In this document: positions 1 through 64,000 of the stretch, piece by piece
Position numbering within the stretch: the first letter of the stretch is position 1
How the letters are laid out: each line of letters begins with the position of its first letter
NCBI GenBank assembly: GCA_905182275.1
Contig: CAJJAU010000008.1
Span: forward strand, 1-64,000
Direction of reading: 5' to 3'
DNA from: a gamma proteobacterium HTCC2207
GTDB lineage: Bacteria > Pseudomonadota > Gammaproteobacteria > Pseudomonadales > Porticoccaceae
Length of the DNA: 64,000 nucleotides
Program-made: the position numbers and the translations under genes
Notes under the pieces: generated by a model
The model's database searches: none
The model's input: the letters and a program-made list of their open reading frames with translations, nothing else
What the model was told of the DNA's origin: nothing

Positions 1-1
1 C

Positions 2-241
2 AGAGAGCTCCAAGAAGAAATCAATATTACAATAACCAGCGCCTCACCTATGATGCAAATAAGTCATGACTATATCGACAAAAGTGTCACCTTAGATATT
101 TGGAAGGTCATAGAATTTGAAGGTAACCCCGAGGGAGCCGAAGGCCAAGAGATTCGCTGGGTGTCCATGGATGAACTCCGCGATTATGATTTTCCAGCTG
201 CCAATCAGCCTATTTTACAAAAACTGCTTGGCGAACACTAA
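2..241 (+). CDS. Nudix hydrolase (MutT-like), C-terminal part, cut by window edge
   Basis: The frame is open from the first bases of the window and begins with RELQEE, the second half of the Nudix box (REUXEE) that binds the metal and carries the catalytic glutamates, so the true start lies before this window. After the box comes a beta-rich tail with a WVSMDEL segment, typical of MutT-type enzymes in which this part contacts the base or substrate. Nudix proteins hydrolyse nucleoside diphosphates linked to another group; MutT removes 8-oxo-dGTP. A location next to yacG-coaE-pilD is usual for mutT in gammaproteobacteria (remembered synteny), which favours mutT, but the missing N-terminus prevents a firm symbol. 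It converges on yacG with only 18 bases between the stops. Confidence 0.75.
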   Translation, partial: RELQEEINITITSASPMMQISHDYIDKSVTLDIWKVIEFEGNPEGAEGQEIRWVSMDELRDYDFPAANQPILQKLLGEH

Positions 242-259
242 CCCCTAGGGAGAGGTTAG

Positions 260-451
260 CTAATAATCCATATCCTCTGCGCCAAGAGATGCCTCATCGA
301 CAGCCGCCTCACCCGCCACTCGAAAACTTTCTGTCGCCCAGCCACCAAAGTCAATCAACTGACAACGCTCGCTGCAAAAGGGGCGGTATTTTTGTTCACT
401 TACCCAGGGAACATCGACGCTGCAGGTTGGACACTGAACAATAGTAGTCAT
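260..451 (-). CDS. yacG: DNA gyrase inhibitor YacG (zinc-binding)
   Basis: A 63-residue protein with a four-cysteine zinc site: CPTC near residues 7-10 and CSERC near residues 26-30, followed by the family's DFGGWA segment and an acidic C-terminal tail. Members of this family bind one zinc ion and, in E. coli, bind GyrB and inhibit gyrase. Length matches the family (about 65 residues). It lies 11 bases downstream of coaE on the same strand, the standard coaE-yacG order, and is probably cotranscribed with pilD and coaE. Confidence 0.93.
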
Positions 452-462
452 ACTAAAAACCG

Positions 463-1077
463 TTAATTAGTTGGCTGAGCGAAGGTCATAAATTTACCAT
501 GCAGACCCTCTATTCTAGCCGCCATCGTATCTTGATTTAACGCATTATCAAAGACCCAATCGGCCCTATTTACTTTTTCCTGTCGCGGCATTTGACTGGC
601 AATAATACGTTCTATTTGCTGCTTGTCATTGCCGTCTCTGGCAGATGCGCGGTCAATCTGCTGATTCACTGGCAGATCAACTAGCAAAACGGTGTTCACC
701 AACAGATGTTGATCAGTCTCAAAGAGTAGTGGTGATTCTAATATCACATAGGGACTATCCGCGGACTCCAACTGCGCAATGATCCACTTGCTGATCAACG
801 GATGTAATAGAGCTTCTAGCCAGGTTTTTTGATCCGCATCCGCAAAGATAATTTCCCGCAGTTTGGCTCTATCCAGTTGCCCGCTGGGAAGAATAATGTC
901 TTTACCGAAATGCATGGCAATTTCTGCCAGTGCGGGCATATTGGGTTCCACCACTGCACGTGAGGCATAGTCTGCATCCACTGTATGAATTCCGAGATGC
1001 CTAAACTCTGCGGCAACGGTACTTTTGCCGCTACCAATACCACCAGTGAGCCCGACGATGTAGGGGTGTTTTTTCAC
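463..1077 (-). CDS. coaE: dephospho-CoA kinase
   Basis: Catalyses the last step of coenzyme A synthesis, ATP-dependent phosphorylation of dephospho-CoA, in the cytoplasm. The N-terminus holds the P-loop GGIGSGKST, followed by the VDAD segment of the CoA-binding region and the LESPLLFE motif in the middle of the protein, all characteristic of CoaE. About 204 residues, the normal size. The start taken here is a GTG about ten bases after an AGG-containing ribosome site; a TTG two codons earlier is the alternative. It sits between pilD and yacG as in Pseudomonas-type genomes. Confidence 0.93.
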
Positions 1078-1115
1078 AGACAATACCTACTTTAAATGCA
1101 GATTCGGAACCTTAG

Positions 1116-1991
1116 CTAGTAAAAACTGAAGGCAGAAGAATAACCGCTAATGATCTTATCACCCCACATTAAAGCAATCCATCCTGCTGCAGCGAGAAAC
1201 GGCCCGAATGGAATCTGTACATTGCGATCCTTCCCGCCAAGCACAATCATAAAAATACCCACAAACGCACCCACAATACTGGAGAGTAGAATCACCAGCG
1301 GTAGCATCTGCCAACCAAGCCAAGCGCCTAAAGCGGCGAGTAACTTGAAATCACCATAGCCCATACCTTCTTTGCCAGTAATTAGTTTAAACAACCAATA
1401 AACCGACCACAGTGCTAAGTAGCCTGCGATGGCGCCCACAACAGCGTCTGAAAGTGGGACAAAAAACTCATTGAGATTGGCAATCAGGCCGATCCACAAT
1501 AATGGCAAAGTGATTTGATCAGGGAGTAGTTTTTCTCTGGCATCAATGCCCGCCAGTGCTATCAGCACCAGAGTAAAAAACACTGCATAAAGTACCTCGA
1601 TTTGGCCACTGTAGTGGTAGGCAGTTACCGCAATCATTGTACCGGTCAATAATTCAACCAGTGGGTATTGCATGGATATGGAGCTCGAGCAGTTTGCGCA
1701 CCGGCCCCTTAATAGCAGATAACTCAACAGCGGAATATTTTGCCATGGTTTTATGGCATGCCCACACTCAGAGCATTTTGAGGGCGGCCACAGAATGGTT
1801 TCAACGGGGGTATCTTGAGCATTTTGAGGGCGGCTCAGAAACTCTTCAGATTGTTCTTTCCACTGCGCATAAAGTTGCTGCGGTAGTCTCAGAATGACCA
1901 CATTCAAAAAGCTACCCACCACTAAGCCAAAGCAAAAAGCCAGGCCCACAAACATCTCAGTAGTGATGCTCTGAAGTAAAACATTAATCAT
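1116..1991 (-). CDS. pilD: prepilin peptidase / N-methyltransferase (type IV leader peptidase)
   Basis: Inner-membrane aspartyl protease that cuts the leader from type IV pilins and type II secretion pseudopilins and methylates the new N-terminus. Visible: a cytoplasmic loop with two CxxC pairs (CSECG and CANCS), the first catalytic aspartate in the GIDAREKLLPD segment, the second in GYGDFK, and about eight hydrophobic segments over 291 residues. In Pseudomonas-like genomes this gene follows pilA, pilB and pilC; here those are absent and nadC lies directly upstream with a 153-base gap, so PilD must act on substrates encoded elsewhere. It probably starts the pilD-coaE-yacG operon. Confidence 0.93.
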   Translation of the reverse strand: MINVLLQSITTEMFVGLAFCFGLVVGSFLNVVILRLPQQLYAQWKEQSEEFLSRPQNAQDTPVETILWPPSKCSECGHAIKPWQNIPLLSYLLLRGRCANCSSSISMQYPLVELLTGTMIAVTAYHYSGQIEVLYAVFFTLVLIALAGIDAREKLLPDQITLPLLWIGLIANLNEFFVPLSDAVVGAIAGYLALWSVYWLFKLITGKEGMGYGDFKLLAALGAWLGWQMLPLVILLSSIVGAFVGIFMIVLGGKDRNVQIPFGPFLAAAGWIALMWGDKIISGYSSAFSFY

Positions 1992-2144
1992 GTTGGGCAG
2001 ACCCTTTGGCTGTTAAAGATAATGCTCGCGAAATTATAGCAGTCAAAACACTATTTTTAGAAAACATAGTATCATTTGGATAGTTGGTGGTAGTTGCGGG
2101 GACGAGGGAGTTTGCTAAAAAGCGCTTACGTTTGTAGAAAAAGC

Positions 2145-2990
2145 TTAACTAATCAGCCGCATGGACAAATCCACTGCCTGCACATGCTTAGTTAGGCTAC
2201 CCGATGAAATGTAGTTCACCGCAGAGCTCATATAGTGCTGCACGGTTTCATGGGTAATATTACCTGACACCTCAATTTTGGTTTCGCCAGCGTTGAGGTG
2301 TTTTAGGTTTTCAATATCACTAGGCGAGAAATTATCTAGCATGACCACATCGGCTTGCGCATCCAAGGCCTCGTTCAGCTCATCCAGATTTTCCACTTCC
2401 ACTTCCACGACTTTTTCCGGCGCTATTTCGCGCGCTTTAGCCACCGCTAGGGCAATACCGCCACAGGCGGCAATGTGGTTTTCTTTGATCAAAAAGGCAT
2501 CATACAAACCAATGCGATGGTTGTTACAACCACCCACGGCCACAGCGTACTTTTGCGCCAAGCGCAGACCCGGTATGGTCTTACGTGTATCCAGTATTCT
2601 CACTTCACTGCCTGTGGTTAACTCTGCGTACTGCCGTGCGAGGGTTGCAGTCCCAGACAGCATCTGCAAAAAGTTTAAGGCTGTGCGCTCACCGGTGAGT
2701 AATACTCGGGCATTGCCAATGAGGGTAAACAATACTTGGTCTGGCACTACTGGGTCCCCATCTTGAACCAACCAGTTAATGGTGGTGTTGGGGTCAAGCT
2801 GCCTAAACACTTCGTCGACCCAAGCACAGCCGCAAATAACCGCGTGCTCGCGGCACAGCACTTCACCTTTTGCCTGCTGTTGTTCAGGAATAAGCATGGC
2901 AGTAATGTCGCCACTGCCTATGTCTTCTTGCAGTGCACGGGTTACACAGCTGGGTAGGTCGGCTAAGGTAGCCTCAAGTAGGTTGCTCAA
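2145..2990 (-). CDS. nadC: nicotinate-nucleotide pyrophosphorylase (quinolinate phosphoribosyltransferase)
   Basis: Converts quinolinate and PRPP to nicotinate mononucleotide in de novo NAD synthesis. Diagnostic segments are present: [16 protein letters not shown], the [10 protein letters not shown] motif near the middle, [17 protein letters not shown], and the C-terminal VMLDN and EVSGNI barrel strands. The 281-residue length is normal. The start is TTG with a GGAG ribosome site about ten bases upstream; no better in-frame ATG lies near. It is divergent from ampD, the usual nadC/ampD arrangement in pseudomonads. Confidence 0.95.
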
Positions 2991-3141
2991 GATTGTCTAA
3001 CTCCGGTGTTGGTCATGCGCTCATCGCTAAATAAGTAGATTTCTGCAGGGAGGTAATTGTAGCACTAATTGGCGGTTTGGCTTTACCCCACTGATCTGTT
3101 TCAATAACTGGGGTTCACCATAAATACGCGAGGGAGGCACC

Positions 3142-3687
3142 ATGCACATTGATCAGGGCTGGATATCAACAGCAACAGTAGTGGCCTCACCCAATGCTGA
3201 CCTGCGCCCAGATGAATCTGACATTAACCTGTTGGTGATACACAACATTAGCCTGCCCCCGGGGCAATTTGGCGGTGGCCATGTGGCTGAGTTGTTCACC
3301 AATACTCTAGACCCCACTAGTCACTCGTACTTTACTGAGATTGCCGACCTTAAAGTGTCGGCGCATCTATTGATCGATCGACAAGGCGCAGTGACGCAGT
3401 TTGTGCCTTTTCATCAGCGCGCATGGCATGCGGGGGTGTCACAGTTTGAGGGCCGCTCAGCCTGCAACGATTACAGCATTGGTATTGAGCTGGAAGGCAC
3501 CGACACCGAACCCTACACCGATCAGCAATATGCGTGTTTAGGGCAGGTAACCCAGTGTTTGATGGCAGAGTACCCTGCATTAACCGCTAAACGTATTAGG
3601 GGACACAGTGACATAGCCCCCGGCCGCAAGACCGACCCCGGTACTGCCTTTGATTGGCAGCGCTTTACCGGTCTTTTATTAAACTAA
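3142..3687 (+). CDS. ampD: 1,6-anhydro-N-acetylmuramyl-L-alanine amidase AmpD
   Basis: Cytoplasmic zinc amidase that removes the peptide from anhydro-muropeptides during cell-wall recycling; loss of AmpD derepresses AmpC beta-lactamase in species that have ampR/ampC. Zinc ligands of the amidase-2 fold are visible: the histidine in VIHNISLPP, the histidine in GHSDIAPGRKTDPG and the aspartate of that same motif, with the WHAG segment between. It has no signal peptide, unlike the periplasmic AmiD type. Length (181) matches E. coli AmpD. A strong GGGAGG ribosome site precedes ATG. The ampG-like permease lies downstream on the same strand. Confidence 0.94.
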   Translation: MHIDQGWISTATVVASPNADLRPDESDINLLVIHNISLPPGQFGGGHVAELFTNTLDPTSHSYFTEIADLKVSAHLLIDRQGAVTQFVPFHQRAWHAGVSQFEGRSACNDYSIGIELEGTDTEPYTDQQYACLGQVTQCLMAEYPALTAKRIRGHSDIAPGRKTDPGTAFDWQRFTGLLLN

Positions 3688-3800
3688 GACAGCCGCCATG
3701 GTTAGGCGTATCCAGGCGTAGGGTTTATTTTGCTGTTAGGCCCTATCCCCTGTAACCTTAATTCCATTGGTAAGCGAGATTGAGAGCGGAGTAGTTGTAC

Positions 3801-5177
3801 ATGGTAGAAGCATTAACGTTTCTTGCTGTCGTGGGAGCCATCGCTTGCGTTGGTTTTCTAGTGCCTGCATTTCAACCCTATCGCCGGCCCATGCCCTTTG
3901 TGGCGTTTTTATTGGGTATTTCTAGCGGCTTTCCGTTGACACTGTTATTGGCCACAATGACTTTTTGGTTATCAAAAGAGGGTGTCGACAAAACCGCCAT
4001 TGGCTTTGCCATTGGTTTGACCACACCCTACACACTCAAGTTTCTCTGGGCACCCTTGGTGGACAAGTTGTCGATTCCTGTTTTAACGCCGTTGTTTGGT
4101 CAGCGTCGAAGCTGGTTGTTCCTTATTCAGGGGCTGTTATTTGCTTCGCTGTGGCAACTGGGCGGAAGTGACCCTGCTAATCAGCTTAGTGTATTTGCTC
4201 TTTGGGCCATTATTGTGGCCTTTTTGTCGGCTACCCAAGACATTGTGATCGATGCTTACCGTATTGAAATTTTAAGTGATGAAGAATTGCCCCACGGTAC
4301 TGCGATGAATCAGTTTGGTTACCGAACCGGTAATCTGATTGCTGGGGTTGGCACCATCTGGTTAGCGTCCAGCGAAGGGATGGCCTATGGGTGGGCACTG
4401 GCTTATGGTTTGACCGGTTTGTGTGTGGTGCCGGCAGTATTAGGCGCCCTTTATGCAGGGCCAGGTAATTTTGTTGAACGTCATGGGCGCGTTGCCGGTC
4501 AGCGTGTCAGTACATGGCTGAGGCAAACGGTGGTTAATCCATTTCGCGAGTTTTTAAATCGGGACGGCGCGCTGTTAATCTTGTTATTTGTTGTGGTCTA
4601 CAAAGTGGGTGATGCCATGGGGCAAGGGATGCTCAACCCCATGATCGTCGAGCTTGGCTTTAGTGACACTGAATTTATTACGGTCAATAAGTTGGTAGGC
4701 TTTTGGGCACTCATTGCAGGTGCCGCTGTGGGTGCGCCATTCATTGCATGGCTGGGGATGGGCCGAGCGCTATTCTTTTCTGGCCTGTTGATGATGCTGA
4801 GTAATTTATTATTCATGGTTCTGGCGGTGGCTGGCCATGACCCTATGGTGCTGGGACTTGCCGTGGGCACGGAGAACTTCACCAGCGGTATCGGATTGAC
4901 GGTATTTGTCACCTATCTTTCGGGTCTGTCCAATTTGGCATATACGGCTACTCAGTTTGCATTACTAACCTCGTTTGCCGCGGTGGGAAGGACTTGGTTG
5001 GCCGCACCTGCGGGCATTTTGGCCAATGAATTGGGCTGGGTTGGATTTTGGGGTTTCACCGTTTTGGCGGCGATCCCAGGGATGGTATTGCTGTGGATAA
5101 TATGGCGAAGAGGATTTATCGTGGGATCAGTTCGGCAATCAGAGCCTGACCACCGTGATGTCGAGGCTAAAAACTAA
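3801..5177 (+). CDS. ampG: AmpG-type muropeptide permease (MFS)
   Basis: Inner-membrane major-facilitator protein predicted to import GlcNAc-anhydro-MurNAc peptides released by wall turnover. AmpG hallmarks are visible: SGFPLTLL in the first half, the KFLWAPLVDK loop, and ATQDIVIDAYR after helix 4, within about 12 hydrophobic segments over 458 residues. The gene follows ampD, so uptake and the first cytosolic cleavage of muropeptides are encoded together; no ampE is present. The start chosen is ATG about ten bases after a GAGCGGA ribosome site; a TTG two codons earlier is the alternative. No beta-lactamase or ampR gene is seen in the window. Confidence 0.88.
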   Translation: MVEALTFLAVVGAIACVGFLVPAFQPYRRPMPFVAFLLGISSGFPLTLLLATMTFWLSKEGVDKTAIGFAIGLTTPYTLKFLWAPLVDKLSIPVLTPLFGQRRSWLFLIQGLLFASLWQLGGSDPANQLSVFALWAIIVAFLSATQDIVIDAYRIEILSDEELPHGTAMNQFGYRTGNLIAGVGTIWLASSEGMAYGWALAYGLTGLCVVPAVLGALYAGPGNFVERHGRVAGQRVSTWLRQTVVNPFREFLNRDGALLILLFVVVYKVGDAMGQGMLNPMIVELGFSDTEFITVNKLVGFWALIAGAAVGAPFIAWLGMGRALFFSGLLMMLSNLLFMVLAVAGHDPMVLGLAVGTENFTSGIGLTVFVTYLSGLSNLAYTATQFALLTSFAAVGRTWLAAPAGILANELGWVGFWGFTVLAAIPGMVLLWIIWRRGFIVGSVRQSEPDHRDVEAKN

Positions 5178-5183
5178 TAGAGG

Positions 5184-5495
5184 TTAAGGTTGCCATTGTC
5201 GGGCGCTAAGATTGACCCTATTCTTATTCACCCTAACACCCTCCTCCAGCAGTCTTTGTTTTTGCTCTATAAAAGAGTCGCTATTTTCCGGCAGGCTTAT
5301 TTTACCTGATGCCGCAATCACTCTATGCCAAGGTAACTGGCTACCACTGGGCAATTGACTTAAGGTTCTGCCGACCATTCTTGCACAGCCGGGCAATCCA
5401 GCTAATTCCGCCACCTGCCCATAGGTCGCTACGCAGCCCTTTGGGATCTGTTGGATAATGCTATAAAGACGCTGTTTAGAGGTAAGATCATCCAT
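5184..5495 (-). CDS. alkyltransferase-like protein (ATL, YbaZ/Atl1 type)
   Basis: A 103-residue MGMT DNA-binding fold with the helix-turn-helix region (ATYGQVAELAG, then ARMVGRTL) that flips out O6-alkylguanine. The alkyl-accepting PCHRV motif reads PWHRV here (Trp at residue 56), so it cannot be a methyltransferase. Proteins of this ATL class bind alkylated bases and hand the lesion to nucleotide-excision repair, which is the likely role. Length and absence of an N-terminal MGMT domain fit ATL. It converges with ampG, 6 bases between the genes. Confidence 0.9.
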   Translation of the reverse strand: MDDLTSKQRLYSIIQQIPKGCVATYGQVAELAGLPGCARMVGRTLSQLPSGSQLPWHRVIAASGKISLPENSDSFIEQKQRLLEEGVRVNKNRVNLSARQWQP

Positions 5496-5581
5496 TGCTT
5501 TAGATTACGCTATTCAGTCAGATGTTGAAATAGTGCAAACTACCCCAATACTAACAACATACCGAGTTAAAGGAGTGCGTT

Positions 5582-6052
5582 GTGAGATACCTAGTACTGT
5601 TGTTTGTCTTGATGCCTGTTGCAGAGATGTGGCTTTTAATAACCGTGGGCAGTCAAATTGGTGCTCTGCCGACCATTGGTCTGGTGCTGCTTACTGCCGT
5701 GGTGGGTGCAGGGCTTTTAAGGGAGCAGGGCTTTGCGACGCTATGGAAGGGTCGTCAAAAGTTACAGGCGGGTGAATTACCCACTACTGAAATTGCCGAA
5801 GGTCTCATTCTGGCCGTGTCTGGTGCGCTGTTACTTACCCCTGGGTTTGTTACTGACACTATTGGATTTGCGGGTTTGATTCCGCCCATAAGAGTGTTGG
5901 TGGCGACACGTATTATGAAAAACATGCTAGTTATGGGCTCGCAAAGCGCTGGTTTTCAAACCGGCAGGGGGCCCTCACACTCACCGCCAAACGGCGATGG
6001 AAATGGAGAGACGATTGAGGGTGAGGCTTGGGAGCGTAAAGACTTAGAGTAA
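5582..6052 (+). CDS. fxsA: FxsA family membrane protein
   Basis: Small inner-membrane protein of the FxsA/YtzA family. In E. coli FxsA overexpression relieves phage T7 exclusion by the F plasmid; the physiological role is not established. Seen here: an N-terminal hydrophobic stretch with the family ending VAEMW, a glycine-rich second segment (VVGAGLLREQG), a third around LTPGFVTDTIGF, and a soluble polar tail after about residue 120. The start is GTG with an AAAGGAG ribosome site seven bases upstream. It lies just before groES, a position seen in E. coli and many relatives. Confidence 0.9.
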   Translation: MRYLVLLFVLMPVAEMWLLITVGSQIGALPTIGLVLLTAVVGAGLLREQGFATLWKGRQKLQAGELPTTEIAEGLILAVSGALLLTPGFVTDTIGFAGLIPPIRVLVATRIMKNMLVMGSQSAGFQTGRGPSHSPPNGDGNGETIEGEAWERKDLE

Positions 6053-6087
6053 AAGCCTAGCTGCATGAAAAAAATTAGTCTTTGGCC

Positions 6088-6116
6088 CTTGAAAAATAAA
6101 CCCTACGTCACCATAT
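6088..6116 (+). promoter_or_regulatory. sigma-32 (RpoH) heat-shock promoter of groES-groEL
   Basis: CTTGAA (6088-6093) and CACCATAT (6109-6116) are separated by 15 bases, matching the RpoH consensus CTTGAA-N13-17-CCCCATnT with one mismatch. It lies about 75 bases upstream of the groES ATG. No CIRCE inverted repeat is seen, which fits gammaproteobacterial RpoH control rather than HrcA control. Confidence 0.85.
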
Positions 6117-6192
6117 AAGTAATCAATTGCGGAGCTATGAGCATCGCAAGCTAACTCGACAACTGTAGATAGATTAATTGGAGAAGAAAACT

Positions 6193-6486
6193 ATGAAGAT
6201 TCGCCCATTACACGACCGAGTTATCGTTCGTCGCGAGGAAGAAGAACAAACAACCGCAGGCGGTATTTTATTGCCAGGTTCTGCACAAGAGAAGCCTAAC
6301 CAAGGTGAAGTTGTTGCTGTTGGCAGTGGCCGTGTTTTAGATAACGGCGATTTGCGTGCTGTCGATGTCAAAATTGGTGACACTGTTGTGTTTGGCCAGT
6401 ATGCGGGCAACGACAAAATTGATGTTGACGGTGAAGAACTGATCATCCTCAGCGAAAGTGATATTAAAGCTGTTCTTGAAGCTTAA
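6193..6486 (+). CDS. groS: co-chaperonin GroES
   Basis: The 97-residue heptameric lid of the GroEL chaperonin. The N-terminal [14 protein letters not shown] strand, the mobile loop around [18 protein letters not shown] (binds GroEL) and the C-terminal [12 protein letters not shown] are all present. The ATG used follows a GGAG ribosome site by about nine bases; an upstream in-frame TTG would add five residues that no GroES has. First gene of a two-gene operon with groEL. Confidence 0.98.
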
Positions 6487-6506
6487 ATTTTAATTGAATT
6501 TTTTGA

Positions 6507-8189
<1,683 letters not shown>

Positions 8190-8230
8190 CCATCATGTAG
8201 CTATTCCATTCGCATTCATTGCGTCTCATA

Positions 8231-8262
8231 AGCCTGCAAGTCTCTGATTTGCAGGCTTTTTT
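8231..8262 (+). terminator. rho-independent terminator of groES-groEL
   Basis: A 9-bp perfect stem AGCCTGCAA/TTGCAGGCT (8231-8239 with 8249-8257) with a 9-base loop, followed by a run of six T. The degraded restriction-modification fragment begins directly after the T run. Confidence 0.92.
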
Positions 8263-8265
8263 GAG

Positions 8266-8613
8266 GTGAGTGCCACCTTGGCAGAGCTGGCGAGATCTCT
8301 AGAGCAGACGGGTTTTGCAGTTGAGCGGACCGCCCACTTTATAAAGCGCTGCCTACTCACCATGTTCAGTGAAGACGTAGACTTAATTCCCGAGGGCAGC
8401 TTCACAGAACTGTTAGTAGATTTAAAGCAAACTCCTGAGCATTTTGTCGATTCCATGACCAGCCTATGGAGCGCCATGGACACCGGCGGCTTCGAAGGCC
8501 AGTTGCGCACTAAGTTACGTAGATTTAACGGCGGCCTGTTTACCGACATTGACCCTACCCCCTTAAACGCCGAACAAGTCTAATTACTAATTGATGCCGC
8601 CAAAGCAGAGTAG
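8266..8613 (+). pseudogene. remnant of an MmeI-like (type IIL) restriction-modification / DNA methyltransferase gene
   Basis: About 115 codons resembling the spacer region ahead of the methyltransferase core in MmeI-like proteins and related class I SAM-dependent DNA methyltransferases: LAELARSLE, then HFIKRCLLTMF with EDVDLIPEG, then LWSAMDTGG and RFNGGLF. Similarity continues in frame beyond the TAA at 8581-8583 (LLIDAAKAE) to a second stop at 8611-8613, so this is decayed sequence rather than a short gene. Neither the nuclease nor the methyltransferase motifs are here. The similarity begins immediately after the groEL terminator, which looks like a deletion or insertion junction. The GTG at 8266 has no required biological meaning. 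Confidence 0.7.
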
Positions 8614-8644
8614 CGTTGGATATGGCGTTCTGTGGGAGGAAAAG

Positions 8645-8821
8645 TGTATTGGCAGTATCGGCGATTCCTACGATAACGCGCTGGCAAAAACTATCAATGG
8701 CCTTTATAAGGCTGAGGTTACTCACAAAGACGGCTCTTGGTGTGGGCTTGATGACGCAGGGCGCGCAACATTGACTTGGGTGGAGTGGTTCAACAATCGC
8801 CGTCTGCTGAATTTGAAATAA
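8645..8821 (+). pseudogene. IS3-family transposase (OrfB) C-terminal fragment
   Basis: About 58 codons matching the end of IS3-family DDE transposases (IS150/IS51-like): GSIGDSYDNALAKTINGLYK followed later by TWVEWFNNRRLL. The catalytic glutamate expected in NALAETING is lysine here (AKTING), and the protein stops where an intact OrfB would continue with its last 30 or so residues. No OrfA, no upstream catalytic aspartates and no matching terminal inverted repeats were found, so this is a dead fragment. It lies 31 bases after the second stop of the MmeI-like remnant. Confidence 0.85.
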
Positions 8822-8830
8822 TGTATCATC

Positions 8831-8863
8831 AAAAAATTGAGTCAAGCAATGTTGCCTGACTCA
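8831..8863 (-). terminator. terminator of the minus-strand hydrolase gene
   Basis: Read on the minus strand, TGAGTCA (8863-8857) and TGACTCA (8844-8838) form a 7-bp stem that extends inward past one mismatch with GCAA/TTGC, and it is followed by A then six T. Good position for termination about 70 bases after the hydrolase stop. Confidence 0.75.
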
Positions 8864-8930
8864 GATAAAACCGGGGCCATTCAGTGCTCTGGGTAGCAAC
8901 AGACTCCAAACATAGATTTACCTTGCCTAC

Positions 8931-10202
8931 TTATTTGCGATAGAACTCCAGCCCGCTGGCCCAAAGATGTTTAAAACCGGGCCAGGGGTCACTGTATTGG
9001 CGCAGGGCACCAGTGTATTGCTGGCTGTCTTGACGCTTGGGCAGATAATCACAGCGGGCTGCATCGCTTTTAACATGACAGTCTAAAAACGCGAGACTCA
9101 TATGTTCGATAACTCGATTAATGGTTTCTATATTCCAGGCGGGATCGACGTAATGCCCCAGTTCAAAGTCTGTGGAAAATGAGGCCGCTGGTGCTGGATG
9201 GGGGCCAATATTGTGCCGCGCATTTTTAAACAGCAACATGTAGTTATGCTCAGAACCCGTCTGGTCAAAGAGTTTTTTGATGCCAGTTTTATAGCCTGAG
9301 GTGTTGTCTTGATCGCCGGCAAAATAAAAGGTGGGCACGCTAATATTGTTCATGGCCTCAGCACTATGCACATCTTGTTCACCACCCCAAGGGGCAAAGA
9401 GTTGCACGGCTTTCCAGCGTGGGTCAGCTATTTCGCGGCCGCCATAACAGGAATTTAGTACCGGAGGCATGACCAGTGCCAATGGCGCTGGCGTGCCCAA
9501 AGCCTTGAGCTTGTCATAGCTGAAGTCATAGCAACCACCAACGGTATTGATGGCGCCAAAGCCACCCATGGAATGGCCGATAATTGCGGCACGATCTGTA
9601 TCCACGATATTGGCGACAGGCGACTGCTGGAAGGTAAAGTAGTCTAGAAGAAATTGCTGATCACGGGCGCGGTTATACAGAGTACTAGCAAATCCTGCGG
9701 GACGATCTTCATGTTTCTTGATCTGAGAATTGGTTGAATCTGTGTGGTCTATGCCAACAACGATATAACCATGACTGGCTAGATGCTCTCCCAGATAAAA
9801 CATCTGGGTGCGATAGCCGGTAAAACCATGGGACAGCAGAATCAGCGGAAAGCTGCCTTCGCTTAGCGCTGGCGCATCGCGGTAGGCGCCGCCCTGCAGC
9901 TCAAAGGGTTTTTGCAGGCGGGTAACATTTTTATAGGTCGCCATTTTTGCTTGGTCAGCAGTATCTGCTGGATACCAAACCTCTAGCGTCAAGGGTCGTT
10001 CAATATGGGTAATAAAGTTGGCTGTGTTTAAGCGTTTTGGATCATTAGAGGTGATTGTGGTGACACCTACGTTATAGGTGCCGGAAAAAGCCAGCTCTGG
10101 TGTCACTGGAGGCTGATCGGTATATAACTGTTCGGCGCAGATAGCGATATTGCTAATAAGCATTGCACTGATAAATAGGGTTTGGCGCAGTATTTTAATC
10201 AT
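8931..10202 (-). CDS. secreted alpha/beta hydrolase (PAF-acetylhydrolase / dienelactone hydrolase-like)
   Basis: A 423-residue protein with an N-terminal signal peptide (charged start, hydrophobic LFISAMLISNIAICA, cleavage before EQ). The fold shows SHGFTG (oxyanion region), the nucleophile elbow GHSMGGFG with its serine, an FAGDQD segment with the likely catalytic aspartate, and ARHNIG with the likely histidine. Members hydrolyse short acyl esters of lipids or carbohydrates; the substrate here is unknown. The start is ATG after an AAGG ribosome site, with a GTG one codon earlier. It follows the GntR gene on the same strand by about 200 bases and may belong to the sugar-utilisation island, for instance removing ester groups, but that is inference. 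Confidence 0.8.
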   Translation of the reverse strand: MIKILRQTLFISAMLISNIAICAEQLYTDQPPVTPELAFSGTYNVGVTTITSNDPKRLNTANFITHIERPLTLEVWYPADTADQAKMATYKNVTRLQKPFELQGGAYRDAPALSEGSFPLILLSHGFTGYRTQMFYLGEHLASHGYIVVGIDHTDSTNSQIKKHEDRPAGFASTLYNRARDQQFLLDYFTFQQSPVANIVDTDRAAIIGHSMGGFGAINTVGGCYDFSYDKLKALGTPAPLALVMPPVLNSCYGGREIADPRWKAVQLFAPWGGEQDVHSAEAMNNISVPTFYFAGDQDNTSGYKTGIKKLFDQTGSEHNYMLLFKNARHNIGPHPAPAASFSTDFELGHYVDPAWNIETINRVIEHMSLAFLDCHVKSDAARCDYLPKRQDSQQYTGALRQYSDPWPGFKHLWASGLEFYRK

Positions 10203-10407
10203 CACTTTTAAGACCTTGTTTTTATCATTATAAAGTTTTTAATTTTACGTTCTTTATCAATTCTGTTGTTGCTACAGTTTTGCGTTATAGATGCCGATAA
10301 ATTAAAAAAGACGTCTGTTAAAGTTATGTCAAAAAAGTGCAACCGACGGTTGGAATAGCCGGCATCTAAATCATGACGAACTGTAATTTTGAACAGCGAG
10401 ATCTTAT

Positions 10408-11127
10408 CTACGTTAGATGAACTGAATAAACTAAATTCTCGGAACTGCAATAAGCTGTGCTGAATTCAACAATCCGACCATCAATGTTTACGCTGCTGCG
10501 TTCGATCATTAATACGGGTGAGCCCTCGGGTAGATCTAGATGTTGGGCATAGTCTTTGGATATTTCTACGGCCCGCACCTCATCGCTGACTGACATAATG
10601 GTGATGCCATATTTTTCTTGATAGAGAATATAGAGCGCATTGGGTAGGTCGGTGTTTTTATCAATATCTGGAAAGACCGAGAGTGGCTGGATAACCTTTT
10701 CTATAATTGCGGGCTTGTTGTGAATAGATCTCACTCGGGTTAATTCAACTACGAGTTCATTGGCCTTCAAGTTCAATTTTTCTGTTTCGTATCCAGATGC
10801 CTTGCGGCGAGTTGAACCCAGAACTAGGGTGTCTGGAATCAGCATTTCTCCATTGGGCTCGCGAAGCCTAAAAAATCTAAACAGGTCACTCTCCTGAGTA
10901 TGTTCAGCGACAAATGTCCCTTTACCCTGCTGTCGCTGAAGCATTTTTTCAGCAACCATCTGGTTGAGCGCTTTGCGAACAGTTCCCTGACTAACCCCAA
11001 TCTCTTTTGCTAACAGCATCTCGCTTGGCAGAATTTGAGATGGTTTCCAGTAGCCTTCGATGAGCCGCGCAATGAGCAGTTCATAGACCTGTTTGTAAAG
11101 CGGTTGAAGCTCTGGACTTGGGGACAT
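10408..11127 (-). CDS. GntR/HutC-family transcriptional regulator with UTRA domain
   Basis: A 239-residue regulator. Residues 8-75 are a winged helix (LPSEMLLAKEIGVSQGTVRKALNQMV, then QRQQGKGTFV), the standard GntR DNA-binding unit. Residues about 95-235 are a UTRA ligand-binding domain, recognisable by the LTRVRS, PAIIEK and late MIERSS segments. HutC-type repressors usually bind sugars, amino sugars or other pathway intermediates and control neighbouring genes. It has its own AGAGGA ribosome site. It sits beside the TonB receptor and is the only regulator in the island, so it likely controls the receptor and transporter/enzyme operons; see the shared motifs near 13926 and 21447. Confidence 0.92.
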   Translation of the reverse strand: MSPSPELQPLYKQVYELLIARLIEGYWKPSQILPSEMLLAKEIGVSQGTVRKALNQMVAEKMLQRQQGKGTFVAEHTQESDLFRFFRLREPNGEMLIPDTLVLGSTRRKASGYETEKLNLKANELVVELTRVRSIHNKPAIIEKVIQPLSVFPDIDKNTDLPNALYILYQEKYGITIMSVSDEVRAVEISKDYAQHLDLPEGSPVLMIERSSVNIDGRIVEFSTAYCSSENLVYSVHLT

Positions 11128-11304
11128 ATATTCCTCTGCATAAATCTCTAAACGCCAATCATACCACCACGGTGGCCATTTTACCTTTCCCGTTAAACAG
11201 CTGGAGCATTTGCTTCGCGATCAAACAACTAGTTGACGTTATTGAAACTTATTATGGTTTGGTTAAGGCAGTAATTCTAGCTGTCTGTATTTTATTTGGG
11301 CATT

Positions 11305-11331
11305 AAAAAAGGGGCGATATTCGCCCCTTTT
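11305..11331 (-). terminator. rho-independent terminator after the TonB-dependent receptor
   Basis: GGGGCGA (11311-11317), loop TAT, TCGCCCC (11321-11327): a 7-bp GC-rich stem. On the minus strand it is followed by six T (11310-11305) and lies just beyond the receptor stop. It has four T on the other side, so it could act in both directions. Confidence 0.92.
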
Positions 11332-11348
11332 CTATACTTCTTAAGCCT

Positions 11349-13751
11349 TTAGAATGATGCTTTAAAAGCAACACCAAAGTAGCGGCTGGCATCGCGAGGT
11401 ACCTGGTAACGAAAGCCATCACCACTGTAGGTGGTTGTATAGCTCTCATCGCCAAGGTTCTTGCCGATCAGAGAGATGCGGTAGCGATCTTCATCAAACG
11501 AGAAACCGATACTGGCATTGACCATATCGTACTCTGGCAGCAGCCCACGTGGATCTTGAGAACCGTCATTCCCCGGTAATCCTGAAACCTGTTCATCAGT
11601 GTGCACAAATGAACCATTGATGATGATATCCATGTTGTCACGTGAAATCACATATTTGGCCATCAGTGAGTACTTGAGTTCCGGTGCAAAAGGTACGGGT
11701 AAACCAGATCGAGCTGAACAGTTTGTCGCCGTAGGATCAGGACAGCTGAACTTGTCGATTTCCGCGTCGATTGCAGCAATGCCGCCAAATAGTGTCAGGT
11801 TTTCTATTGGAGCCCAGGTAAAATCAAGCTCTACCCCTTCAGTTGTCACATCCCCTGCGTTGGTCAAACGCGTAATACAGGCGCCATCTGAACAGTCGGC
11901 GTTGTTAGCTTGGAAGTTCTCAATATCCGTTTGGAAAATAGCCGCGTTTAGCATCAAGGTATCAGACGTATATTTATAACCCAGTTCTAGAGAAGTTGAT
12001 GTTTCCTCTGAGAGAGGAGCAGCGTCGTCTCCATTGGCCTTGAAGTTATAGTAGATATTAAAACCTGGGCCTTTGTAACCCTGAGACGCAGTAGCATAAA
12101 ACATCGAGTTATCAGTAAAGTCTGTTTGAATACCTAATTTACCAGACACATTCGACTCAGTAGTGCTACCACTGGCATCAGTATTCTCTGTTGCTGGACG
12201 AACACCAACACCACGACGACCATACTGGTCATTACTGACGCGTTTGTGGCTGTAGCTTACTTCGTCATCGGTGTAGCGCAGTCCAAATAACAGTCTTGTG
12301 CTATCGGTAAGATTGTATTTACCTTCACCGAACGCCGCCCAGTTATTAAACTCAGTGCTCATATAGGCGGTGGCAGAGATAATGTCATTGGCATTACAGG
12401 TAACACCTTCAGACGCGGCATAGGCATCCAAATCAGCCAGAGCAGCAGTTAAGTCGCTGCCTGTTAGCGTCTCATTAGCATACCAAGTCATGGACTGGTC
12501 AAGCTGACCAGCATTGTTTTGGCAGCTGGCATCGCGAGTAAAGTTGCGCTCAGAGTCGATATTCATATAGAAAGCGCCTACCTGATACTCTAGCGCTTCG
12601 CCCATTGGTGAGGCGATCCTCATTTCTTGCGAGAGTTGACGCCACTCTTGAGGGCCTAGATCATGGAGCTGAAAGGGCACAGCAAATACTGGTTGATTAC
12701 TATCGCCAGCAATCGAGGTGAAATCGCCTTCGCGAATTTCAGTATTGTCCCACGAGCGGTAAGCGGTAATAGAGGTCAGTTCATGTTCGCCCAAGCTGGT
12801 ATTAAACTGAACGGACAGTGCCGTGTGTTTGTCCAGAGTAACCGTTGTAAGATCATGGTCGATTTTACGCTGATCCAAATCAAGATCGGCGACGCCATTG
12901 ACTACACCCTGACTAGTTGGGGATGAGGTTGACGCGGGATTTCTGCCGCTGGGCAGCAGCTCCAAATCGGTACAACATTCGTCAGTTGCATTATATTTTT
13001 CGGCAATAACCAACATTGAGGTATCGTCAGAGATATCAAACTCAAGCATGCCGCGCATTCCAGAACGATCGTAGCCATTGGTCTGCTGATTATTGAAGAC
13101 ATTGCTTACATAGCCGTCAAACTGTTTGTCCAAAATAGTCAGGCTACCGCGGGCGCGATCGCTTAATGGCCCAGAAACAGAAGCTTTAAGGCTATATTCA
13201 TTGTCTTGGAATAATTGTGCTTCTACCGAACCCTCGAACTCAGTGCCAGGGCGTTTGGTGGTCATATTAACCACACCAGCAGAGGCATTTTTACCAAATA
13301 AAGTTCCCTGCGGGCCTCTTAGCACTTCTATGCGCTCAAGATCGTAGAGATCGCCAAAAGCCTGTCCAGAACGGCCTAGAACTACGCCATCAACTACAGT
13401 AGACACACTGGGTTCTGCGGCAATACTGAAAGAGATAGTGCCGATACCACGAACCGTTAGAGCAGAGTTACGCGTAGTGTTACCTTTGCGAAAACTCACT
13501 GATGGGACCATGGACTGTAGGTCCTCAATATTGTTGGCAAATGCAGCATCAATTTGCTCTGAAGTCAGAGCTGTCACAGCAACTGGAACATCGCTTAGCT
13601 TTTCTTCACGTTTTTGAGCTGTTACAACAACTTCTTCAAGTTGCCATCCGGCACTGTCTTGTGCGGTAGCTGAAGTTACGCCAGCTAGACCGGCAATAAC
13701 TGCGGCCGCGCAGGCAACTGCGTTATGGATTGAATTGCTTTTGAGCATCAT
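11349..13751 (-). CDS. TonB-dependent outer-membrane receptor
   Basis: An 800-residue energy-coupled outer-membrane transporter. It has a signal peptide (hydrophobic AVACAAAVIAGLAGVTSATA, cleavage before QD), a TonB-box-like EEVVVTAQKREE close to the mature N-terminus, a plug domain (about residues 50-160, with RGIGT and EVLRGPQGTLFGKNASAGVVNM), then a long 22-strand-type barrel ending in a terminal aromatic strand FGVAFKASF. This sequence type is common in marine bacteria and sphingomonads, where it imports plant or algal glycosides and other substrates too large for porins. Start ATG after GGAG. It has a large upstream region and its own terminator, so it is probably a single transcription unit beside the GntR gene. 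Confidence 0.95.
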   Translation of the reverse strand: MMLKSNSIHNAVACAAAVIAGLAGVTSATAQDSAGWQLEEVVVTAQKREEKLSDVPVAVTALTSEQIDAAFANNIEDLQSMVPSVSFRKGNTTRNSALTVRGIGTISFSIAAEPSVSTVVDGVVLGRSGQAFGDLYDLERIEVLRGPQGTLFGKNASAGVVNMTTKRPGTEFEGSVEAQLFQDNEYSLKASVSGPLSDRARGSLTILDKQFDGYVSNVFNNQQTNGYDRSGMRGMLEFDISDDTSMLVIAEKYNATDECCTDLELLPSGRNPASTSSPTSQGVVNGVADLDLDQRKIDHDLTTVTLDKHTALSVQFNTSLGEHELTSITAYRSWDNTEIREGDFTSIAGDSNQPVFAVPFQLHDLGPQEWRQLSQEMRIASPMGEALEYQVGAFYMNIDSERNFTRDASCQNNAGQLDQSMTWYANETLTGSDLTAALADLDAYAASEGVTCNANDIISATAYMSTEFNNWAAFGEGKYNLTDSTRLLFGLRYTDDEVSYSHKRVSNDQYGRRGVGVRPATENTDASGSTTESNVSGKLGIQTDFTDNSMFYATASQGYKGPGFNIYYNFKANGDDAAPLSEETSTSLELGYKYTSDTLMLNAAIFQTDIENFQANNADCSDGACITRLTNAGDVTTEGVELDFTWAPIENLTLFGGIAAIDAEIDKFSCPDPTATNCSARSGLPVPFAPELKYSLMAKYVISRDNMDIIINGSFVHTDEQVSGLPGNDGSQDPRGLLPEYDMVNASIGFSFDEDRYRISLIGKNLGDESYTTTYSGDGFRYQVPRDASRYFGVAFKASF

Positions 13752-13925
13752 AAATTCTCCAGTTTTTTATACTTATATTTAAACCATTCGTCGATACAAT
13801 TATCGTCGGCACCCTATTAAAATCCCTATGAGTTGGTTAAATATAGATTTTTAGCCAAACACTCATATTAGGAATATATTTACAAAGTTGAAAGTGACAT
13901 AAAATGTGGTAAGTGTCAATACACA

Positions 13926-13943
13926 TGTCTTATATATTATAGA
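13926..13943. promoter_or_regulatory. candidate operator in the TonB-receptor promoter region
   Basis: TGTCTTATATATTATAGA, partly palindromic. Eleven leading bases (TGTCTTATATA) are identical to a site near 21447 in the promoter between the SulP and reductase genes. On the minus strand it contains a TATAAT-like box (13941-13936), so a bound protein could block the receptor promoter. The -35 match is poor. The rest of the 309-base gap (13752-14060) is AT-rich upstream of the receptor and shows no gene. Confidence 0.45.
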
Positions 13944-14060
13944 ATATATAACTTACCCGCGATAGTTGCTGGCTTTTGAGGATTTTGCCGAGGGGTCTGG
14001 TAGTGTTGCTTAGAGCCTACTTAGGGCGTCTAGGTTATTGCGCTGCGTCAAGGCATTGAC

Positions 14061-15779
14061 TTAGTAGTTGCCCAAAGACTGGGCATATTTGTTATACCAA
14101 TACTTAACACTGAGCCAACACAGCAGTGCATTTACCACCAACACGGCAGCTATAGCAGGCCAAAATACCGAGCTCAATCCATTGACTAGCCCTATGGGTG
14201 AAAATAGCAGGTAAATGATGACCGTGCAGCTGACCATAGTAATGGCGACTGGGAAGCCATAGCGCCAAGGTGTCATATCCACCTTGCTTTGATTGACGAA
14301 CTTCCAGGGTTTGTCCATGGGTATCAGGTAACCAATTCCCAGCATGATCCCTAACTCAATAAAAAACAGAATCGCGTAGATATGAATGAAATTAATATCA
14401 ACATCAATAACAAACTTTAGAATGGCATAGGCAATCACATGGAAAGTAATCGCGACTTTGGCAGCAACGCCGGGCACACGCTTGGTAAACAGCCCAACTA
14501 ATACCACCGTGATTACAGGGATGTTATAGAACCCGGTAAAGACACGAATAACCTGAAATAAACCCTCGGGGGCATATTGCAAAAGAGGTGAAACAACAAA
14601 AGAGAACAGCGCGATAACAACACTTGCAATTTTGGCTACCTTAATCAGCTGCTGATCGCTCATAGTCGTTTTTTTATAAGGCTGATAAATATCCAGCACA
14701 AACAATGTGGCGGCACTGTTAAGCAACGAGTTAAAGGATGAAAATACTGCGCCGAGCAGCACGGCTAAAAAGAAACCGGACATATACACGGGAAGGACGT
14801 TTTTCACCAGATGCGGGTAGGCTAAATCGATAGATTGGAGTTCACCACCATAGAGATGAAAGGCGATAATACCTGGCACCATCATAAAAAACGGTACCAG
14901 CAGTTTGAAGTAGCCGGAGTAGAGTACGCCTTTTTGGCCTTCAGCCAGACTGACAGCACCCAGCGTGCGCTGAATAACATACTGATTAGTGCCCCAATAG
15001 AAAAGATTGGCAAAAATCATTCCTGTGAATAAGGTGCTAAAGGGGGTTGGGTCCGTAGGTCCACCAATGGCATTGAGTTTTTCGGTGTGGGTCGTTAAAA
15101 CCTCATTTACACCTGCACTCAGGCTGCCATCACCGAGGGCCATAAAGCCGAACACCGGCACGGTGACACCAATGATTAAAAGGCCAACTCCATTGAGTGT
15201 ATCAGACACTGCAACCGCTTTAAGCCCGCCAAAGACTGCATAGATAGCACCAATAATACCGACGCAGATAATAGTCATAGTAAGCCCAGAGCTATAACTG
15301 ATTTTGAGCAGGTTGGGTATATCAAAGAGTTGTAGTACGGCAATGGAGCCGGAGTATAAAACTGAGGGAATAGTAATAAGCCCGTAGCCGACCATAAACA
15401 ACACCACGGTCATGCGCCTAACATCGTCGCCGAAACGATTACTGAGGAATTGCGGTAGCGTAGTAAAGGCGCCGGATAAATATCGCGGTAAGAAAACTAA
15501 TGCCATGACAATGGTTGCAATAGTGGCAGTGACCTCCCAAGCCATGCTGCTCATATTGTATCCGTAGGCAGAGCCGTTCAGTCCAATAAGGTGTTCGGCC
15601 GACAGGTTGGTCAGTACCATTGAACCGGCAATAAACACGCCGGTCAAACCTCGACCGGCAAGAAAATAGCCATCCTTGGTATCGGCAATACCTTTGGTTT
15701 TTTGATAGGAAACGAAGGCCACGATGCCCATAAAAAACACACAGGAGACCAGTGTGGAAATAATGTAGTTCAACTCCAA
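14061..15779 (-). CDS. sodium:solute symporter (SSS family, SglT/YidK-like)
   Basis: A 572-residue inner-membrane protein with about 14 hydrophobic segments. Early features are those of the SSS family's sugar branch: KTKGIADTKDGYFLAGRGL, then NLSAEHLIGLNGSAYG near the sodium site, WGTNQYVIQRTLGA in the middle, and SSFNSLLNSAATLFVLDIY. It should import a sugar, polyol or glycoside with sodium. It is the last gene of an apparent four-gene operon (SulP, FAD dehydrogenase, GH31, this) and lies 20 bases after the GH31 gene. The start is TTG after a GAGAGGAA ribosome site. The substrate cannot be read from the sequence; the neighbour GH31 suggests an alpha-glycoside or its sugar. Confidence 0.9.
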   Translation of the reverse strand: MELNYIISTLVSCVFFMGIVAFVSYQKTKGIADTKDGYFLAGRGLTGVFIAGSMVLTNLSAEHLIGLNGSAYGYNMSSMAWEVTATIATIVMALVFLPRYLSGAFTTLPQFLSNRFGDDVRRMTVVLFMVGYGLITIPSVLYSGSIAVLQLFDIPNLLKISYSSGLTMTIICVGIIGAIYAVFGGLKAVAVSDTLNGVGLLIIGVTVPVFGFMALGDGSLSAGVNEVLTTHTEKLNAIGGPTDPTPFSTLFTGMIFANLFYWGTNQYVIQRTLGAVSLAEGQKGVLYSGYFKLLVPFFMMVPGIIAFHLYGGELQSIDLAYPHLVKNVLPVYMSGFFLAVLLGAVFSSFNSLLNSAATLFVLDIYQPYKKTTMSDQQLIKVAKIASVVIALFSFVVSPLLQYAPEGLFQVIRVFTGFYNIPVITVVLVGLFTKRVPGVAAKVAITFHVIAYAILKFVIDVDINFIHIYAILFFIELGIMLGIGYLIPMDKPWKFVNQSKVDMTPWRYGFPVAITMVSCTVIIYLLFSPIGLVNGLSSVFWPAIAAVLVVNALLCWLSVKYWYNKYAQSLGNY

Positions 15780-15799
15780 AATCTATTCCTCTCGCTTAC

Positions 15800-17881
15800 T
15801 TATTGGGGCCAATAAAAGGCAACGGGTAAGTCTTTTCCATAATTGTCGACAAACGTCATATCCGGACCCATTGGAATCGACACTCCCTCGGGAACGAATG
15901 CCGCGATCTCATCCAGTGCTAACGTCAGTTTATGGCTGCGGCCTCCGGCAAAAACTTCCCCGCTTGGGAATCTTCTCCATTGCATATTTAGACTGGCAGG
16001 TAAGTATATTTCAATATCCCCTCCGGGTTTAAGGCAGGGCGCAACCAGTATACTGTCACCGAGCATAAATTGTTCCTCGAACCCCCAGGCTGACTTTTCG
16101 TCTGGGCAAGCCAGTACCATTGCTCGCTGAGCAGGAAGGCCTGATTGACTTGAGGCTTGCATGACCTGATTAAGGTAAGGCAATAGCTGGTAACGCAGTT
16201 TTAAAGCTTGGGTGGCGGCTCTGTCAGCCTCGGCACCATAGGACCAGGGCTCTCTTGCACCTATGCCATGTAATCTAATATGGGCAGAGAATATTGCTGC
16301 TTGAGTCCAGCGCACATAGAGCTCATCATCTCGTTGATCACCATAAAAGCCACCAATATCTGTGGCATAAAAGGGTGCACCGGATAGCCCCCAAGAGATA
16401 CCGCCACGCATACTGGCGGCGAGCCCGCCCCAGTCAGCTTGTGGGTCACCACCCCATTGGGCTGGATATCTCTGAGAGCCAATCCATGAGGCTCGGCTAA
16501 ATAGAAACGGCTCAGTTTTACTGTAAAGCTCAGCCGCTTCATAGACGCAGCGGTTGTACAAAAGGCTGTACACATTGTGCAAGATGTCGCCGCTATCACC
16601 GTTGTATGCCAGCATATCTGGCTCAATTTGCTCACCAAAATCAGCTTTGATCATATCCACGCCTAGATCAAAAAGTGGCTTATGGCTATCGCGCCAAAAT
16701 TGGTAGGCCTCAGGGTGGGTAAAGTCAACAATGCCGGAATCAGGCAGTGGGGTTAGTACCTCACCAAAGCAACTAGTGTCCCATTGATAGCGATAGGTCT
16801 CTCCGGTCTCGCGGTGTTTAAGCAACCAGTCCTTGGCTGACATCTCGTCAAAAAGACTGCTATCTACAGAAACTAGGGGGTATTCCCAGATACACACCTT
16901 AAAGTTAAGCGCTTTTAATGCGTTCATCACTATCGCGGGGTCAGGGTAGCGAGTCGGGTCCCATTCGAAGGCGAAGCGGGTTTGCGTATCCTGCCAAGCT
17001 CGCCCATCCAATGTAATAACATCACAAGGCATCTGTTGCTCGCGCACTTTTCTGGCGGTTGCCAATAACTCTTCAGCATCCTTATAGTAGGCCTTAGATA
17101 AAATAACCCCGAGGGCCCAATGGGGCGGCATAGGTGCCCGCCCAGTTAATTCGGTATAGCTGCCGATCATCTGTGCAGGGGTATCAGCCGCGAGTAAAAA
17201 TATATCCGCATAGCTATCTTCAACTAGTAGGCCATAGGCTCGCTGGGACCAAGGCGGGTGTCCCACCGCATGGGTCACAGGTGCAGGGGTATGAACAAAC
17301 ACACCCCATCCATTGGGACTCCAGGCAAAGGGTGTATTCTTATAAGAGATCTCAGCATTGACGCCCAGTGCGTCGTGGTTATAGGAGCGCAATAGCTGGC
17401 CGCGCTTATCCAGGCGACCCCATTTTTCACCCAACCCATAGACGGGTTCACTGGCATCCAGATCAAGTGCGATAAACCAGCCCTGAGCTACTTTTGCGAT
17501 AGGTGGCAGGCGAAACTGACGCACAAAGTGCCCATCTTTAGGCGATCGCTGAATCAGGCAATCGCCGTTGAATAATTCGAATGAGAAGGGGTTATGGTGC
17601 ATTTCCAGCCTATAGCCGGCACCAGTTATTACTGTCGTATCTGCGGCAGATTCTACATTCAGAGCCATAGCATCTGGCTCTTCTACTAACATGCCATAGT
17701 CGCCAAACTGGCGCACCCCAAGGCGCAAGCGTGCACCGAACGAATAAAGAGAAATCTGCAGAGGTCCGGCATCTGTCTGTACTAAGAGAGATTTTCCACC
17801 TTCAGTTAGATCACCAACAGCGGTCACCGACAGTGCCGGAATATTGTCCCAGGCCGGAGCCCGCCCTTCAAAACTAATCAT
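15800..17881 (-). CDS. GH31 alpha-glycosidase (YicI-like)
   Basis: A 693-residue family GH31 enzyme with an N-terminal beta-sandwich (about 1-235), a catalytic barrel and a C-terminal beta domain. The catalytic nucleophile is D414 in IKADFGEQ (YicI alpha-xylosidase has KTDFGE), and the acid/base is D479 in QWGGD. Other family marks are DIGGF and LLPYLNQV. There is no signal peptide, so it should act in the cytoplasm on an imported glycoside. The loop that sets -1 specificity (LDGRAWQDTQTRFAFEWDP) differs from both YicI and E. coli sulfoquinovosidase YihQ; by hand alignment the YihQ sulfonate-binding Arg and Trp are not conserved. So it could be an alpha-glucosidase, -galactosidase, -xylosidase or a divergent sulfoquinovosidase. 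Operon position: 25 bases after the FAD dehydrogenase, 20 before the symporter. Confidence 0.9.
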   Translation of the reverse strand: MISFEGRAPAWDNIPALSVTAVGDLTEGGKSLLVQTDAGPLQISLYSFGARLRLGVRQFGDYGMLVEEPDAMALNVESAADTTVITGAGYRLEMHHNPFSFELFNGDCLIQRSPKDGHFVRQFRLPPIAKVAQGWFIALDLDASEPVYGLGEKWGRLDKRGQLLRSYNHDALGVNAEISYKNTPFAWSPNGWGVFVHTPAPVTHAVGHPPWSQRAYGLLVEDSYADIFLLAADTPAQMIGSYTELTGRAPMPPHWALGVILSKAYYKDAEELLATARKVREQQMPCDVITLDGRAWQDTQTRFAFEWDPTRYPDPAIVMNALKALNFKVCIWEYPLVSVDSSLFDEMSAKDWLLKHRETGETYRYQWDTSCFGEVLTPLPDSGIVDFTHPEAYQFWRDSHKPLFDLGVDMIKADFGEQIEPDMLAYNGDSGDILHNVYSLLYNRCVYEAAELYSKTEPFLFSRASWIGSQRYPAQWGGDPQADWGGLAASMRGGISWGLSGAPFYATDIGGFYGDQRDDELYVRWTQAAIFSAHIRLHGIGAREPWSYGAEADRAATQALKLRYQLLPYLNQVMQASSQSGLPAQRAMVLACPDEKSAWGFEEQFMLGDSILVAPCLKPGGDIEIYLPASLNMQWRRFPSGEVFAGGRSHKLTLALDEIAAFVPEGVSIPMGPDMTFVDNYGKDLPVAFYWPQ

Positions 17882-17906
17882 TTAACAACCTTTTTTATTA
17901 TTAACC

Positions 17907-19526
17907 TTATACGGTTTTTGTTTTTATACCTGAGAGGATATATTCGCTTAACTTTTCATCGGCCTCCTTCCCAAATAGAATGCGACAGGCTTCTTTGAGC
18001 CCCGGCGCCTGAATGATGTCCTCTCGACTAATAACTTGCTCAATCTTAGAGCGTCGGCGCAGAAAATCATCAAGTCTAGTTACCATTTCTCCCTGAGCAG
18101 CCAGTTTTATCTCGCCTCGAATGTACTCAGCATTCTCAATCAGGATCTCGGCGTTATCCGGATTGGATTCAATCAACTGCAAAATATCAAATGCACGTTG
18201 ACCATAGCGGCGCCATAGCCGCTGTGACAGGGGTTCCGAGGAGGGTGAGTCAGTAATACTATCCACGCCCATAGCGCTGGCCTGATTAAAATAGGCTTCT
18301 CTGGTGGCCTTATCAGGTTCGCCATACCACAGCTTTTTCAGGTGTGGGACTGTTATGCCCAGACCAGAAACAATATCGGCAATTTCATCGCCTACATTAA
18401 TACAGTCTGTCAGTTTGCCACCAAATATACTGATATGTTGCTCTTTGTTATTGACGTCAATAGCATGCTGGCGAGACAGCTTAAGCCAATCAGCCACATT
18501 GTTGTCGCCTTTGACGGCCAATGGACGCACACCGCAGCGCTCGGCAACAATATCATTTCGGGTAAAGGGGCGTTCAAGCTCAAGTAAGCGGTTGACATTA
18601 TCGAGCACAAACTCGCGATCTTCGTCGGTAATGCTTACCTGAGGGTCCTCGACCTGCGTATCTGTTGTGCCAATGCAGGTTTTTGGCCCCATTGGAATAA
18701 CAAAAAACAATCTGCCATCAGAGGCAAAAAACGCCAGTACTTTCGGGGTGGTGGCAATTCGGTCTACAACAAGATGAATACCTTTGGAAAATAAATGTCT
18801 GTACGCTGTGGTTTGGCCAGTGGCCAAATTATGCTTATCAACATAGGGACCACAGGCATTGATTAATGCCTTTGAGCGAATTTCAAATTGCTCGCCAGTG
18901 ATATGGTCTTTAACTGTGGTCACCCACAGGCCGTTTATTCGCTCGGAGCCAATCGATTCTAGGTAGTTTGATACAACACTGCCATTGTCCATGCTGGAGC
19001 GGATAAAGTTAAAAACAAATCTGGAGTCATTGTCATGCAGATAGCCATCGGAATACTCAAAGCCGCCGGCAATATTTTCTGTTCTGATGGCCGGTTCCAT
19101 TATCTTCAGGTGCTTTGGTGACAAATAGCGAGGCGGTTTGGTAAAAAAACGTCCAATGCCCCAATAGAGGATAGTGCCAAGAAAAACAAAAAATGGCGGT
19201 AACCTAAATCCTTTTTGAATGGTCGTCAAAAACCGTATCTCTTTTACTACAGAGGGGTAGCTTCGCATCAGCTGATTTCTACTTTTACACAGTTTATTGA
19301 CCAGTAAAAATTCATAATTCTCTAAATATTTTATGCCACCCCAGACTAGGTTAGAAGAGCTAGAACTGGTTGAGCCGGCAAAATCACCACGGTCAATCAG
19401 CGCGACCTGAACCCCTTTGGTCGCCAGCGAGGCGGCTGCGACAGCACCATTGATACCACCGCCTAAAATAAGCGTGTCGAAGGTGGTGGTACGCAATTTT
19501 TGCACATTAGTCTGGCGCAATATCAT
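17907..19526 (-). CDS. GlpD-like FAD-dependent glycerol-3-phosphate dehydrogenase family protein
   Basis: A 539-residue member of the GlpD/GlpA oxidase family. The N-terminal FAD-binding GGGINGAVAAASLA, the STSSSSSNLVWGGIKYLE segment, the GTTDTQ motif and RCGVRPL match glycerol-3-phosphate dehydrogenases, and the last about 120 residues form the helical C-terminal domain of that family. It would pass electrons to the quinone pool at the inner membrane. No glpK or glpF is nearby, so either G3P comes from elsewhere or the enzyme oxidises another polyol phosphate. Its start overlaps the stop of the SulP gene (ATGA), indicating translational coupling and a shared role. The annotation as GlpD family is firm; the substrate is not. 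Confidence 0.85.
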   Translation of the reverse strand: MILRQTNVQKLRTTTFDTLILGGGINGAVAAASLATKGVQVALIDRGDFAGSTSSSSSNLVWGGIKYLENYEFLLVNKLCKSRNQLMRSYPSVVKEIRFLTTIQKGFRLPPFFVFLGTILYWGIGRFFTKPPRYLSPKHLKIMEPAIRTENIAGGFEYSDGYLHDNDSRFVFNFIRSSMDNGSVVSNYLESIGSERINGLWVTTVKDHITGEQFEIRSKALINACGPYVDKHNLATGQTTAYRHLFSKGIHLVVDRIATTPKVLAFFASDGRLFFVIPMGPKTCIGTTDTQVEDPQVSITDEDREFVLDNVNRLLELERPFTRNDIVAERCGVRPLAVKGDNNVADWLKLSRQHAIDVNNKEQHISIFGGKLTDCINVGDEIADIVSGLGITVPHLKKLWYGEPDKATREAYFNQASAMGVDSITDSPSSEPLSQRLWRRYGQRAFDILQLIESNPDNAEILIENAEYIRGEIKLAAQGEMVTRLDDFLRRRSKIEQVISREDIIQAPGLKEACRILFGKEADEKLSEYILSGIKTKTV

Positions 19527-21301
19527 AGGAGTTTCACCGTTCCAGTAACATTACCTGTGGGTTTGGGGGGGTTAGTTTGCACTGCCTGAGTTACATGCAA
19601 GTTGATGCCCTTATCAATGTAGGTAATTGCATCATTAATAGTGGAAAACATGGTTTGTTTAGTCATGTAATCGCCCAGTGTTGAGGTTTTGATTGTATCT
19701 CTTACCGGCCCTATGGCATTGGTGATATAAAACTGAATGTCCTGTTTTTGTAAGTTTTCGATAACCTGCTGCAACATAACCACCGCAGTGCTATCGACTG
19801 TATTGATCGACTGCGCATCCAGCACGACAAATTTAAGGGCCTGCATATCACGCTGTTTCAGCCACAGGTACAGCACGGAAACAAAGTAGTCTTTGTTGGC
19901 AAAATAGAGGAGTGCATCAAACCTAAAAATCAACACGTCGTCACGAACACGGACATCAGCAAAGCAATTTATATTGCGATACAACTTGCCATTTTGGATC
20001 AAACCCAATTCAGTCATGTGGGGGGATGTGGTGTTATAGATCATCATAAGAATTGACAGGCTTACACCTATAAGCAGCCCCTCTTGAATACCAAGTATCA
20101 AGGTCGCCGAAAAAGTGATTAAGAGAATGTAGAATTCTCGTTTATTTTGGGCGTAGAGCGCCCTCATTTCGGCGTATTTAAACAGGCCTGACACAGAGAC
20201 AATAATAATCGCTGACAGCAGTACTTTGGGTAGAGGGTAAGAGACAAATAATGGTGCTACAACCAACATAGCAACACCGACAAACAGTGATGAAAACAGC
20301 GCCGAAACCTGGGTTTTTGCGCCGGCTTCTCTGAACGCTGCACTTCTGGAAAAGCTGGCCGACACGGGAAAGGCTCTGCACAGAGCGCCTACTAGATTGG
20401 CAGCGCCGACCGCTATTAACTCCGAGTTGGGTTGAGCATTCTTTCTGTCGGCTGGGTTTTCTAAAGACTTGCAGATTGACATGCTGCCCACATAGCCCAT
20501 CAATGCCACGGTGATAGCAACAGGCACCAAGGCTTCAAAATCAGACAGCGAAATATTGGGTAAGCTAAAAGAGGGTAATCCCTGGGGAATAGATGACACA
20601 ACATCGACCCCCATACTTTGAATATCCCAGACGCCAGAGGCGATCATTCCGAAGACTAGCAGGAACAGGGGCAAGGGCAGGGATGGAAAATGCCGTTTGG
20701 GCACTGTCATAATCAGCATGCCCAGACCGCCAATTCCCAGAGTCAGCCATGACCAATTAGGCGCTTGTAATATTAGCTGGTAAAGCAATGCAAAGATATT
20801 AGCGCCGCTGCCGACATCTACACCCAGCATAGTTTCAAGCTGAGTGCCGATAATGATCAGTGCTGCTGCCGAGGTATAACCCAAAATAACCGGATAGGAT
20901 AAAAAGTTGGCGATAAAACCAAACTTAAATAATCCTAGCCCCAATTGCAGCAGCCCCACCATCAATGTGAGTAGTATTGCCAATTCTAAATAACGTTCTG
21001 ATCCGGGTTCAGCCAGCACACTCAAACCGGTGATAATCAGAATAGAGTCAAGTGCTACAGGGCCCATTGATATTTTGTTCGAAGTGCCTAAAAGCGCATA
21101 GACAATCGGTGGAAAAATACAGGCATAGAGTCCATACTCCGGCGGTAATCCGGCTACAAGCGCGTAGCCCATACCCTGAGGGATCAGCACAAACGCAATG
21201 ACTAGCCCTGAGACAAGGTCGCTCTTAAAGGTGCCGCGACGATAGCCCTGCAGCCATACCGGGCCAGGGAATAGTTTACTCAGCATGATGTTTGCTAACA
21301 C
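19523..21301 (-). CDS. SulP-family anion transporter with STAS domain
   Basis: A 592-residue inner-membrane transporter. The signature PPEYGLYACIFPPIVYALLGTS lies in the first quarter, followed by about 12-14 hydrophobic segments and a cytoplasmic STAS domain from about residue 440 (KFVVLDAQSINTVDST with the conserved D-S). SulP proteins move sulfate, bicarbonate, dicarboxylates or other anions, often with sodium or by exchange. As first gene of the operon with a dehydrogenase, a glycosidase and a symporter, it may export or exchange an anion released in the pathway, such as sulfate or sulfite; that is inference. The start taken is GTG; an ATG five codons downstream is possible, and no strong ribosome site decides. 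Confidence 0.92.
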   Translation of the reverse strand: MLANIMLSKLFPGPVWLQGYRRGTFKSDLVSGLVIAFVLIPQGMGYALVAGLPPEYGLYACIFPPIVYALLGTSNKISMGPVALDSILIITGLSVLAEPGSERYLELAILLTLMVGLLQLGLGLFKFGFIANFLSYPVILGYTSAAALIIIGTQLETMLGVDVGSGANIFALLYQLILQAPNWSWLTLGIGGLGMLIMTVPKRHFPSLPLPLFLLVFGMIASGVWDIQSMGVDVVSSIPQGLPSFSLPNISLSDFEALVPVAITVALMGYVGSMSICKSLENPADRKNAQPNSELIAVGAANLVGALCRAFPVSASFSRSAAFREAGAKTQVSALFSSLFVGVAMLVVAPLFVSYPLPKVLLSAIIIVSVSGLFKYAEMRALYAQNKREFYILLITFSATLILGIQEGLLIGVSLSILMMIYNTTSPHMTELGLIQNGKLYRNINCFADVRVRDDVLIFRFDALLYFANKDYFVSVLYLWLKQRDMQALKFVVLDAQSINTVDSTAVVMLQQVIENLQKQDIQFYITNAIGPVRDTIKTSTLGDYMTKQTMFSTINDAITYIDKGINLHVTQAVQTNPPKPTGNVTGTVKLL

Positions 21302-21436
21302 TCATAGATCGGCTGTACCACCGGGATTGGCGCCTAGGATTAATGTTGCTGTGCAGAATGTTAGGACTCTTATCATTTTTAGTCTTCAAACTACTTAAGT
21401 CATTGCTGGATGCAAAAATAACCAACTAAATCATTG

Positions 21437-21464
21437 ATTATACTTGTGTCTTATATAATATACA
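21437..21464. promoter_or_regulatory. divergent promoter and candidate operator between SulP operon and reductase operon
   Basis: TGTCTTATATAATATACA (21447-21464) is a partial palindrome that shares its first 11 bases with the site near 13926. A perfect TATAAT (21454-21459) lies inside it for the plus-strand genes, and a minus-strand TATAAT (21442-21437) lies just beside it for the SulP operon. Both -35 regions are poor, as expected for regulated promoters. The remainder of the 197-base gap shows no gene. Confidence 0.5.
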
Positions 21465-21498
21465 TTTAATATAATTCCGCAACAAACGAGAGTCAAAA

Positions 21499-22458
21499 AT
21501 GTCGAAAAAAGATGAAGAAAATATTGGTCTTGGCCTGTGGAAGATACCCAATGATCAATGCGCTGAAACTGTTTATCGCGCCATCGAGGTGGGGTATCGG
21601 CATTTGGATAGCGCCTGCGACTATGGCAATGAAATCGAGGTAGGGCAGGGAATCTCCAGAGCACTGACGGACGGCCTCTGTGTTCGTGAGGAATTAACCG
21701 TAACCTCCAAGCTGTGGAACACCTATCACTGTCCAGAGCATGTAAAACCTGCGTTGGAAAAAATACTGTCCGACCTTAATCTGGATTATCTGGATTCTTT
21801 TCTTATTCATTTCCCTATAGCTCAGGCGTTTGTGCCCTTCGATGAGCGTTATCCGCCAGAATGGTTATATGACCCTGAAGCTGAAAATCCAGGCATGAAA
21901 TTGTCTCAGGTTCCACTGTCAGATACCTGGGGTGCTATGGAAGAATTGGTGTATCAAGGATTGGTCAAGCGCATAGGTGTATGTAACTACAACTCAGGGC
22001 TGCTCCATGATCTGATGTCCTATGCCATTATAAAACCAGCGGAGCTCCAGATAGAAGCTCATCCTTACCTCAGTCAGGAACCACTCATTCGGTTGGCTAA
22101 AAACTATGGCATGGCAGTCACGGCGTTTTCACCCTTTGGTGCGCTTTCCTATGTTGAATTAGAGATGGCCGGCGCCGATGAATCTGTATTAACCCAGGAA
22201 ATTATCACCCAGAGCGCTGATAAATATAACAAGACACCCGCTCAGATTGTGTTGCGTTGGGGTGTTCAGCGAGGTTGTTCGGTCATCACGAAGACCACTA
22301 AAACAGAGCGCTTGCAGGAAAATCTAGATGTCTTTGATTTCGTCCTGACAGATGGTGAAATGAAGGCAGTCTCTGCACTCAATAAAAATCGCCGATTCAA
22401 TGACCCGGGCAAATTTTGTGAATCTGCCTTTAATACTTTTTACCCGATCTACGATTAG
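21499..22458 (+). CDS. aldo/keto reductase (xylose-reductase-like)
   Basis: A 319-residue NAD(P)H-dependent carbonyl reductase with the complete AKR tetrad: Asp and Tyr in LDSACDYGNE, Lys in TSKLWN, His in LIHFP. The insertion after the His segment (PFDERYPPEW...) and the end NRRFNDPG...FYPIYD resemble the fungal D-xylose reductase branch rather than the YdhF-like branch. It would reduce an aldose or an aldehyde intermediate to an alcohol, or run in reverse. A GAGAG ribosome site precedes ATG. It is the first gene of a two-gene unit with the dioxygenase and is divergent from the SulP operon. Confidence 0.9.
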   Translation: MSKKDEENIGLGLWKIPNDQCAETVYRAIEVGYRHLDSACDYGNEIEVGQGISRALTDGLCVREELTVTSKLWNTYHCPEHVKPALEKILSDLNLDYLDSFLIHFPIAQAFVPFDERYPPEWLYDPEAENPGMKLSQVPLSDTWGAMEELVYQGLVKRIGVCNYNSGLLHDLMSYAIIKPAELQIEAHPYLSQEPLIRLAKNYGMAVTAFSPFGALSYVELEMAGADESVLTQEIITQSADKYNKTPAQIVLRWGVQRGCSVITKTTKTERLQENLDVFDFVLTDGEMKAVSALNKNRRFNDPGKFCESAFNTFYPIYD

Positions 22459-22469
22459 GAGTCCGCTTA

Positions 22470-23444
22470 GTGACCTACCAGAGCAATATGCTTGAAGATC
22501 TTGAATTCAACAATGATCACTTCCCGTCTATTATTTTAAACAATGGCTCGATAAAGACATTGGAGCAGGCTCAAGCCTGGATAAATCAAAATCAGGCGAC
22601 TATAAAAAAAGAACTCGCCTGCACTGGCGCTGTTTTATTTAGAGGGTTTCCCGTGAGCGATGCAGTCAGCTATGACGCTTTCTTTTCGGCATTCGGTTAC
22701 GACAACTTCACCTACAAAGAATCGCTTTCAAATGCGGTGCGGATCAACTATACCGACCTAGTGTTCAGCGCCAATGAAGCACCAAAAAATGTAGAAATCT
22801 ATCTTCACAGTGAAATGGCGCAGACGCCTGTTTTCCCCAACATTATTTCCTTGTTTTGTGAAAAAACGGCAATTACTGGGGGTGCAACCATTTTATGCAG
22901 ATCAGATGTTGTCTACCAAAAGGTCGCAGCCGCTGAACCTCAGCTAACGGAAAAACTGTCTAGTGTAGGTGTTAAATATACCAACAGAATTCCAGCGGCT
23001 GATAACGCTGACTCGGCACAGGGCCGCGGCTGGCAAAGTACATTGAGTGTTGAAACTCGAGACCAAGCGGAGCAGAAATTACGTAATCTGGGATACACAT
23101 GGCAGTGGCATTCAGATGGATCCCTGTCGGCACAAACCAGAGCTCTTTCGGCTATCAAGTCTATCGAAAATGGTAGGCAGGTTTTCTTCAATCAGATTAT
23201 TGCGGCCTATGAAGGGTGGGAGGGTGTTAAGGACGATCCTTCAGTAGGGTTGTGTTTTGGCGACGACTCACCAATTCCTAGCCACTTTTTGGATAGCATC
23301 TGTGACATCGCCTCTGAAACGGCCTACGACCTTGTATGGCAGGATGGTGATGTTGCCGTCGTTGATAATCATCTTTCAATGCATGGCCGTAGACCCTACT
23401 CTGGAGATCGTGTGCGCAGAGTATTGGTAACTCTGGGTCTGTGA
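22470..23444 (+). CDS. Fe(II)/2-oxoglutarate-dependent dioxygenase, TauD/TfdA family (SyrP-like)
   Basis: A 324-residue PF02668-type dioxygenase. Metal ligands are H113 and E115 (LHSEMAQ) and the distal H305 (MHGRRP); R316 or R317 should bind 2-oxoglutarate. The carboxylate ligand is Glu rather than the Asp of TauD, as in the SyrP-like branch. Such enzymes hydroxylate a carbon, sometimes releasing sulfite from sulfonates. It starts with GTG eight bases after AGGAG that overlaps the reductase stop, so the two are translated as a pair. Next to a sugar-importing and glycoside-cleaving operon this enzyme is unusual: it suggests the substrate carries a group that must be removed oxidatively. Substrate unknown. 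Confidence 0.88.
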   Translation: MTYQSNMLEDLEFNNDHFPSIILNNGSIKTLEQAQAWINQNQATIKKELACTGAVLFRGFPVSDAVSYDAFFSAFGYDNFTYKESLSNAVRINYTDLVFSANEAPKNVEIYLHSEMAQTPVFPNIISLFCEKTAITGGATILCRSDVVYQKVAAAEPQLTEKLSSVGVKYTNRIPAADNADSAQGRGWQSTLSVETRDQAEQKLRNLGYTWQWHSDGSLSAQTRALSAIKSIENGRQVFFNQIIAAYEGWEGVKDDPSVGLCFGDDSPIPSHFLDSICDIASETAYDLVWQDGDVAVVDNHLSMHGRRPYSGDRVRRVLVTLGL

Positions 23445-23461
23445 TTTAACCGTAACTGACC

Positions 23462-23521
23462 ACCTCAGTCATGGTTCTGGATAGGGTATTCGTTAACCCT
23501 ATTCTAATTAATCACTGAGGT
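23462..23521. repeat. nested inverted repeat after the dioxygenase gene
   Basis: Outer arms ACCTCAGT (23462-23469) and ACTGAGGT (23514-23521) are perfectly complementary over 8 bp. Inside, ATAGGGT (23481-23487) and ACCCTAT (23496-23502) form a 7-bp hairpin. It begins 17 bases after the dioxygenase stop and may end that transcript, but no T run follows. Confidence 0.5.
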
Positions 23522-23589
23522 ATCACCATCAACCGGAATGATTTGGGCAGTGATAAAAGTATCTGCCTTAGATACCAACATGATGGCAA

Positions 23590-23802
23590 CGCCAGCGCCA
23601 CGGGGCTCTCTGGCGCTAACCCGGATAGAGTTAAGCAAGCCGGTGATTGCTGCGGTGGAGGGTGCGGCTGTTACCGGAGGTATGGAGCTTGCGATGTGGT
23701 GTGATATTCGGGTTATGGCTGAGAATGCGTATTTTGGTGTGTTTTGCCGCCGCTGGGGGATTCCTCTTTCGGATGGTTGGACTGTGCGCCTGCCCCAGAT
23801 TG
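23590..23802 (+). pseudogene. enoyl-CoA hydratase (crotonase) remnant
   Basis: An in-frame stretch reads like the middle of a crotonase: RIELSKPVIAAVEGAAVTGG, then ELAMWCDIRVMAENAYFGVF with CRRWGIPLSDG and TVRLP. This covers the oxyanion-hole glycine region (GAAVTGGMEL) and the part just after it. The upstream part of the protein, including the first oxyanion strand (CAGADL), is missing or unreadable, and the fragment runs directly into a terminator with no C-terminal half. There is no credible start or ribosome site. It is a deletion scar, and no related fatty-acid or carnitine genes are nearby. The rest of the 544-base stretch between the dioxygenase and the next gene holds only this, a nested inverted repeat and AT-rich promoter-like sequence. 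Confidence 0.72.
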
Positions 23803-23836
23803 AAAAAACCCCGCACTGAGTTGTGGGGTTTTTTTT
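23803..23836. terminator. strong terminator, usable in both directions
   Basis: A-run then CCCCGCA paired with TTGTGGGG (one G-U pair) and eight T (23829-23836). The stem extends through A-T pairs on both sides. It caps the crotonase remnant. Confidence 0.85.
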
Positions 23837-23988
23837 GCCTGAAAAATAGTCGGCGTGGCATCTGGGAATAGAATTATCTGATAGCTATTTTTATTAGATT
23901 TAATAGCGCAATTAATGCAATAAACCTTTTAATGACGCTATAATATGCCTACGACCTGTAAGGGTATTAATTTTTTGAGGATGCACCT

Positions 23989-24627
23989 ATGACTATGGAA
24001 TTTATTAATTTACTCACTCGCTGGGGCCATGTTTTATTTGGCATCACTTGGATTGGAATGCTTTACTACTTTAACTTTGTACAGGGCGGCTACTTCAAGC
24101 AGGCTTCAGCAGAAGGGTTAGCCGACGCTAAAGCGAAGCTAGCACCCAGTGCGCTCTGGTGGTTCCGTTGGGGTGCTATGTGGACCTTTGTTACGGGTAT
24201 TATTTTGTTAGGTATGGTGCATGGTTATGGCCAGCTAAATAACTACATTGTAGTTGGTGCTACCATGGGTACACTGATGGCGGCTAACGTTTGGATGGTT
24301 ATATGGCCAGCACAAAAAATAGCGTTAGGTATTGTTGAAGGCGGCGATAAGGCCGCTGCAGGCGCCAAGGCGTTGCTTGCGTCACGTACCAACACGTTAT
24401 TTTCTGCACCAATGTTATTTGGTATGTTTGCCGGCCCACACTACCCAGGGTACGGTTACGGCACTGCTGTTGGCGGAACCGGACTGATCGTGGCTTTAGT
24501 TATTATCCTCGCATTAGAAGTTAATGGTCTTAAGGGTAAGCAGGGTCCTATGACGACTGTAAAAGGCGTGATTGGCTCAAGCTTGGCACTGACTGCTGTG
24601 ATGATTGGCGCTCTTAACTTTCTATAA
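23989..24627 (+). CDS. PuuD-like (urate hydroxylase membrane domain) protein, short form
   Basis: A 212-residue membrane protein with about five hydrophobic segments. WGHVLFGITWIGMLYYFNFVQG at the start, WWFRWGAMWTFVTG, and ANVWMVIWPAQK match the membrane part of PF06181 proteins (annotated as urate hydroxylase PuuD). Full PuuD enzymes have about eight helices and a C-terminal cytochrome c domain, both partly or wholly missing here: no CxxCH is present. So a urate oxidase function is doubtful; a small membrane protein of unknown role is a safer reading. No purine or uric acid genes lie nearby. The ribosome site TTGAGG precedes ATG by eight bases, and it has its own terminator. Confidence 0.65.
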   Translation: MTMEFINLLTRWGHVLFGITWIGMLYYFNFVQGGYFKQASAEGLADAKAKLAPSALWWFRWGAMWTFVTGIILLGMVHGYGQLNNYIVVGATMGTLMAANVWMVIWPAQKIALGIVEGGDKAAAGAKALLASRTNTLFSAPMLFGMFAGPHYPGYGYGTAVGGTGLIVALVIILALEVNGLKGKQGPMTTVKGVIGSSLALTAVMIGALNFL

Positions 24628-24644
24628 AGCCTCAAATGACAGTT

Positions 24645-24679
24645 AAAACCGGTGTTTGTTGACAGGCACCGGTTTTTTT
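24645..24679 (+). terminator. rho-independent terminator
   Basis: AAAACCGGTG (24645-24654) and CACCGGTTTT (24667-24676) form a perfect 10-bp stem with a 12-base loop, and the T run extends to 24679. It follows the PuuD-like gene by 17 bases. Confidence 0.93.
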
Positions 24680-24778
24680 ATGCCTGATGTTTTTATATCA
24701 TGGCCAATAACAGCGTATAATTGCCTGTAGAGTGGTTTTATTAAATCTAAAGCGGATAACAAGGAACTAACAGTTACC

Positions 24779-25549
24779 ATGGACAAAAAACCAAGATCGC
24801 CGATTGTCGCTGAACGAGACGATATGATTGGGCGCACGACTTCCGATAAACGCGCTGATCAGGCAAACTCAAAAACAAGCGCAACATCAAGCACTGGGCT
24901 GTCTGGGCCCATGAGGTCGCTGGTGTTACTGACGTTTTTTGGTTTGATCGGAGCGGGTCTTTTTGGTTGGTCTGAGTATCAACAGCTTTCAAGTAAGCAT
25001 GAAAATTTGCAAAGTCGCTTCGAATTACTTGAATCACGTTTGAGTAGCACCGATGAGTCAGTTACGCAGTCAGGTGCCGCCATGCAGGTCAATATTAGCA
25101 AGCATAGTGATGAGTTAAAGAAGCACTGGAGCGAAATTAGAAAGCTTTGGGGTGTCACCAATGATATTAACAAAACCAAGATTTCAGATAATAAAAAGGA
25201 TATCGCATTTTTGGCTAAGCAACGGCTTGCTATTGAGCAGTCGATTAAAAATTTGGGCAAAAAAGTCGAAAAAGACAGTGATACAGTGAGTGATGTTGGG
25301 CTCAACTATCTGACGTTGACTGAGGAGTTAAACACCGCTAATCAGGCGCTACGTAATTATGTTGATCAACTTAATCAGTTAAAAGCTACTACAGCTAAAA
25401 CTAACCAAGCCCAGTCAGATAATACCGATGCGATTGCGGCCATGGACAGTTTTCGACGAAAAACTACCCAGAAAATCTATGACTTAGAGCAACGAGCGGC
25501 TGTGCCTTCGCCAATTGTCTTGCCTGAGACGCCAATATCTGAGCCTTAA
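24779..25549 (+). CDS. uncharacterised single-pass membrane protein with long coiled coil
   Basis: Not recognised. A 256-residue protein with a polar N-terminal about 40 residues, one membrane segment (LVLLTFFGLIGAGLFGW, about 44-62), then a long helical region (about 65-240) rich in heptad-like leucines and charged residues (KHENLQSRFELLESRL; KQRLAIEQSIKNLGKKVEKD; LTEELNTANQALRNYVDQLNQL), and a short proline-rich end. The topology suggests an inner-membrane anchor with a periplasmic coiled coil, as seen in envelope or division scaffolding proteins. It lies 55 bases upstream of sbcB on the same strand. No enzyme motif was found. Confidence 0.75.
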   Translation: MDKKPRSPIVAERDDMIGRTTSDKRADQANSKTSATSSTGLSGPMRSLVLLTFFGLIGAGLFGWSEYQQLSSKHENLQSRFELLESRLSSTDESVTQSGAAMQVNISKHSDELKKHWSEIRKLWGVTNDINKTKISDNKKDIAFLAKQRLAIEQSIKNLGKKVEKDSDTVSDVGLNYLTLTEELNTANQALRNYVDQLNQLKATTAKTNQAQSDNTDAIAAMDSFRRKTTQKIYDLEQRAAVPSPIVLPETPISEP

Positions 25550-25604
25550 AAACCTCAGCGCAGAGGACAGTGTTTGATCACCAACAGAGGTTAGTTGTGA
25601 CATT

Positions 25605-27047
25605 ATGGCGAATACTTTTTACTGGCATGATTATGAAACCTTCGGAATTGACCCGTCCAAAGATCGCCCCTCGCAGTTTGCTGGGCTTCGCACTGATGAA
25701 GATCTCAACCCAATTGGCGAACCACTGGTTATTTATTGCCAGCCGCAAAAAGATATTTTGCCATCCCCACAAGCCTGCTTAGTCACCGGCATTACCCCTC
25801 AGCTGGCTCTGCAGAACGGCCTTTCCGAACCCGAGTTCATCGCTGCTATACATCAGCAATTGTCGCTTCCTGGTACCTGTGGCGTTGGTTACAACAGTAT
25901 CCGTTTTGATGATGAAGTTAGTCGCTATTGCCTCTATCGAAATTTCTATGATCCTTATCAAAGAGAGTGGAAAAACGGTAATTCTCGCTGGGATATCTTG
26001 GATATGCTGCGGCTGACTCGGGCATTGCGCCCTGAAGGCATAGAGTGGACTGACCATGAGCCTGGGCGGCCAAGCTTTAAGTTGGAACACCTCACCGCGG
26101 CCAACGGCATTGCCCATGAGGCTGCTCATGATGCCTTATCTGATGTTACTGCCACTATTGCCATGGCCAAGTTGGTGAAACAAAAGCAACCCCGGTTGTT
26201 CGATTATGTGGTTAACCACCGTAGTAAAAGAAGCGTCACCGAAATGCTTGATTTAAATCATCGCAAACCCTTTTTTCACATCTCCGGAATGCTCTCTAGC
26301 GCTAATATGTACGGGGCAATAATGATGCCACTAGCAATGCATCCGACCAATAGCAATGGCATTATCTGTGTCGATTTATCGGCTGATCCTGAGCTTCTAC
26401 TGGGCCAAAATGTTGATCAAATTATCCGCGGAGTTTTCACCGCTGGCGATCAATTGTCATCTGAGGAGCAGCGTATTCCTCTCAAGGTTGTGCACATTAA
26501 TAAGGCGCCGGTGGTCACCACCCATAAACTGATTGATGCCGCGGCTGCCAAGCGCTTGAACATAAACGTTGAGCAGTGCGAAGCGCATTGGCGAAAACTT
26601 AATCAGGTAGATTTGCGCGACAAATTACATGCCGTGTTTGCTGAGCGCACGTTTCCTAAAAAAACTGACGCAGAACAGCAGTTGTATGAAGGCTTCTTAC
26701 CCAATAGCGATCGCAACTTGCTGGATGAGGTACGTAACACCACCAGTGAAGGGTTTAAAAAGCACCAATTTCACTTTTCAGACGAACGCTATAATCAACT
26801 CCTGTTCAGTTATCGTGCGCGTTTCTTTAATGACTCTCTGTCTGCTCAGGAGCAGGCAACTTGGCTAGAGTCTTGTCGATGGCGGCTGCACGATGAAGAC
26901 GCCGGCTACTTAACCGTAAAGCGGCTGTTGGCCGAGGTTGAACAACTGTTAGCTGCGGGAGACCTCCCTACGGAGAAAGTGGCCGTCCTTGACGCCCTGA
27001 AACAGTGGACTTTGATGGTAGATGGTGAATTTTCACTATCAAACTAG
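25605..27047 (+). CDS. sbcB: exodeoxyribonuclease I
   Basis: 3'-5' single-strand DNA exonuclease of the DEDDh class used in recombination and mismatch repair. The first motif FYWHDYETFG (catalytic Asp and Glu) begins at residue 4, GYNSIRFDDEV is the second (Asp), and the AAHDALSDV segment carries the third-motif His and Asp. The C-terminal ExoI-specific region is complete; length (480) matches E. coli ExoI (475). Start ATG after AGGTTAG. Confidence 0.95.
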   Translation: MANTFYWHDYETFGIDPSKDRPSQFAGLRTDEDLNPIGEPLVIYCQPQKDILPSPQACLVTGITPQLALQNGLSEPEFIAAIHQQLSLPGTCGVGYNSIRFDDEVSRYCLYRNFYDPYQREWKNGNSRWDILDMLRLTRALRPEGIEWTDHEPGRPSFKLEHLTAANGIAHEAAHDALSDVTATIAMAKLVKQKQPRLFDYVVNHRSKRSVTEMLDLNHRKPFFHISGMLSSANMYGAIMMPLAMHPTNSNGIICVDLSADPELLLGQNVDQIIRGVFTAGDQLSSEEQRIPLKVVHINKAPVVTTHKLIDAAAAKRLNINVEQCEAHWRKLNQVDLRDKLHAVFAERTFPKKTDAEQQLYEGFLPNSDRNLLDEVRNTTSEGFKKHQFHFSDERYNQLLFSYRARFFNDSLSAQEQATWLESCRWRLHDEDAGYLTVKRLLAEVEQLLAAGDLPTEKVAVLDALKQWTLMVDGEFSLSN

Positions 27048-27107
27048 AGTGCAGAGGCGAAACAGGCTAAAATCCCCCATACCCATTTATTGCACCGAGG
27101 TTAACCC

Positions 27108-28133
27108 TTGAACTTTACCGGCGCGCATATTCTTTCTATCAACCAATTTCAGCGCGAAGATGTCGATCGCGTATTTGCTGTGGCTGATAACATGGAACCC
27201 TATGCCTTGCGCAAACGGGTGACCCGAGTGCTTGAAGGGGCAATTTTAGGTAACATGTTTTTTGAAGCGAGCACCCGAACACGGGTCAGCTTTGGGTCTG
27301 CGTTTAATCTACTCGGCGGTGAAGTGCGCGAGACCGCCGGCTTTGAGAACTCGGCATTGGTAAAGGGTGAGTCTCTACAAGATACTGCCAGAGTATTGTC
27401 TGGATTTAGTGACGTGATCTGCATGCGACACCCACAGCCTGGGTCTGTGGCCGACTTTGCTGCTGCTAGCCGTGTACCGGTATTAAATGGTGGCGACGGT
27501 GCTAATGAGCATCCCACTCAAGCATTGCTAGATCTTTATACTATTCGCAAAGAGATGGCTGACAAGGGTCGCGATATCGATGGCTTAAGCGTTGCCATGA
27601 TTGGTGATCTTCGACATGGGCGCACCGTGCATTCACTGGGCAAACTGCTGTCTTTATATAAAAATATTCGCGTGGTACTGATATCGCCAAAAGAACTCAC
27701 TCTGCCTGACTCTATTGTTGAGTCCATGCGCGCTGCCGGGGTTGATGTGAGTATTTCTCATGAGCTGACTCAGAGCATTGCTGCGGTTGATATTGTGTAC
27801 TCGACGCGAATTCAAGAAGAACGTTTCTCCAGTAAACAGGAAGCAGATCTTTATCGCGGTAAATTCCGTCTCAATCAAGCTATTTATACTCAGTACTGCC
27901 AGCCCAACACAGTGATTATGCATCCGCTACCGCGAGACTCTCGAGCCGATGCTAATGAGCTAGATAGCGATTTAGATGACAATCCAAATTTGGCTATTTT
28001 TCGGCAGACAGATAATGGTGTTCTGGTGAGAATGGCGCTGTTTGCCCTAGTATTAAATGTGGCAGATAAGGTAGATGATTTCGCCTATGAAGTACGCTGG
28101 TACAATGCCCGCCAAAACCGCATCACACCCTAA
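27108..28133 (+). CDS. pyrB: aspartate carbamoyltransferase catalytic chain
   Basis: Commits carbamoyl phosphate and aspartate to pyrimidine synthesis in the cytoplasm. The carbamoyl-phosphate loop FEASTRTRVSF lies near residue 52, HPQPGSV and GDGANEHPTQALLD are the second and third site motifs, and HPLPRDSR near residue 270 is the aspartate-site loop. At 341 residues it is about 30 longer than E. coli PyrB, like forms that do not pair with PyrI, and no pyrI follows. The start is TTG eight bases after CGAGG; the reading frame has no ATG nearby. An ornithine transcarbamylase is unlikely because its motifs differ. Confidence 0.92.
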   Translation: MNFTGAHILSINQFQREDVDRVFAVADNMEPYALRKRVTRVLEGAILGNMFFEASTRTRVSFGSAFNLLGGEVRETAGFENSALVKGESLQDTARVLSGFSDVICMRHPQPGSVADFAAASRVPVLNGGDGANEHPTQALLDLYTIRKEMADKGRDIDGLSVAMIGDLRHGRTVHSLGKLLSLYKNIRVVLISPKELTLPDSIVESMRAAGVDVSISHELTQSIAAVDIVYSTRIQEERFSSKQEADLYRGKFRLNQAIYTQYCQPNTVIMHPLPRDSRADANELDSDLDDNPNLAIFRQTDNGVLVRMALFALVLNVADKVDDFAYEVRWYNARQNRITP

Positions 28134-28162
28134 ATAACAATAATTATTAGTCGACTGACATC

Positions 28163-29344
28163 ATGAATGATTTTGACGATATTCGTCCGTTTAACGATAG
28201 TGAAGTGCCGGCAGCATTGGCCCGGCTCATTGCCGACTCCGAGATGATGAATTTGTTGCTCTCTCGACAATTTCCTGTGCTCACCAAGATATTTCCTGGT
28301 GTTTTCAACCTACTCGCTCGCCCTCTTTTACGTCGCAGTTTACGTAAGTTGACTAAGGGCGTGTCGACGATAAGTGATTTCCAGCATCATATGACCACAC
28401 GCCTGGTTGGTGTATTAGAGAACAGTACCGATAGCTACCAGTTTAGGGGTTTAGATTGTCTTGACCCAGAGCGTGCGTATTTGTTTATGAGCAATCATCG
28501 TGACATCGCACTGGATCCGGCTATTATTTGTTTGGGCCTGACCTCTGCCGGTCGAAATACGGTGCGCATTGCGATTGGCGATAACTTACTCAGCAAGCCT
28601 TTTGCATCAGATCTTATGCGCGTTAATCGCAGTTTTATTGTTAAGCGTTCGGTGTCTGGGCGCAGAGAAAAGCTCGAAGCGCTGAAAAACCTATCACGCT
28701 ATATTCGTCACAGCCTTAGTCAGGAAGCAGTATCTATCTGGATAGCTCAAGCTGAGGGGCGGGCGAAGGACGGAAAAGACAAAACCGAAACAGCGCTATT
28801 AAAGATGCTGGCATTGTCCAGAGATTCCGAGCAATCCTTTGCTGAGTCGACCGGTGAGTTAAATGTGATCCCTGTGTCTATTTCTTATGAGTATGATCCC
28901 TGTGATAGCGATAAAGCCTGCGAGCTTTACGCTCAGCAGAATGGAATGACCTACACTAAGGATCCCTTTGAGGATCTAGACAGTATTCAAAAAGGATTTG
29001 TTGGCTATAAAGGGCGTATCCACGTCACATTTGGTGAGCCGGTGGCTGATAAGTACGAGACTGCTGATCTATTGGCCGCTGAAATTGATCGTCAAATTCA
29101 TTTGAACTATCAGTTGTTTCCAAGCAATATTATTGCCTGGCAAATGCATTCTGAGAGTGTTGATACTAGTATTCTAGATGACTTAGAAAATCAATGGCCA
29201 GATGAAGATTGGACTCTAGCTAAACACCAATTTGAAACTCGAATCAACAGTATGCCCCAAGATCATCAGCCAATTGCTATTGCCGCCTATGCCGCACCGG
29301 TTGATAGTCAGTTACATTATTCTGCACAGTCTCAGAGGCTTTAA
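28163..29344 (+). CDS. PlsC-like glycerolipid acyltransferase
   Basis: A 393-residue acyltransferase-family protein, probably membrane-associated, that should transfer acyl groups to glycerolipids. The acceptor/catalytic motif is SNHRDIALDP (about residue 112); the spacing is H-x5-D, one residue longer than the standard H-x4-D, as in a less-studied branch of the family. Further on, FIVKRSVSGR (about 157), WIAQAEGRAKDG (about 194) and VIPVSISYEY (about 236) match the later motifs. No TM segment is obvious; an amphipathic N-terminus may bind membrane. It lies 29 bases after pyrB and 3 before dinG, so they may share a transcript. Confidence 0.8.
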   Translation: MNDFDDIRPFNDSEVPAALARLIADSEMMNLLLSRQFPVLTKIFPGVFNLLARPLLRRSLRKLTKGVSTISDFQHHMTTRLVGVLENSTDSYQFRGLDCLDPERAYLFMSNHRDIALDPAIICLGLTSAGRNTVRIAIGDNLLSKPFASDLMRVNRSFIVKRSVSGRREKLEALKNLSRYIRHSLSQEAVSIWIAQAEGRAKDGKDKTETALLKMLALSRDSEQSFAESTGELNVIPVSISYEYDPCDSDKACELYAQQNGMTYTKDPFEDLDSIQKGFVGYKGRIHVTFGEPVADKYETADLLAAEIDRQIHLNYQLFPSNIIAWQMHSESVDTSILDDLENQWPDEDWTLAKHQFETRINSMPQDHQPIAIAAYAAPVDSQLHYSAQSQRL

Positions 29345-29347
29345 CTT

Positions 29348-31450
29348 TTGTTGGATTCTGAGGTCAAAGATACGATTCAGCAGGGTTATCGCCAATTCCT
29401 AAATAACCGTGGTCTGAGCCCAAGGCTTGGGCAAAAACAGATGGTCGCTGCTATTGCCAATTGTCTTAGCGATGACGATGCTGATAAGCGCTTAGCGGTT
29501 ATAGAGGCTGGTACTGGTACCGGTAAGACAGTCGGTTACCTGATTGCCGCTCTACCCATTGCCAGAGCCCTCAAAAAGACCGTAGTGGTGTCTACTGGCA
29601 CCATTGCCCTGCAAGAGCAATTAATCAACAAAGATATCCCTGAACTTTTGGAATCCTGCGAATGGGATTACAGTTGCGCTCTGGTTAAGGGCCGCGGGCG
29701 CTATGCCTGTAATCTGCGTATGGAACAGCATCTTGATTCTATTAAGGCTAAAGACGCCGGTGTATTTTTGTTCGAAGATGATCAGCAATTTAATCCAAAT
29801 GCGCAGACAGAAAGCCTCTATCGGGAGATGTGGGATGCCCTTGAGGACGGTTCTTGGAATGGAGATCGCGACTCTTGGGATACTCATATCAAAGATATGG
29901 AATGGCGGGCGTTAACCGTTGATCGGCGTCAGTGTACCGGCAGGCGCTGTCGTTTTGTAAATCAGTGCCCATTTTTTAAGGCGCGCGCAGATATCGAAGA
30001 AAGCGAGGTCATTGTTGCTAACCATGATTTGGTTATGGCCGACCTGGCTTTAGGCGGCGGTGCCATATTACCGCCCCCTGAAGACTGTATTTATATTTGC
30101 GATGAGGGCCACCGGCTCGGCGATACAGCGATTAGGCACTTTGGGGCTGAATGTCGAATCAATAGTACTCTGGCGTGGTTAGAGCGAATTCCAAAGCAAT
30201 GCAAAGGGCAGGCGCCCATTTTTGCCAAAGATACCGGGTTAATAGAACAGCTACCACGAATTGAGAGAGAAGCCGCTAAAATTAGTGAGCTACTGTCGAT
30301 GGCATACCCCTTGCTAAAAGAGCATCTAGATTCCTCGGATGATTATGAAGGGCGGTTTCGTTTTTCTCATGGTGATGTAGGTGCAACTATCCGGGATATC
30401 GCTGCGCAAATAACCCTGCAAGCCAGTGGTTGGTTGGGTCGTCTTGAGGTATTGGAAGATACCCTGAGTGAGGCGCTCAGCGACAAGCAATATTCAGTGA
30501 CGATACCGGATGTTGAGGTGTTTTATCAGCAAGTAGGTACCTGGCTTTCCGGTGCGGAACGGCTGGTCTCTCTCTGGGACCGCCTGCACCGAGAGTTAAA
30601 GCAGGATGCTATCCCTATGGCCTGTTGGTTGAAGCTTGATGATAGCGGTGGCGGTAACCTTGATATCTCTGTTAATGCGAGCCCCATTCAAGCGGCGGAA
30701 ATTCTGCGTGATAGCCTTTGGGGTAATTGTTACGCAGCGGTAATAACCTCTGCCACGCTGAGATCTCTCGGTAATTTCAGTACCTTACAAAGAGAGACAG
30801 GTATCCCAGATTCTGCGCATTTTTTATCGGTTGCAGGAGCCTTTGATTACGCTAAATCGGCAGTAGTGCGAGTACCCGCTGATGCCATAGAGGGCAATAA
30901 AGCCGAAGAGCATACAGACTATATCGTTGAAAACTTAGCCTCCATGGTTGAAGACAAGGCTGGAACCTTAGTGTTGTTTTCTTCAAAGAAACAGATGGAA
31001 CAGGTTTTCGATGAGCTTCCTAACGATTTGGCAAAGTTGATTTTAATCCAGGGCCAATATTCTAATCGAGAGATGGTTAGGCTACATAAAGAGCGTATCG
31101 ATCAGGGTCGAACCAGCGTGTTACTGGGTCTTGCTAGTTTTTCCGAGGGCGTTGACTTACCCGGTGATTATTGTCGTCATGTGATCATAGCCAAGTTACC
31201 CTTTGCTGTTCCAAACGACCCCCTACAACAGGCTCTTGCTGAATGGATTGAGGCTCGTGGCGGGAATTCTTTTTTCGATATCTCCCTTCCCCTAGCGTCG
31301 TTGCGACTCATTCAGGCGGCTGGGCGGCTGTTGCGCACAGAGTCAGATACAGGCACGGTAACCATTCTAGATAAGCGCTTGATTACCAAGCGTTATGGCA
31401 CACAGCTACTTAATGCGCTGCCGCCTTTTAGCCGTGAAATTGGCACGTAA
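29348..31450 (+). CDS. dinG: ATP-dependent DNA helicase DinG
   Basis: XPD-like superfamily 2 helicase (5'-3') with an iron-sulfur cluster, induced by DNA damage in E. coli and able to resolve R-loops and D-loops. Visible: Walker A AGTGTGKTVGY near residue 55, four cysteines for the cluster (YACNL, CTGRRC, QCPFF), DEGH Walker B near 255, and the C-terminal motifs GLASFSEGVDLPG and QAAGRLLR. Length (700) is close to E. coli DinG (716). The start is TTG, three bases after the acyltransferase stop. Confidence 0.93.
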   Translation: MLDSEVKDTIQQGYRQFLNNRGLSPRLGQKQMVAAIANCLSDDDADKRLAVIEAGTGTGKTVGYLIAALPIARALKKTVVVSTGTIALQEQLINKDIPELLESCEWDYSCALVKGRGRYACNLRMEQHLDSIKAKDAGVFLFEDDQQFNPNAQTESLYREMWDALEDGSWNGDRDSWDTHIKDMEWRALTVDRRQCTGRRCRFVNQCPFFKARADIEESEVIVANHDLVMADLALGGGAILPPPEDCIYICDEGHRLGDTAIRHFGAECRINSTLAWLERIPKQCKGQAPIFAKDTGLIEQLPRIEREAAKISELLSMAYPLLKEHLDSSDDYEGRFRFSHGDVGATIRDIAAQITLQASGWLGRLEVLEDTLSEALSDKQYSVTIPDVEVFYQQVGTWLSGAERLVSLWDRLHRELKQDAIPMACWLKLDDSGGGNLDISVNASPIQAAEILRDSLWGNCYAAVITSATLRSLGNFSTLQRETGIPDSAHFLSVAGAFDYAKSAVVRVPADAIEGNKAEEHTDYIVENLASMVEDKAGTLVLFSSKKQMEQVFDELPNDLAKLILIQGQYSNREMVRLHKERIDQGRTSVLLGLASFSEGVDLPGDYCRHVIIAKLPFAVPNDPLQQALAEWIEARGGNSFFDISLPLASLRLIQAAGRLLRTESDTGTVTILDKRLITKRYGTQLLNALPPFSREIGT

Positions 31451-31471
31451 CATGCTCGAAGAAACTTCACA

Positions 31472-31792
31472 GTGAACCACGCTAAATTACAGTATCTTTT
31501 GGGGGAGCTAGAGGCTGAGCTTAGACTCGCCCAACAGTGGTCAACCCAGCAGATCTCGCCCGAAGACCTAGTCAGTAGCGAGCCATTTGCTATTGATAAG
31601 CTATCTTTTAGTCAGTGGTTGCAGTTTGTCTTTGTACCCCGCCTGCAAATTGTCTGTGACAGCAGAAACCCGCTGCCAGTATCGTGCAGTGTGGCGCCAA
31701 TGGCCGAGGAATTTTATCGGTTAAACCGGATCGATGCTGACGCGGTCATAGACCAGCTAGCCAGCATCGACCAGCTGATTACGAGCGCTTAG
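31472..31792 (+). CDS. yqcC: YqcC family protein
   Basis: A 106-residue protein of the YqcC/DUF446 family: an all-helical, cytoplasmic domain with the SFSQWLQFVFVPR core and a conserved LDAELR-like start. Its function is not established; in E. coli yqcC lies with the truC pseudouridine synthase and syd, and in relatives it often sits near RNA modification genes. It follows dinG by 21 bases, starts with GTG, and its last 14 bases overlap the 3' end of the convergent deaD gene. Confidence 0.85.
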   Translation: MNHAKLQYLLGELEAELRLAQQWSTQQISPEDLVSSEPFAIDKLSFSQWLQFVFVPRLQIVCDSRNPLPVSCSVAPMAEEFYRLNRIDADAVIDQLASIDQLITSA

Positions 31793-33869
31793 GCTTCTTG
31801 GTGTAGGTCTTTTTCTTTTTCAGAGGGGCACTGCCGTCAGCAACGGTTTTAACCTTTGCTGCACGCTTTTCTTTAGCCGCTTTACTAAAACCGCCATCAT
31901 CCGCGTTACTTTTACCTTTAAATACCGGTCTGGGTGGCTTTGGCGGCTCAGCGGTACGCTTATTCTTCACGTTCCTAGATAGGGTTTTTTTATCGCCGTC
32001 ATCTAGTTCACGTTTTCTCGGTGCTCTAGGCTCTGGTTTAGACTTGGTTGAGTAGGTCTCACCCTCTGGCCCGGAATTGTCTCCATTGAGTACACTAATT
32101 TGCATTGGTTTGGCACAAACACGTACTTTTTTCAGATGGTTTAATAGCTCAGCTGGCATACCTTTGGGTAAGTCTACCGTGCTGTATTCATCATGCAGCT
32201 TGATCTCACCAATAAATCGACTTTCAATATCGGCTTCATTAGCGATAGCGCCGACAATATTACTTGGCGTAATCTTGTCATTATTACCAACCTCCAAACG
32301 ATAAGTCACCATTGGTACGCCATCACGATTTGCATCGGCGTCCTTGGCTCTCGCTTCGCGTTGGGGTCTGTCCGAACGCTCATTTCTAGAATCGCCGCGG
32401 GTATCTCTACTCTCTGTACGCTGGCCGCGATGTTCTTTGCGCTCACCGCGATCTTTCGTTCTCTCACCACGATCCTTAGTTCTATCACCGCGGTCTCTGT
32501 TGCGTTCTCGCCCTGAGTCACCATCGCGATCTCTACTGCTAGGCGCCGCTATGGTCTCGAGTTTTGGAAAAAGAGGCCTTTCTTTTTGATTTTCAAAAGC
32601 TAAAGCCGCTGCAATATCACCCATATCTAACTCGTTCTCATCGGCTAGCTGCTGGATTAGCGAGCGGAACTTGTCGAGTTTAGGTAGCGCCATAGTCTTC
32701 ATGAGTTGTTCAGTAAACTGCTGTATCCGTTGTCCACTGACTTCCTCATTGCTAGGCATCGCCATTGGCTTGATGACTTGACGCGTAGATTTCTCGATAG
32801 AGCGCAACATACGGTTTTCTTTAGGCGTAATAAACAATATCGCCTTACCGTCACGCCCAGCCCGACCAGTGCGGCCAATGCGGTGAACGTAGGATTCATT
32901 GTCATAAGGGATGTCGAAGTTAATCACGTGGCTAATGCGCTCAACATCTAATCCACGAGCAGCAACATCTGTGGCGACCACAATATCTACTTGGCCCTTT
33001 TTAAGGCGGTTAATAGTGCGTTCTCGCAATGCTTGACTAAGATCGCCATTAAGCGCTGCCGATGAGAATCCGCGCGCTTCAAGACGCTCGGCAATATCAA
33101 CGGTTGAAGATTTTGTGCGCACAAAAATAATCATGCCATCAAAGGCTTCTACTTCGAGCACTCTGGTCAGGGCATCCATTTTCTGGTGGCTCTTACAGGT
33201 CACATACTGTTGCTCAATACGCTCAACAGTTTTGGTTTTATTCTGGATATTAACTGTCTCAGCGTCACCTAAATATTTCTGACTAACGCGTCGAATAGCT
33301 GGCGGCATAGTGGCTGAAAATAGCGCTCGCTGACAGTTATCAGGTGTTTTTGAAAGGATCGTTTCGACATCGTCGATAAATCCCATACGCAACATTTCAT
33401 CAGCTTCATCGAGAATTAAACCTTTGACCTCACTGAGATCAAGGCTGCGACGACGCAAATGATCTAACATTCGGCCTGGCGTCCCTACGACTACCTGCGC
33501 GCCTCGCTTGAGTCCGCGCAACTGACCGCTAATGTCAGCACCGCCATAAATCGGTAATACATGAAACCCTTTAATAAACTTGGCATAGGTTTGAAAAGCT
33601 TCTGCTACCTGGATCGCCAACTCTCGCGTCGGCGTTAGTACTAAAATTTGCGGTGTTTTCTGCTTTTCATCTAACATACTCAAAAACGGCAACGCAAAGG
33701 CTGCAGTTTTTCCGGTACCGGTTTGTGCCGTACCTAATAGATTTTTTCCCTCAAGCAGTATGGGAATACTCTGAGCCTGGACTGGAGAAGGTTGCTCATA
33801 GCCAAGTTGTTGAACGGCTTTAAGTACGGGGGCAGAAATACCCAGTTCAGCGAAGTCAGTGGATGACAT
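31779..33869 (-). CDS. deaD: DEAD-box RNA helicase DeaD (CsdA)
   Basis: Cold-shock RNA helicase for ribosome assembly and mRNA unwinding. Helicase core about residues 1-370: Q motif with SPVQAQSIP, AQTGTGKTA (Walker A), PTRELA, DEAD, SAT, and HRIGRTGRAGR (motif VI). After that come a DeaD-type dimer region, an Arg/Asp/Glu-rich disordered stretch (about 450-520, repeated GDRTKDRGERTKDRGER-like units), a DbpA-type RNA-binding domain (about 525-600) and a lysine/arginine-rich tail. At 696 residues it is longer than E. coli CsdA (629), mostly because of the repeat-rich linker. The gene ends overlapping yqcC. Confidence 0.95.
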   Translation of the reverse strand: MSSTDFAELGISAPVLKAVQQLGYEQPSPVQAQSIPILLEGKNLLGTAQTGTGKTAAFALPFLSMLDEKQKTPQILVLTPTRELAIQVAEAFQTYAKFIKGFHVLPIYGGADISGQLRGLKRGAQVVVGTPGRMLDHLRRRSLDLSEVKGLILDEADEMLRMGFIDDVETILSKTPDNCQRALFSATMPPAIRRVSQKYLGDAETVNIQNKTKTVERIEQQYVTCKSHQKMDALTRVLEVEAFDGMIIFVRTKSSTVDIAERLEARGFSSAALNGDLSQALRERTINRLKKGQVDIVVATDVAARGLDVERISHVINFDIPYDNESYVHRIGRTGRAGRDGKAILFITPKENRMLRSIEKSTRQVIKPMAMPSNEEVSGQRIQQFTEQLMKTMALPKLDKFRSLIQQLADENELDMGDIAAALAFENQKERPLFPKLETIAAPSSRDRDGDSGRERNRDRGDRTKDRGERTKDRGERKEHRGQRTESRDTRGDSRNERSDRPQREARAKDADANRDGVPMVTYRLEVGNNDKITPSNIVGAIANEADIESRFIGEIKLHDEYSTVDLPKGMPAELLNHLKKVRVCAKPMQISVLNGDNSGPEGETYSTKSKPEPRAPRKRELDDGDKKTLSRNVKNKRTAEPPKPPRPVFKGKSNADDGGFSKAAKEKRAAKVKTVADGSAPLKKKKTYTKKPKRS

Positions 33870-34221
33870 TAAATTACCTGTGGCTTGGGTTTTTTATGAC
33901 CCGATTTAGAGGCCGCGCAGTATACGCCTAAGCTCTTCATTTTTATAGTTTATTTACGTTCGATTTACCTCCCACAGAAAATTAAACGCTAAGTTAAGCT
34001 ATTGGTCGCTCTGATAAAACCCAAGACACTGCTAAATGGTTAAAATAGGCTCCTTCACAGCCGGTCGAAAAACCTGGATTTTTTGGCTGATGAGCTGCAT
34101 AAGACGACATTTTAGAATCACGTTATAGTCTGTATAACCCTACTATGCCTATCTTTCGAGCGGCTTTTACGTTTAAATACCGATCTGAAAAATTATCCAA
34201 TTTCTAAATATAGGACTGCTT
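33870..34221. promoter_or_regulatory. divergent intergenic region between deaD and the phosphatase gene
   Basis: A 352-base gap with no gene. The deaD side has a long AT-rich leader, and an AGGT ribosome site precedes its ATG. E. coli csdA also has a long untranslated leader that acts in cold response. A clear -35/-10 pair was not found for either gene. Confidence 0.35.
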
Positions 34222-34914
34222 ATGAGTGAGCTTCACCTCGTCCGTCATGCTCAGGCTTCATTCGGTTCAGCAAATTATGATCAGCTTTCTGACTTGGGTC
34301 ACCAGCAATCACGATTTTTAGGCGAATATTTTAAGCAACGAAATATGACCTTTGATCGATTAATAGTGGGTGATATGCATCGTCATCATCAAACCATGGA
34401 CGGAATCTGTGCTGGGCTGGACATTGATGGTAGTGACCGGCTAGTGCTACCAGGGCTCAACGAATACAACTTTGTTGAATTGACCGAGGCCTATGGTAAG
34501 ACAAAAGGGGATAGCGAGTTATTTCAAAAAGTAATGCAAGATCCCGGCGACAAAAAGAATTTTTATCGTTTATTGCGTCAAATACTCACGGCGTGGACTG
34601 CTGACAGTATTCCTGATGTGCAAGAGACATGGGTTCAATTCAAATCGCGAGTAAAAGAGGCGCAGGATGAGATTAAATCGATGGCCGATGAGGGCAATAA
34701 AATATTAGCCATAGGATCAGGTGGTTCGATAAGTACATTTGTTGGCATGGTGTTGGAAATTCCCGATGAGAATGTGTTTGATCTTAATTTACAATACAAG
34801 AACACCGCGATCAGTCATTTCTTTTTTAATCAAAAGAAAATGAATCTGACTAGTTTCAATAACATTGCTCACTTTGAGAGCAATGAGATGGAAAAATTTA
34901 TAACCTACGGCTAA
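34222..34914 (+). CDS. histidine phosphatase family protein
   Basis: A 230-residue phosphoglycerate-mutase-like enzyme of the histidine phosphatase superfamily. The catalytic LVRHAQASF (RHG-type motif, RHA here) begins at residue 5, and the second glutamate region lies near FVELTEAYG. The distal catalytic histidine is not in the usual GHGG form: the sequence reads IGSGGSI, so the second His is replaced by Ser. This leaves the enzyme possibly altered or using another residue. The fold is clear; the substrate is not. It is followed by an SDR gene on the same strand after 28 bases. Confidence 0.82.
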   Translation: MSELHLVRHAQASFGSANYDQLSDLGHQQSRFLGEYFKQRNMTFDRLIVGDMHRHHQTMDGICAGLDIDGSDRLVLPGLNEYNFVELTEAYGKTKGDSELFQKVMQDPGDKKNFYRLLRQILTAWTADSIPDVQETWVQFKSRVKEAQDEIKSMADEGNKILAIGSGGSISTFVGMVLEIPDENVFDLNLQYKNTAISHFFFNQKKMNLTSFNNIAHFESNEMEKFITYG

Positions 34915-34942
34915 TTTTTTTAATTAATTAAGGATAGTAAAA

Positions 34943-35710
34943 ATGACTTCAGAATTTGATGTAAGTGGCAAAGTGGCAATGGTGACCGGAGCATCCAGTG
35001 GGTTTGGCGTGCATTTTGCTAAAATATTGGCTGCAAGGGGCGCTAAAGTAGTGGTAGCGGCCCGTCGCGTTGATCGTCTTGAGTCATTGGTTTCTGAGAT
35101 TAATGCTGCTGGTGGAGAAGCCGTAGCTGTTGCCATGGATGTCACCAGTGCTGACTCTATTGAGGCTGCCTTTAATCAAGGAGAAGCCGCGTTTGGGACG
35201 ATTACTCTGGTTGCCAATAATGCGGGCGTTGCAGATATGCGAACAGCCCTAAAAATTGATGAGCCCAGCTGGGACCACATGATGGATACCAACTTAAAAG
35301 GTGTTTGGCTAGTTGCACAGCAGGCCGCTAAACGCATGATCGCTGCTGGTGTTGGCGGGGCTATTGTTAACACAGCATCTATCTTAGGGTTGCGTGTGAG
35401 CTTTGGGCAATCTAGTTATTCCGTCTCAAAGGCCGCAGTGATTCAGCTGACCAAAGCGCTTGCGGTCGAGTGGGCCGGTAAGGGCGTTCGTGTCAACGCA
35501 CTGTGCCCAGGCTACTTTTTAACTGAGATGACTGAGGCCGCCTTTGCCTCACCTGAAAGTCAAAAGTACCTAAGCTCTTCGCCTGCGAGACGTGCTGGAG
35601 AGATGGATGAGATAACTGGACCCTTCTTACTATTGGCCAGTGACGCCGGATCTTATTTACATGGTGTTGCATTACCTGTCGATGGCGGGCAATCTATTGG
35701 TAATATGTAA
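34943..35710 (+). CDS. short-chain dehydrogenase/reductase (FabG-like)
   Basis: A 255-residue Rossmann oxidoreductase: TGASSGFGVHFA at the N-terminus (TGxxxGxG cofactor motif), ARR at the end of strand 2 (favours NADP), NNAGVAD, a catalytic Ser in NTASIL and YSVSK with the catalytic Tyr/Lys. C-terminal GVALPVDGGQSI is typical of FabG-like SDRs. The substrate is not evident. It sits between the phosphatase-like gene and pdxH in the same direction, 28 bases after the former. Confidence 0.9.
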   Translation: MTSEFDVSGKVAMVTGASSGFGVHFAKILAARGAKVVVAARRVDRLESLVSEINAAGGEAVAVAMDVTSADSIEAAFNQGEAAFGTITLVANNAGVADMRTALKIDEPSWDHMMDTNLKGVWLVAQQAAKRMIAAGVGGAIVNTASILGLRVSFGQSSYSVSKAAVIQLTKALAVEWAGKGVRVNALCPGYFLTEMTEAAFASPESQKYLSSSPARRAGEMDEITGPFLLLASDAGSYLHGVALPVDGGQSIGNM

Positions 35711-35733
35711 CTTATTTGACCAGGAACCCCACT

Positions 35734-36369
35734 ATGAGTCTTAAAGATAATCGTCGTGAATATGACTATGGGACACTGTCTCGAGATAGTCTGCACGACA
35801 ATCCTTTTACTCAGTTTTCACTGTGGATGGATCAGGCCATCCAAGCCGATATTATTGATCCCACTGCAATGAGTGTTGCCACGGTCGGCCAGGGTGGAAA
35901 GCCTTGGCAACGCATGGTACTGCTGAAGGGTTTTGATGAGCGTGGTTTTGTGTTTTATACCAATTTAGGTAGTCGAAAAGCGACTGATATTGCAGTTAAC
36001 CCGCATGTCAGTCTGCAATTTCCATGGCTACAGTTAGATCGTCAGGTGATTATAGGTGGACGGGCAGAGGCGCTGTCTGAGTCTGAAGTCAGTGATTATT
36101 TTTATAGTCGACCATTATCCAGTCAGTTAGCCGCCTGGGCCTCTCAACAGAGTAGTCCAATAGCGTCACGCGCAGTTTTAGAAGCAAAGTTTGAAGCCAT
36201 TAAGCAGCAATTTTCATCAGGTGAGATACCTGTGCCTGAATTTTGGAGCGGCTTTAGGGTCGTTCCTAAAGAATTTGAATTTTGGCAGGGTGGCGAGAAC
36301 CGATTGCATGACCGGTTTTATTTTCAGCGTCAACAGGATGGTTGGGATATTTCCCGACTCTCCCCCTAA
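35734..36369 (+). CDS. pdxH: pyridoxamine/pyridoxine 5'-phosphate oxidase
   Basis: FMN enzyme that makes pyridoxal 5'-phosphate. The N-terminal REYDYGTLSRDSL, the FMN-binding MVLLKGFDERGFVFYTNLGSRKA, PLSSQLAAWASQQSS and C-terminal FRVVPKEFEFWQGGENRLHDR are all signatures; the last contains the substrate Arg/His. 211 residues. The ATG is preferred because AGGAA lies eight bases upstream; an earlier TTG has no support. Stop overlaps the greB stop by four bases on the opposite strand. Confidence 0.96.
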   Translation: MSLKDNRREYDYGTLSRDSLHDNPFTQFSLWMDQAIQADIIDPTAMSVATVGQGGKPWQRMVLLKGFDERGFVFYTNLGSRKATDIAVNPHVSLQFPWLQLDRQVIIGGRAEALSESEVSDYFYSRPLSSQLAAWASQQSSPIASRAVLEAKFEAIKQQFSSGEIPVPEFWSGFRVVPKEFEFWQGGENRLHDRFYFQRQQDGWDISRLSP

Positions 36370-36863
36370 TAGCGTATCTCGGTGACCACTAAATAACGCT
36401 CTCCTGAGGGCGTTTTTACCTTCACTTCGTCGTCCACTGACTTGCCAACAAGTGCCCTTGCCATGGGTGAATCAATGCTTATCCAATGTTGACTGGCATC
36501 GATTTCATCTGAACCCACTAATCGATAGGTGATCTGCTCAAGGTTATCTTGATCCTCGATAGTCACCCAGGCTGAAAAGAATACTATCGACGGATCTCTG
36601 GGTTTGTCTTCGATAATTTTAGCATCTTCAAGCCGTTTGGTTAGGTATCTTACTCGGCTATCAATTTCGCGAAGACGGCGTTTACCGTAGATATAATCGC
36701 CATTTTCTGAACGATCACCATTTTTAGCCGCTTCGTGGACTACCGCAGTGACCTCAGGGCGCTCGATCTTCCAAAGCTGACGAATCTCCGCACGAATTCC
36801 GGCAGCGCCCTCAGCGGTAATATACGGGGAACTTATGGGGCCTGGCGCTCGATATCGTGACAT
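36366..36863 (-). CDS. greB: transcription elongation factor GreB
   Basis: Rescues backtracked RNA polymerase by stimulating transcript cleavage. The N-terminal coiled coil (about residues 10-78) ends in a loop with GDRSENGDYIYGKRRLREID, the acidic tip that reaches the polymerase active site; YIYGKRRLREIDSR is the GreB-type signature. The C-terminal FKBP-like domain follows. About 165 residues from the ATG; a TTG nine codons earlier would overlap the peptidase gene and lacks support. It lies four bases after the S9 peptidase. Confidence 0.94.
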   Translation of the reverse strand: MSRYRAPGPISSPYITAEGAAGIRAEIRQLWKIERPEVTAVVHEAAKNGDRSENGDYIYGKRRLREIDSRVRYLTKRLEDAKIIEDKPRDPSIVFFSAWVTIEDQDNLEQITYRLVGSDEIDASQHWISIDSPMARALVGKSVDDEVKVKTPSGERYLVVTEIRY

Positions 36864-36867
36864 CGGA

Positions 36868-38775
36868 TTACAGTGCTCCCTCAAGGCCAAATACTTCTTT
36901 ATAGAAGTTTAACTCTGATTCCATAGCACGAATAATATTAGCCGCTTTACGAAAGCCATGGCCCTCATCTGCAAAGGTCACATGGGCTACCTTGATACCC
37001 TTTTGTTGCAGTATATCCACCATCATTTCAGCTTGATTAGGAGGTACGACTTTATCCTCAAGGCCTTGTAAAAAAATCACCGGACAGTTCAGCCCCTCGG
37101 CATGATGGATTGGCGAGCGCGCCCGATAAATGTCTTTAGTCTCGGGGTAGGGGCCAATAAGGCTGTCAAGATAGCGTGACTCAAATTTGTGCGTATCCGT
37201 GGCAAGTGTTTCTAAATCGCCTATCCCATAGAGACTGGCGCCGGCCTTGAAGGTATCAGTGAAGGTCAGTGCAGAGAGAACTGTATACCCCCCGGCGCTA
37301 CCGCCACGGATAATACAGCGGTTGAGGTCAATTTTTCCCTGATCAGCAAGGTAGCGCAGCGCATATTGAGTATCTTCAACATCAGCCACACCCCAGGCAT
37401 TGGCAAGGCCTTGACGATAACGGCGACCAAACCCTGTGCTGCCTCTGTAGTTGATGTCCACCACGGCAAAACCTCGATTAGTCCAATATTGGATTTTGAG
37501 ATTTAAACCACTACCTGTTGCACTAGTAGGGCCACCGTGACACATGGCGATGACCAGAGGGCACTCGCTCTGTTCAGCACAATAATGAGCGTTGGTCGGC
37601 GGGTAGAAAAAAGCATGAACTTGCTCGTTCTCTGCACTTGAAAAAAGAATCGCTTGCGGCTCTGACAGCTCACTGGCATCGACACTGAGCGAGGCTGGCG
37701 CATAAATAACTTGCGAAGCTGATAACGAATCTATCGTGACTAACTCTGCCGGTATAGTGGCAGCACCGGCGACCATACAGACATTGCCTTGATAACTGCA
37801 GACACTGCTCATGCTGGTATAGTGGCAATCCAGGGCTGTTAGTTGCCGGCTTGAGATGTCGATGATACCTGTATACCAGAGTCCATTTTTGGTCCAAATA
37901 CAGCCAATAGTCTGTGGGTTAATGAAACAATAGGTACTCATGCCCAATTGCCACAAGGGTGAGGCAAATTCGCTGTCCGCTTCAACAATAGTTTCTCGTT
38001 GCCCTTGAGAAAAACGACAAATATTCCACCAGTTATTATGGTCTGAGACAAAATAAAGCTGTCCGTCTGGAGACCACTGAGGCTGAAAAATAGCTTCATC
38101 TAAACTTTCACCAGCGATCATAGTCTGGTCGACCAATCCGGCATCAGTATTGTTAGCGAGACAGAGTTGAGTGTTATCCCATGGCATATGCGGATGATTC
38201 CACTGAATCCAACAGAGCTTCTTTTGATCTGGACTGAGGCGAGGGTAGGCATAAAAGTCTGCTCCCCAGGCTAGGCGTTTGATATTGGCTACTTCATTAT
38301 CCAGGCTAATGCTGGCAAGATAGTTTTCTGGCTCATGCCCTTCGCCATGTTGCTCACAGACCGCGATAATACGATGATTATGTGTATCAATAATGAGATC
38401 GGCAAAACGCCAGGGTCCCGCAGGGGTAATCGCGACGGGTGTGCTTTTGGTATTGAGGTCGACTCTATAAATACGTTGGTCGGGTCCATTCACAAAATAG
38501 AGTAAATTTTCAGCCACTGTATAAGCACTACCACCGTATTCATGGACTTTACTGGCGTGGCTGTAAGATTCTGGCAGAAGATCGCTAATTTCGCCGTCTG
38601 CATGTTTACACATAATGACACTGCGGCCGGCTTCCCAGGGGCGGCTTTCCACCCAAAATAGCGTCTCACCATGGCATTGAACACTGCTAATACCAGGCGC
38701 AGCGCGAGTGATGAGTTCAGCGCTAATGGACGACGGCCAACTGCCGTAAGGTTTAGTCAGTTTTATGGGTGACAT
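36868..38775 (-). CDS. S9 family prolyl oligopeptidase (acylaminoacyl/dipeptidyl peptidase type)
   Basis: A 635-residue cytoplasmic serine peptidase: N-terminal beta-propeller (about 1-370; WSPDGQLYFVSD repeats), then an alpha/beta hydrolase domain with the Ser in GGSAGGYTVLSAL, Asp in LEDKVVPP, and His in DEGHGF. HGGPTSATG is the oxyanion segment. These enzymes cleave short peptides after proline or remove N-acylated residues. No signal peptide is seen. The ATG follows GGAGG by six bases and lies one base after the yciH stop, so the two are cotranscribed; this decides the start over a more upstream TTG. Confidence 0.9.
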   Translation of the reverse strand: MSPIKLTKPYGSWPSSISAELITRAAPGISSVQCHGETLFWVESRPWEAGRSVIMCKHADGEISDLLPESYSHASKVHEYGGSAYTVAENLLYFVNGPDQRIYRVDLNTKSTPVAITPAGPWRFADLIIDTHNHRIIAVCEQHGEGHEPENYLASISLDNEVANIKRLAWGADFYAYPRLSPDQKKLCWIQWNHPHMPWDNTQLCLANNTDAGLVDQTMIAGESLDEAIFQPQWSPDGQLYFVSDHNNWWNICRFSQGQRETIVEADSEFASPLWQLGMSTYCFINPQTIGCIWTKNGLWYTGIIDISSRQLTALDCHYTSMSSVCSYQGNVCMVAGAATIPAELVTIDSLSASQVIYAPASLSVDASELSEPQAILFSSAENEQVHAFFYPPTNAHYCAEQSECPLVIAMCHGGPTSATGSGLNLKIQYWTNRGFAVVDINYRGSTGFGRRYRQGLANAWGVADVEDTQYALRYLADQGKIDLNRCIIRGGSAGGYTVLSALTFTDTFKAGASLYGIGDLETLATDTHKFESRYLDSLIGPYPETKDIYRARSPIHHAEGLNCPVIFLQGLEDKVVPPNQAEMMVDILQQKGIKVAHVTFADEGHGFRKAANIIRAMESELNFYKEVFGLEGAL

Positions 38776-38776
38776 C

Positions 38777-39100
38777 TCAACCTCCGGCCAATTTAACGGC
38801 ATGACCACGTTTCTCTAGTTCAACCTTTAGCATCTCGCGGTGATCACCCTGAATTTCAATAACGCCATCTTTAACAGTCCCGCCAGTGGAACATTTTTGC
38901 TTCAACTGCTTGGCCAGTAGCTTAAGTTCAGCCTCAGGCAGGGCAAATCCACTCAGTGTGGTTACGCCTTTTCCCTTGCGGCCTTTAGTTTCTCGACGAA
39001 TGCGTACAATGCCATCAGTGACCAAAGATGCAGTAGCGATGGAGGGCTTCACCCGCCCGCCATCGGTGGAATAAACTAGATTTGATCCTTTATCCCTCAT
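38777..39100 (-). CDS. yciH: SUI1-like translation factor YciH
   Basis: A 107-residue homologue of eukaryotic eIF1/SUI1. The core VRIRRETKGRKGKGVTTLSGF followed by KQLKQKCSTGGTV and IEIQGDHRE is the complete SUI1 fold. YciH affects start-codon fidelity and stress translation in E. coli. It precedes the S9 peptidase and greB in one apparent operon and lies 3 bases after the quinone reductase stop. Confidence 0.93.
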   Translation of the reverse strand: MRDKGSNLVYSTDGGRVKPSIATASLVTDGIVRIRRETKGRKGKGVTTLSGFALPEAELKLLAKQLKQKCSTGGTVKDGVIEIQGDHREMLKVELEKRGHAVKLAGG

Positions 39101-39103
39101 TGA

Positions 39104-40111
39104 TTAGCCTCTTGTACTCTCTGTAATCAGCAGAATTTTGCCAATATGTGTATTCGACTCCATCAGAGTATGCGCTTGACTAGCCTCTGATAAAGAAAAG
39201 GTGTGATCGGTAATCGGCTTAAATTGTTGTTGCTCAATGAGCGGCCAGACGTGATCTTGTACCCCTTTGGCAATACGAGCTTTATTCTCAAGTGGTTGTG
39301 ATCTCAAGGTAGAGCCAGTGATGACCAGCTGTTTTAACATCACTGGCATTAGGTCAACCTCCACTTTGGAGCCACGCAAGAAAGCGATATTTACAATCCT
39401 CGCTTTGGGCGCGCAGACACTAAAGTTTTTCTGAACATAGTCGCCACCCACCATATCTAAAATGACATCCACACCAGCCACCGCAACAGTTAATGATTCG
39501 CTCACAAAGTCATGGTCATTATAATTTATGGCCTTAACGGCACCGAGGCTCTCGCAGATAGCACACTTTTCATCTGAACCAGCGGTTGCAATGACCTTGA
39601 CGCCAAGTGCTGTAGCCATTTGAATGGCAGTAGTACCAATGCCACTTGCACCTCCATGTACCAACAACCATTCACCCGCTTTTAGTTCAGCGCGCTCAAA
39701 CAAATTGTGCCACACGGTAAAACAGGTCTCTGGAAGTGCCGCGGCATCAATCAGTGAAAGTCCCCGGGGAATACTTAAACACAGAGACTCCTCAGCAACC
39801 GCATACTGCGAATAGCCGCCGCCTGGGAGCAGCGCGCAGACCTCATCACCTAGTGCCCAGCGAGTCACAGCCGATCCTATTGCGACAATAGTTCCGGATA
39901 CTTCCAGCCCCGGAATATCAGTCACTCCTGGGGGTGGCGGATAAAAGCCAAGGCGTTGAAAAACATCGGGACGATTGACCCCGGCCGCTGCAACCTCAAT
40001 GAGCACTTGGCTAGCATCTGGTGAGGGTGTTTGTCTCTGGCACGCTTGCAGTACATTTGGCCCCCCCGGTTGGGTGATTTCGATACTAAGTTGGTTCAGT
40101 GGTGGGTTCAT
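39104..40111 (-). CDS. NAD(P)H:quinone oxidoreductase, zinc-free MDR family
   Basis: A 335-residue medium-chain dehydrogenase/reductase of the quinone-reductase branch (like human PIG3). GVNRPDVFQRLG and PPPPGVTDIPGLEVSG lie in the GroES-like N-terminal domain, then a Rossmann VHGGASGIGTTAIQMA near residue 145. No zinc ligands in place. It should reduce quinones with NADPH. The start is ATG eight bases after GAGG; a longer TTG form has no support. It is the first gene of the quinone reductase-yciH-peptidase-greB run. Confidence 0.88.
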   Translation of the reverse strand: MNPPLNQLSIEITQPGGPNVLQACQRQTPSPDASQVLIEVAAAGVNRPDVFQRLGFYPPPPGVTDIPGLEVSGTIVAIGSAVTRWALGDEVCALLPGGGYSQYAVAEESLCLSIPRGLSLIDAAALPETCFTVWHNLFERAELKAGEWLLVHGGASGIGTTAIQMATALGVKVIATAGSDEKCAICESLGAVKAINYNDHDFVSESLTVAVAGVDVILDMVGGDYVQKNFSVCAPKARIVNIAFLRGSKVEVDLMPVMLKQLVITGSTLRSQPLENKARIAKGVQDHVWPLIEQQQFKPITDHTFSLSEASQAHTLMESNTHIGKILLITESTRG

Positions 40112-40189
40112 TGTGCGAGCCTCAAGTCTCAAGTGAAAGTTTAGCGGTGAATGGTTGGCATACCTAATGTATCTGATTATTTGGCATAA

Positions 40190-41116
40190 TCAGTAGCGGG
40201 TTATTAAGTTTTTAGCACTACGCCAAAGCCGGCCATCTATAGAGGCTAAACCTAATCCTATACAGGCCATACCCATAAAATGTTCAACATATAGCTGTTC
40301 ATCGAGTATCAGCCAGCCCAGCAGACTTGCAGTAATGGGCACCAAAAAGGTCACTAGTACCACATTAGTAGCACCTGCAGAGGACAGTATGCGGAAAAAT
40401 AACACATAGGCTAATACGGTTGAAAAAACCGCAAGGGACAATACAGCTAACCAAACCTTGATACTTGGATTAGCTAACTGATCGGGCCGTTCAAAAATGA
40501 ACGCCAATGGCAGCAAAATAATAGTTGCGGTAGTGACCTGTCCAATAACCGTGGTCAATGGACTAACCCCCATAGCTTTAAAACGTCGTCCATAAACAGT
40601 AGCAAAACCATAGGATATGGCGGCACCGACCACCGCGAGTTGAGCAGTAGTATCGGACCTAACTTCTATGAGCCCCGACGGTCCAATGATTAGCACCGCC
40701 ACGCCGGACAACCCCAGCGCCACTCCAAACAGTTTTCCAGCTGTTATGCGTTCATCGGATAACAGCGCACCTGCAATTAGTATTGTAAATAATGGCGTTG
40801 TCGCATTGATGATTGATGCAAGACCTGAGGTGATGTGGTTTTGTCCCCACACGATAAGCGAAAAGGGGATCGCATTGCCGAGCAGCCCTAAAACAAAAAA
40901 TGTTCGCCACAAGCTAAAGGATTTAGGGACTTCTTGACCCGAAACAAGAAAGAAAATCCATAATATAATCGCAGCAAGACCCACCCGGAGTGTAACGATG
41001 GTCAGTGGCGGTAATTCTGTTACTGCGACACCAATAAAAAAGAATGAGCCACCCCACAGGAATGACAGCATTAATAGCATTGACCAGTCTTTGGCGGACA
41101 TTGTTTGATTGATCAT
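40190..41116 (-). CDS. EamA/DMT family exporter
   Basis: A 308-residue inner-membrane protein with ten predicted membrane segments arranged as two EamA halves; the first begins LLMLSFLWGGSFFFI and the second VGAAISYGFATVYGRR. These drug/metabolite transporters usually export amino acids or other small molecules. No substrate indication. The start has no clear ribosome site; an ATG five codons downstream is possible. It is divergent from the potassium channel gene across a structured intergenic region. Confidence 0.88.
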   Translation of the reverse strand: MINQTMSAKDWSMLLMLSFLWGGSFFFIGVAVTELPPLTIVTLRVGLAAIILWIFFLVSGQEVPKSFSLWRTFFVLGLLGNAIPFSLIVWGQNHITSGLASIINATTPLFTILIAGALLSDERITAGKLFGVALGLSGVAVLIIGPSGLIEVRSDTTAQLAVVGAAISYGFATVYGRRFKAMGVSPLTTVIGQVTTATIILLPLAFIFERPDQLANPSIKVWLAVLSLAVFSTVLAYVLFFRILSSAGATNVVLVTFLVPITASLLGWLILDEQLYVEHFMGMACIGLGLASIDGRLWRSAKNLITRY

Positions 41117-41203
41117 TGCATGGATTCCATTATTTTAAACTTTCAAGTATTCGGGGATGCATCGTTGGTGGTAATACTAACACCGGCCGGAGGCCTAAAC
41201 GAC

Positions 41204-41275
41204 CAGTAATAGGCGTTGGTAAACAGGCTTGCAGAAACCAACACAATTTGGTGTTAGTTTAATGGCCTATTACTG
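41204..41275. repeat. inverted repeat upstream of the potassium channel
   Basis: CAGTAATAGGC (41204-41214) and GCCTATTACTG (41265-41275) are perfect 11-bp arms. A second hairpin inside uses GTTGGT (41215-41220) and ACCAAC (41237-41242). It lies just before the channel gene and would fold in its mRNA leader or form a cruciform. Confidence 0.7.
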
Positions 41276-41314
41276 CCTACAATGCCAGTATTGAATTTTA
41301 TCAAGGTGCATGGA

Positions 41315-42142
41315 ATGGTTAAACCATCTTTTAGAGAAAAAACCTACAGAGTTATCTTTGGTACTGATACCGCCGCGGGTCAGCGCTTTGATATTGCACT
41401 AATTTATTTTATTCTATTGAGCGTGCTCGCGGTCGTTCTTTCATCTATCGGATCTTTACAGGCGCAATATGGTGCCTGGTTATTTAAGATTGAGTGGGCC
41501 TTCACGCTGCTGTTTTCGATGGAATATCTACTGCGTATTTACTCATCACCCAAACCATTGCGTTATATTTTTAGCTTTTATGGGTTGGTTGACCTGTTAT
41601 CAATTATCCCCACCTATGTGGCGCTATTGTTCCCCGGAGCTAATTACTGGTTAGTGGTGCGACTATTAAGAGTACTGCGTATTTTTCGGGTGTTTAAATT
41701 GGTTCGTTACTTGTCAGAGGCCAATCTGTTGCTGCGCTCTATGTATGCAGCACGACGCAAAGTGTTGGTATTCTTCACCGTAGTGCTAGTGCTCTGCGTA
41801 ATATTCGGCAGTCTAATGTTTTTAGTAGAAGGCCCTGATAATGGGTTTAGTAGCATCCCCCGCAGTATCTATTGGACTATTGTGACTATAACGACGGTAG
41901 GTTATGGGGATATCACCCCACAAACCGTGATTGGGCAAATTATCGCGACTATGGCCATGCTCACTGGCTACAGTATCATTGCTATTCCCACCGGTATATT
42001 TACTGCTGAAATTGCCCGCGAGATGATCACAGAAAGTAATAATCGACAATGCAATGTCTGTAATCGTATTGGCCATCACGCTGAGGCTGAGTACTGTTTT
42101 CAGTGCGGGGTTACACTACCAGTAAGGATGATTAAGACTTGA
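41315..42142 (+). CDS. six-transmembrane voltage-gated-type potassium channel with C-terminal zinc ribbon
   Basis: A 275-residue ion channel with six membrane helices. The S4-type helix carries regularly spaced arginines (RLLRVLRIFRVFKLVRYL) and the pore has TVGYGDITP, the potassium selectivity filter. After the last helix comes a cytosolic tail ending in CNVCNRIGHHAEAEYCFQCG, two CxxC pairs that look like a zinc ribbon in place of the usual RCK domain. ATG chosen at this position has AAGG eight bases upstream; an ATG 33 bases earlier is in frame but lacks a ribosome site. Stop overlaps the comM gene by 11 bases. Confidence 0.87.
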   Translation: MVKPSFREKTYRVIFGTDTAAGQRFDIALIYFILLSVLAVVLSSIGSLQAQYGAWLFKIEWAFTLLFSMEYLLRIYSSPKPLRYIFSFYGLVDLLSIIPTYVALLFPGANYWLVVRLLRVLRIFRVFKLVRYLSEANLLLRSMYAARRKVLVFFTVVLVLCVIFGSLMFLVEGPDNGFSSIPRSIYWTIVTITTVGYGDITPQTVIGQIIATMAMLTGYSIIAIPTGIFTAEIAREMITESNNRQCNVCNRIGHHAEAEYCFQCGVTLPVRMIKT

Positions 42143-43646
42143 TTTCAGTGCGCTTATCTATTGTTGATCGATAGCTCAGTGCCTCTTGGTATTGAGGCAA
42201 TTGTGGGTGGCTGATGTCGGCCAGATCAGCAAGAGTGCGGGCCACCTTTAATACGCGATAAAAACCGCGAGTCGATAGCCCAAATCGATCGATAGCTTGG
42301 TCTAACAGGGCCTTTAGTTCGCTATTTAGAGGGCATACTTGGTTGAGTTCTTGGCTGGTTAAATAGGTATTGATCTTTCCCTGTCGCTGCACCTGCACAT
42401 CACGCGCTTTGCAAACCCGAAGCTGTATTTGCTGATTACTGTCACCTTCAACTTTTCGGTCTTGATCGAGTAATTGTTGATTTTCAATCGCCGACACCTG
42501 CACCTGTAAATCGATACGATCTAGCAATGGACCTGAGATCTTGTGCTGATAACGGCTAATTTGGTCGAGACTACAGGTGCATCGTTTAGAGCCCAGATAA
42601 CCGCAGGGGCAAGGGTTCATGGCGGCCACCAACTGGAAATTTGCAGGGTAACTTGTTTGCGCGGCTACTCTTGAAATTAAAATTTGCCCCGATTCCAAAG
42701 GTTCTCTCAGTACTTCCAAAACACTACGTGAAAATTCCGGTAATTCATCGAGAAATAGTACCCCCTGATGAGCTAGTGATATTTCACCGGGTTTCGGGGT
42801 GCCCCCACCACCTACAAGCGCTGCAGCAGACGCAGTGTGGTGAGGTGCTCTGAAGGGTCGGGACCATATATCCTCTCTAAGGCCTTTGCCTGCTACCGAA
42901 TGAATCGATGCTACCTGCATAGCTTCAGTGTTAGACAGTGGTGGTAAAATCCCCGCCAAGCGGCTGGCCAGCATGGTTTTACCAGTGCCTGGCGGGCCAT
43001 AAAGTAGTAAGTGATGGCCACCGGTAGCGGCCACCTCCATGGCTCTTTTAGCATGCATTTGACCGATAATATCTCTGAGCTGTTGATGTTCCTTCTGGGG
43101 CTGAGCTGCGGATTTAATCCAAGGTTGAATTAATGTCCTCTGGTGTAAATGCGCAGATACCTCAAGCAGATGCTTGGCCGGTAATACGCTCAGCGACTCT
43201 ACTAAGGCTGCTTCGTCAGCATTGGCTTGAGCAACAATCAACTGTTTGCCTTTAGCGGCACAACCTTGTGCCGATGGCAGTAGCGCCTCTATTGAGCGCA
43301 TATCGCCAGAAAGGGCTAGCTCACTGATAAATTCATAGTCCTCTAGATGCTCAACCGGTATCTGTTTTGAGGCGGCAAGAATGCCAATGGCGATAGCAAG
43401 GTCAAACCGACTGCCCTCTTTGGGGATATCGGCAGGCGCGAGATTGACTGTAATTCGCCGGGCAGGAAACTCAAAATATGAGTTAATAATGGCGCTGCGC
43501 ACGCGGTCTTTACTTTCTTTAACAGAGGTTTCGGGGAGTCCGACAATATTAAAGGCCGGCAATCCGTTGGATAGATGTACCTCTACCGAAACTGCCGGGG
43601 CCTCGATACCAAGTTTGGCTCGACTTTGAACAACCGCGAGTGACAT
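42132..43646 (-). CDS. comM: ComM/YifB Mg-chelatase-like ATPase
   Basis: AAA+ ATPase of the YifB family that acts as a hexameric helicase promoting branch migration during natural transformation in Vibrio and Acinetobacter. N-terminal Lon-like domain (about 1-165), Walker A GPPGTGKTM at about residue 215, Walker B LFLDELPEF at about 291, and C-terminal Mg-chelatase region with CPCGYLGS and YQHKISGPLLDRID. The 504-residue length is standard. The ATG follows GGAGG by six bases; an upstream start would add eight residues. Confidence 0.95.
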   Translation of the reverse strand: MSLAVVQSRAKLGIEAPAVSVEVHLSNGLPAFNIVGLPETSVKESKDRVRSAIINSYFEFPARRITVNLAPADIPKEGSRFDLAIAIGILAASKQIPVEHLEDYEFISELALSGDMRSIEALLPSAQGCAAKGKQLIVAQANADEAALVESLSVLPAKHLLEVSAHLHQRTLIQPWIKSAAQPQKEHQQLRDIIGQMHAKRAMEVAATGGHHLLLYGPPGTGKTMLASRLAGILPPLSNTEAMQVASIHSVAGKGLREDIWSRPFRAPHHTASAAALVGGGGTPKPGEISLAHQGVLFLDELPEFSRSVLEVLREPLESGQILISRVAAQTSYPANFQLVAAMNPCPCGYLGSKRCTCSLDQISRYQHKISGPLLDRIDLQVQVSAIENQQLLDQDRKVEGDSNQQIQLRVCKARDVQVQRQGKINTYLTSQELNQVCPLNSELKALLDQAIDRFGLSTRGFYRVLKVARTLADLADISHPQLPQYQEALSYRSTIDKRTEIKS

Positions 43647-43705
43647 AACATACCTCCATGTATGTACCAACCGTCATTAACTATAGTACCTTCTACGCGC
43701 TAATT

Positions 43706-43960
43706 CTAGGGCGCTAATTTTTTGACGATCTGTTCCATTTCCAAGAGCTGTTGCTCCAGCAGATCAATTTTTTGTCTAGAGCGTTTTAGCACAGTCTGTT
43801 GCGTATCAAATTCCTCCCTAGATACTATGTCCAATCCGGCTAAGGTTTTATTCATTGCGACATGCAATAGCTGCTGAATTTCTTCGCCGATGGCCTGACC
43901 ACTAACGAATGTCTGCTCTAGATTAGCGGTAAATCGGTTATAAAAGTCTTGGTGATCCAT
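43706..43960 (-). CDS. ubiK: UbiK family ubiquinone biosynthesis accessory factor
   Basis: An 84-residue protein of the UbiK/BMFP (YqiC) family, with an N-terminal amphipathic helix and a C-terminal coiled coil (SREEFDTQQTVLKRSRQKIDLLEQQLLEME). UbiK helps assemble the soluble ubiquinone synthesis complex with UbiJ. Position beside comM and glnK-amtB is standard in Pseudomonas-like genomes. Likely cotranscribed with comM. Confidence 0.9.
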   Translation of the reverse strand: MDHQDFYNRFTANLEQTFVSGQAIGEEIQQLLHVAMNKTLAGLDIVSREEFDTQQTVLKRSRQKIDLLEQQLLEMEQIVKKLAP

Positions 43961-44102
43961 TGTCTGTTTCCTCGGTCTTGAGTCTCATTATTCCCAATTA
44001 AGAGACTTCTGTCAGCATATTTTAAGCACTTTCCTAAATAACGCCATTAAGCAAACGCCTTAACTATTGTGGTGCACCAATCATCTTTGCTGATTACAGT
44101 CT

Positions 44103-44119
44103 CGCACCATAATGGCGCA
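44103..44119 (+). promoter_or_regulatory. candidate NtrC binding site
   Basis: CGCACC-ATAAT-GGCGCA, matching the NtrC consensus TGCACC-N5-GGTGCA at 10 of 12 positions. It lies about 90 bases upstream of the predicted start of transcription for the sigma-54 promoter, a normal distance. A further half-site-like GGTGCACC occurs at 44071-44078. Confidence 0.65.
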
Positions 44120-44168
44120 AAAATTACATTTAGCCATCACATTTCACCTGCTGAGATCAATATTGAGA

Positions 44169-44187
44169 CTTGGCACGCAATATGCAA
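44169..44187 (+). promoter_or_regulatory. sigma-54 (RpoN) promoter of porin-glnK-amtB
   Basis: TTGGCACG-CAAT-ATGCAA matches the -24/-12 consensus TGGCACG-N4-TTGCW. GG (44172-44173) and GC (44184-44185) are spaced exactly 10 apart. It is 70 bases upstream of the porin ATG, with the NtrC-like site before it. Confidence 0.88.
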
Positions 44188-44255
44188 CGTGATTATTGCC
44201 TTTCGGAAGGCGGAGAAAATAATCTAACTTTTTAAACATCTTGGGAGATGAGTAC

Positions 44256-44921
44256 ATGAAAGCATTAAAAACAGTAATAGCAGCAGCGACGATGATGACA
44301 GCTGTAACCGGCATGGCTGCCGAAGTATCAGGAAACGTGGCGTTGGGATCTGAATATTTCTTTCGTGGTGTTGATCAGTCAGGCGGCGAAGCACTCTCAG
44401 GCGGCTTTGATGTAGCCTTTGAAAGTGGGTTTTACGTTGGAACCTGGGCGTCAAGTATCGATTTTAGTAATGGCCCTGAGTTGGATTACTACGCAGGTTA
44501 CGGTGGATCATTCAGTGAAGCAGTAAGTTATGACGTTGGCTATTTGTTCTATGGTTACCCTGGCGATACGTCTTTGGACTTTGAAGAGCTTTATGGAAGC
44601 GTGTCTTTTGGCGATGCCACCGTAGGCTTCAACTACTCAGATGATTACTTCGACTCTACTGGCGAGACCACGTATTTCTATATCGATTATGGCTTCACGC
44701 TCAGTGAAAATTTTAGCCTTGGGCTCCACTATGGATCTATGGATTCCGGTGATAGCGTGGCCTATGACGCAGTTTTCGAGGATGCAATTGATGATTACTC
44801 AATATCATTGAGTACCGAGATGGCGGGTATTGGTATTGACTTCAGCTTTATTGACTCTTCAGGTAGCGGCGCACTAGATGCGGATGCCGAATTTGCAGTC
44901 ACCTTTTCGAAGTCGCTGTAA
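44256..44921 (+). CDS. TorF-family outer-membrane beta-barrel (putative porin)
   Basis: A 221-residue protein with a signal peptide (KALKTVIAAATMMTAVTGMAA, cleavage before EV) and a repetitive beta-barrel body rich in alternating aromatic and polar residues (EYFFRGVDQSGG, FYVGTWASSIDF, ending AEFAVTFSKSL with a terminal aromatic-hydrophobic strand). It matches the short TorF/TIGR02001 type porins often found before glnK-amtB. It is transcribed from the sigma-54 promoter, so under nitrogen shortage it could let small nitrogen compounds cross the outer membrane; that role is inferred. Its strand residues are unusually acidic. Start ATG after GGGAG. Confidence 0.8.
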   Translation: MKALKTVIAAATMMTAVTGMAAEVSGNVALGSEYFFRGVDQSGGEALSGGFDVAFESGFYVGTWASSIDFSNGPELDYYAGYGGSFSEAVSYDVGYLFYGYPGDTSLDFEELYGSVSFGDATVGFNYSDDYFDSTGETTYFYIDYGFTLSENFSLGLHYGSMDSGDSVAYDAVFEDAIDDYSISLSTEMAGIGIDFSFIDSSGSGALDADAEFAVTFSKSL

Positions 44922-44944
44922 CGTTTAAATTTGGAAAATAACCT

Positions 44945-45318
<374 letters not shown>

Positions 45319-45333
45319 CCTGAGGAATAGGAC

Positions 45334-46578
45334 ATGAACGAAATATTTGAATTACAGTACGCTTTAGACACCTTCTATTTCTTGATCTGCGGAGCGCTCG
45401 TGATGTGGATGGCAGCGGGTTTCTCGATGCTCGAGGCTGGTTTGGTACGTTCCAAAAATACCACTGAAATTTTAACCAAAAATATCGCTCTCTATGCCGT
45501 TGCATGCACCATGTATATGATTTGTGGTTATTCGATTATGTACGGCGGCGGTGACTTTACGATGTTTTTAGATGGCATTGTAGGAGACGGAGCCACAGGT
45601 ATGGAAGAGCCCGCAACTTATGCGCCATCAGCCGACTTTTACTTCCAGGTGGTTTTCGTTGCCACGGCGATGTCAATCGTGTCAGGCGCTGTTGCTGAAA
45701 GAATGAAGCTTTGGGCTTTCTTGGCCTTTGCTGTCGTGCTTACAGGCTTTATCTATCCGATGGAAGGTGCGTGGACATGGGGCGGTGCTTCTGTGTTTGG
45801 AATGTACACTTTGGGCGACCTAGGTTTCTCTGACTTCGCTGGCTCAGGCATTGTTCATATGGCCGGTGCATCTGCCGCTTTAGCGGGAGTTATATTACTG
45901 GGTGCTCGTAAAGGCAAATACGGTACTGACGGATCAATCAATGCCATTCCTGGTGCCAACCTGCCGATGGCTACCTTAGGCACTTTTATTCTGTGGATGG
46001 GATGGTTTGGTTTCAACGGTGGTTCAGTTTTAGCTACCGCGTCGGTTGAAAGCGCTAATTCAGTTGCTGTTGTGTTTATGAACACCAACGCCGCGGCTAG
46101 TGGTGGTTTGATTGCTGCACTTATCATTGCTAAGGTTTTATTTGGTAAAGCTGATTTGACGATGGCACTGAACGGCGCATTGGCTGGGTTAGTCGCGATT
46201 ACTGCTGAGCCTTCTACTCCAACTGCTTTGCAGGCTACATTGTTTGGTGGAATGGGCGGTATCTTGGTTGTCTTTAGTATTCTGGCCTTAGATAAAATGA
46301 AAATTGATGATCCTGTCGGCGCTATCTCAGTTCACGGTGTGGTTGGATTGTTAGGGCTATTGTTGGTTCCATTTACAAATGATGCTGCTTCGTTTTCAGG
46401 CCAGCTGATTGGTGCCGCGACTATCTTTGTTTGGGTGTTTGGTACTAGCTATATTGTTTGGAGTATTTTGAAAGCAATTATGGGTATTCGAGTCAGTGCA
46501 GAAGAGGAATTCGAAGGCGTTGATGTGTCCGAGTGTGGAATGGAAGCTTATCCTGAATTTACCAGTTCAAAATCTTGA
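45334..46578 (+). CDS. amtB: ammonium transporter AmtB
   Basis: Ammonia channel of the inner membrane, 414 residues with 11 predicted helices. The pore histidines of the twin-His site are in GSGIVHMAGAS and in SVHGVVGLLG, as in E. coli AmtB H168 and H318. MWMAAGFSMLEAGLVRSKN near the start is characteristic. Together with glnK it scavenges ammonium under nitrogen limitation. It lacks a clear signal-peptide-like leader of the E. coli type. The operon ends in a strong terminator. Confidence 0.96.
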   Translation: MNEIFELQYALDTFYFLICGALVMWMAAGFSMLEAGLVRSKNTTEILTKNIALYAVACTMYMICGYSIMYGGGDFTMFLDGIVGDGATGMEEPATYAPSADFYFQVVFVATAMSIVSGAVAERMKLWAFLAFAVVLTGFIYPMEGAWTWGGASVFGMYTLGDLGFSDFAGSGIVHMAGASAALAGVILLGARKGKYGTDGSINAIPGANLPMATLGTFILWMGWFGFNGGSVLATASVESANSVAVVFMNTNAAASGGLIAALIIAKVLFGKADLTMALNGALAGLVAITAEPSTPTALQATLFGGMGGILVVFSILALDKMKIDDPVGAISVHGVVGLLGLLLVPFTNDAASFSGQLIGAATIFVWVFGTSYIVWSILKAIMGIRVSAEEEFEGVDVSECGMEAYPEFTSSKS

Positions 46579-46592
46579 TAGGTTATTGTTAG

Positions 46593-47075
<483 letters not shown>

Positions 47076-47172
47076 AGGTCATTAACCCACTCAGCAGCTA
47101 CAGCCTGTTGAGTTTTCATGTGGTCAAAAGCCCTTAAACTCTTTTAATATAATATATCTGAGAAACAGCTAA

Positions 47173-47925
47173 ATGGAATTTTATTCAAAACGATTAGTCG
47201 GATTTTTTTTACTAGCTTGCAGTTTTTCTAGCGCTGCACTAGCAGAAAGCGCCAATGATGTGCTGGCAACCGACATAGTCGCTAAATTGAAGTCTGCAAG
47301 ATCAGAGCTTAACTATCGTTTTGTTGGCCCATCAGTGATTCCGTCCCTCTATGAGGTCCAGGTAGAAGGCGGGCCAATGCTGTATGTGACCGAGGATGGG
47401 AGTTTTTTCTTTGATGGTAATCTATACAAGGTCAAGGTCGGGCAGTTTGTTGATATACGTAGTTTAAAACTTGATGCAGAGCGTAAAAAAGTTTTTGCCA
47501 ACATGTCCACCGATACCATGACTATTTTTAAAGCCGCTGGTGAGACCAAGGCGATTGTAAATGTGTTTACTGATATCGATTGTGGGTTTTGTCGTAAACT
47601 CCACAAAGAAGTTCCCAAGCTGAATCAACTGGGTATTGAGGTGAGATATTTAGCCTATCCAAGGGCTGGAATTCCTTCAGAGGCCTACGACAAAATTGCC
47701 ACAGCGTGGTGTTCAGCCAACTCTCAAGAGAGTCTGACGCGTTTCAAAAACGGTAATGATGATCCCATCGCAGTCTGCGAAGACAATCCCGTGGCCGAGC
47801 ATTTTGAGCTGGGCGCGAGGTTGGGCGTTACAGGCACACCCGCCATTATATTAATGGATGGCAGTCTACTGCCGGGCTATAAAAAGGCCGATGAGTTGGC
47901 GAAAATTTTAGGTTTGGATTCTTAG
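47173..47925 (+). CDS. dsbC: DsbC-like periplasmic disulfide isomerase
   Basis: A 250-residue periplasmic protein: signal peptide (RLVGFFLLACSFSSAALA), N-terminal dimerisation domain (about 25-85), linker helix, and a thioredoxin domain with DIDCGFCRKLHKE (CxxC = CGFC; E. coli DsbC has CGYC). The cis-Pro region is GVTGTPAI. It shuffles wrong disulfides in exported proteins. It precedes hom, as in several gammaproteobacteria (recJ, dsbC and hom are neighbours; recJ lies 4 kb away here). Confidence 0.93.
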   Translation: MEFYSKRLVGFFLLACSFSSAALAESANDVLATDIVAKLKSARSELNYRFVGPSVIPSLYEVQVEGGPMLYVTEDGSFFFDGNLYKVKVGQFVDIRSLKLDAERKKVFANMSTDTMTIFKAAGETKAIVNVFTDIDCGFCRKLHKEVPKLNQLGIEVRYLAYPRAGIPSEAYDKIATAWCSANSQESLTRFKNGNDDPIAVCEDNPVAEHFELGARLGVTGTPAIILMDGSLLPGYKKADELAKILGLDS

Positions 47926-48035
47926 TCTGATTGAACGAATAAGTCTGAATAAATTGTCAAATAGTATAAAATCATAGTGTTTCACGTGGTTATCTCCAGC
48001 GTGACAAAATCTTACAAATAGTCTGAGGAAATGTA

Positions 48036-49346
48036 GTGAGAGAAGTCAAGGTAGGCCTCTGTGGTTTAGGCACGGTAGGTTCCGGTGTTTTTAATGTAGT
48101 GTCGCGCAATTTAGCGGCTATTAATGCCAGATCTAATTGTCAAATCAGCATCGCTCAGGTGGGTTGTCGCCGCGACAATGCAGCCTGTGATCTAAGCGCC
48201 GCTCACATTACCCGTGACATTTTTGAGGTAGCCAAAAACCCTGATATTGATATCGTCGTTGAACTGATTGGCGGCACGACTGTTGCCTATGACCTGGTCA
48301 TGTTAGCGCTTGAGAATGGTAAGCATGTGGTTACCGCCAACAAAGCATTAATCGCCGAGCATGGTGGGACTATCTTTGCGCAAGCAGAAGCTCGAGGGCT
48401 AATGGTATGCTATGAAGCAGCTGTTGCCGGCGGTATCCCGATTATTAAAGCACTCCGTGAAGGCCTGTCCGCAAATCGAATCAATTGGTTGGCGGGCATC
48501 ATTAACGGTACTACTAATTTTATTTTGTCAGAGATGGACACCAAGGGTAGAGAGTTTGCTGATGTGTTGAGCGAGGCTCAGGCTAAGGGATACGCAGAGG
48601 CAGATCCAACCTTTGATGTAGAGGGCATAGATGCGTCGCATAAGCTGGCTATCTTAGCCTCCATCGCGTTTGCCATGCCACTATCTCTAGATGGGCTGTT
48701 TACAGATGGTATCACTCAGCTAGAGCCCCAGGATGTGGCCTATGCCAGAGAACTCGGCTACGTCATTAAGCATCTCGGTATTGCGCGCCAAAGCGACGCC
48801 GGTGTTGAGTTGCGAGTACATCCTACCCTGGTCCCTGAGCGTTCTCTCATCGCAGGGGTAAATGATGTCGCTAATGCCATTATGGTCAATGCCGATGCCG
48901 TGGGTACTACCTTATTTTATGGCCCCGGTGCGGGTGCTGAGCCAACGGCTTCAGCAGTCATCGCCGACATCGTTGACGTTGCGCGAGTAATGGACTCCTA
49001 CCCCGACTCTTGGGTGCCCGGCCTTGGGTGTAACTCATCAGCAATACAGCCGCGCACCATCATGGATATTGAAGATGTTGAAACTGGGTTTTATATTCGC
49101 TTCTCAGCGTTAGATAAACCCGGTGTATTATCAGATGTGACTAAAATAATGGGCGATGCCGGTATTAGCATTGAAGCTATTATTCAGCGTGAACAGCCTG
49201 CGGGTGAGCGTTACGTTAACGTTATTATTTTGACCAATGTGACTAAAGAGAAGTTTCTGAATGAAGCTGTAACCCATATTGAGCAGCTTGAAACAGTGCG
49301 TGGAGAAGTTAGCTTTATCCGCGTTGAATATTTAGATCAAGTTTGA
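48036..49346 (+). CDS. hom: homoserine dehydrogenase
   Basis: Reduces aspartate semialdehyde to homoserine for threonine and methionine synthesis. NAD(P)-binding GLCGLGTVGSGVF at residue 6, GIINGTTNFILSEM and the catalytic lysine region EADPTFDVEGIDASHKL at about 200, then a C-terminal ACT domain from about 350 that normally gives feedback control by threonine. This is a single-function enzyme (436 residues), not fused to aspartokinase. GTG start with a GAGG site eight bases upstream. It precedes thrC by 51 bases. Confidence 0.96.
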   Translation: MREVKVGLCGLGTVGSGVFNVVSRNLAAINARSNCQISIAQVGCRRDNAACDLSAAHITRDIFEVAKNPDIDIVVELIGGTTVAYDLVMLALENGKHVVTANKALIAEHGGTIFAQAEARGLMVCYEAAVAGGIPIIKALREGLSANRINWLAGIINGTTNFILSEMDTKGREFADVLSEAQAKGYAEADPTFDVEGIDASHKLAILASIAFAMPLSLDGLFTDGITQLEPQDVAYARELGYVIKHLGIARQSDAGVELRVHPTLVPERSLIAGVNDVANAIMVNADAVGTTLFYGPGAGAEPTASAVIADIVDVARVMDSYPDSWVPGLGCNSSAIQPRTIMDIEDVETGFYIRFSALDKPGVLSDVTKIMGDAGISIEAIIQREQPAGERYVNVIILTNVTKEKFLNEAVTHIEQLETVRGEVSFIRVEYLDQV

Positions 49347-49397
49347 TTGGGCGCTAAACTGCATATTGATCGTTGGTTGTTATTAGGAAAATTTTAA

Positions 49398-50795
49398 ATG
49401 AAATACATCAGTACCCGTGGTGGTGGACAGCCAAAAAGTTTTGAAGAAGTAATACTCACCGGGTTGGCGCCTGATGGTGGGCTTTACGTTCCAGAGCAAC
49501 TGCCTAAATTTAGTGCACAAGAGATTGCCTCTTGGTCTGCACTGTCTTATCAAGAATTAGCCTTAAAGATCATATCTCCCTTCGTTGATGGAGCTATTCC
49601 AGAGCAGGATTTAGAGCAACTCATTACCAAATCTTATGCCACCTTTCGTCACGATGATATTGCGCCTTTGGTGAAAACCGGTACTAACGAATGGATCTTG
49701 GAATTGTTCCACGGCCCGACCCTAGCCTTCAAAGACTTTGCCCTGCAGTTTTTGGGTAATCTTCTTGATTACACCTTAGAAAAACGTCAGCAAAAAGTCG
49801 TTATTATGGGTGCAACCTCAGGTGATACAGGCTCTGCAGCTATTGAAGGCTGTCGGCGGTGTGACAATATTGATATCTTTATACTGCACCCACACGAGCG
49901 GGTATCTGAGGTACAACGGCGTCAAATGACCACCGTTCGCGCTGATAATATTCACAATATTGCCATGCATGGCAATTTTGATGATTGCCAAAATATGGTC
50001 AAAGCCAGCTTTTCGGATCAATCATTTTTGCCCGATGGACGCCAGCTGGTCGCGGTAAATTCGATCAATTGGGCGCGAATTATGGCTCAAATAGTCTATT
50101 ATTTTTGGGCGTCACTTAAACTTGGTGGTCCGGATCAGGCGGTTTCGTTTTCAGTACCCACGGGCAATTTTGGTGATATTTTTGCCGGCTATTTGGCGCA
50201 TAAAATGGGTCTGCCCATTAAGCAGTTAGTTATTGCTACTAATCAAAATGATATTTTACATCGTTGCATCAGCGACAATGACCACACCACGCGGCCGCTG
50301 GAACAAAGCTTAGCTCCCAGTATGGACATTATGATTTCGAGTAATTTTGAGCGCCTGTTGTTTGATCTTTATGATCGCGACGGTGCCGCCATTACGCAAC
50401 TGATGCGCGATGCAAAAGTCGGCTCGATGCAATTGAGCGAGTCTGCCCTGACTAACGCACGACAGTTATTCACCAGCTTTCGCTGCGATGACAAGGGCAT
50501 GGTAGATCTCATTCGAGAGACCCATCAAGACATTGATTATCTGCTCGACCCACACACCGCTATTGGCCTAGCTGCAGCCCGAGCATGTCGCACAGATTGT
50601 GATACCCCTATGGTAACGCTGGCCACTGCTCATCCGGCTAAGTTTCCGGATGCAGTAAAGGCGGCGGGCTACCCTAAAGATCCTGAGTTGCCTGAACATT
50701 TGGCCGATCTTTTTGAGCGTGAAGAGAGTTTTACCATTTTAGATAATGACCCATTGGCAGTACAAGCTTTCATCGCTAATAACATTTCAGTTTAA
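49398..50795 (+). CDS. thrC: threonine synthase
   Basis: PLP enzyme forming threonine from O-phosphohomoserine, 465 residues. The PLP lysine lies in LAFKDFALQF near residue 113, and the cofactor phosphate loop in PTGNFGDIFAG near 256. MKYISTRGGG is the canonical N-terminus, and the long form is that of bacteria and yeast. Pairs with hom. Confidence 0.96.
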   Translation: MKYISTRGGGQPKSFEEVILTGLAPDGGLYVPEQLPKFSAQEIASWSALSYQELALKIISPFVDGAIPEQDLEQLITKSYATFRHDDIAPLVKTGTNEWILELFHGPTLAFKDFALQFLGNLLDYTLEKRQQKVVIMGATSGDTGSAAIEGCRRCDNIDIFILHPHERVSEVQRRQMTTVRADNIHNIAMHGNFDDCQNMVKASFSDQSFLPDGRQLVAVNSINWARIMAQIVYYFWASLKLGGPDQAVSFSVPTGNFGDIFAGYLAHKMGLPIKQLVIATNQNDILHRCISDNDHTTRPLEQSLAPSMDIMISSNFERLLFDLYDRDGAAITQLMRDAKVGSMQLSESALTNARQLFTSFRCDDKGMVDLIRETHQDIDYLLDPHTAIGLAAARACRTDCDTPMVTLATAHPAKFPDAVKAAGYPKDPELPEHLADLFEREESFTILDNDPLAVQAFIANNISV

Positions 50796-50850
50796 AGTCT
50801 GTAATGGCTGGCGAGACGTAAGCTCTCAAAACGTAGAGTGAGATCAGAGA

Positions 50851-51036
50851 ATGTTGGAACAAAAAAAGTTATCCAAAGAAGACCAAGAACACGTCGACAA
50901 CTACTTACAGAGTGGCTTTAATACAAGCGAGCGACAACCTTTTCGCCCTTGGCGTCTACTGGGTGTGCTCTGGGTTGTGGTATCCGCGCTTGGCATTATC
51001 AGCTGGTATATTGGCAAGCAACAAGGGTACCTCTAG
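50851..51036 (+). CDS. small membrane protein, DUF3094 family
   Basis: A 61-residue protein with a polar, charged N-terminal half (KEDQEHVDNYLQSG) and one membrane segment near the end (LLGVLWVVVSALGIISWYIG). The QPFRPWRLL join is typical of DUF3094, a family of small gammaproteobacterial membrane proteins of unknown function. It lies 55 bases after thrC. Confidence 0.8.
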   Translation: MLEQKKLSKEDQEHVDNYLQSGFNTSERQPFRPWRLLGVLWVVVSALGIISWYIGKQQGYL

Positions 51037-51072
51037 ACTTATCTAATATCCACCGCCGTTCGGAGGCCTGCA

Positions 51073-52026
51073 ATGTTACATGCTCTACCGATGCCGTCGC
51101 CAACCATGATTAAAACCAATGGCATTGAGCTTGAGGTATTCCAGGCTGGGCAGGGTGGCATTCCCATTGTTCTCTGTCACGGCTGGCCCGAATTGGCCTA
51201 CAGTTGGCGCTATCAAATTCCCGCGCTGGTTGCAGCCGGTTACCACTGTATTGTTCCCAATCAGAGAGGCTATGGTGGCTCCAGTAAACCGCTTGATGTA
51301 GATGCCTATGATATACATCATCTCACCGATGACCAAAATGGCCTTCTTAATGCCCTCGGTATTGATCGTGCCATCTATGTGGGGCATGACTGGGGCGCCA
51401 TTATGCTGTGGCAGCATGCATTGCTAAATCCCGAGCGTATGATTGGGCTGGCAAACATGTCGGTTCCTTTCAAGGCTCGAGAGCCGGCTGAACCGGTGGC
51501 ATTTTGGGAAAAGATGCTGGGTGAAGATTTTTATTTGGTACACTTTAACCGTCACCCTGAGGTCGCCGCGCGTTCTTTTGATACCAACCCCAAGCGAGTC
51601 TTAACCAACCTCTATCGAACTAAACACTGGTTAGAAAAGGGTACCTTTCAGCCGGATGGCTATAATATTGTACGCTCAGCAGAGGTAGATAATAGTCGTG
51701 GTGAACTCATGCTCAGTGAAGAAGAGCTGATGGTCTTCGTCGAGGCGTTTGCTCAAGGTGGTTTTGTGGCGCCCTGTAATTGGTATAGAAATTTCACCCG
51801 TAACTGGGAGACCATGGCACATGTCAAACAGACCATAGAACTTCCCTCACTGATGATTTATGGTGAATATGACATGGTGCCCAAAGTAGATATGACCGAT
51901 ACGGTATTAGATTTAGAGGTTAAGACCTTGGCCTGTGGCCACTGGATTCAGCAAGAAGAACCTGAAAAAACCAATCAAATTCTCCTAGAATGGCTTGAGC
52001 GTAAAATTAAGCCGTTGTTGACATAG
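51073..52026 (+). CDS. epoxide hydrolase-like alpha/beta hydrolase
   Basis: A 317-residue alpha/beta hydrolase with the epoxide-hydrolase set: HGWPE (oxyanion), GHDWGA with the nucleophile Asp, a cap domain, and a late His in CGHWIQQEEP. NQRGYGGSSKP precedes the nucleophile as usual. Such enzymes open epoxides from lipids or xenobiotics; haloalkane dehalogenases are close relatives. No signal peptide. A GGAGG site precedes ATG. Confidence 0.85.
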   Translation: MLHALPMPSPTMIKTNGIELEVFQAGQGGIPIVLCHGWPELAYSWRYQIPALVAAGYHCIVPNQRGYGGSSKPLDVDAYDIHHLTDDQNGLLNALGIDRAIYVGHDWGAIMLWQHALLNPERMIGLANMSVPFKAREPAEPVAFWEKMLGEDFYLVHFNRHPEVAARSFDTNPKRVLTNLYRTKHWLEKGTFQPDGYNIVRSAEVDNSRGELMLSEEELMVFVEAFAQGGFVAPCNWYRNFTRNWETMAHVKQTIELPSLMIYGEYDMVPKVDMTDTVLDLEVKTLACGHWIQQEEPEKTNQILLEWLERKIKPLLT

Positions 52027-52029
52027 ATC

Positions 52030-53766
52030 ATGCAAATACAATCTAGATCGTTCAATTTAGACGACGCTGACTTTTCGCCTCAGCTAGACCCTCTGCTACA
52101 GAGAATCTACCAATCTAGAGGCGTAAATAGCCAGTCAGGACTAGATAGGCAGCTGTCGTGCTTACCTTCACCAAGTCTGCTAAAGGGTATGCCTGAAGCG
52201 GTAGAACGATTAATAACTGCACTCAAAGAAGATCAGCAGATAGTCATTGTGGGTGATTTTGACGCCGATGGCGCTACCAGCTCTGCACTGATGATGTTGG
52301 CATTGAGGGCCATGGGATTTCATAAGCTCGAGTTTTTGGTGCCCAACCGTTTTGATTATGGCTATGGCCTAACGCCAGAAATTGTTGACCTTGCTACCCA
52401 ATATCAACCGCAACTGGTTGTTACCGTGGACAATGGTATCTCCAGTATAGAGGGCGTGACTCATGCCGCTAGTTTGGGTATTGATGTCATTGTCACCGAC
52501 CACCATTTGCCCGGACAAACACTGCCCGATGCCTGGGCAATCATTAACCCCAACCAGCCCAACTGTGCCTTTCCCGCTAAAAACTTAGCCGGGGTTGGGG
52601 TCGCCTTTTACCTGCTCAGTGGTTTACGCAAAGCGCTGCGCAGTATTGACTGGTTTGGCGACAATAGTATTGAAGAACCCAACATGGCCGCCTGGTTGGA
52701 CTTGGTGGCGTTGGGCACTGTTGCCGATGTGGTTCCCCTAGACCAGGTCAATCGTGCGCTGGTCCATCAGGGTTTGTTGCGCATTCGCGCGGGTCGTTGT
52801 CGTCCCGGTATCCAGGCACTACTGCGTATTGCAGGTAAAAACCCTCAGCGTTTGGTAGCCACAGATTTAGGCTTTGCTATAGGACCTCGACTCAATGCGG
52901 CAGGGCGTTTGGATGACATTTCATTGGGCATCCAATGTCTATTGACCGACGACCTCAGAGAGGCCATGCAGACGGCTGAATCACTGGATCAACTGAATAA
53001 AGACCGTCGCTCCATCGAACAGGGAATGCAGCAAGAGGCAATGATGGAGCTGGATAAGTTGACACTAGATTCAGAGCATTTGCCTTCAGCACTATGCTTA
53101 TTCCGTCCTGATTGGCATCAAGGTGTTGTTGGCTTGGTGGCTTCACGGTTAAAAGAAAAGCATCATCGGCCAGTGGTTGCCTTCGCGCGGGCGGATGACG
53201 GTAGTTTAAAAGGTTCATCCAGATCGATACCCGGGTTGCATATCAGAGATGCCATGGATGCGGTGGCGACTCAGAATCCAGGGCTGATTAGTAAGTTTGG
53301 TGGGCATGCCATGGCCGCTGGTTTAACCCTAGAGGAAAAAAACTTAGCGTTGTTCGTTGAGGCGTTTCAGGCACATGTGGAAAAAGTTCTCAACCCAGAG
53401 GATTTGAACGCCAAAATCATCACTGACGGCAATCTTCTTTCGGATCAGATTAGCATGTACACCGCAGAAAATTTGCGCGAGGCAGGGCCATGGGGGCAGC
53501 AATTTCCAGAGCCATGCTTTGAAGGTATCTTTCTGATTAACCAGCAGCGTGTAGTGGGCGAGAATCATCTTAAGCTTGTCTTAAGTCATCCATCAGCGCC
53601 GGAAGTATCTATCGATGCGATTTATTTTAATATGGATATTGAGTGTTGGCCAAACAACCAGGTTCAGCAGGCTCGATGCGTTTATCGGCTTGATATTAAT
53701 GAGTTTCGAGGACAGCAAAAACTGCAACTGCTGGTCCAACATATGATGCCAGTCTCAGGCGACTAA
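52030..53766 (+). CDS. recJ: single-stranded-DNA exonuclease RecJ
   Basis: 5'-3' DHH-family exonuclease for recombination and mismatch repair, 578 residues. Motifs: DFDADGATSSAL (motif I), VTVDNGIS (II), VTDHHLPG (III, the DHH), VALGTVADVVPL (IV), then DHHA1 domain with KFGGHAMAAGLTL. The C-terminal OB domain follows. Starts four bases after the epoxide hydrolase stop. Confidence 0.95.
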   Translation: MQIQSRSFNLDDADFSPQLDPLLQRIYQSRGVNSQSGLDRQLSCLPSPSLLKGMPEAVERLITALKEDQQIVIVGDFDADGATSSALMMLALRAMGFHKLEFLVPNRFDYGYGLTPEIVDLATQYQPQLVVTVDNGISSIEGVTHAASLGIDVIVTDHHLPGQTLPDAWAIINPNQPNCAFPAKNLAGVGVAFYLLSGLRKALRSIDWFGDNSIEEPNMAAWLDLVALGTVADVVPLDQVNRALVHQGLLRIRAGRCRPGIQALLRIAGKNPQRLVATDLGFAIGPRLNAAGRLDDISLGIQCLLTDDLREAMQTAESLDQLNKDRRSIEQGMQQEAMMELDKLTLDSEHLPSALCLFRPDWHQGVVGLVASRLKEKHHRPVVAFARADDGSLKGSSRSIPGLHIRDAMDAVATQNPGLISKFGGHAMAAGLTLEEKNLALFVEAFQAHVEKVLNPEDLNAKIITDGNLLSDQISMYTAENLREAGPWGQQFPEPCFEGIFLINQQRVVGENHLKLVLSHPSAPEVSIDAIYFNMDIECWPNNQVQQARCVYRLDINEFRGQQKLQLLVQHMMPVSGD

Positions 53767-53778
53767 GAAGAAATTACT

Positions 53779-54678
53779 ATGAGTCTTAAAGCCGACCTCC
53801 GCGCAGATCTGCTGCTGCTCGTGACTGCCTTTATATGGGGTTTTGCATTTGTTTTTCAAAGCACGGCTATGGATCATGTGGGCCCCATCACCTTCGTTTT
53901 TGGACGTTTTGTTATCGCCGCTGTGGCAATATTACCGATCTGGTATCTGATGGAAAAACCTAAAAAGGTCTTTGTGTACCAAGCGGTAGATAAAAAAGCC
54001 TTGCAGCTAGGCGTTATTATGGCCGTAGGCATGCTTCTGCAACAAGCAGGCTTACTTTACACCACTGTCGCGCGTGCAGGGTTCTTGACCGGGGTCTATA
54101 TTATCTTCGTGCCCATTATTGGCCTCTTGATGGGCAGTAAAACAGAATGGCAAACCTGGCTGGGAGTGATGTTTGCGCTGTTTGGGTTATATTTTCTGGC
54201 GCAAATCGAAGCGGCAAATTTTCTGTTAGGTGATGGGCTCATATTAATCAGCTCAGTGGTTTGGGCTCTGCACGTTATCTACACCGGTAAAGTGGCCAAT
54301 CAAATCTCTGTTTTTCGGCTGATGTTTTTACAATTTGCCATTGCCGCTGTGATAAGCGGTGTGGCAATGGTCATCTTTGAAGTCTGGGATTGGCAGGCTG
54401 TCAAGGCGGCTGTGGTGTCACTGTTGTTTGTTGGCGTCCTATCTTCCGGTGTTGGTTTTTCTCTGCAAGTCATTGGTATGCGTACCGCACCCGCCTCGCA
54501 CACAGCCCTCATTTTAAGCTTTGAAGCGGTATTTGCGGCTATTGGCGGCTGGTGGTTGCTCAATGAGTATCTCACCACCACGGAACTGATTGGTTGTGGG
54601 TTAATCTTAGTGGGCGGCTTGGTTTCGCAATTAAAAACATTCCTCAAATCATCTGGGGACGCCATCGAACATCCCTAG
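53779..54678 (+). CDS. EamA/DMT family transporter
   Basis: A 299-residue transporter with ten predicted helices in two EamA repeats: the first opens LLLLVTAFIWGFAFVFQ and the second GLLLISSVVWALHVIY-like (LILISSVVWALHVIY). Probably exports a metabolite; substrate unknown. It follows recJ by 12 bases. A 10-bp inverted repeat starts within its stop region and ends before tesA. Confidence 0.88.
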   Translation: MSLKADLRADLLLLVTAFIWGFAFVFQSTAMDHVGPITFVFGRFVIAAVAILPIWYLMEKPKKVFVYQAVDKKALQLGVIMAVGMLLQQAGLLYTTVARAGFLTGVYIIFVPIIGLLMGSKTEWQTWLGVMFALFGLYFLAQIEAANFLLGDGLILISSVVWALHVIYTGKVANQISVFRLMFLQFAIAAVISGVAMVIFEVWDWQAVKAAVVSLLFVGVLSSGVGFSLQVIGMRTAPASHTALILSFEAVFAAIGGWWLLNEYLTTTELIGCGLILVGGLVSQLKTFLKSSGDAIEHP

Positions 54679-54733
54679 CTTTGTCTAAAGTCCAGATCAA
54701 ACCAGATTTAGTTACACTGCCCAACAAAGCTAG
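54675..54733. repeat. 10-bp inverted repeat between convergent genes
   Basis: CTAGCTTTGT (54675-54684) and ACAAAGCTAG (54724-54733) are perfect arms with a 39-base loop containing a smaller CTAAA/TTTAG pair. It spans the gap between the EamA gene and tesA and may help end both transcripts, though neither side has a T run. Confidence 0.6.
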
Positions 54734-54739
54734 CCGCTT

Positions 54740-55342
54740 CTATCGCTGAACCAGAGGCTTTATAATCTGAGCAACAACGGCCTTTATAGCCGGTTGAGCT
54801 TTCTCTGTGGGGTGCAGTCCGTCTTGCTGAATCATGCCCTCGGTGATGGCGAGATCTTCAAGTTGAAAAGGAATCAGCACGGTGTCGGTTTCATCCGCCA
54901 ATTGATCGTAAACCGCAGCGAAGGCCATGGTGTAGCGGCGACCATAGTTTGGCGGTATACGCATGCCAAATAGCACTGGTACGGCGTTCGCCTCTGCGCA
55001 CAGCGCGATCATAGAGGCTAAATTCTGTTTCATTAACTTTAGCGGCTGGCCGCGAAGCCCATCATTGCCACCCAACTCGAGGATTACAAAATCAGGTTGG
55101 AATTTTTCTAGTAGCAGCGGCAGGCGCGCTAAACCACCACCGGTCGTGTCGCCACTGATACTGCCGTTAACCACTCTGTGCTCATCGCCAAGATCATCTT
55201 GTAAAAGATTAACCCAGCCGTTTTTCGGATCAATCCCATAGCCGGCACTCAAACTGTCGCCTAGAACCAGCAGAGTTGATCCATAAGTGTTGGCACCCAG
55301 TAAGATAAACAGGCAACATAGGCGTTTTAAAGTAGTGCGCAT
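54740..55342 (-). CDS. tesA: SGNH esterase/thioesterase TesA
   Basis: A 200-residue periplasmic GDSL/SGNH esterase (thioesterase I / lysophospholipase L1). The signal peptide is RTTLKRLCCLFILLGANTYGS-like, with block I LGDSLSAGYG (Ser), block III GGNDGLRG, and block V DGLHPTE (Asp-His). The ATG taken follows a GGGAA site; an ATG eight codons earlier would add an odd leader. It is divergent from ybbA, the arrangement of E. coli tesA/ybbA-ybbP. Confidence 0.92.
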   Translation of the reverse strand: MRTTLKRLCCLFILLGANTYGSTLLVLGDSLSAGYGIDPKNGWVNLLQDDLGDEHRVVNGSISGDTTGGGLARLPLLLEKFQPDFVILELGGNDGLRGQPLKLMKQNLASMIALCAEANAVPVLFGMRIPPNYGRRYTMAFAAVYDQLADETDTVLIPFQLEDLAITEGMIQQDGLHPTEKAQPAIKAVVAQIIKPLVQR

Positions 55343-55417
55343 AAAAATTCCCGATTGTACTTCCATAAAAATCTGTAGCGGAAGTGTAAGCGATTTTGCA
55401 ATAAATGGAACAGATCA

Positions 55418-56110
55418 ATGATTCAAGTGAATAACGTATGTAAGCAAGTGGTCACAGCAGAGGGTACGCTGGATATTCTTGAACAGATTAATCTTTCACT
55501 ACCGGATGGTGAGACCTTGGCGATTGTCGGGCCATCAGGGTCGGGTAAGTCCACGCTGTTAGGCATTTTAGCGGGCCTTGATTTACCCAGTTCGGGTTCG
55601 GTTGCACTCAACGGGCAAGACATTACTGCCATGGATGAAGAGGGTAGAGCACAGGTTCGTGCCAAAGATGTTGGATTTGTATTTCAGTCTTTCCATCTGT
55701 TGCCGGGGTTGACCGCCTTAGAAAATGTCGCTCTGCCATTAGAGCTCAACGGTGATGCTGATGCCTTGGCCACCGCCAAAACCTATTTAGACAGAGTGGG
55801 TCTAGATCACCGCACCACCCACTACCCTCGTCAGTTGTCAGGGGGCGAGCAACAGCGTGTTGCGGTAGCCCGTGCTTTTGCCTGTAAACCCACTATATTG
55901 TTTGCTGATGAGCCCACCGGCAACCTGGACACAGCCACCGGAGAAATTATTAATGACCTACTCTTTGACCTCAATCGAGAAGAGGGGACAACACTGGTTC
56001 TGGTGACCCACGAAATGAATTTGGCAGCGCGCTGTCACCGCACTATGCAGTTACAGGCCGGACGTCAGGTAGACACTGATGGTGCAGCAACTACGAAAAA
56101 GGTGAGTTGA
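55418..56110 (+). CDS. ybbA: ABC transporter ATP-binding protein YbbA
   Basis: A 230-residue LolD/MacB-type ATPase: Walker A GPSGSGKST near residue 39, Q-loop FVFQSFHLL, signature LSGGEQQR near 143, Walker B ILFADEPT and the H-loop VTHE. It pairs with the following permease (stop and ATG overlap by one base). This YbbA-YbbP system has no well-defined substrate; lipoprotein or envelope-related export is suggested by its MacB-like type. Confidence 0.93.
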   Translation: MIQVNNVCKQVVTAEGTLDILEQINLSLPDGETLAIVGPSGSGKSTLLGILAGLDLPSSGSVALNGQDITAMDEEGRAQVRAKDVGFVFQSFHLLPGLTALENVALPLELNGDADALATAKTYLDRVGLDHRTTHYPRQLSGGEQQRVAVARAFACKPTILFADEPTGNLDTATGEIINDLLFDLNREEGTTLVLVTHEMNLAARCHRTMQLQAGRQVDTDGAATTKKVS

Positions 56111-58626
56111 TGCTTTCTCTACGCATGCTCATTCGCACCTGGCGCGGCGGCGAACTTGGGCTCATCCTGTGGTCGCTAATTTTAGCGGTTGCCGTAGTGA
56201 CCTCGGTGTCATTGTTGGCCGAGCGCATCGACAAAGCGCTGACGCAGGAATCCAGTAGCTTTCTCGCCGCCGACTTAGTGGTACGCAGTAGTAAAGAAGC
56301 CCCTGCAGAATGGGAGGCCGAGGCCGATCGCCTAAATGTATCTACGGCCAAAATAATGGGCTTTGCCTCGATTGTTTTCTTTGGCGATGAGCTGCATCTG
56401 GCTTCGATAAAGGCAGTGCAACCCAACTATCCATTGCGCGGTGAAATCAAACGCTCGACCACCCCGTTTACCCGAGATGCTACTTTAATTGAATCGGTGA
56501 CTTACGGGCCAAGCAGAGGTGAAGTCTGGGTGGATGCCCGGCTATTACCGCTACTTAACGTGAAACTGGGTGATCTTATCGAGCTGGGTGATAGTTCGCT
56601 CAAAGTCAGCCAAATTTTAGTCGAAGAGCCCGATGGCAGCTCTTACTCGTTCTTTGGTGCGCGGGTGTTAATGAATTATGCGGACATACCCGAAACTGGC
56701 GTTATTCAGCCAGGCAGCCGGGTCACCTACCGCTATCTTATGGCCGCCAATGATCAGCAAGCCTTTACTGAATATAAGGCGTGGCTAGAGCCTCAACTGG
56801 ATATTCACGATCGGTTGATTACGCCCGATCAGGCACAGGCGAGCATTGCTGACACCATGGACAAAGGCCGGCGCTTTCTTTTACTGGCTGGCAGCATTGG
56901 CGTAGTCCTTGCCAGCATTGCCTTGGCATTAGCCAGCCATCACTTTGCCAGTGGGCAGACCAAGACCGTCGCGCTATTGAAGAGTTGGGGTATCTCAGCA
57001 TCCAGAGTGCGGCGCCTATATTTTCAACAGAGTTTGTGGATGGGTGTGTTTGGCTCGTTGGTGGGCCTTGCGGTGGGCTTTTTGTTTCATCATCTATTAC
57101 TTGCCATTGTTAGAGAATGGTTGCCCATTGAACTGCCCATGGCGGGCCTGCGCCCTTGGATAACAGGCATTGCCACTGGATTGTTGTGTCTGGTTGGCTT
57201 TACCCTACCGGCACTCTGGCACTTGCCATCTCAGTCACCGCTTGCCGTGCTGCGTCAAGATATCGTATTGAAACCACTAAGCTCTGCAGTGCGAGTGATA
57301 CTGGGGGTTACTGCGATTGCTGGGCTGCTGTTTTGGTACAGCAACAATATTTACCTGACTTTGGCTATTCTCGCTGGTTTTGGTGTGACGGCGCTAGCCT
57401 CCGTGGTCGCCGGTTTATCACTTTTGCGTTTGGCCATGAACTACGGCCAACGCCTTGGTAGTGTGTGGCGTTTAGCCTTGTCTAATCTTTGGCGCAGGCG
57501 TTCGCAGAGCTTAATTCAAATGGTTGGCTTTTCAGGCGCTATTGCGCTGCTGATGATTATGGTTGTGGTGCGCACATCGCTCATTGACCAGTGGCAGTTT
57601 CAGTTGGCTGAAGATGCGCCCAATCATTTTTTGGTTAACGTCGCACCCTATGAACTGGAGGGTGTTAGGCAGCTGGTGGATGACAACGAACTGGAGACAG
57701 CCGGCTGGTATGCCATGGTTCGAGGAAGAATGACCGAAATAAATGACCAGTCGATTACAGAGACACAAAAAGATAGCCATGAATCTTTCCGCCGTGAGCT
57801 CAATCTGAGCTGGACAAGCGAATTACCAGAGGGCAATAAAATAGCCAAAGGGCAGTGGTGGGATGCTGGTGTTCTCGCTGAATTCAGCACCAAAACTAAT
57901 GCCGAAGGCCAGCGCATAGCGCCTGTGTCTTTAGAGGATGAGCTTGCCGGAGAGCTTGGACTAGTGTTGGGTGACCGTATTACCTTTAGTGTCGGTGGTT
58001 TGATTTTTGAAGCCGAGATGATTGGCACTAGAACCTTAAATTGGGACAATATGACTCCTAACTTCTACTTTTTGTTCCCAGAAGGCATGCTTGAAGAGTA
58101 TCCGCGTACCAGCATGACCAGTCTTTATATTCCCCCCGAAAAGAAGCTGTTGGTGAACGATATATTGCGCGGTTTTCCCACCGTTCAAGTTGTTGAGTTA
58201 GATAAAATTATCGACCGAATTCGCACCATCGTCTCCCAAGTGACACGAGGTCTGGAAGTAATGACCCTGCTTATTCTAGGGTGTGGCATCTTGGTCATGT
58301 TCTCTGCGGTGAGCTTGTCGATGTCTGAGCGTCTTCAAGAGAGTGCTATCTTGAGGACCCTGGGTAGTTCTCGGCGCTTAATTTTGGGCATTCAGCTGAT
58401 TGAATTTAGTACCCTGGGTGTTATGGCCGGCCTCTTAGCTAGCGCGGGGGCTGAATTTTCGGTGGCAATGCTACAGCGCTTTATGTTTGATCTGCCGTTT
58501 TCGATGCATCTGTGGCTGTGGTACACAGGGCCAGTCATAGGCGGTTTGTTGGTTGGTCTTCTGGGCGTGGGTTACAGCCGTAAAGTGGTCGTTCAACCGC
58601 CCCTTGAGGTACTAAGAAGTCTGTAG
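56110..58626 (+). CDS. ybbP: FtsX-like ABC permease YbbP
   Basis: An 838-residue inner-membrane permease with the two FtsX/MacB-like helix bundles: an N-terminal helix (ILWSLILAVAVVTSVSLLAE), a large periplasmic region, then helices about 255-450 and at the C-terminus (about 705-839: VMTLLILGCGILVMFSAVSLSMSERLQE). The end VVVQPPLEVLRSL is typical. It is translated directly after ybbA (TGATG overlap). Confidence 0.93.
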   Translation: MLSLRMLIRTWRGGELGLILWSLILAVAVVTSVSLLAERIDKALTQESSSFLAADLVVRSSKEAPAEWEAEADRLNVSTAKIMGFASIVFFGDELHLASIKAVQPNYPLRGEIKRSTTPFTRDATLIESVTYGPSRGEVWVDARLLPLLNVKLGDLIELGDSSLKVSQILVEEPDGSSYSFFGARVLMNYADIPETGVIQPGSRVTYRYLMAANDQQAFTEYKAWLEPQLDIHDRLITPDQAQASIADTMDKGRRFLLLAGSIGVVLASIALALASHHFASGQTKTVALLKSWGISASRVRRLYFQQSLWMGVFGSLVGLAVGFLFHHLLLAIVREWLPIELPMAGLRPWITGIATGLLCLVGFTLPALWHLPSQSPLAVLRQDIVLKPLSSAVRVILGVTAIAGLLFWYSNNIYLTLAILAGFGVTALASVVAGLSLLRLAMNYGQRLGSVWRLALSNLWRRRSQSLIQMVGFSGAIALLMIMVVVRTSLIDQWQFQLAEDAPNHFLVNVAPYELEGVRQLVDDNELETAGWYAMVRGRMTEINDQSITETQKDSHESFRRELNLSWTSELPEGNKIAKGQWWDAGVLAEFSTKTNAEGQRIAPVSLEDELAGELGLVLGDRITFSVGGLIFEAEMIGTRTLNWDNMTPNFYFLFPEGMLEEYPRTSMTSLYIPPEKKLLVNDILRGFPTVQVVELDKIIDRIRTIVSQVTRGLEVMTLLILGCGILVMFSAVSLSMSERLQESAILRTLGSSRRLILGIQLIEFSTLGVMAGLLASAGAEFSVAMLQRFMFDLPFSMHLWLWYTGPVIGGLLVGLLGVGYSRKVVVQPPLEVLRSL

Positions 58627-58643
58627 CGGTTGCCTGCTATGAG

Positions 58644-60077
58644 CTATTTTAGCGGTAGCTGAATACTGAAGGTGGTCTCTTGGTCTGGTTCTGACATAAC
58701 CGCAATTTGGCCTTGGTGCTGCTCGGTGACAATGAAGTGAGTAAATGACAAGCGTTGCTCTGCCTCGTACTGACTTGCCTCGCTGTCATCTGCGGTAAAA
58801 GACTCAAACAAATATTGCTGGTCTTGGTCACTGACCGATTGACCATTGTGTTGAAAACGCACCCACAAATCATCATAGAGTTGAGTAACGGAGATACGGA
58901 TGCAGGGCACATGATCTAAGTCTTCAATCTTCCCCAGCGCCGTACAGGCATGTCTAATCAGACTTAGAAAAACTTGCTGTAGTTCGGTGCTATAACAGGG
59001 TAGGTCAGGCAGATTCTCGGCATACTCACGTTTAAACTCAATATCCTGAAAGCGCAGACCCGCAGTTACCGACAGTACATCTTCTGCTAACTCTACACTG
59101 TGCTCAATAATGTCGTGGATGCTTGCCATTGACTTAGCGTCGCCACCACTGCCGGAAAAGTCTAATAAATTCTCGATCACAGATTTGGCTTGTTGACCTC
59201 TAATCACCCCATCTTCCAGTGTTTCCCGCAAAGCAACAGCATCAAAGGGCTCATCGATCAGTCCTTGACGTACAGTCTTCACCGACTTAAGCATTGCCCG
59301 CAGCGGGATGTTAATGTCGTGCGCCATGGTGGATGCCATTTCACCCATCAACGACATTTTGTCCTTTTGCACTAACATAGTCTCAGAGTTCACTTGCTGG
59401 GTAATATCATCGATCAGCAAAACAACACCAGTGACAGATTGATCTTTGAGTGGATAGATAGTGATATTAAAGTGGTACTGGCCGCGCTGACTGTGTTTGA
59501 TAAACACTGCCGACTGTTTTTTATGTGCTTCTGCAATTTGCTGAGGCGTAACCGTAATCTCTGCATAGGACTCCCACAAATCTCGACCAATAACGGCATC
59601 TGCCTGCAGGCCTGAAACCTCTTCTGTGCGGGGGTTCCACTGGGTTATCTGGTTGTCTTTATCCAGACCAATTAGCATCAATGGCATTGATTGGAGAATC
59701 TCGGTGATATAAGACTCAGACTGGCGCAATTGCGCGGTGGTACTTAAATGCTCGGCAATTTCATCGCCCAAGGCCTGGTTGCTTTCTTTGAGTAGGCTGT
59801 TGGACTCATTTAGAGTGGCGGTTCTTTCTACAACGCGCTTTTCTAGCTGCGCGCGAATTTCCTCCAGTTCGCGGTTGTATTGGTGCGCCTCGCGACGACT
59901 GAAAAACAGTCGAATAACCACAAACAACAAAGCAATAATGAAAATGCCACTGGAAAAGTTAGCAATGTACTGCCAATTAGTTGACCCATCAATCTCTCTG
60001 AACAGCCAAAATATATCAGCGTCGGCAGAGGCAAACTGACTGAATAGGAGACAACTTATGGCTAGCGTTTTTTTCAT
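58644..60077 (-). CDS. sensor histidine kinase with PAS domain and degraded ATPase domain
   Basis: A 477-residue membrane-bound sensor: signal peptide/helix at the N-terminus (KKTLAISCLLFSQFASADA), a short periplasmic loop, one membrane segment (FSSGIFIIALLFVVIRLFF), a coiled coil, and a PAS domain (about 120-230; SMPLMLIGLDKDNQITQWNP). The HisKA helix has H253 in STMAHDINIPL. The ATP domain is degraded: the N-box Asn is replaced (FLSLIRHACTAL, His instead of Asn), the G1 Asp motif reads QHNGQSVSD rather than DNGxGI, and the G2 GTGLGL motif is missing. So it may not phosphorylate itself. No response regulator is adjacent. Start is uncertain: an ATG three codons upstream or a GTG 14 codons upstream are possible; none has a good ribosome site. 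Confidence 0.85.
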   Translation of the reverse strand: MKKTLAISCLLFSQFASADADIFWLFREIDGSTNWQYIANFSSGIFIIALLFVVIRLFFSRREAHQYNRELEEIRAQLEKRVVERTATLNESNSLLKESNQALGDEIAEHLSTTAQLRQSESYITEILQSMPLMLIGLDKDNQITQWNPRTEEVSGLQADAVIGRDLWESYAEITVTPQQIAEAHKKQSAVFIKHSQRGQYHFNITIYPLKDQSVTGVVLLIDDITQQVNSETMLVQKDKMSLMGEMASTMAHDINIPLRAMLKSVKTVRQGLIDEPFDAVALRETLEDGVIRGQQAKSVIENLLDFSGSGGDAKSMASIHDIIEHSVELAEDVLSVTAGLRFQDIEFKREYAENLPDLPCYSTELQQVFLSLIRHACTALGKIEDLDHVPCIRISVTQLYDDLWVRFQHNGQSVSDQDQQYLFESFTADDSEASQYEAEQRLSFTHFIVTEQHQGQIAVMSEPDQETTFSIQLPLK

Positions 60078-60177
60078 AGTAATCATTATGGCAAAGGTGG
60101 CGTCCGAAACATAGTTCACATTTTTTTGCTTGCAGCGTATGCAGTCTAGGATGGCCTTAGTCTAGCATTACTAAACA

Positions 60178-60684
60178 CTACTTGGCGGCAATAATCTGCT
60201 CATAAATAGTTGAGCTGCCATCGCTGTTTAGCAGCAGCACATCATAATCATCGCGCCTATTACCCATTTCCATTCCCGGTGAGCCCATTGGCATGCCGGG
60301 GGCGGCTAGGCCAATAGTACCTTCGGGTGGGTTGGCTAAAAACCGTTTAACAATACTCGCTGGTATATGGCCTTCAAATACAAAACCGTCTTTAGAAATG
60401 CCGGTGTGACAAGACTGATACTGCGGCAATATCCCGTGCTCGGCTTTAATTTGGCTGAGGCTATTAGTGTTGTGTGCGGTAATTTTAAAGCCGGCATGTT
60501 CGGCATGGTCAATCCACTTTTGGCAGCAGCCACAGCTGGGGCTTTTATACACATCCAAAAGGGGCGCCACATCTGAATCCACAGAGGCCTCTGTGGTAGC
60601 CGTTTTATCGGTGGCGTTAACTGTCCCTGATAGCAACAGCATTAAATACCCGGTGACCAATAATTTATCGGACAAGTAACTCAT
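60178..60684 (-). CDS. DUF411 metal-binding periplasmic protein
   Basis: A 168-residue protein with signal peptide (KLLVTGYLMLLLSGTVNA) and a DUF411 domain: VYKSPSCGCCQKWIDH with the CGCC cysteine motif, then QYQSCHTG, and the later GHIPASIVKRFL, and AAPGMPMGSPGME with Met-rich residues. DUF411 proteins are often near copper resistance genes, and the Cys/Met pattern suggests copper binding. No copper pump or copA-like gene is seen here. Upstream AT-rich, no terminator seen. Confidence 0.88.
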   Translation of the reverse strand: MSYLSDKLLVTGYLMLLLSGTVNATDKTATTEASVDSDVAPLLDVYKSPSCGCCQKWIDHAEHAGFKITAHNTNSLSQIKAEHGILPQYQSCHTGISKDGFVFEGHIPASIVKRFLANPPEGTIGLAAPGMPMGSPGMEMGNRRDDYDVLLLNSDGSSTIYEQIIAAK

Positions 60685-60868
60685 GACAATACTCCCTGTT
60701 TGTTCAGACTTACAGATGACTAATATTTAAACCGGAGCATAGATTAAGGCAACTAATCCCAGGTGAACAGTTTTTTATCCACTATTAGTCCAAATACCTA
60801 AGTACGTAATAGGTGAAACCTAAAAGTCTATCAACTAAACTTCAGTTACCGTTTGAGAGAAAATACCT

Positions 60869-61582
60869 GTGACCACTATTCCCATTATTAATGTTGCCTT
60901 GGCTTTCATACCCGTGTTGGTGGTCTTGATAGTCATGTTTCGGTGGTCATTAGCCATCGGTGATAGTTTTGTTGCGCTGGGGCGCATGTTGATTCAATTA
61001 ATTGTCATCGGCTATGCACTGACCTGGATTTTTGCAGTAGATTCCCCTCTACTAGTATTGGCTTTGTTAAGCGGCATGTTACTGATTGCCAGTTCTATCG
61101 CCCTCAGGCCCGTCGCAGAAAGCAAGACCCAGGGTGACTATGGGCGAGCCCTGTTTTCTATTTCATGCGGCGGTGGGTTAACCTTAGCCTTTATCACCTT
61201 GTTTGTGCTTACTCTCGACCCTTGGTACAAAGCCAACACCATGATCCCTCTGGCAGGAATGATCTTTGCCAGCTCAATGAACGCAGTGAGTGTCGCCGCG
61301 GAGCGCCTCCATATGGAAATCGACCATGGCTCACCACCCACCATTGCGCGCAATCAGGCCTTTAAAGCGGGCTTAATCCCCATTTTCAATAGTTTGTTAG
61401 CGGTGGGTTTGGTGTCACTGCCGGGCATGATGACCGGCCAAATATTATCCGGTGTCTCACCGTTGATCGCAGTACGTTATCAAATTGTCGTCATGTGCAT
61501 GATCACCGGTGCCTCAGGAATGTCAGCGGCGCTGTATCTCTATCTACAAGGTAAAAAACAGCACGCAGTCAGTAGTAGTTGA
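60869..61582 (+). CDS. fetB: FetB/UPF0014 ABC permease
   Basis: A 237-residue inner-membrane permease of the YbbM/FetB family with seven predicted helices. RMLIQLIVIGYAL, the PLAGMIFASSMNAVSVAAERL segment, and LPGMMTGQILSGVSPLIAVRYQIVVM are diagnostic. In E. coli the FetA ATPase and FetB permease together export iron and protect from oxidative stress. No FetA ATPase gene lies on either side here. It starts with GTG after GAGAG. Confidence 0.88.
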   Translation: MTTIPIINVALAFIPVLVVLIVMFRWSLAIGDSFVALGRMLIQLIVIGYALTWIFAVDSPLLVLALLSGMLLIASSIALRPVAESKTQGDYGRALFSISCGGGLTLAFITLFVLTLDPWYKANTMIPLAGMIFASSMNAVSVAAERLHMEIDHGSPPTIARNQAFKAGLIPIFNSLLAVGLVSLPGMMTGQILSGVSPLIAVRYQIVVMCMITGASGMSAALYLYLQGKKQHAVSSS

Positions 61583-61590
61583 GCGCCAAT

Positions 61591-63078
61591 TTATGAGGAA
61601 CAACTCACCGATATAGCCTCGGCCCAATCAGGGGGTAACCCGGCATAATGTTCGGCTTTTGGGTGTTCCTCAAAGGGGTTCTGCAGTACTTCAAGCAGCA
61701 GATTAACCTCTGAATAGTCACCTTGCTCAGCCTTTTCAATTGCTGCCTGGGCCATGTAATTACGCAAAATGTACTTTGGGTTGGTCTGCAGCATAGCCCT
61801 TGAACGATCTTTATGTGACAGCGGTTGCTGACTCAAACGTTGCCCATACAATGTAGCCCAAGCATCAAATGCATCGCGATCCACAAACAGATCGCGAACC
61901 GCTTGATCTTCATCAGAGAAGTGGCATAGCTGTCTAAAAAATAAAGTGTAATCAACCTGATTTTCTTCCATCAGTGTTAGCAGTTGGTTAATAAGACTCT
62001 CATCGCTGTCAGTGTATTGCGCCAATCCCAGCTTAGTCGCCATAAGATCACGGTAGTGTGTTAGAAAAGTAGGCTCATAATTTTTTAGTGCGGCCACCAG
62101 CGTCTCTGAGGGCAACAATGTCATCAGTGATGTGGCCAGTGCATTTAAATTCCAAAGGCCAACTGAGGGTTGGTTTTTAAAGGAGTAACGGCCATTGGCA
62201 TCAGAATGATTACAAATGAAATTGGGATTATAAACATCCAAAAACCCAAACGGGCCATAGTCAATCGTATCCCCCAATATGGACATATTATCGGTATTCA
62301 TCACCCCATGAGCGAAACCTACCGCCTGCCAGTGAGCAATCATTTTGGCTGTTTCAGTGACAGTGTGATTGATCAAATTGGCATACCGTAAATCCTCATC
62401 AGCCCACTTAGGAAAATGTCTAGCAATCACATAGTCAGCCATTGCCTTAACAGCCTCAGGCTGATTGCGATAATGGAAGTGCTCAAAGGAGCCAAAGCGA
62501 ATATGGCTGCGAGCAACCCGACACACCGTTGCTGCACTCTCTACTTCTTCACGATAAACCGAGGTCTCACTGGTAACTAGGCACAGCGCTCTGGTGGTGG
62601 CTATTCCCAGGCCATGCATGGCTTCTGAGCATAGGTACTCGCGAATGCTTGAGCGCAATACTGCACGTCCATCGGCAAACCGAGAATAGGGCGTAGCACC
62701 AGCCCCTTTCAGTTGAATGTCCCAGAGTTGCGACCGCCCGTTGGCATCATCCACTGCTAGCTCACCCAGTGTCATGGCACGCCCATCCCCTAGTTGCCCT
62801 GCCCAAACACCAAACTGATGACCCGAATAGACCAGCGCTATGGGGTGCAAGCTAGTCTCTGCAAGATCTCCCGCCATTAGACGCAGCATTGCTGGGTCAG
62901 TCATAGACTCAGGGTTTAACCCCAGCTCTAACGCCAGTGAAGCATTGCTGCTAACCAGCACAGGGTTATGCAGTGGGCTGGGCGCCACTAGGCTGCAATG
63001 TAAGTCGCCCTGATCTTTAAAGCGATCAAAAAAAGTGTTTTGTAGATCCCGTGCTAGGGAGGCGTGCTTATCGGTCAT
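61591..63078 (-). CDS. selO: protein adenylyltransferase SelO
   Basis: A 495-residue pseudokinase-fold enzyme that transfers AMP from ATP to protein hydroxyls and helps respond to oxidative stress. The GHQFGVWAGQLGDGRA segment, the KGAGATPYSRFADGRAVLRSS region (nucleotide-binding Lys/Arg), HGVMNTDNMSILGDTIDYGPFGFLD (metal-binding Asn/Asp) and the C-terminal VSCSS Cys are all there; some homologues carry selenocysteine at that end, this one cysteine. The ATG here is preferred over a TTG ten codons earlier that would overlap the upstream gene. Confidence 0.94.
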   Translation of the reverse strand: MTDKHASLARDLQNTFFDRFKDQGDLHCSLVAPSPLHNPVLVSSNASLALELGLNPESMTDPAMLRLMAGDLAETSLHPIALVYSGHQFGVWAGQLGDGRAMTLGELAVDDANGRSQLWDIQLKGAGATPYSRFADGRAVLRSSIREYLCSEAMHGLGIATTRALCLVTSETSVYREEVESAATVCRVARSHIRFGSFEHFHYRNQPEAVKAMADYVIARHFPKWADEDLRYANLINHTVTETAKMIAHWQAVGFAHGVMNTDNMSILGDTIDYGPFGFLDVYNPNFICNHSDANGRYSFKNQPSVGLWNLNALATSLMTLLPSETLVAALKNYEPTFLTHYRDLMATKLGLAQYTDSDESLINQLLTLMEENQVDYTLFFRQLCHFSDEDQAVRDLFVDRDAFDAWATLYGQRLSQQPLSHKDRSRAMLQTNPKYILRNYMAQAAIEKAEQGDYSEVNLLLEVLQNPFEEHPKAEHYAGLPPDWAEAISVSCSS

Positions 63079-63082
63079 AGAC

Positions 63083-64000
63083 TTATTTAATACCCTCAAG
63101 GCCAACATTTTGCCAGCTAATTCTGGCTAAATTATCTGCATGTAGACTACTTATGTACAGCCAGTCCTCGGTTTCCAATGCGCCAGTATTCGTGTGGTGC
63201 ACACCTTCAGGGTCTTGCAATGACGTTAGTACCTCACCGTCGCCAGTCATGGCAAAAACATGGCTATAAGGCACTGCTTGGGGGCGCATAAAAGGCGGAA
63301 AGCGCTGAAAAATCTTACGTACTAAAGGCGACATGGACAGATCATCCAGTGGCTTGCTGCGCGGCGACACCAGTCCTACCCAAAAGCGCCCGTCACGTCC
63401 ACGCACGACGTTGTCGGGGAACCCTGGCAAGTTATCGATTAACACTTCTGACTGACCGGCTTTGTCGCCCTGCAACCAATACTTATGAATGCGGTAAGAC
63501 CCGGTTTCATTAACCAATACAAATTGACTGTCAGCATCCACCGCAACTCCGTTGGCAAAGTTAAGCCCATCCATAAGTAGTTTGGTGGACTCATCTGCGG
63601 GATCATACACTAACAGACGGCCGTGACCTCCGTGCTCCATGGTATCCAGCAGGCTTGCCGCATAGGTACCGCCATTTGACTGCGCACCAAATTTGGTAGA
63701 GGCATCGCTAAAGTAAATTTTACCATCCGCAGTGACATCTAAATCATCGGCATAATCAATATCAGTCCCATCCACCGTGCGAGTCAATACTGAAATAATA
63801 CCAGCTGGCGAGACCTTTAATAGCCCTTTGTAGGCATCCGCGATCAGTAGGTTGTTATCAGCGTCAAAGACTATTCCCAAGGGGCTGCCCTGGGTATTGA
63901 CCCATTTGACCTGTTCGCCGGTTTTCTGGTTGTAGCGCACAATCCAGCCCTCGCGTGTAGCCGCGTAAACCTCGTCATCAAGAAGCGCCAAGCCCTCTGG
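63083..64000 (-). CDS. SMP-30/strictosidine-synthase-like beta-propeller, 5' end outside window
   Basis: A six-bladed propeller of the SMP-30/gluconolactonase/strictosidine synthase superfamily. GLLKVSPAGIISVLT, DIDYADDLDVTADGKIYFSDASTKFG, and NGVAVDADSQFVLVNETGSYRIHKYWL are the family blade motifs, the last including the NG and VNE metal-site residues; NLPGFPDNVVRGRDGRFWVGL follows. The frame stays open to the window edge (PEG before the first Leu), so its N-terminus lies beyond. Likely a lactonase or paraoxonase-like hydrolase with a bound metal; whether it has a signal peptide cannot be seen. It is followed by selO. Confidence 0.85.
   Translation of the reverse strand, partial: PEGLALLDDEVYAATREGWIVRYNQKTGEQVKWVNTQGSPLGIVFDADNNLLIADAYKGLLKVSPAGIISVLTRTVDGTDIDYADDLDVTADGKIYFSDASTKFGAQSNGGTYAASLLDTMEHGGHGRLLVYDPADESTKLLMDGLNFANGVAVDADSQFVLVNETGSYRIHKYWLQGDKAGQSEVLIDNLPGFPDNVVRGRDGRFWVGLVSPRSKPLDDLSMSPLVRKIFQRFPPFMRPQAVPYSHVFAMTGDGEVLTSLQDPEGVHHTNTGALETEDWLYISSLHADNLARISWQNVGLEGIK

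Follow-up and report, generated by a model that had tools for sequence, protein, structure and literature searches.

A probable sulfoquinovose-glycoside use island with a candidate GH31 sulfoquinovosidase outside the YihQ clade in a marine gammaproteobacterium

Sulfoquinovose, whose output is put at about 10 billion tons per year in the abstracts of PMC10755693 and PMC12890257, reacts in the sulfo-SDO pathway with 2-oxoglutarate and O2 to yield sulfite and 6-dehydroglucose, and the latter is then converted to glucose (outlined in sections of PMC12890257 and PMC13372026). The SqoD and SquF proteins of this pathway, also termed sulfo-ASDO, are those of Marinobacterium aestuarii, as reviews relate of the work of Ye et al. 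(2023), and SquF is assigned to the AKR family PF00248 in a passage of PMC9594981. The sulfo-SMO route (SmoA/B/C) shares this two-step logic and these products, judging by excerpts of PMC9594981 and PMC12890257, but it relies on a flavin monooxygenase and a flavin reductase, neither of which is among the genes described below. Two types of sulfoquinovosidase provide further points of comparison. These are the YihQ-type GH31 enzymes and the NAD+-dependent GH188 enzymes (SqgA), whose fold and mechanism are unrelated to those of GH31.

The island described here lies in a window of 64,000 nucleotides (contig CAJJAU010000008.1, positions 1 to 64,000) from the gammaproteobacterium HTCC2207, a Porticoccaceae member that we take to belong to the SAR92 group. 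As in sulfo-SDO systems (SqoD was compared by description only), a TauD-family dioxygenase, an aldo/keto reductase (AKR), an importer, and an anion transporter stand beside a glycosidase in a marine gammaproteobacterium. The island differs in that its glycosidase is neither GH188 nor YihQ-type, in that a SulP protein stands where a TauE-type exporter would be found, and in having a TonB receptor and a GntR/UTRA regulator. We consider it probable, at roughly 0.75, that positions 10408-23444 form an operon for the use of sulfoquinovose glycosides that is of the sulfo-SDO, or dioxygenase, type. The pathway itself is known, and what looks new is the GH31 enzyme that would first free the sugar.

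Six of the genes are on the minus strand. These encode a HutC-type GntR/UTRA regulator that is probably the island repressor (10408..11127; Pfam GntR 73 bits, UTRA 99.6 bits), a TonB-dependent outer-membrane receptor with a probable role in sulfoglycoside uptake (11349..13751; Pfam Plug and TonB_dep_Rec_b-barrel), an SSF sodium:solute symporter that is the probable inner-membrane importer (14061..15779; NCBIfam PRK10484, 722 bits, cut-off 401), the GH31 glycosidase (15800..17881; Pfam GH31), an accessory GlpD-like FAD enzyme (17907..19526), and a SulP anion transporter (19523..21301; TIGR00815, 420 bits, cut-off 380) whose reading frame overlaps that of the GlpD-like gene by 4 bases. The AKR (21499..22458; Pfam Aldo_ket_red 146 bits) and the dioxygenase (22470..23444; Pfam TauD 102 bits) are on the plus strand. 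A first-pass annotation of the sequence had described all these genes, and their places and families are borne out by the reading frames and by Pfam/NCBIfam matches. However, it had the island begin at 8931, an interval that takes in an esterase of PETase/PAF-acetylhydrolase fold (8931-10205, minus strand) that it left unnamed. We exclude this esterase because its match is on another contig in all nine genomes that have one together with a window-type dioxygenase or GH31 (G011, G012, G013, G019, G021, G029, G038, G041, and G048, of which G038 and G048 show a match of only 42-44% identity), and because a genome scan with the fitted palindrome pattern found no site near it. The last gene of the unit on this side appears to be that of the regulator (10408).

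Two operator-like palindromes, each matching the consensus at 14 of 18 positions on the plus strand, are located upstream of the TonB receptor (13925..13942) and between the divergent SulP and AKR operons (21446..21463). In the 2.0 Mb of the organism's own genome, the fitted pattern has only two sites, both inside the island. Among the 16 orthologous loci with any site, 29 of 31 sites are intergenic, and in nine of these loci one site is at a distance of 42-50 bases from the start of the AKR. No site occurs in 16 other loci, which span 269,847 bases. At 14/18 the palindrome is missing from window-type loci L058, L063, and L064 and from L108. Thirteen of the window-type loci retrieved have a homologue of the GntR regulator (37-87% identity), which adjoins the palindrome in L085 and L110-L112. 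A shorter, 14-base pattern has five matches in the window versus 1.3 by chance, a count reached in 3 of 100 shuffles, and is weaker than the 20-base pattern. Promoter scans were of no use because their counts were near the shuffle level (one site versus 1.4, and three versus 1.2 with an sd of 1.3). The shared palindrome, as a predicted operator, suggests a single regulon, in which the GntR/UTRA protein would repress three transcription units and a sugar of the pathway would release this repression.

Homologues of the dioxygenase and GH31 genes are linked in relatives rather than scattered. Besides the organism's own genome, 142 relatives include eight with close homologues of both (dioxygenase 59-85% and GH31 62-88% identical to the window proteins), two with GH31 alone (G012 and G057), one with the dioxygenase alone (G021), and 131 with neither. 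These counts indicate that the linkage is not due to chance (Fisher p 1.2e-10, a value that ignores kinship and includes several incomplete genomes). Similarly, in a class-wide sample of 369 genomes, all four other genomes with a dioxygenase of at least 53% identity also have an island-type GH31 (57-61%). The same gene arrangement is also seen in G140, which belongs to another family of the order, and in Pseudoalteromonas. The G140 dioxygenase is split in two pieces. It is conceivable that the genes are chance neighbours, or are loosely co-regulated without forming a single pathway, and the GlpD-like and SulP genes are indeed missing from part of the copies. However, the dioxygenase and GH31 occur together in 8 of the 11 genomes with either gene, their order is conserved across families, and the common palindrome is confined within its own genome to the island, all of which make this explanation very improbable. 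Some loci do count against the sulfo-SDO reading. The G019 copy has the dioxygenase without an adjoining reductase, G021 has the AKR and dioxygenase without an island-type GH31, and G148 combines an island-type GH31 with a TRAP-like transporter and has no sulfosugar enzyme in view.

The predicted metal ligands of the dioxygenase, H113, E115, and H305, are all present in the window protein and are conserved in 29, 29, and 30 of 30 close relatives, respectively. Its closest PDB dioxygenase by sequence is 9yut (193 bits). A fold search with a model of mean pLDDT 73 placed At3g21360 (1y0z) first with a Z score of 26.9 and all others at or below 15.1, and 9yut was not among the best 50 matches listed. 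A plasmid collection searched for named dioxygenase relatives gave 107 records, all below 60% identity (25-30% among the 20 matches listed). Of 33 loci with a dioxygenase, 29 have an AKR with identity of 50% or more. The adjoining glycosidase is an island-type GH31 in 14 loci, a GH188 protein in 12, and a YihQ-type GH31 in one, and six loci show none. Kin AKR-dioxygenase pairs are next to a recognised sulfoquinovosidase in 13 of these loci, and none of the recognised kinds was found inside the window. The one GH188 protein searched matched PDB entries 8zn9, 8qc2, and 8qc3, among which we presume 8zn9 and 8qc3 to be GH188 structures. The entry 8qc2 is a GH188 structure (PMC11465081). All 12 GH188 copies keep an R-x3-L-x-K...H pattern with the spacing of R166/L170/K172/H193.

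The single YihQ-type case is Vibrio sp. CK2-1, whose GH31 scores 856 bits to YihQ (5aed) and retains R301, W304, and Y508. Its AKR is nested among window-type AKRs (11 rows, 100/94, midpoint root), and its dioxygenase groups with window-type dioxygenases in a second tree. Because kin pairs adjoin GH188 or YihQ-type sulfoquinovosidases, we assign a sulfosugar role to the island pair. The two proteins are probably a sulfo-SDO-type pair, with the dioxygenase acting on sulfoquinovose in the SqoD role and the AKR serving as a 6-dehydroglucose reductase in the SquF role. The chemistry envisioned in the first-pass annotation was therefore nearly right. Its proposals that a group is removed oxidatively, that the reductase handles the aldehyde made, and that an anion exits through SulP each fit sulfo-SDO, and the sulfonated glycosides among its suggested substrates are consistent with this pathway. 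For floridoside or glucosylglycerol, which it also listed, nothing was found, and the relatives of the dioxygenase suggest sulfosugars instead. Its view that the combination is unrecognised does not stand, because the sulfo-SDO pathway is already in print (in sections of PMC12890257 and PMC13372026). The unrecognised element of the island looks to be the GH31 enzyme, not the dioxygenase.

Like YihQ, this enzyme belongs to GH31, has the catalytic Asp pair (nucleophile D414 and acid/base D479, aligned opposite YihQ D405 and D472), and is predicted to play the same role. It differs from YihQ in being only 28-29% identical, in falling into a separate 20-row clade with support of 100/100, and in reading Q, F, and F where YihQ has R301, W304, and Y508, which we take to be the sulfonate residues of that enzyme. 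The YihQ triad accordingly fails in this alignment. The nearest PDB sequence relatives of the island GH31 are an alpha-glucosidase (5f7c) and the alpha-xylosidase YicI (33% identity), and its best NCBIfam family is alpha-xylosidase PRK10658, though at 404 bits it falls under the cut-off of 606. These likenesses favor an ordinary alpha-glucosidase or alpha-xylosidase acting on a neutral glycoside, with the dioxygenase and reductase acting on the aglycone or on another sugar. We regard this as quite unlikely, given that kin AKR-dioxygenase pairs accompany GH188 and YihQ-type sulfoquinovosidases elsewhere, that three loci carry a TauE sulfite exporter, and that two clade-specific arginines align at or beside what we take to be the place of YicI C307/F308. 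The two arginines, R294 and R302, occur in every one of 19 clade rows and in Deinococcus but in none of 16 other GH31 rows, and the motifs DGRAW and TR are specific to the clade. Statements on the two arginines derive from the alignment, because the GH31 fold model (mean pLDDT 52) was left unused.

Of 19 loci with a member of the GH31 clade, 14 have it next to the dioxygenase. Where the dioxygenase is lacking, in G057 and on a Deinococcus plasmid, the GH31 gene instead stands beside isomerases, for which sulfoquinovose isomerase is the sole NCBIfam match at 1e-20, with scores (290 and 139 bits, respectively) far short of the cut-off of 700. Aldolases near these GH31 genes are 28-29% identical to YihT and closer to 8tnf and tagatose-bisphosphate aldolases, and the Deinococcus locus includes a PfkB kinase that is 32% identical to YihV. 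Scanning 398 genomes of the phylum with the Deinococcus GH31 gave five matches at E 1e-110, with the GRAW motif present in three (G000, G487, and G858) and absent from two. From these sequence comparisons, we propose the island GH31 as a candidate for an undescribed lineage of sulfoquinovosidases, the second within GH31, that stands closer to YicI-type enzymes and would bind the sulfonate through residues other than those of YihQ.

The organism's own genome also carries a GH188 module on contig C68 (L071). There, as in related modules, GH188 occupies the same slot beside the AKR and dioxygenase that GH31 fills in the island, which itself has no GH188 gene. Because sulfoquinovose could be left to this module, the island could serve a different sulfonated sugar glycoside, such as a sulfofucoside or that of another 6-sulfohexose, through a paralogous dioxygenase and reductase. 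This would accord with the low likeness between dioxygenases of the window type and the GH188 type (only 43-52%), with the absence of the YihQ sulfonate residues from the GH31, and with PMC12421959, whose authors found no candidate sulfofucosidase. Nevertheless, the YihQ-linked Vibrio pair falls inside the window-type AKRs and with the window-type dioxygenases, and GH31-clade loci that lack the dioxygenase have sulfoquinovose-isomerase-like genes. Moreover, the present genome (G000) is the only one among 10 with a window-type dioxygenase to have a GH188-type one as well, and the two modules therefore look more like alternatives than complements. We consider a different sulfosugar unlikely. It is likewise unlikely that the clade represents the first glycosidase dedicated to a sulfonated sugar other than sulfoquinovose, for instance the missing sulfofucosidase, with a paralogous C-S cleaving pathway operating beside the GH188 module in the same cell.

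The transport genes vary among loci. The TonB receptor has 58-95% identical copies in orthologous islands, including those of G140 and Pseudoalteromonas, and a 50-58% identical one in two reading frames in G057. A SusC-type receptor was rejected (TIGR04056, only 56 bits, cut-off 368). An SSF symporter of 65-69% identity adjoins the GH188-AKR-dioxygenase module in seven loci (L073-L078 and L082). A TauE/SafE sulfite exporter takes the place of SulP in L088 and L089 (Pseudoalteromonas sp. Z1A8 and EB27) and in L109, as would be expected if SulP carries sulfite or sulfate out of the cell, and L110-L112 have neither transporter, which we count against the sulfo-SDO reading. The GlpD-like gene is absent or broken in several island copies. 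Its product (253 bits to PRK12266, cut-off 360) retains Y55, H233, R317, R332, and K354 in the alignment and has K in place of R54, six positions that we assume to be GlpD substrate residues. Perhaps this enzyme deals with a glycerol aglycone. It is not the cell's only glycerol-3-phosphate dehydrogenase, because another GlpD-family gene is on C51.

Under the sulfo-SDO reading, the TonB receptor and SSF symporter would import a sulfoquinovoside, the likeliest being sulfolipid-derived sulfoquinovosyl-glycerol. Its cleavage by the GH31 enzyme, in which no signal sequence was seen by eye, would take place in the cytoplasm and yield sulfoquinovose and the aglycone. The dioxygenase would then use O2 and 2-oxoglutarate to split the C-S bond, giving sulfite that would exit through SulP and 6-dehydroglucose that the reductase would convert to glucose. 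The own genome encodes homologues of glucokinase (G000:C48) and glycerol kinase, and the glucose would pass to the former.

Should the GH31 clade prove to be a third lineage of sulfoquinovosidases besides the YihQ-type GH31 and GH188 enzymes, searches based on those two would overlook it in SAR92-type bacteria, in Pseudoalteromonas, and perhaps on the Deinococcus plasmid. Surveys that start from the dioxygenase, as in PMC13372026, may already include some of these genomes. It would also mean that recognition of one anionic sugar arose twice within one glycosidase family.

Searches of open reading frames and protein families recovered every gene named in the first-pass annotation, which had claimed an unusual glycoside-use island at 8931-23444, with families and directions as it described. 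An additional gene inside that interval encodes an esterase (8931-10205). The genome is a 2.0 Mb draft (91% complete, 88 contigs). Among named sequences, its dioxygenase is closest to ones from Porticoccaceae bins, so the organism probably belongs to this family (SAR92 group). Upstream of the island and after FxsA, a Cpn60/TCP-1 family chaperonin is encoded at 6531-8189 on the forward strand.

The neighborhood search suggested by the same annotation revealed that the block recurs with its genes linked. It is complete (GntR regulator, TonB-dependent receptor, SSF symporter, GH31, GlpD-like enzyme and SulP, with the divergent aldo/keto reductase (AKR) and dioxygenase) in genomes G011, G048 and G140, the dioxygenase of the last being split in two pieces. 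The block is incomplete or split onto another contig in G029, G013, G019, G041, G038 and G012. Among 142 relatives, own genome excluded, a close dioxygenase (59-85% identity) occurs in nine, a close GH31 (62-88%) in ten, and both together in eight, a co-occurrence assessed by Fisher test. In 369 genomes sampled across the class, the four others with a dioxygenase of at least 53% identity (G284, G396, G487 and G491) all carry a GH31 of the window type as well (57-61%), and one genome (G148) has such a GH31 without the dioxygenase. Named relatives with related loci include a Pseudomonadales bin, a Cellvibrionaceae bin, Vibrio sp. CK2-1 and two Pseudoalteromonas.

AKR is missing in G019, and the GlpD-like gene is missing in G013 and G019 and has a large internal gap in G029. 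The GlpD-like enzyme is dispensable to the island. It keeps most residues at what we take to be the glycerol-3-phosphate site positions of GlpD, with K in place of R54; homologues of glucokinase and glycerol kinase are present in the same genome. Two dioxygenase oddities were also seen. G026, which has no GH31 match, carries a 21-residue remnant (C1:485241-485303), 81% identical to the enzyme's end and containing a stop, that may be left over from a lost copy. In the fragmentary G038, the dioxygenase (L064, contig C20) has N and Q at metal ligands H113 and E115, which the other 29 close relatives keep.

An operator-like palindrome (consensus ATGTCTTATATAAGACAT) occurs twice in the island, at 13925-13942 and 21446-21463. 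At a threshold of at least 14 of 18 positions matching consensus, there are 31 sites in 16 window-type loci, which were chosen because a prior scan had found a site in each. Two lie inside GH31, and 29 are intergenic, fronting AKR/SulP, the receptor, GH31, GntR or the GlpD-like gene, including one at the edge of L085 that faces a gene out of view. No site at this threshold was found in window-type loci L058, L063 and L064 (L061 and L065 were outside the scan), nor in 16 other loci totalling 269,847 bases (L071-L082, GH188-type and other; Vibrio L087; L108 of G148; L113; L114). A pattern derived from the two sites in the window matches only those two in the whole genome (reversed control, 0), a result whose informative part is exclusivity because the pattern was built from the sites themselves. 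A 20-base pattern gives four matches at the two places in the window, a number reached in 0 of 100 shuffles; a 14-base pattern is weaker (five matches versus a mean of 1.3, reached in 3 of 100).

A second, related dioxygenase (43-52% identity) is encoded on contig C68 here, and 21 of the 142 other genomes have one as well. In our own copy and all ten of those 21 genomes inspected, it follows a Gfo/Idh/MocA protein and then an AKR (62-68% to that of the window). One such Gfo/Idh/MocA protein best matched PDB entries 8zn9, 8qc2 and 8qc3, and we take 8zn9 and 8qc3 to be structures of GH188 sulfoquinovosidases. In PMC11465081, 8qc2 is given as the structure of the GH188 sulfoquinovosidase. The distances between sulfonate and catalytic residues published for GH188 (PMC11465081, PMC10755693) are kept in 12 of 12 copies (the G398 locus being the twelfth), and the latter source reports GH188 genes in sulfoquinovose dioxygenase (sulfo-SDO) clusters. 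The C68 module (L071, 2034-10325) is a second module, of GH188 sulfo-SDO type, besides the island; the nine further genomes found to carry a window-type dioxygenase in the 142-relative search show none of this type. In Vibrio sp. CK2-1, AKR (70%) and dioxygenase (61%) genes have as neighbors a YihQ-type GH31 (856 bits to YihQ structure 5aed) and genes of a TRAP transporter.

Across 33 dioxygenase loci, which are partly non-independent (L088 and L089 are near-copies) and leave out L083 and L084 as lying on the same contigs as those of G029 and G013, the glycosidase is a window-type GH31 in 14, GH188 in 12, YihQ-type in one, and none was seen in six. These six include two short contigs (L061, L064) and three distant dioxygenases of 29-31% identity (L079, L114, L115). 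In the AKR tree, the Vibrio sequence is nested in window-type rows (11 rows, support 100/94, midpoint root), and the matching dioxygenase group that includes Vibrio (12 rows, 86/100) has an open fork. The simplest reading of these sequences would be one AKR-dioxygenase function, the conversion of sulfoquinovose to glucose, with the glycosidase swapped. The sulfo-SDO pathway is already known, and was reportedly first described by Ye et al. in 2023. Reviews describe this route to glucose (PMC12890257, PMC9594981, PMC13372026), and the likeness drawn here is one of gene context to these descriptions. We found no description of the pathway in Porticoccaceae or of the window's GH31 lineage in the open-licence literature searched, an absence that is weak evidence; the one paper there with both SAR92 and sulfoquinovose mentions them separately.

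The window's GH31 has its best PDB scores to 5f7c and the alpha-xylosidase YicI, not to YihQ. In a 36-row tree, 19 clade members and a Deinococcus protein form a group of 20 (support 100/100) apart from YihQ, and the clade joins YicI, a long branch, weakly (88/58). The catalytic Asp positions align with those of YihQ. YihQ residues R301, W304 and Y508, presumably its sulfonate-recognition positions, align with Q, F and F in the window's enzyme; both F residues recur in 15 of 15 clade rows compared, and R at the R301 position only in L108. All 19 clade rows and Deinococcus share two arginines, R294 (in DGRAW) and R302 (in TR), which occur in 0 of 16 other GH31 rows. In an alignment that is loose at a YihQ insertion there, R294 falls at or beside YicI C307/F308, which we take to be specificity residues. 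In the same loose region, R302 immediately precedes the F aligned with W304, and hence could serve in place of R301.

The dioxygenase is on the same stretch in 14 of 19 loci with this GH31; L060, L065 and L066, without it, stop at contig ends, and it is missing in L068 (G057) and L108 (G148). In G057 the GH31 neighbors are a LacD-type aldolase and an isomerase that scores 290 bits to the NCBIfam family of sulfoquinovose isomerase (cut-off 700), and a palindrome site upstream of the receptor ties both GH31 contexts to one regulator type. Outside the 19 loci, plasmid pDEIPE01 of Deinococcus peraridilitoris encodes a GH31 44.5% identical to the window's, preceded by genes for an ABC importer, an isomerase (139 bits to the same family), a PfkB kinase (32% to YihV; best NCBIfam match ribose-1-phosphate kinase, below cut-off) and an aldolase (29% to YihT). 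Both aldolases are nearer 8tnf and tagatose-bisphosphate aldolases than YihT. These neighbors resemble sulfo-EMP enzymes yet fall under family cut-offs, and so may be taken as support, not proof. In L108 (G148 contig C15, 8452-13329), the GH31 (49%) has as neighbors a TonB receptor (37%) and what look by eye like TRAP-type transporter genes; neither dioxygenase nor isomerase was seen in this locus.

TauE/SafE replaces SulP in L088, L089 and L109; both are missing from L110-L112. Next to the dioxygenase, loci L088, L089, L109, L110 and L111 encode a PF03601-type protein (Pfam was run on L088 alone). This pattern fits anion export, a direction that we infer.

The esterase at 8931-10205 (reverse strand) has a PETase/PAF-acetylhydrolase fold and, by eye, a signal-like start. 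At E 1e-40 the genome has just one further match to it (69% identity), on C68, where this match, a GH42 and a second SSF symporter adjoin the GH188-AKR-dioxygenase module. Esterases also lie within about 5 kb of the GH188-type dioxygenase in G003, G015, G025, G028 and G043. This proximity hints at glycolipid deacylation and the use of galactolipid head groups.
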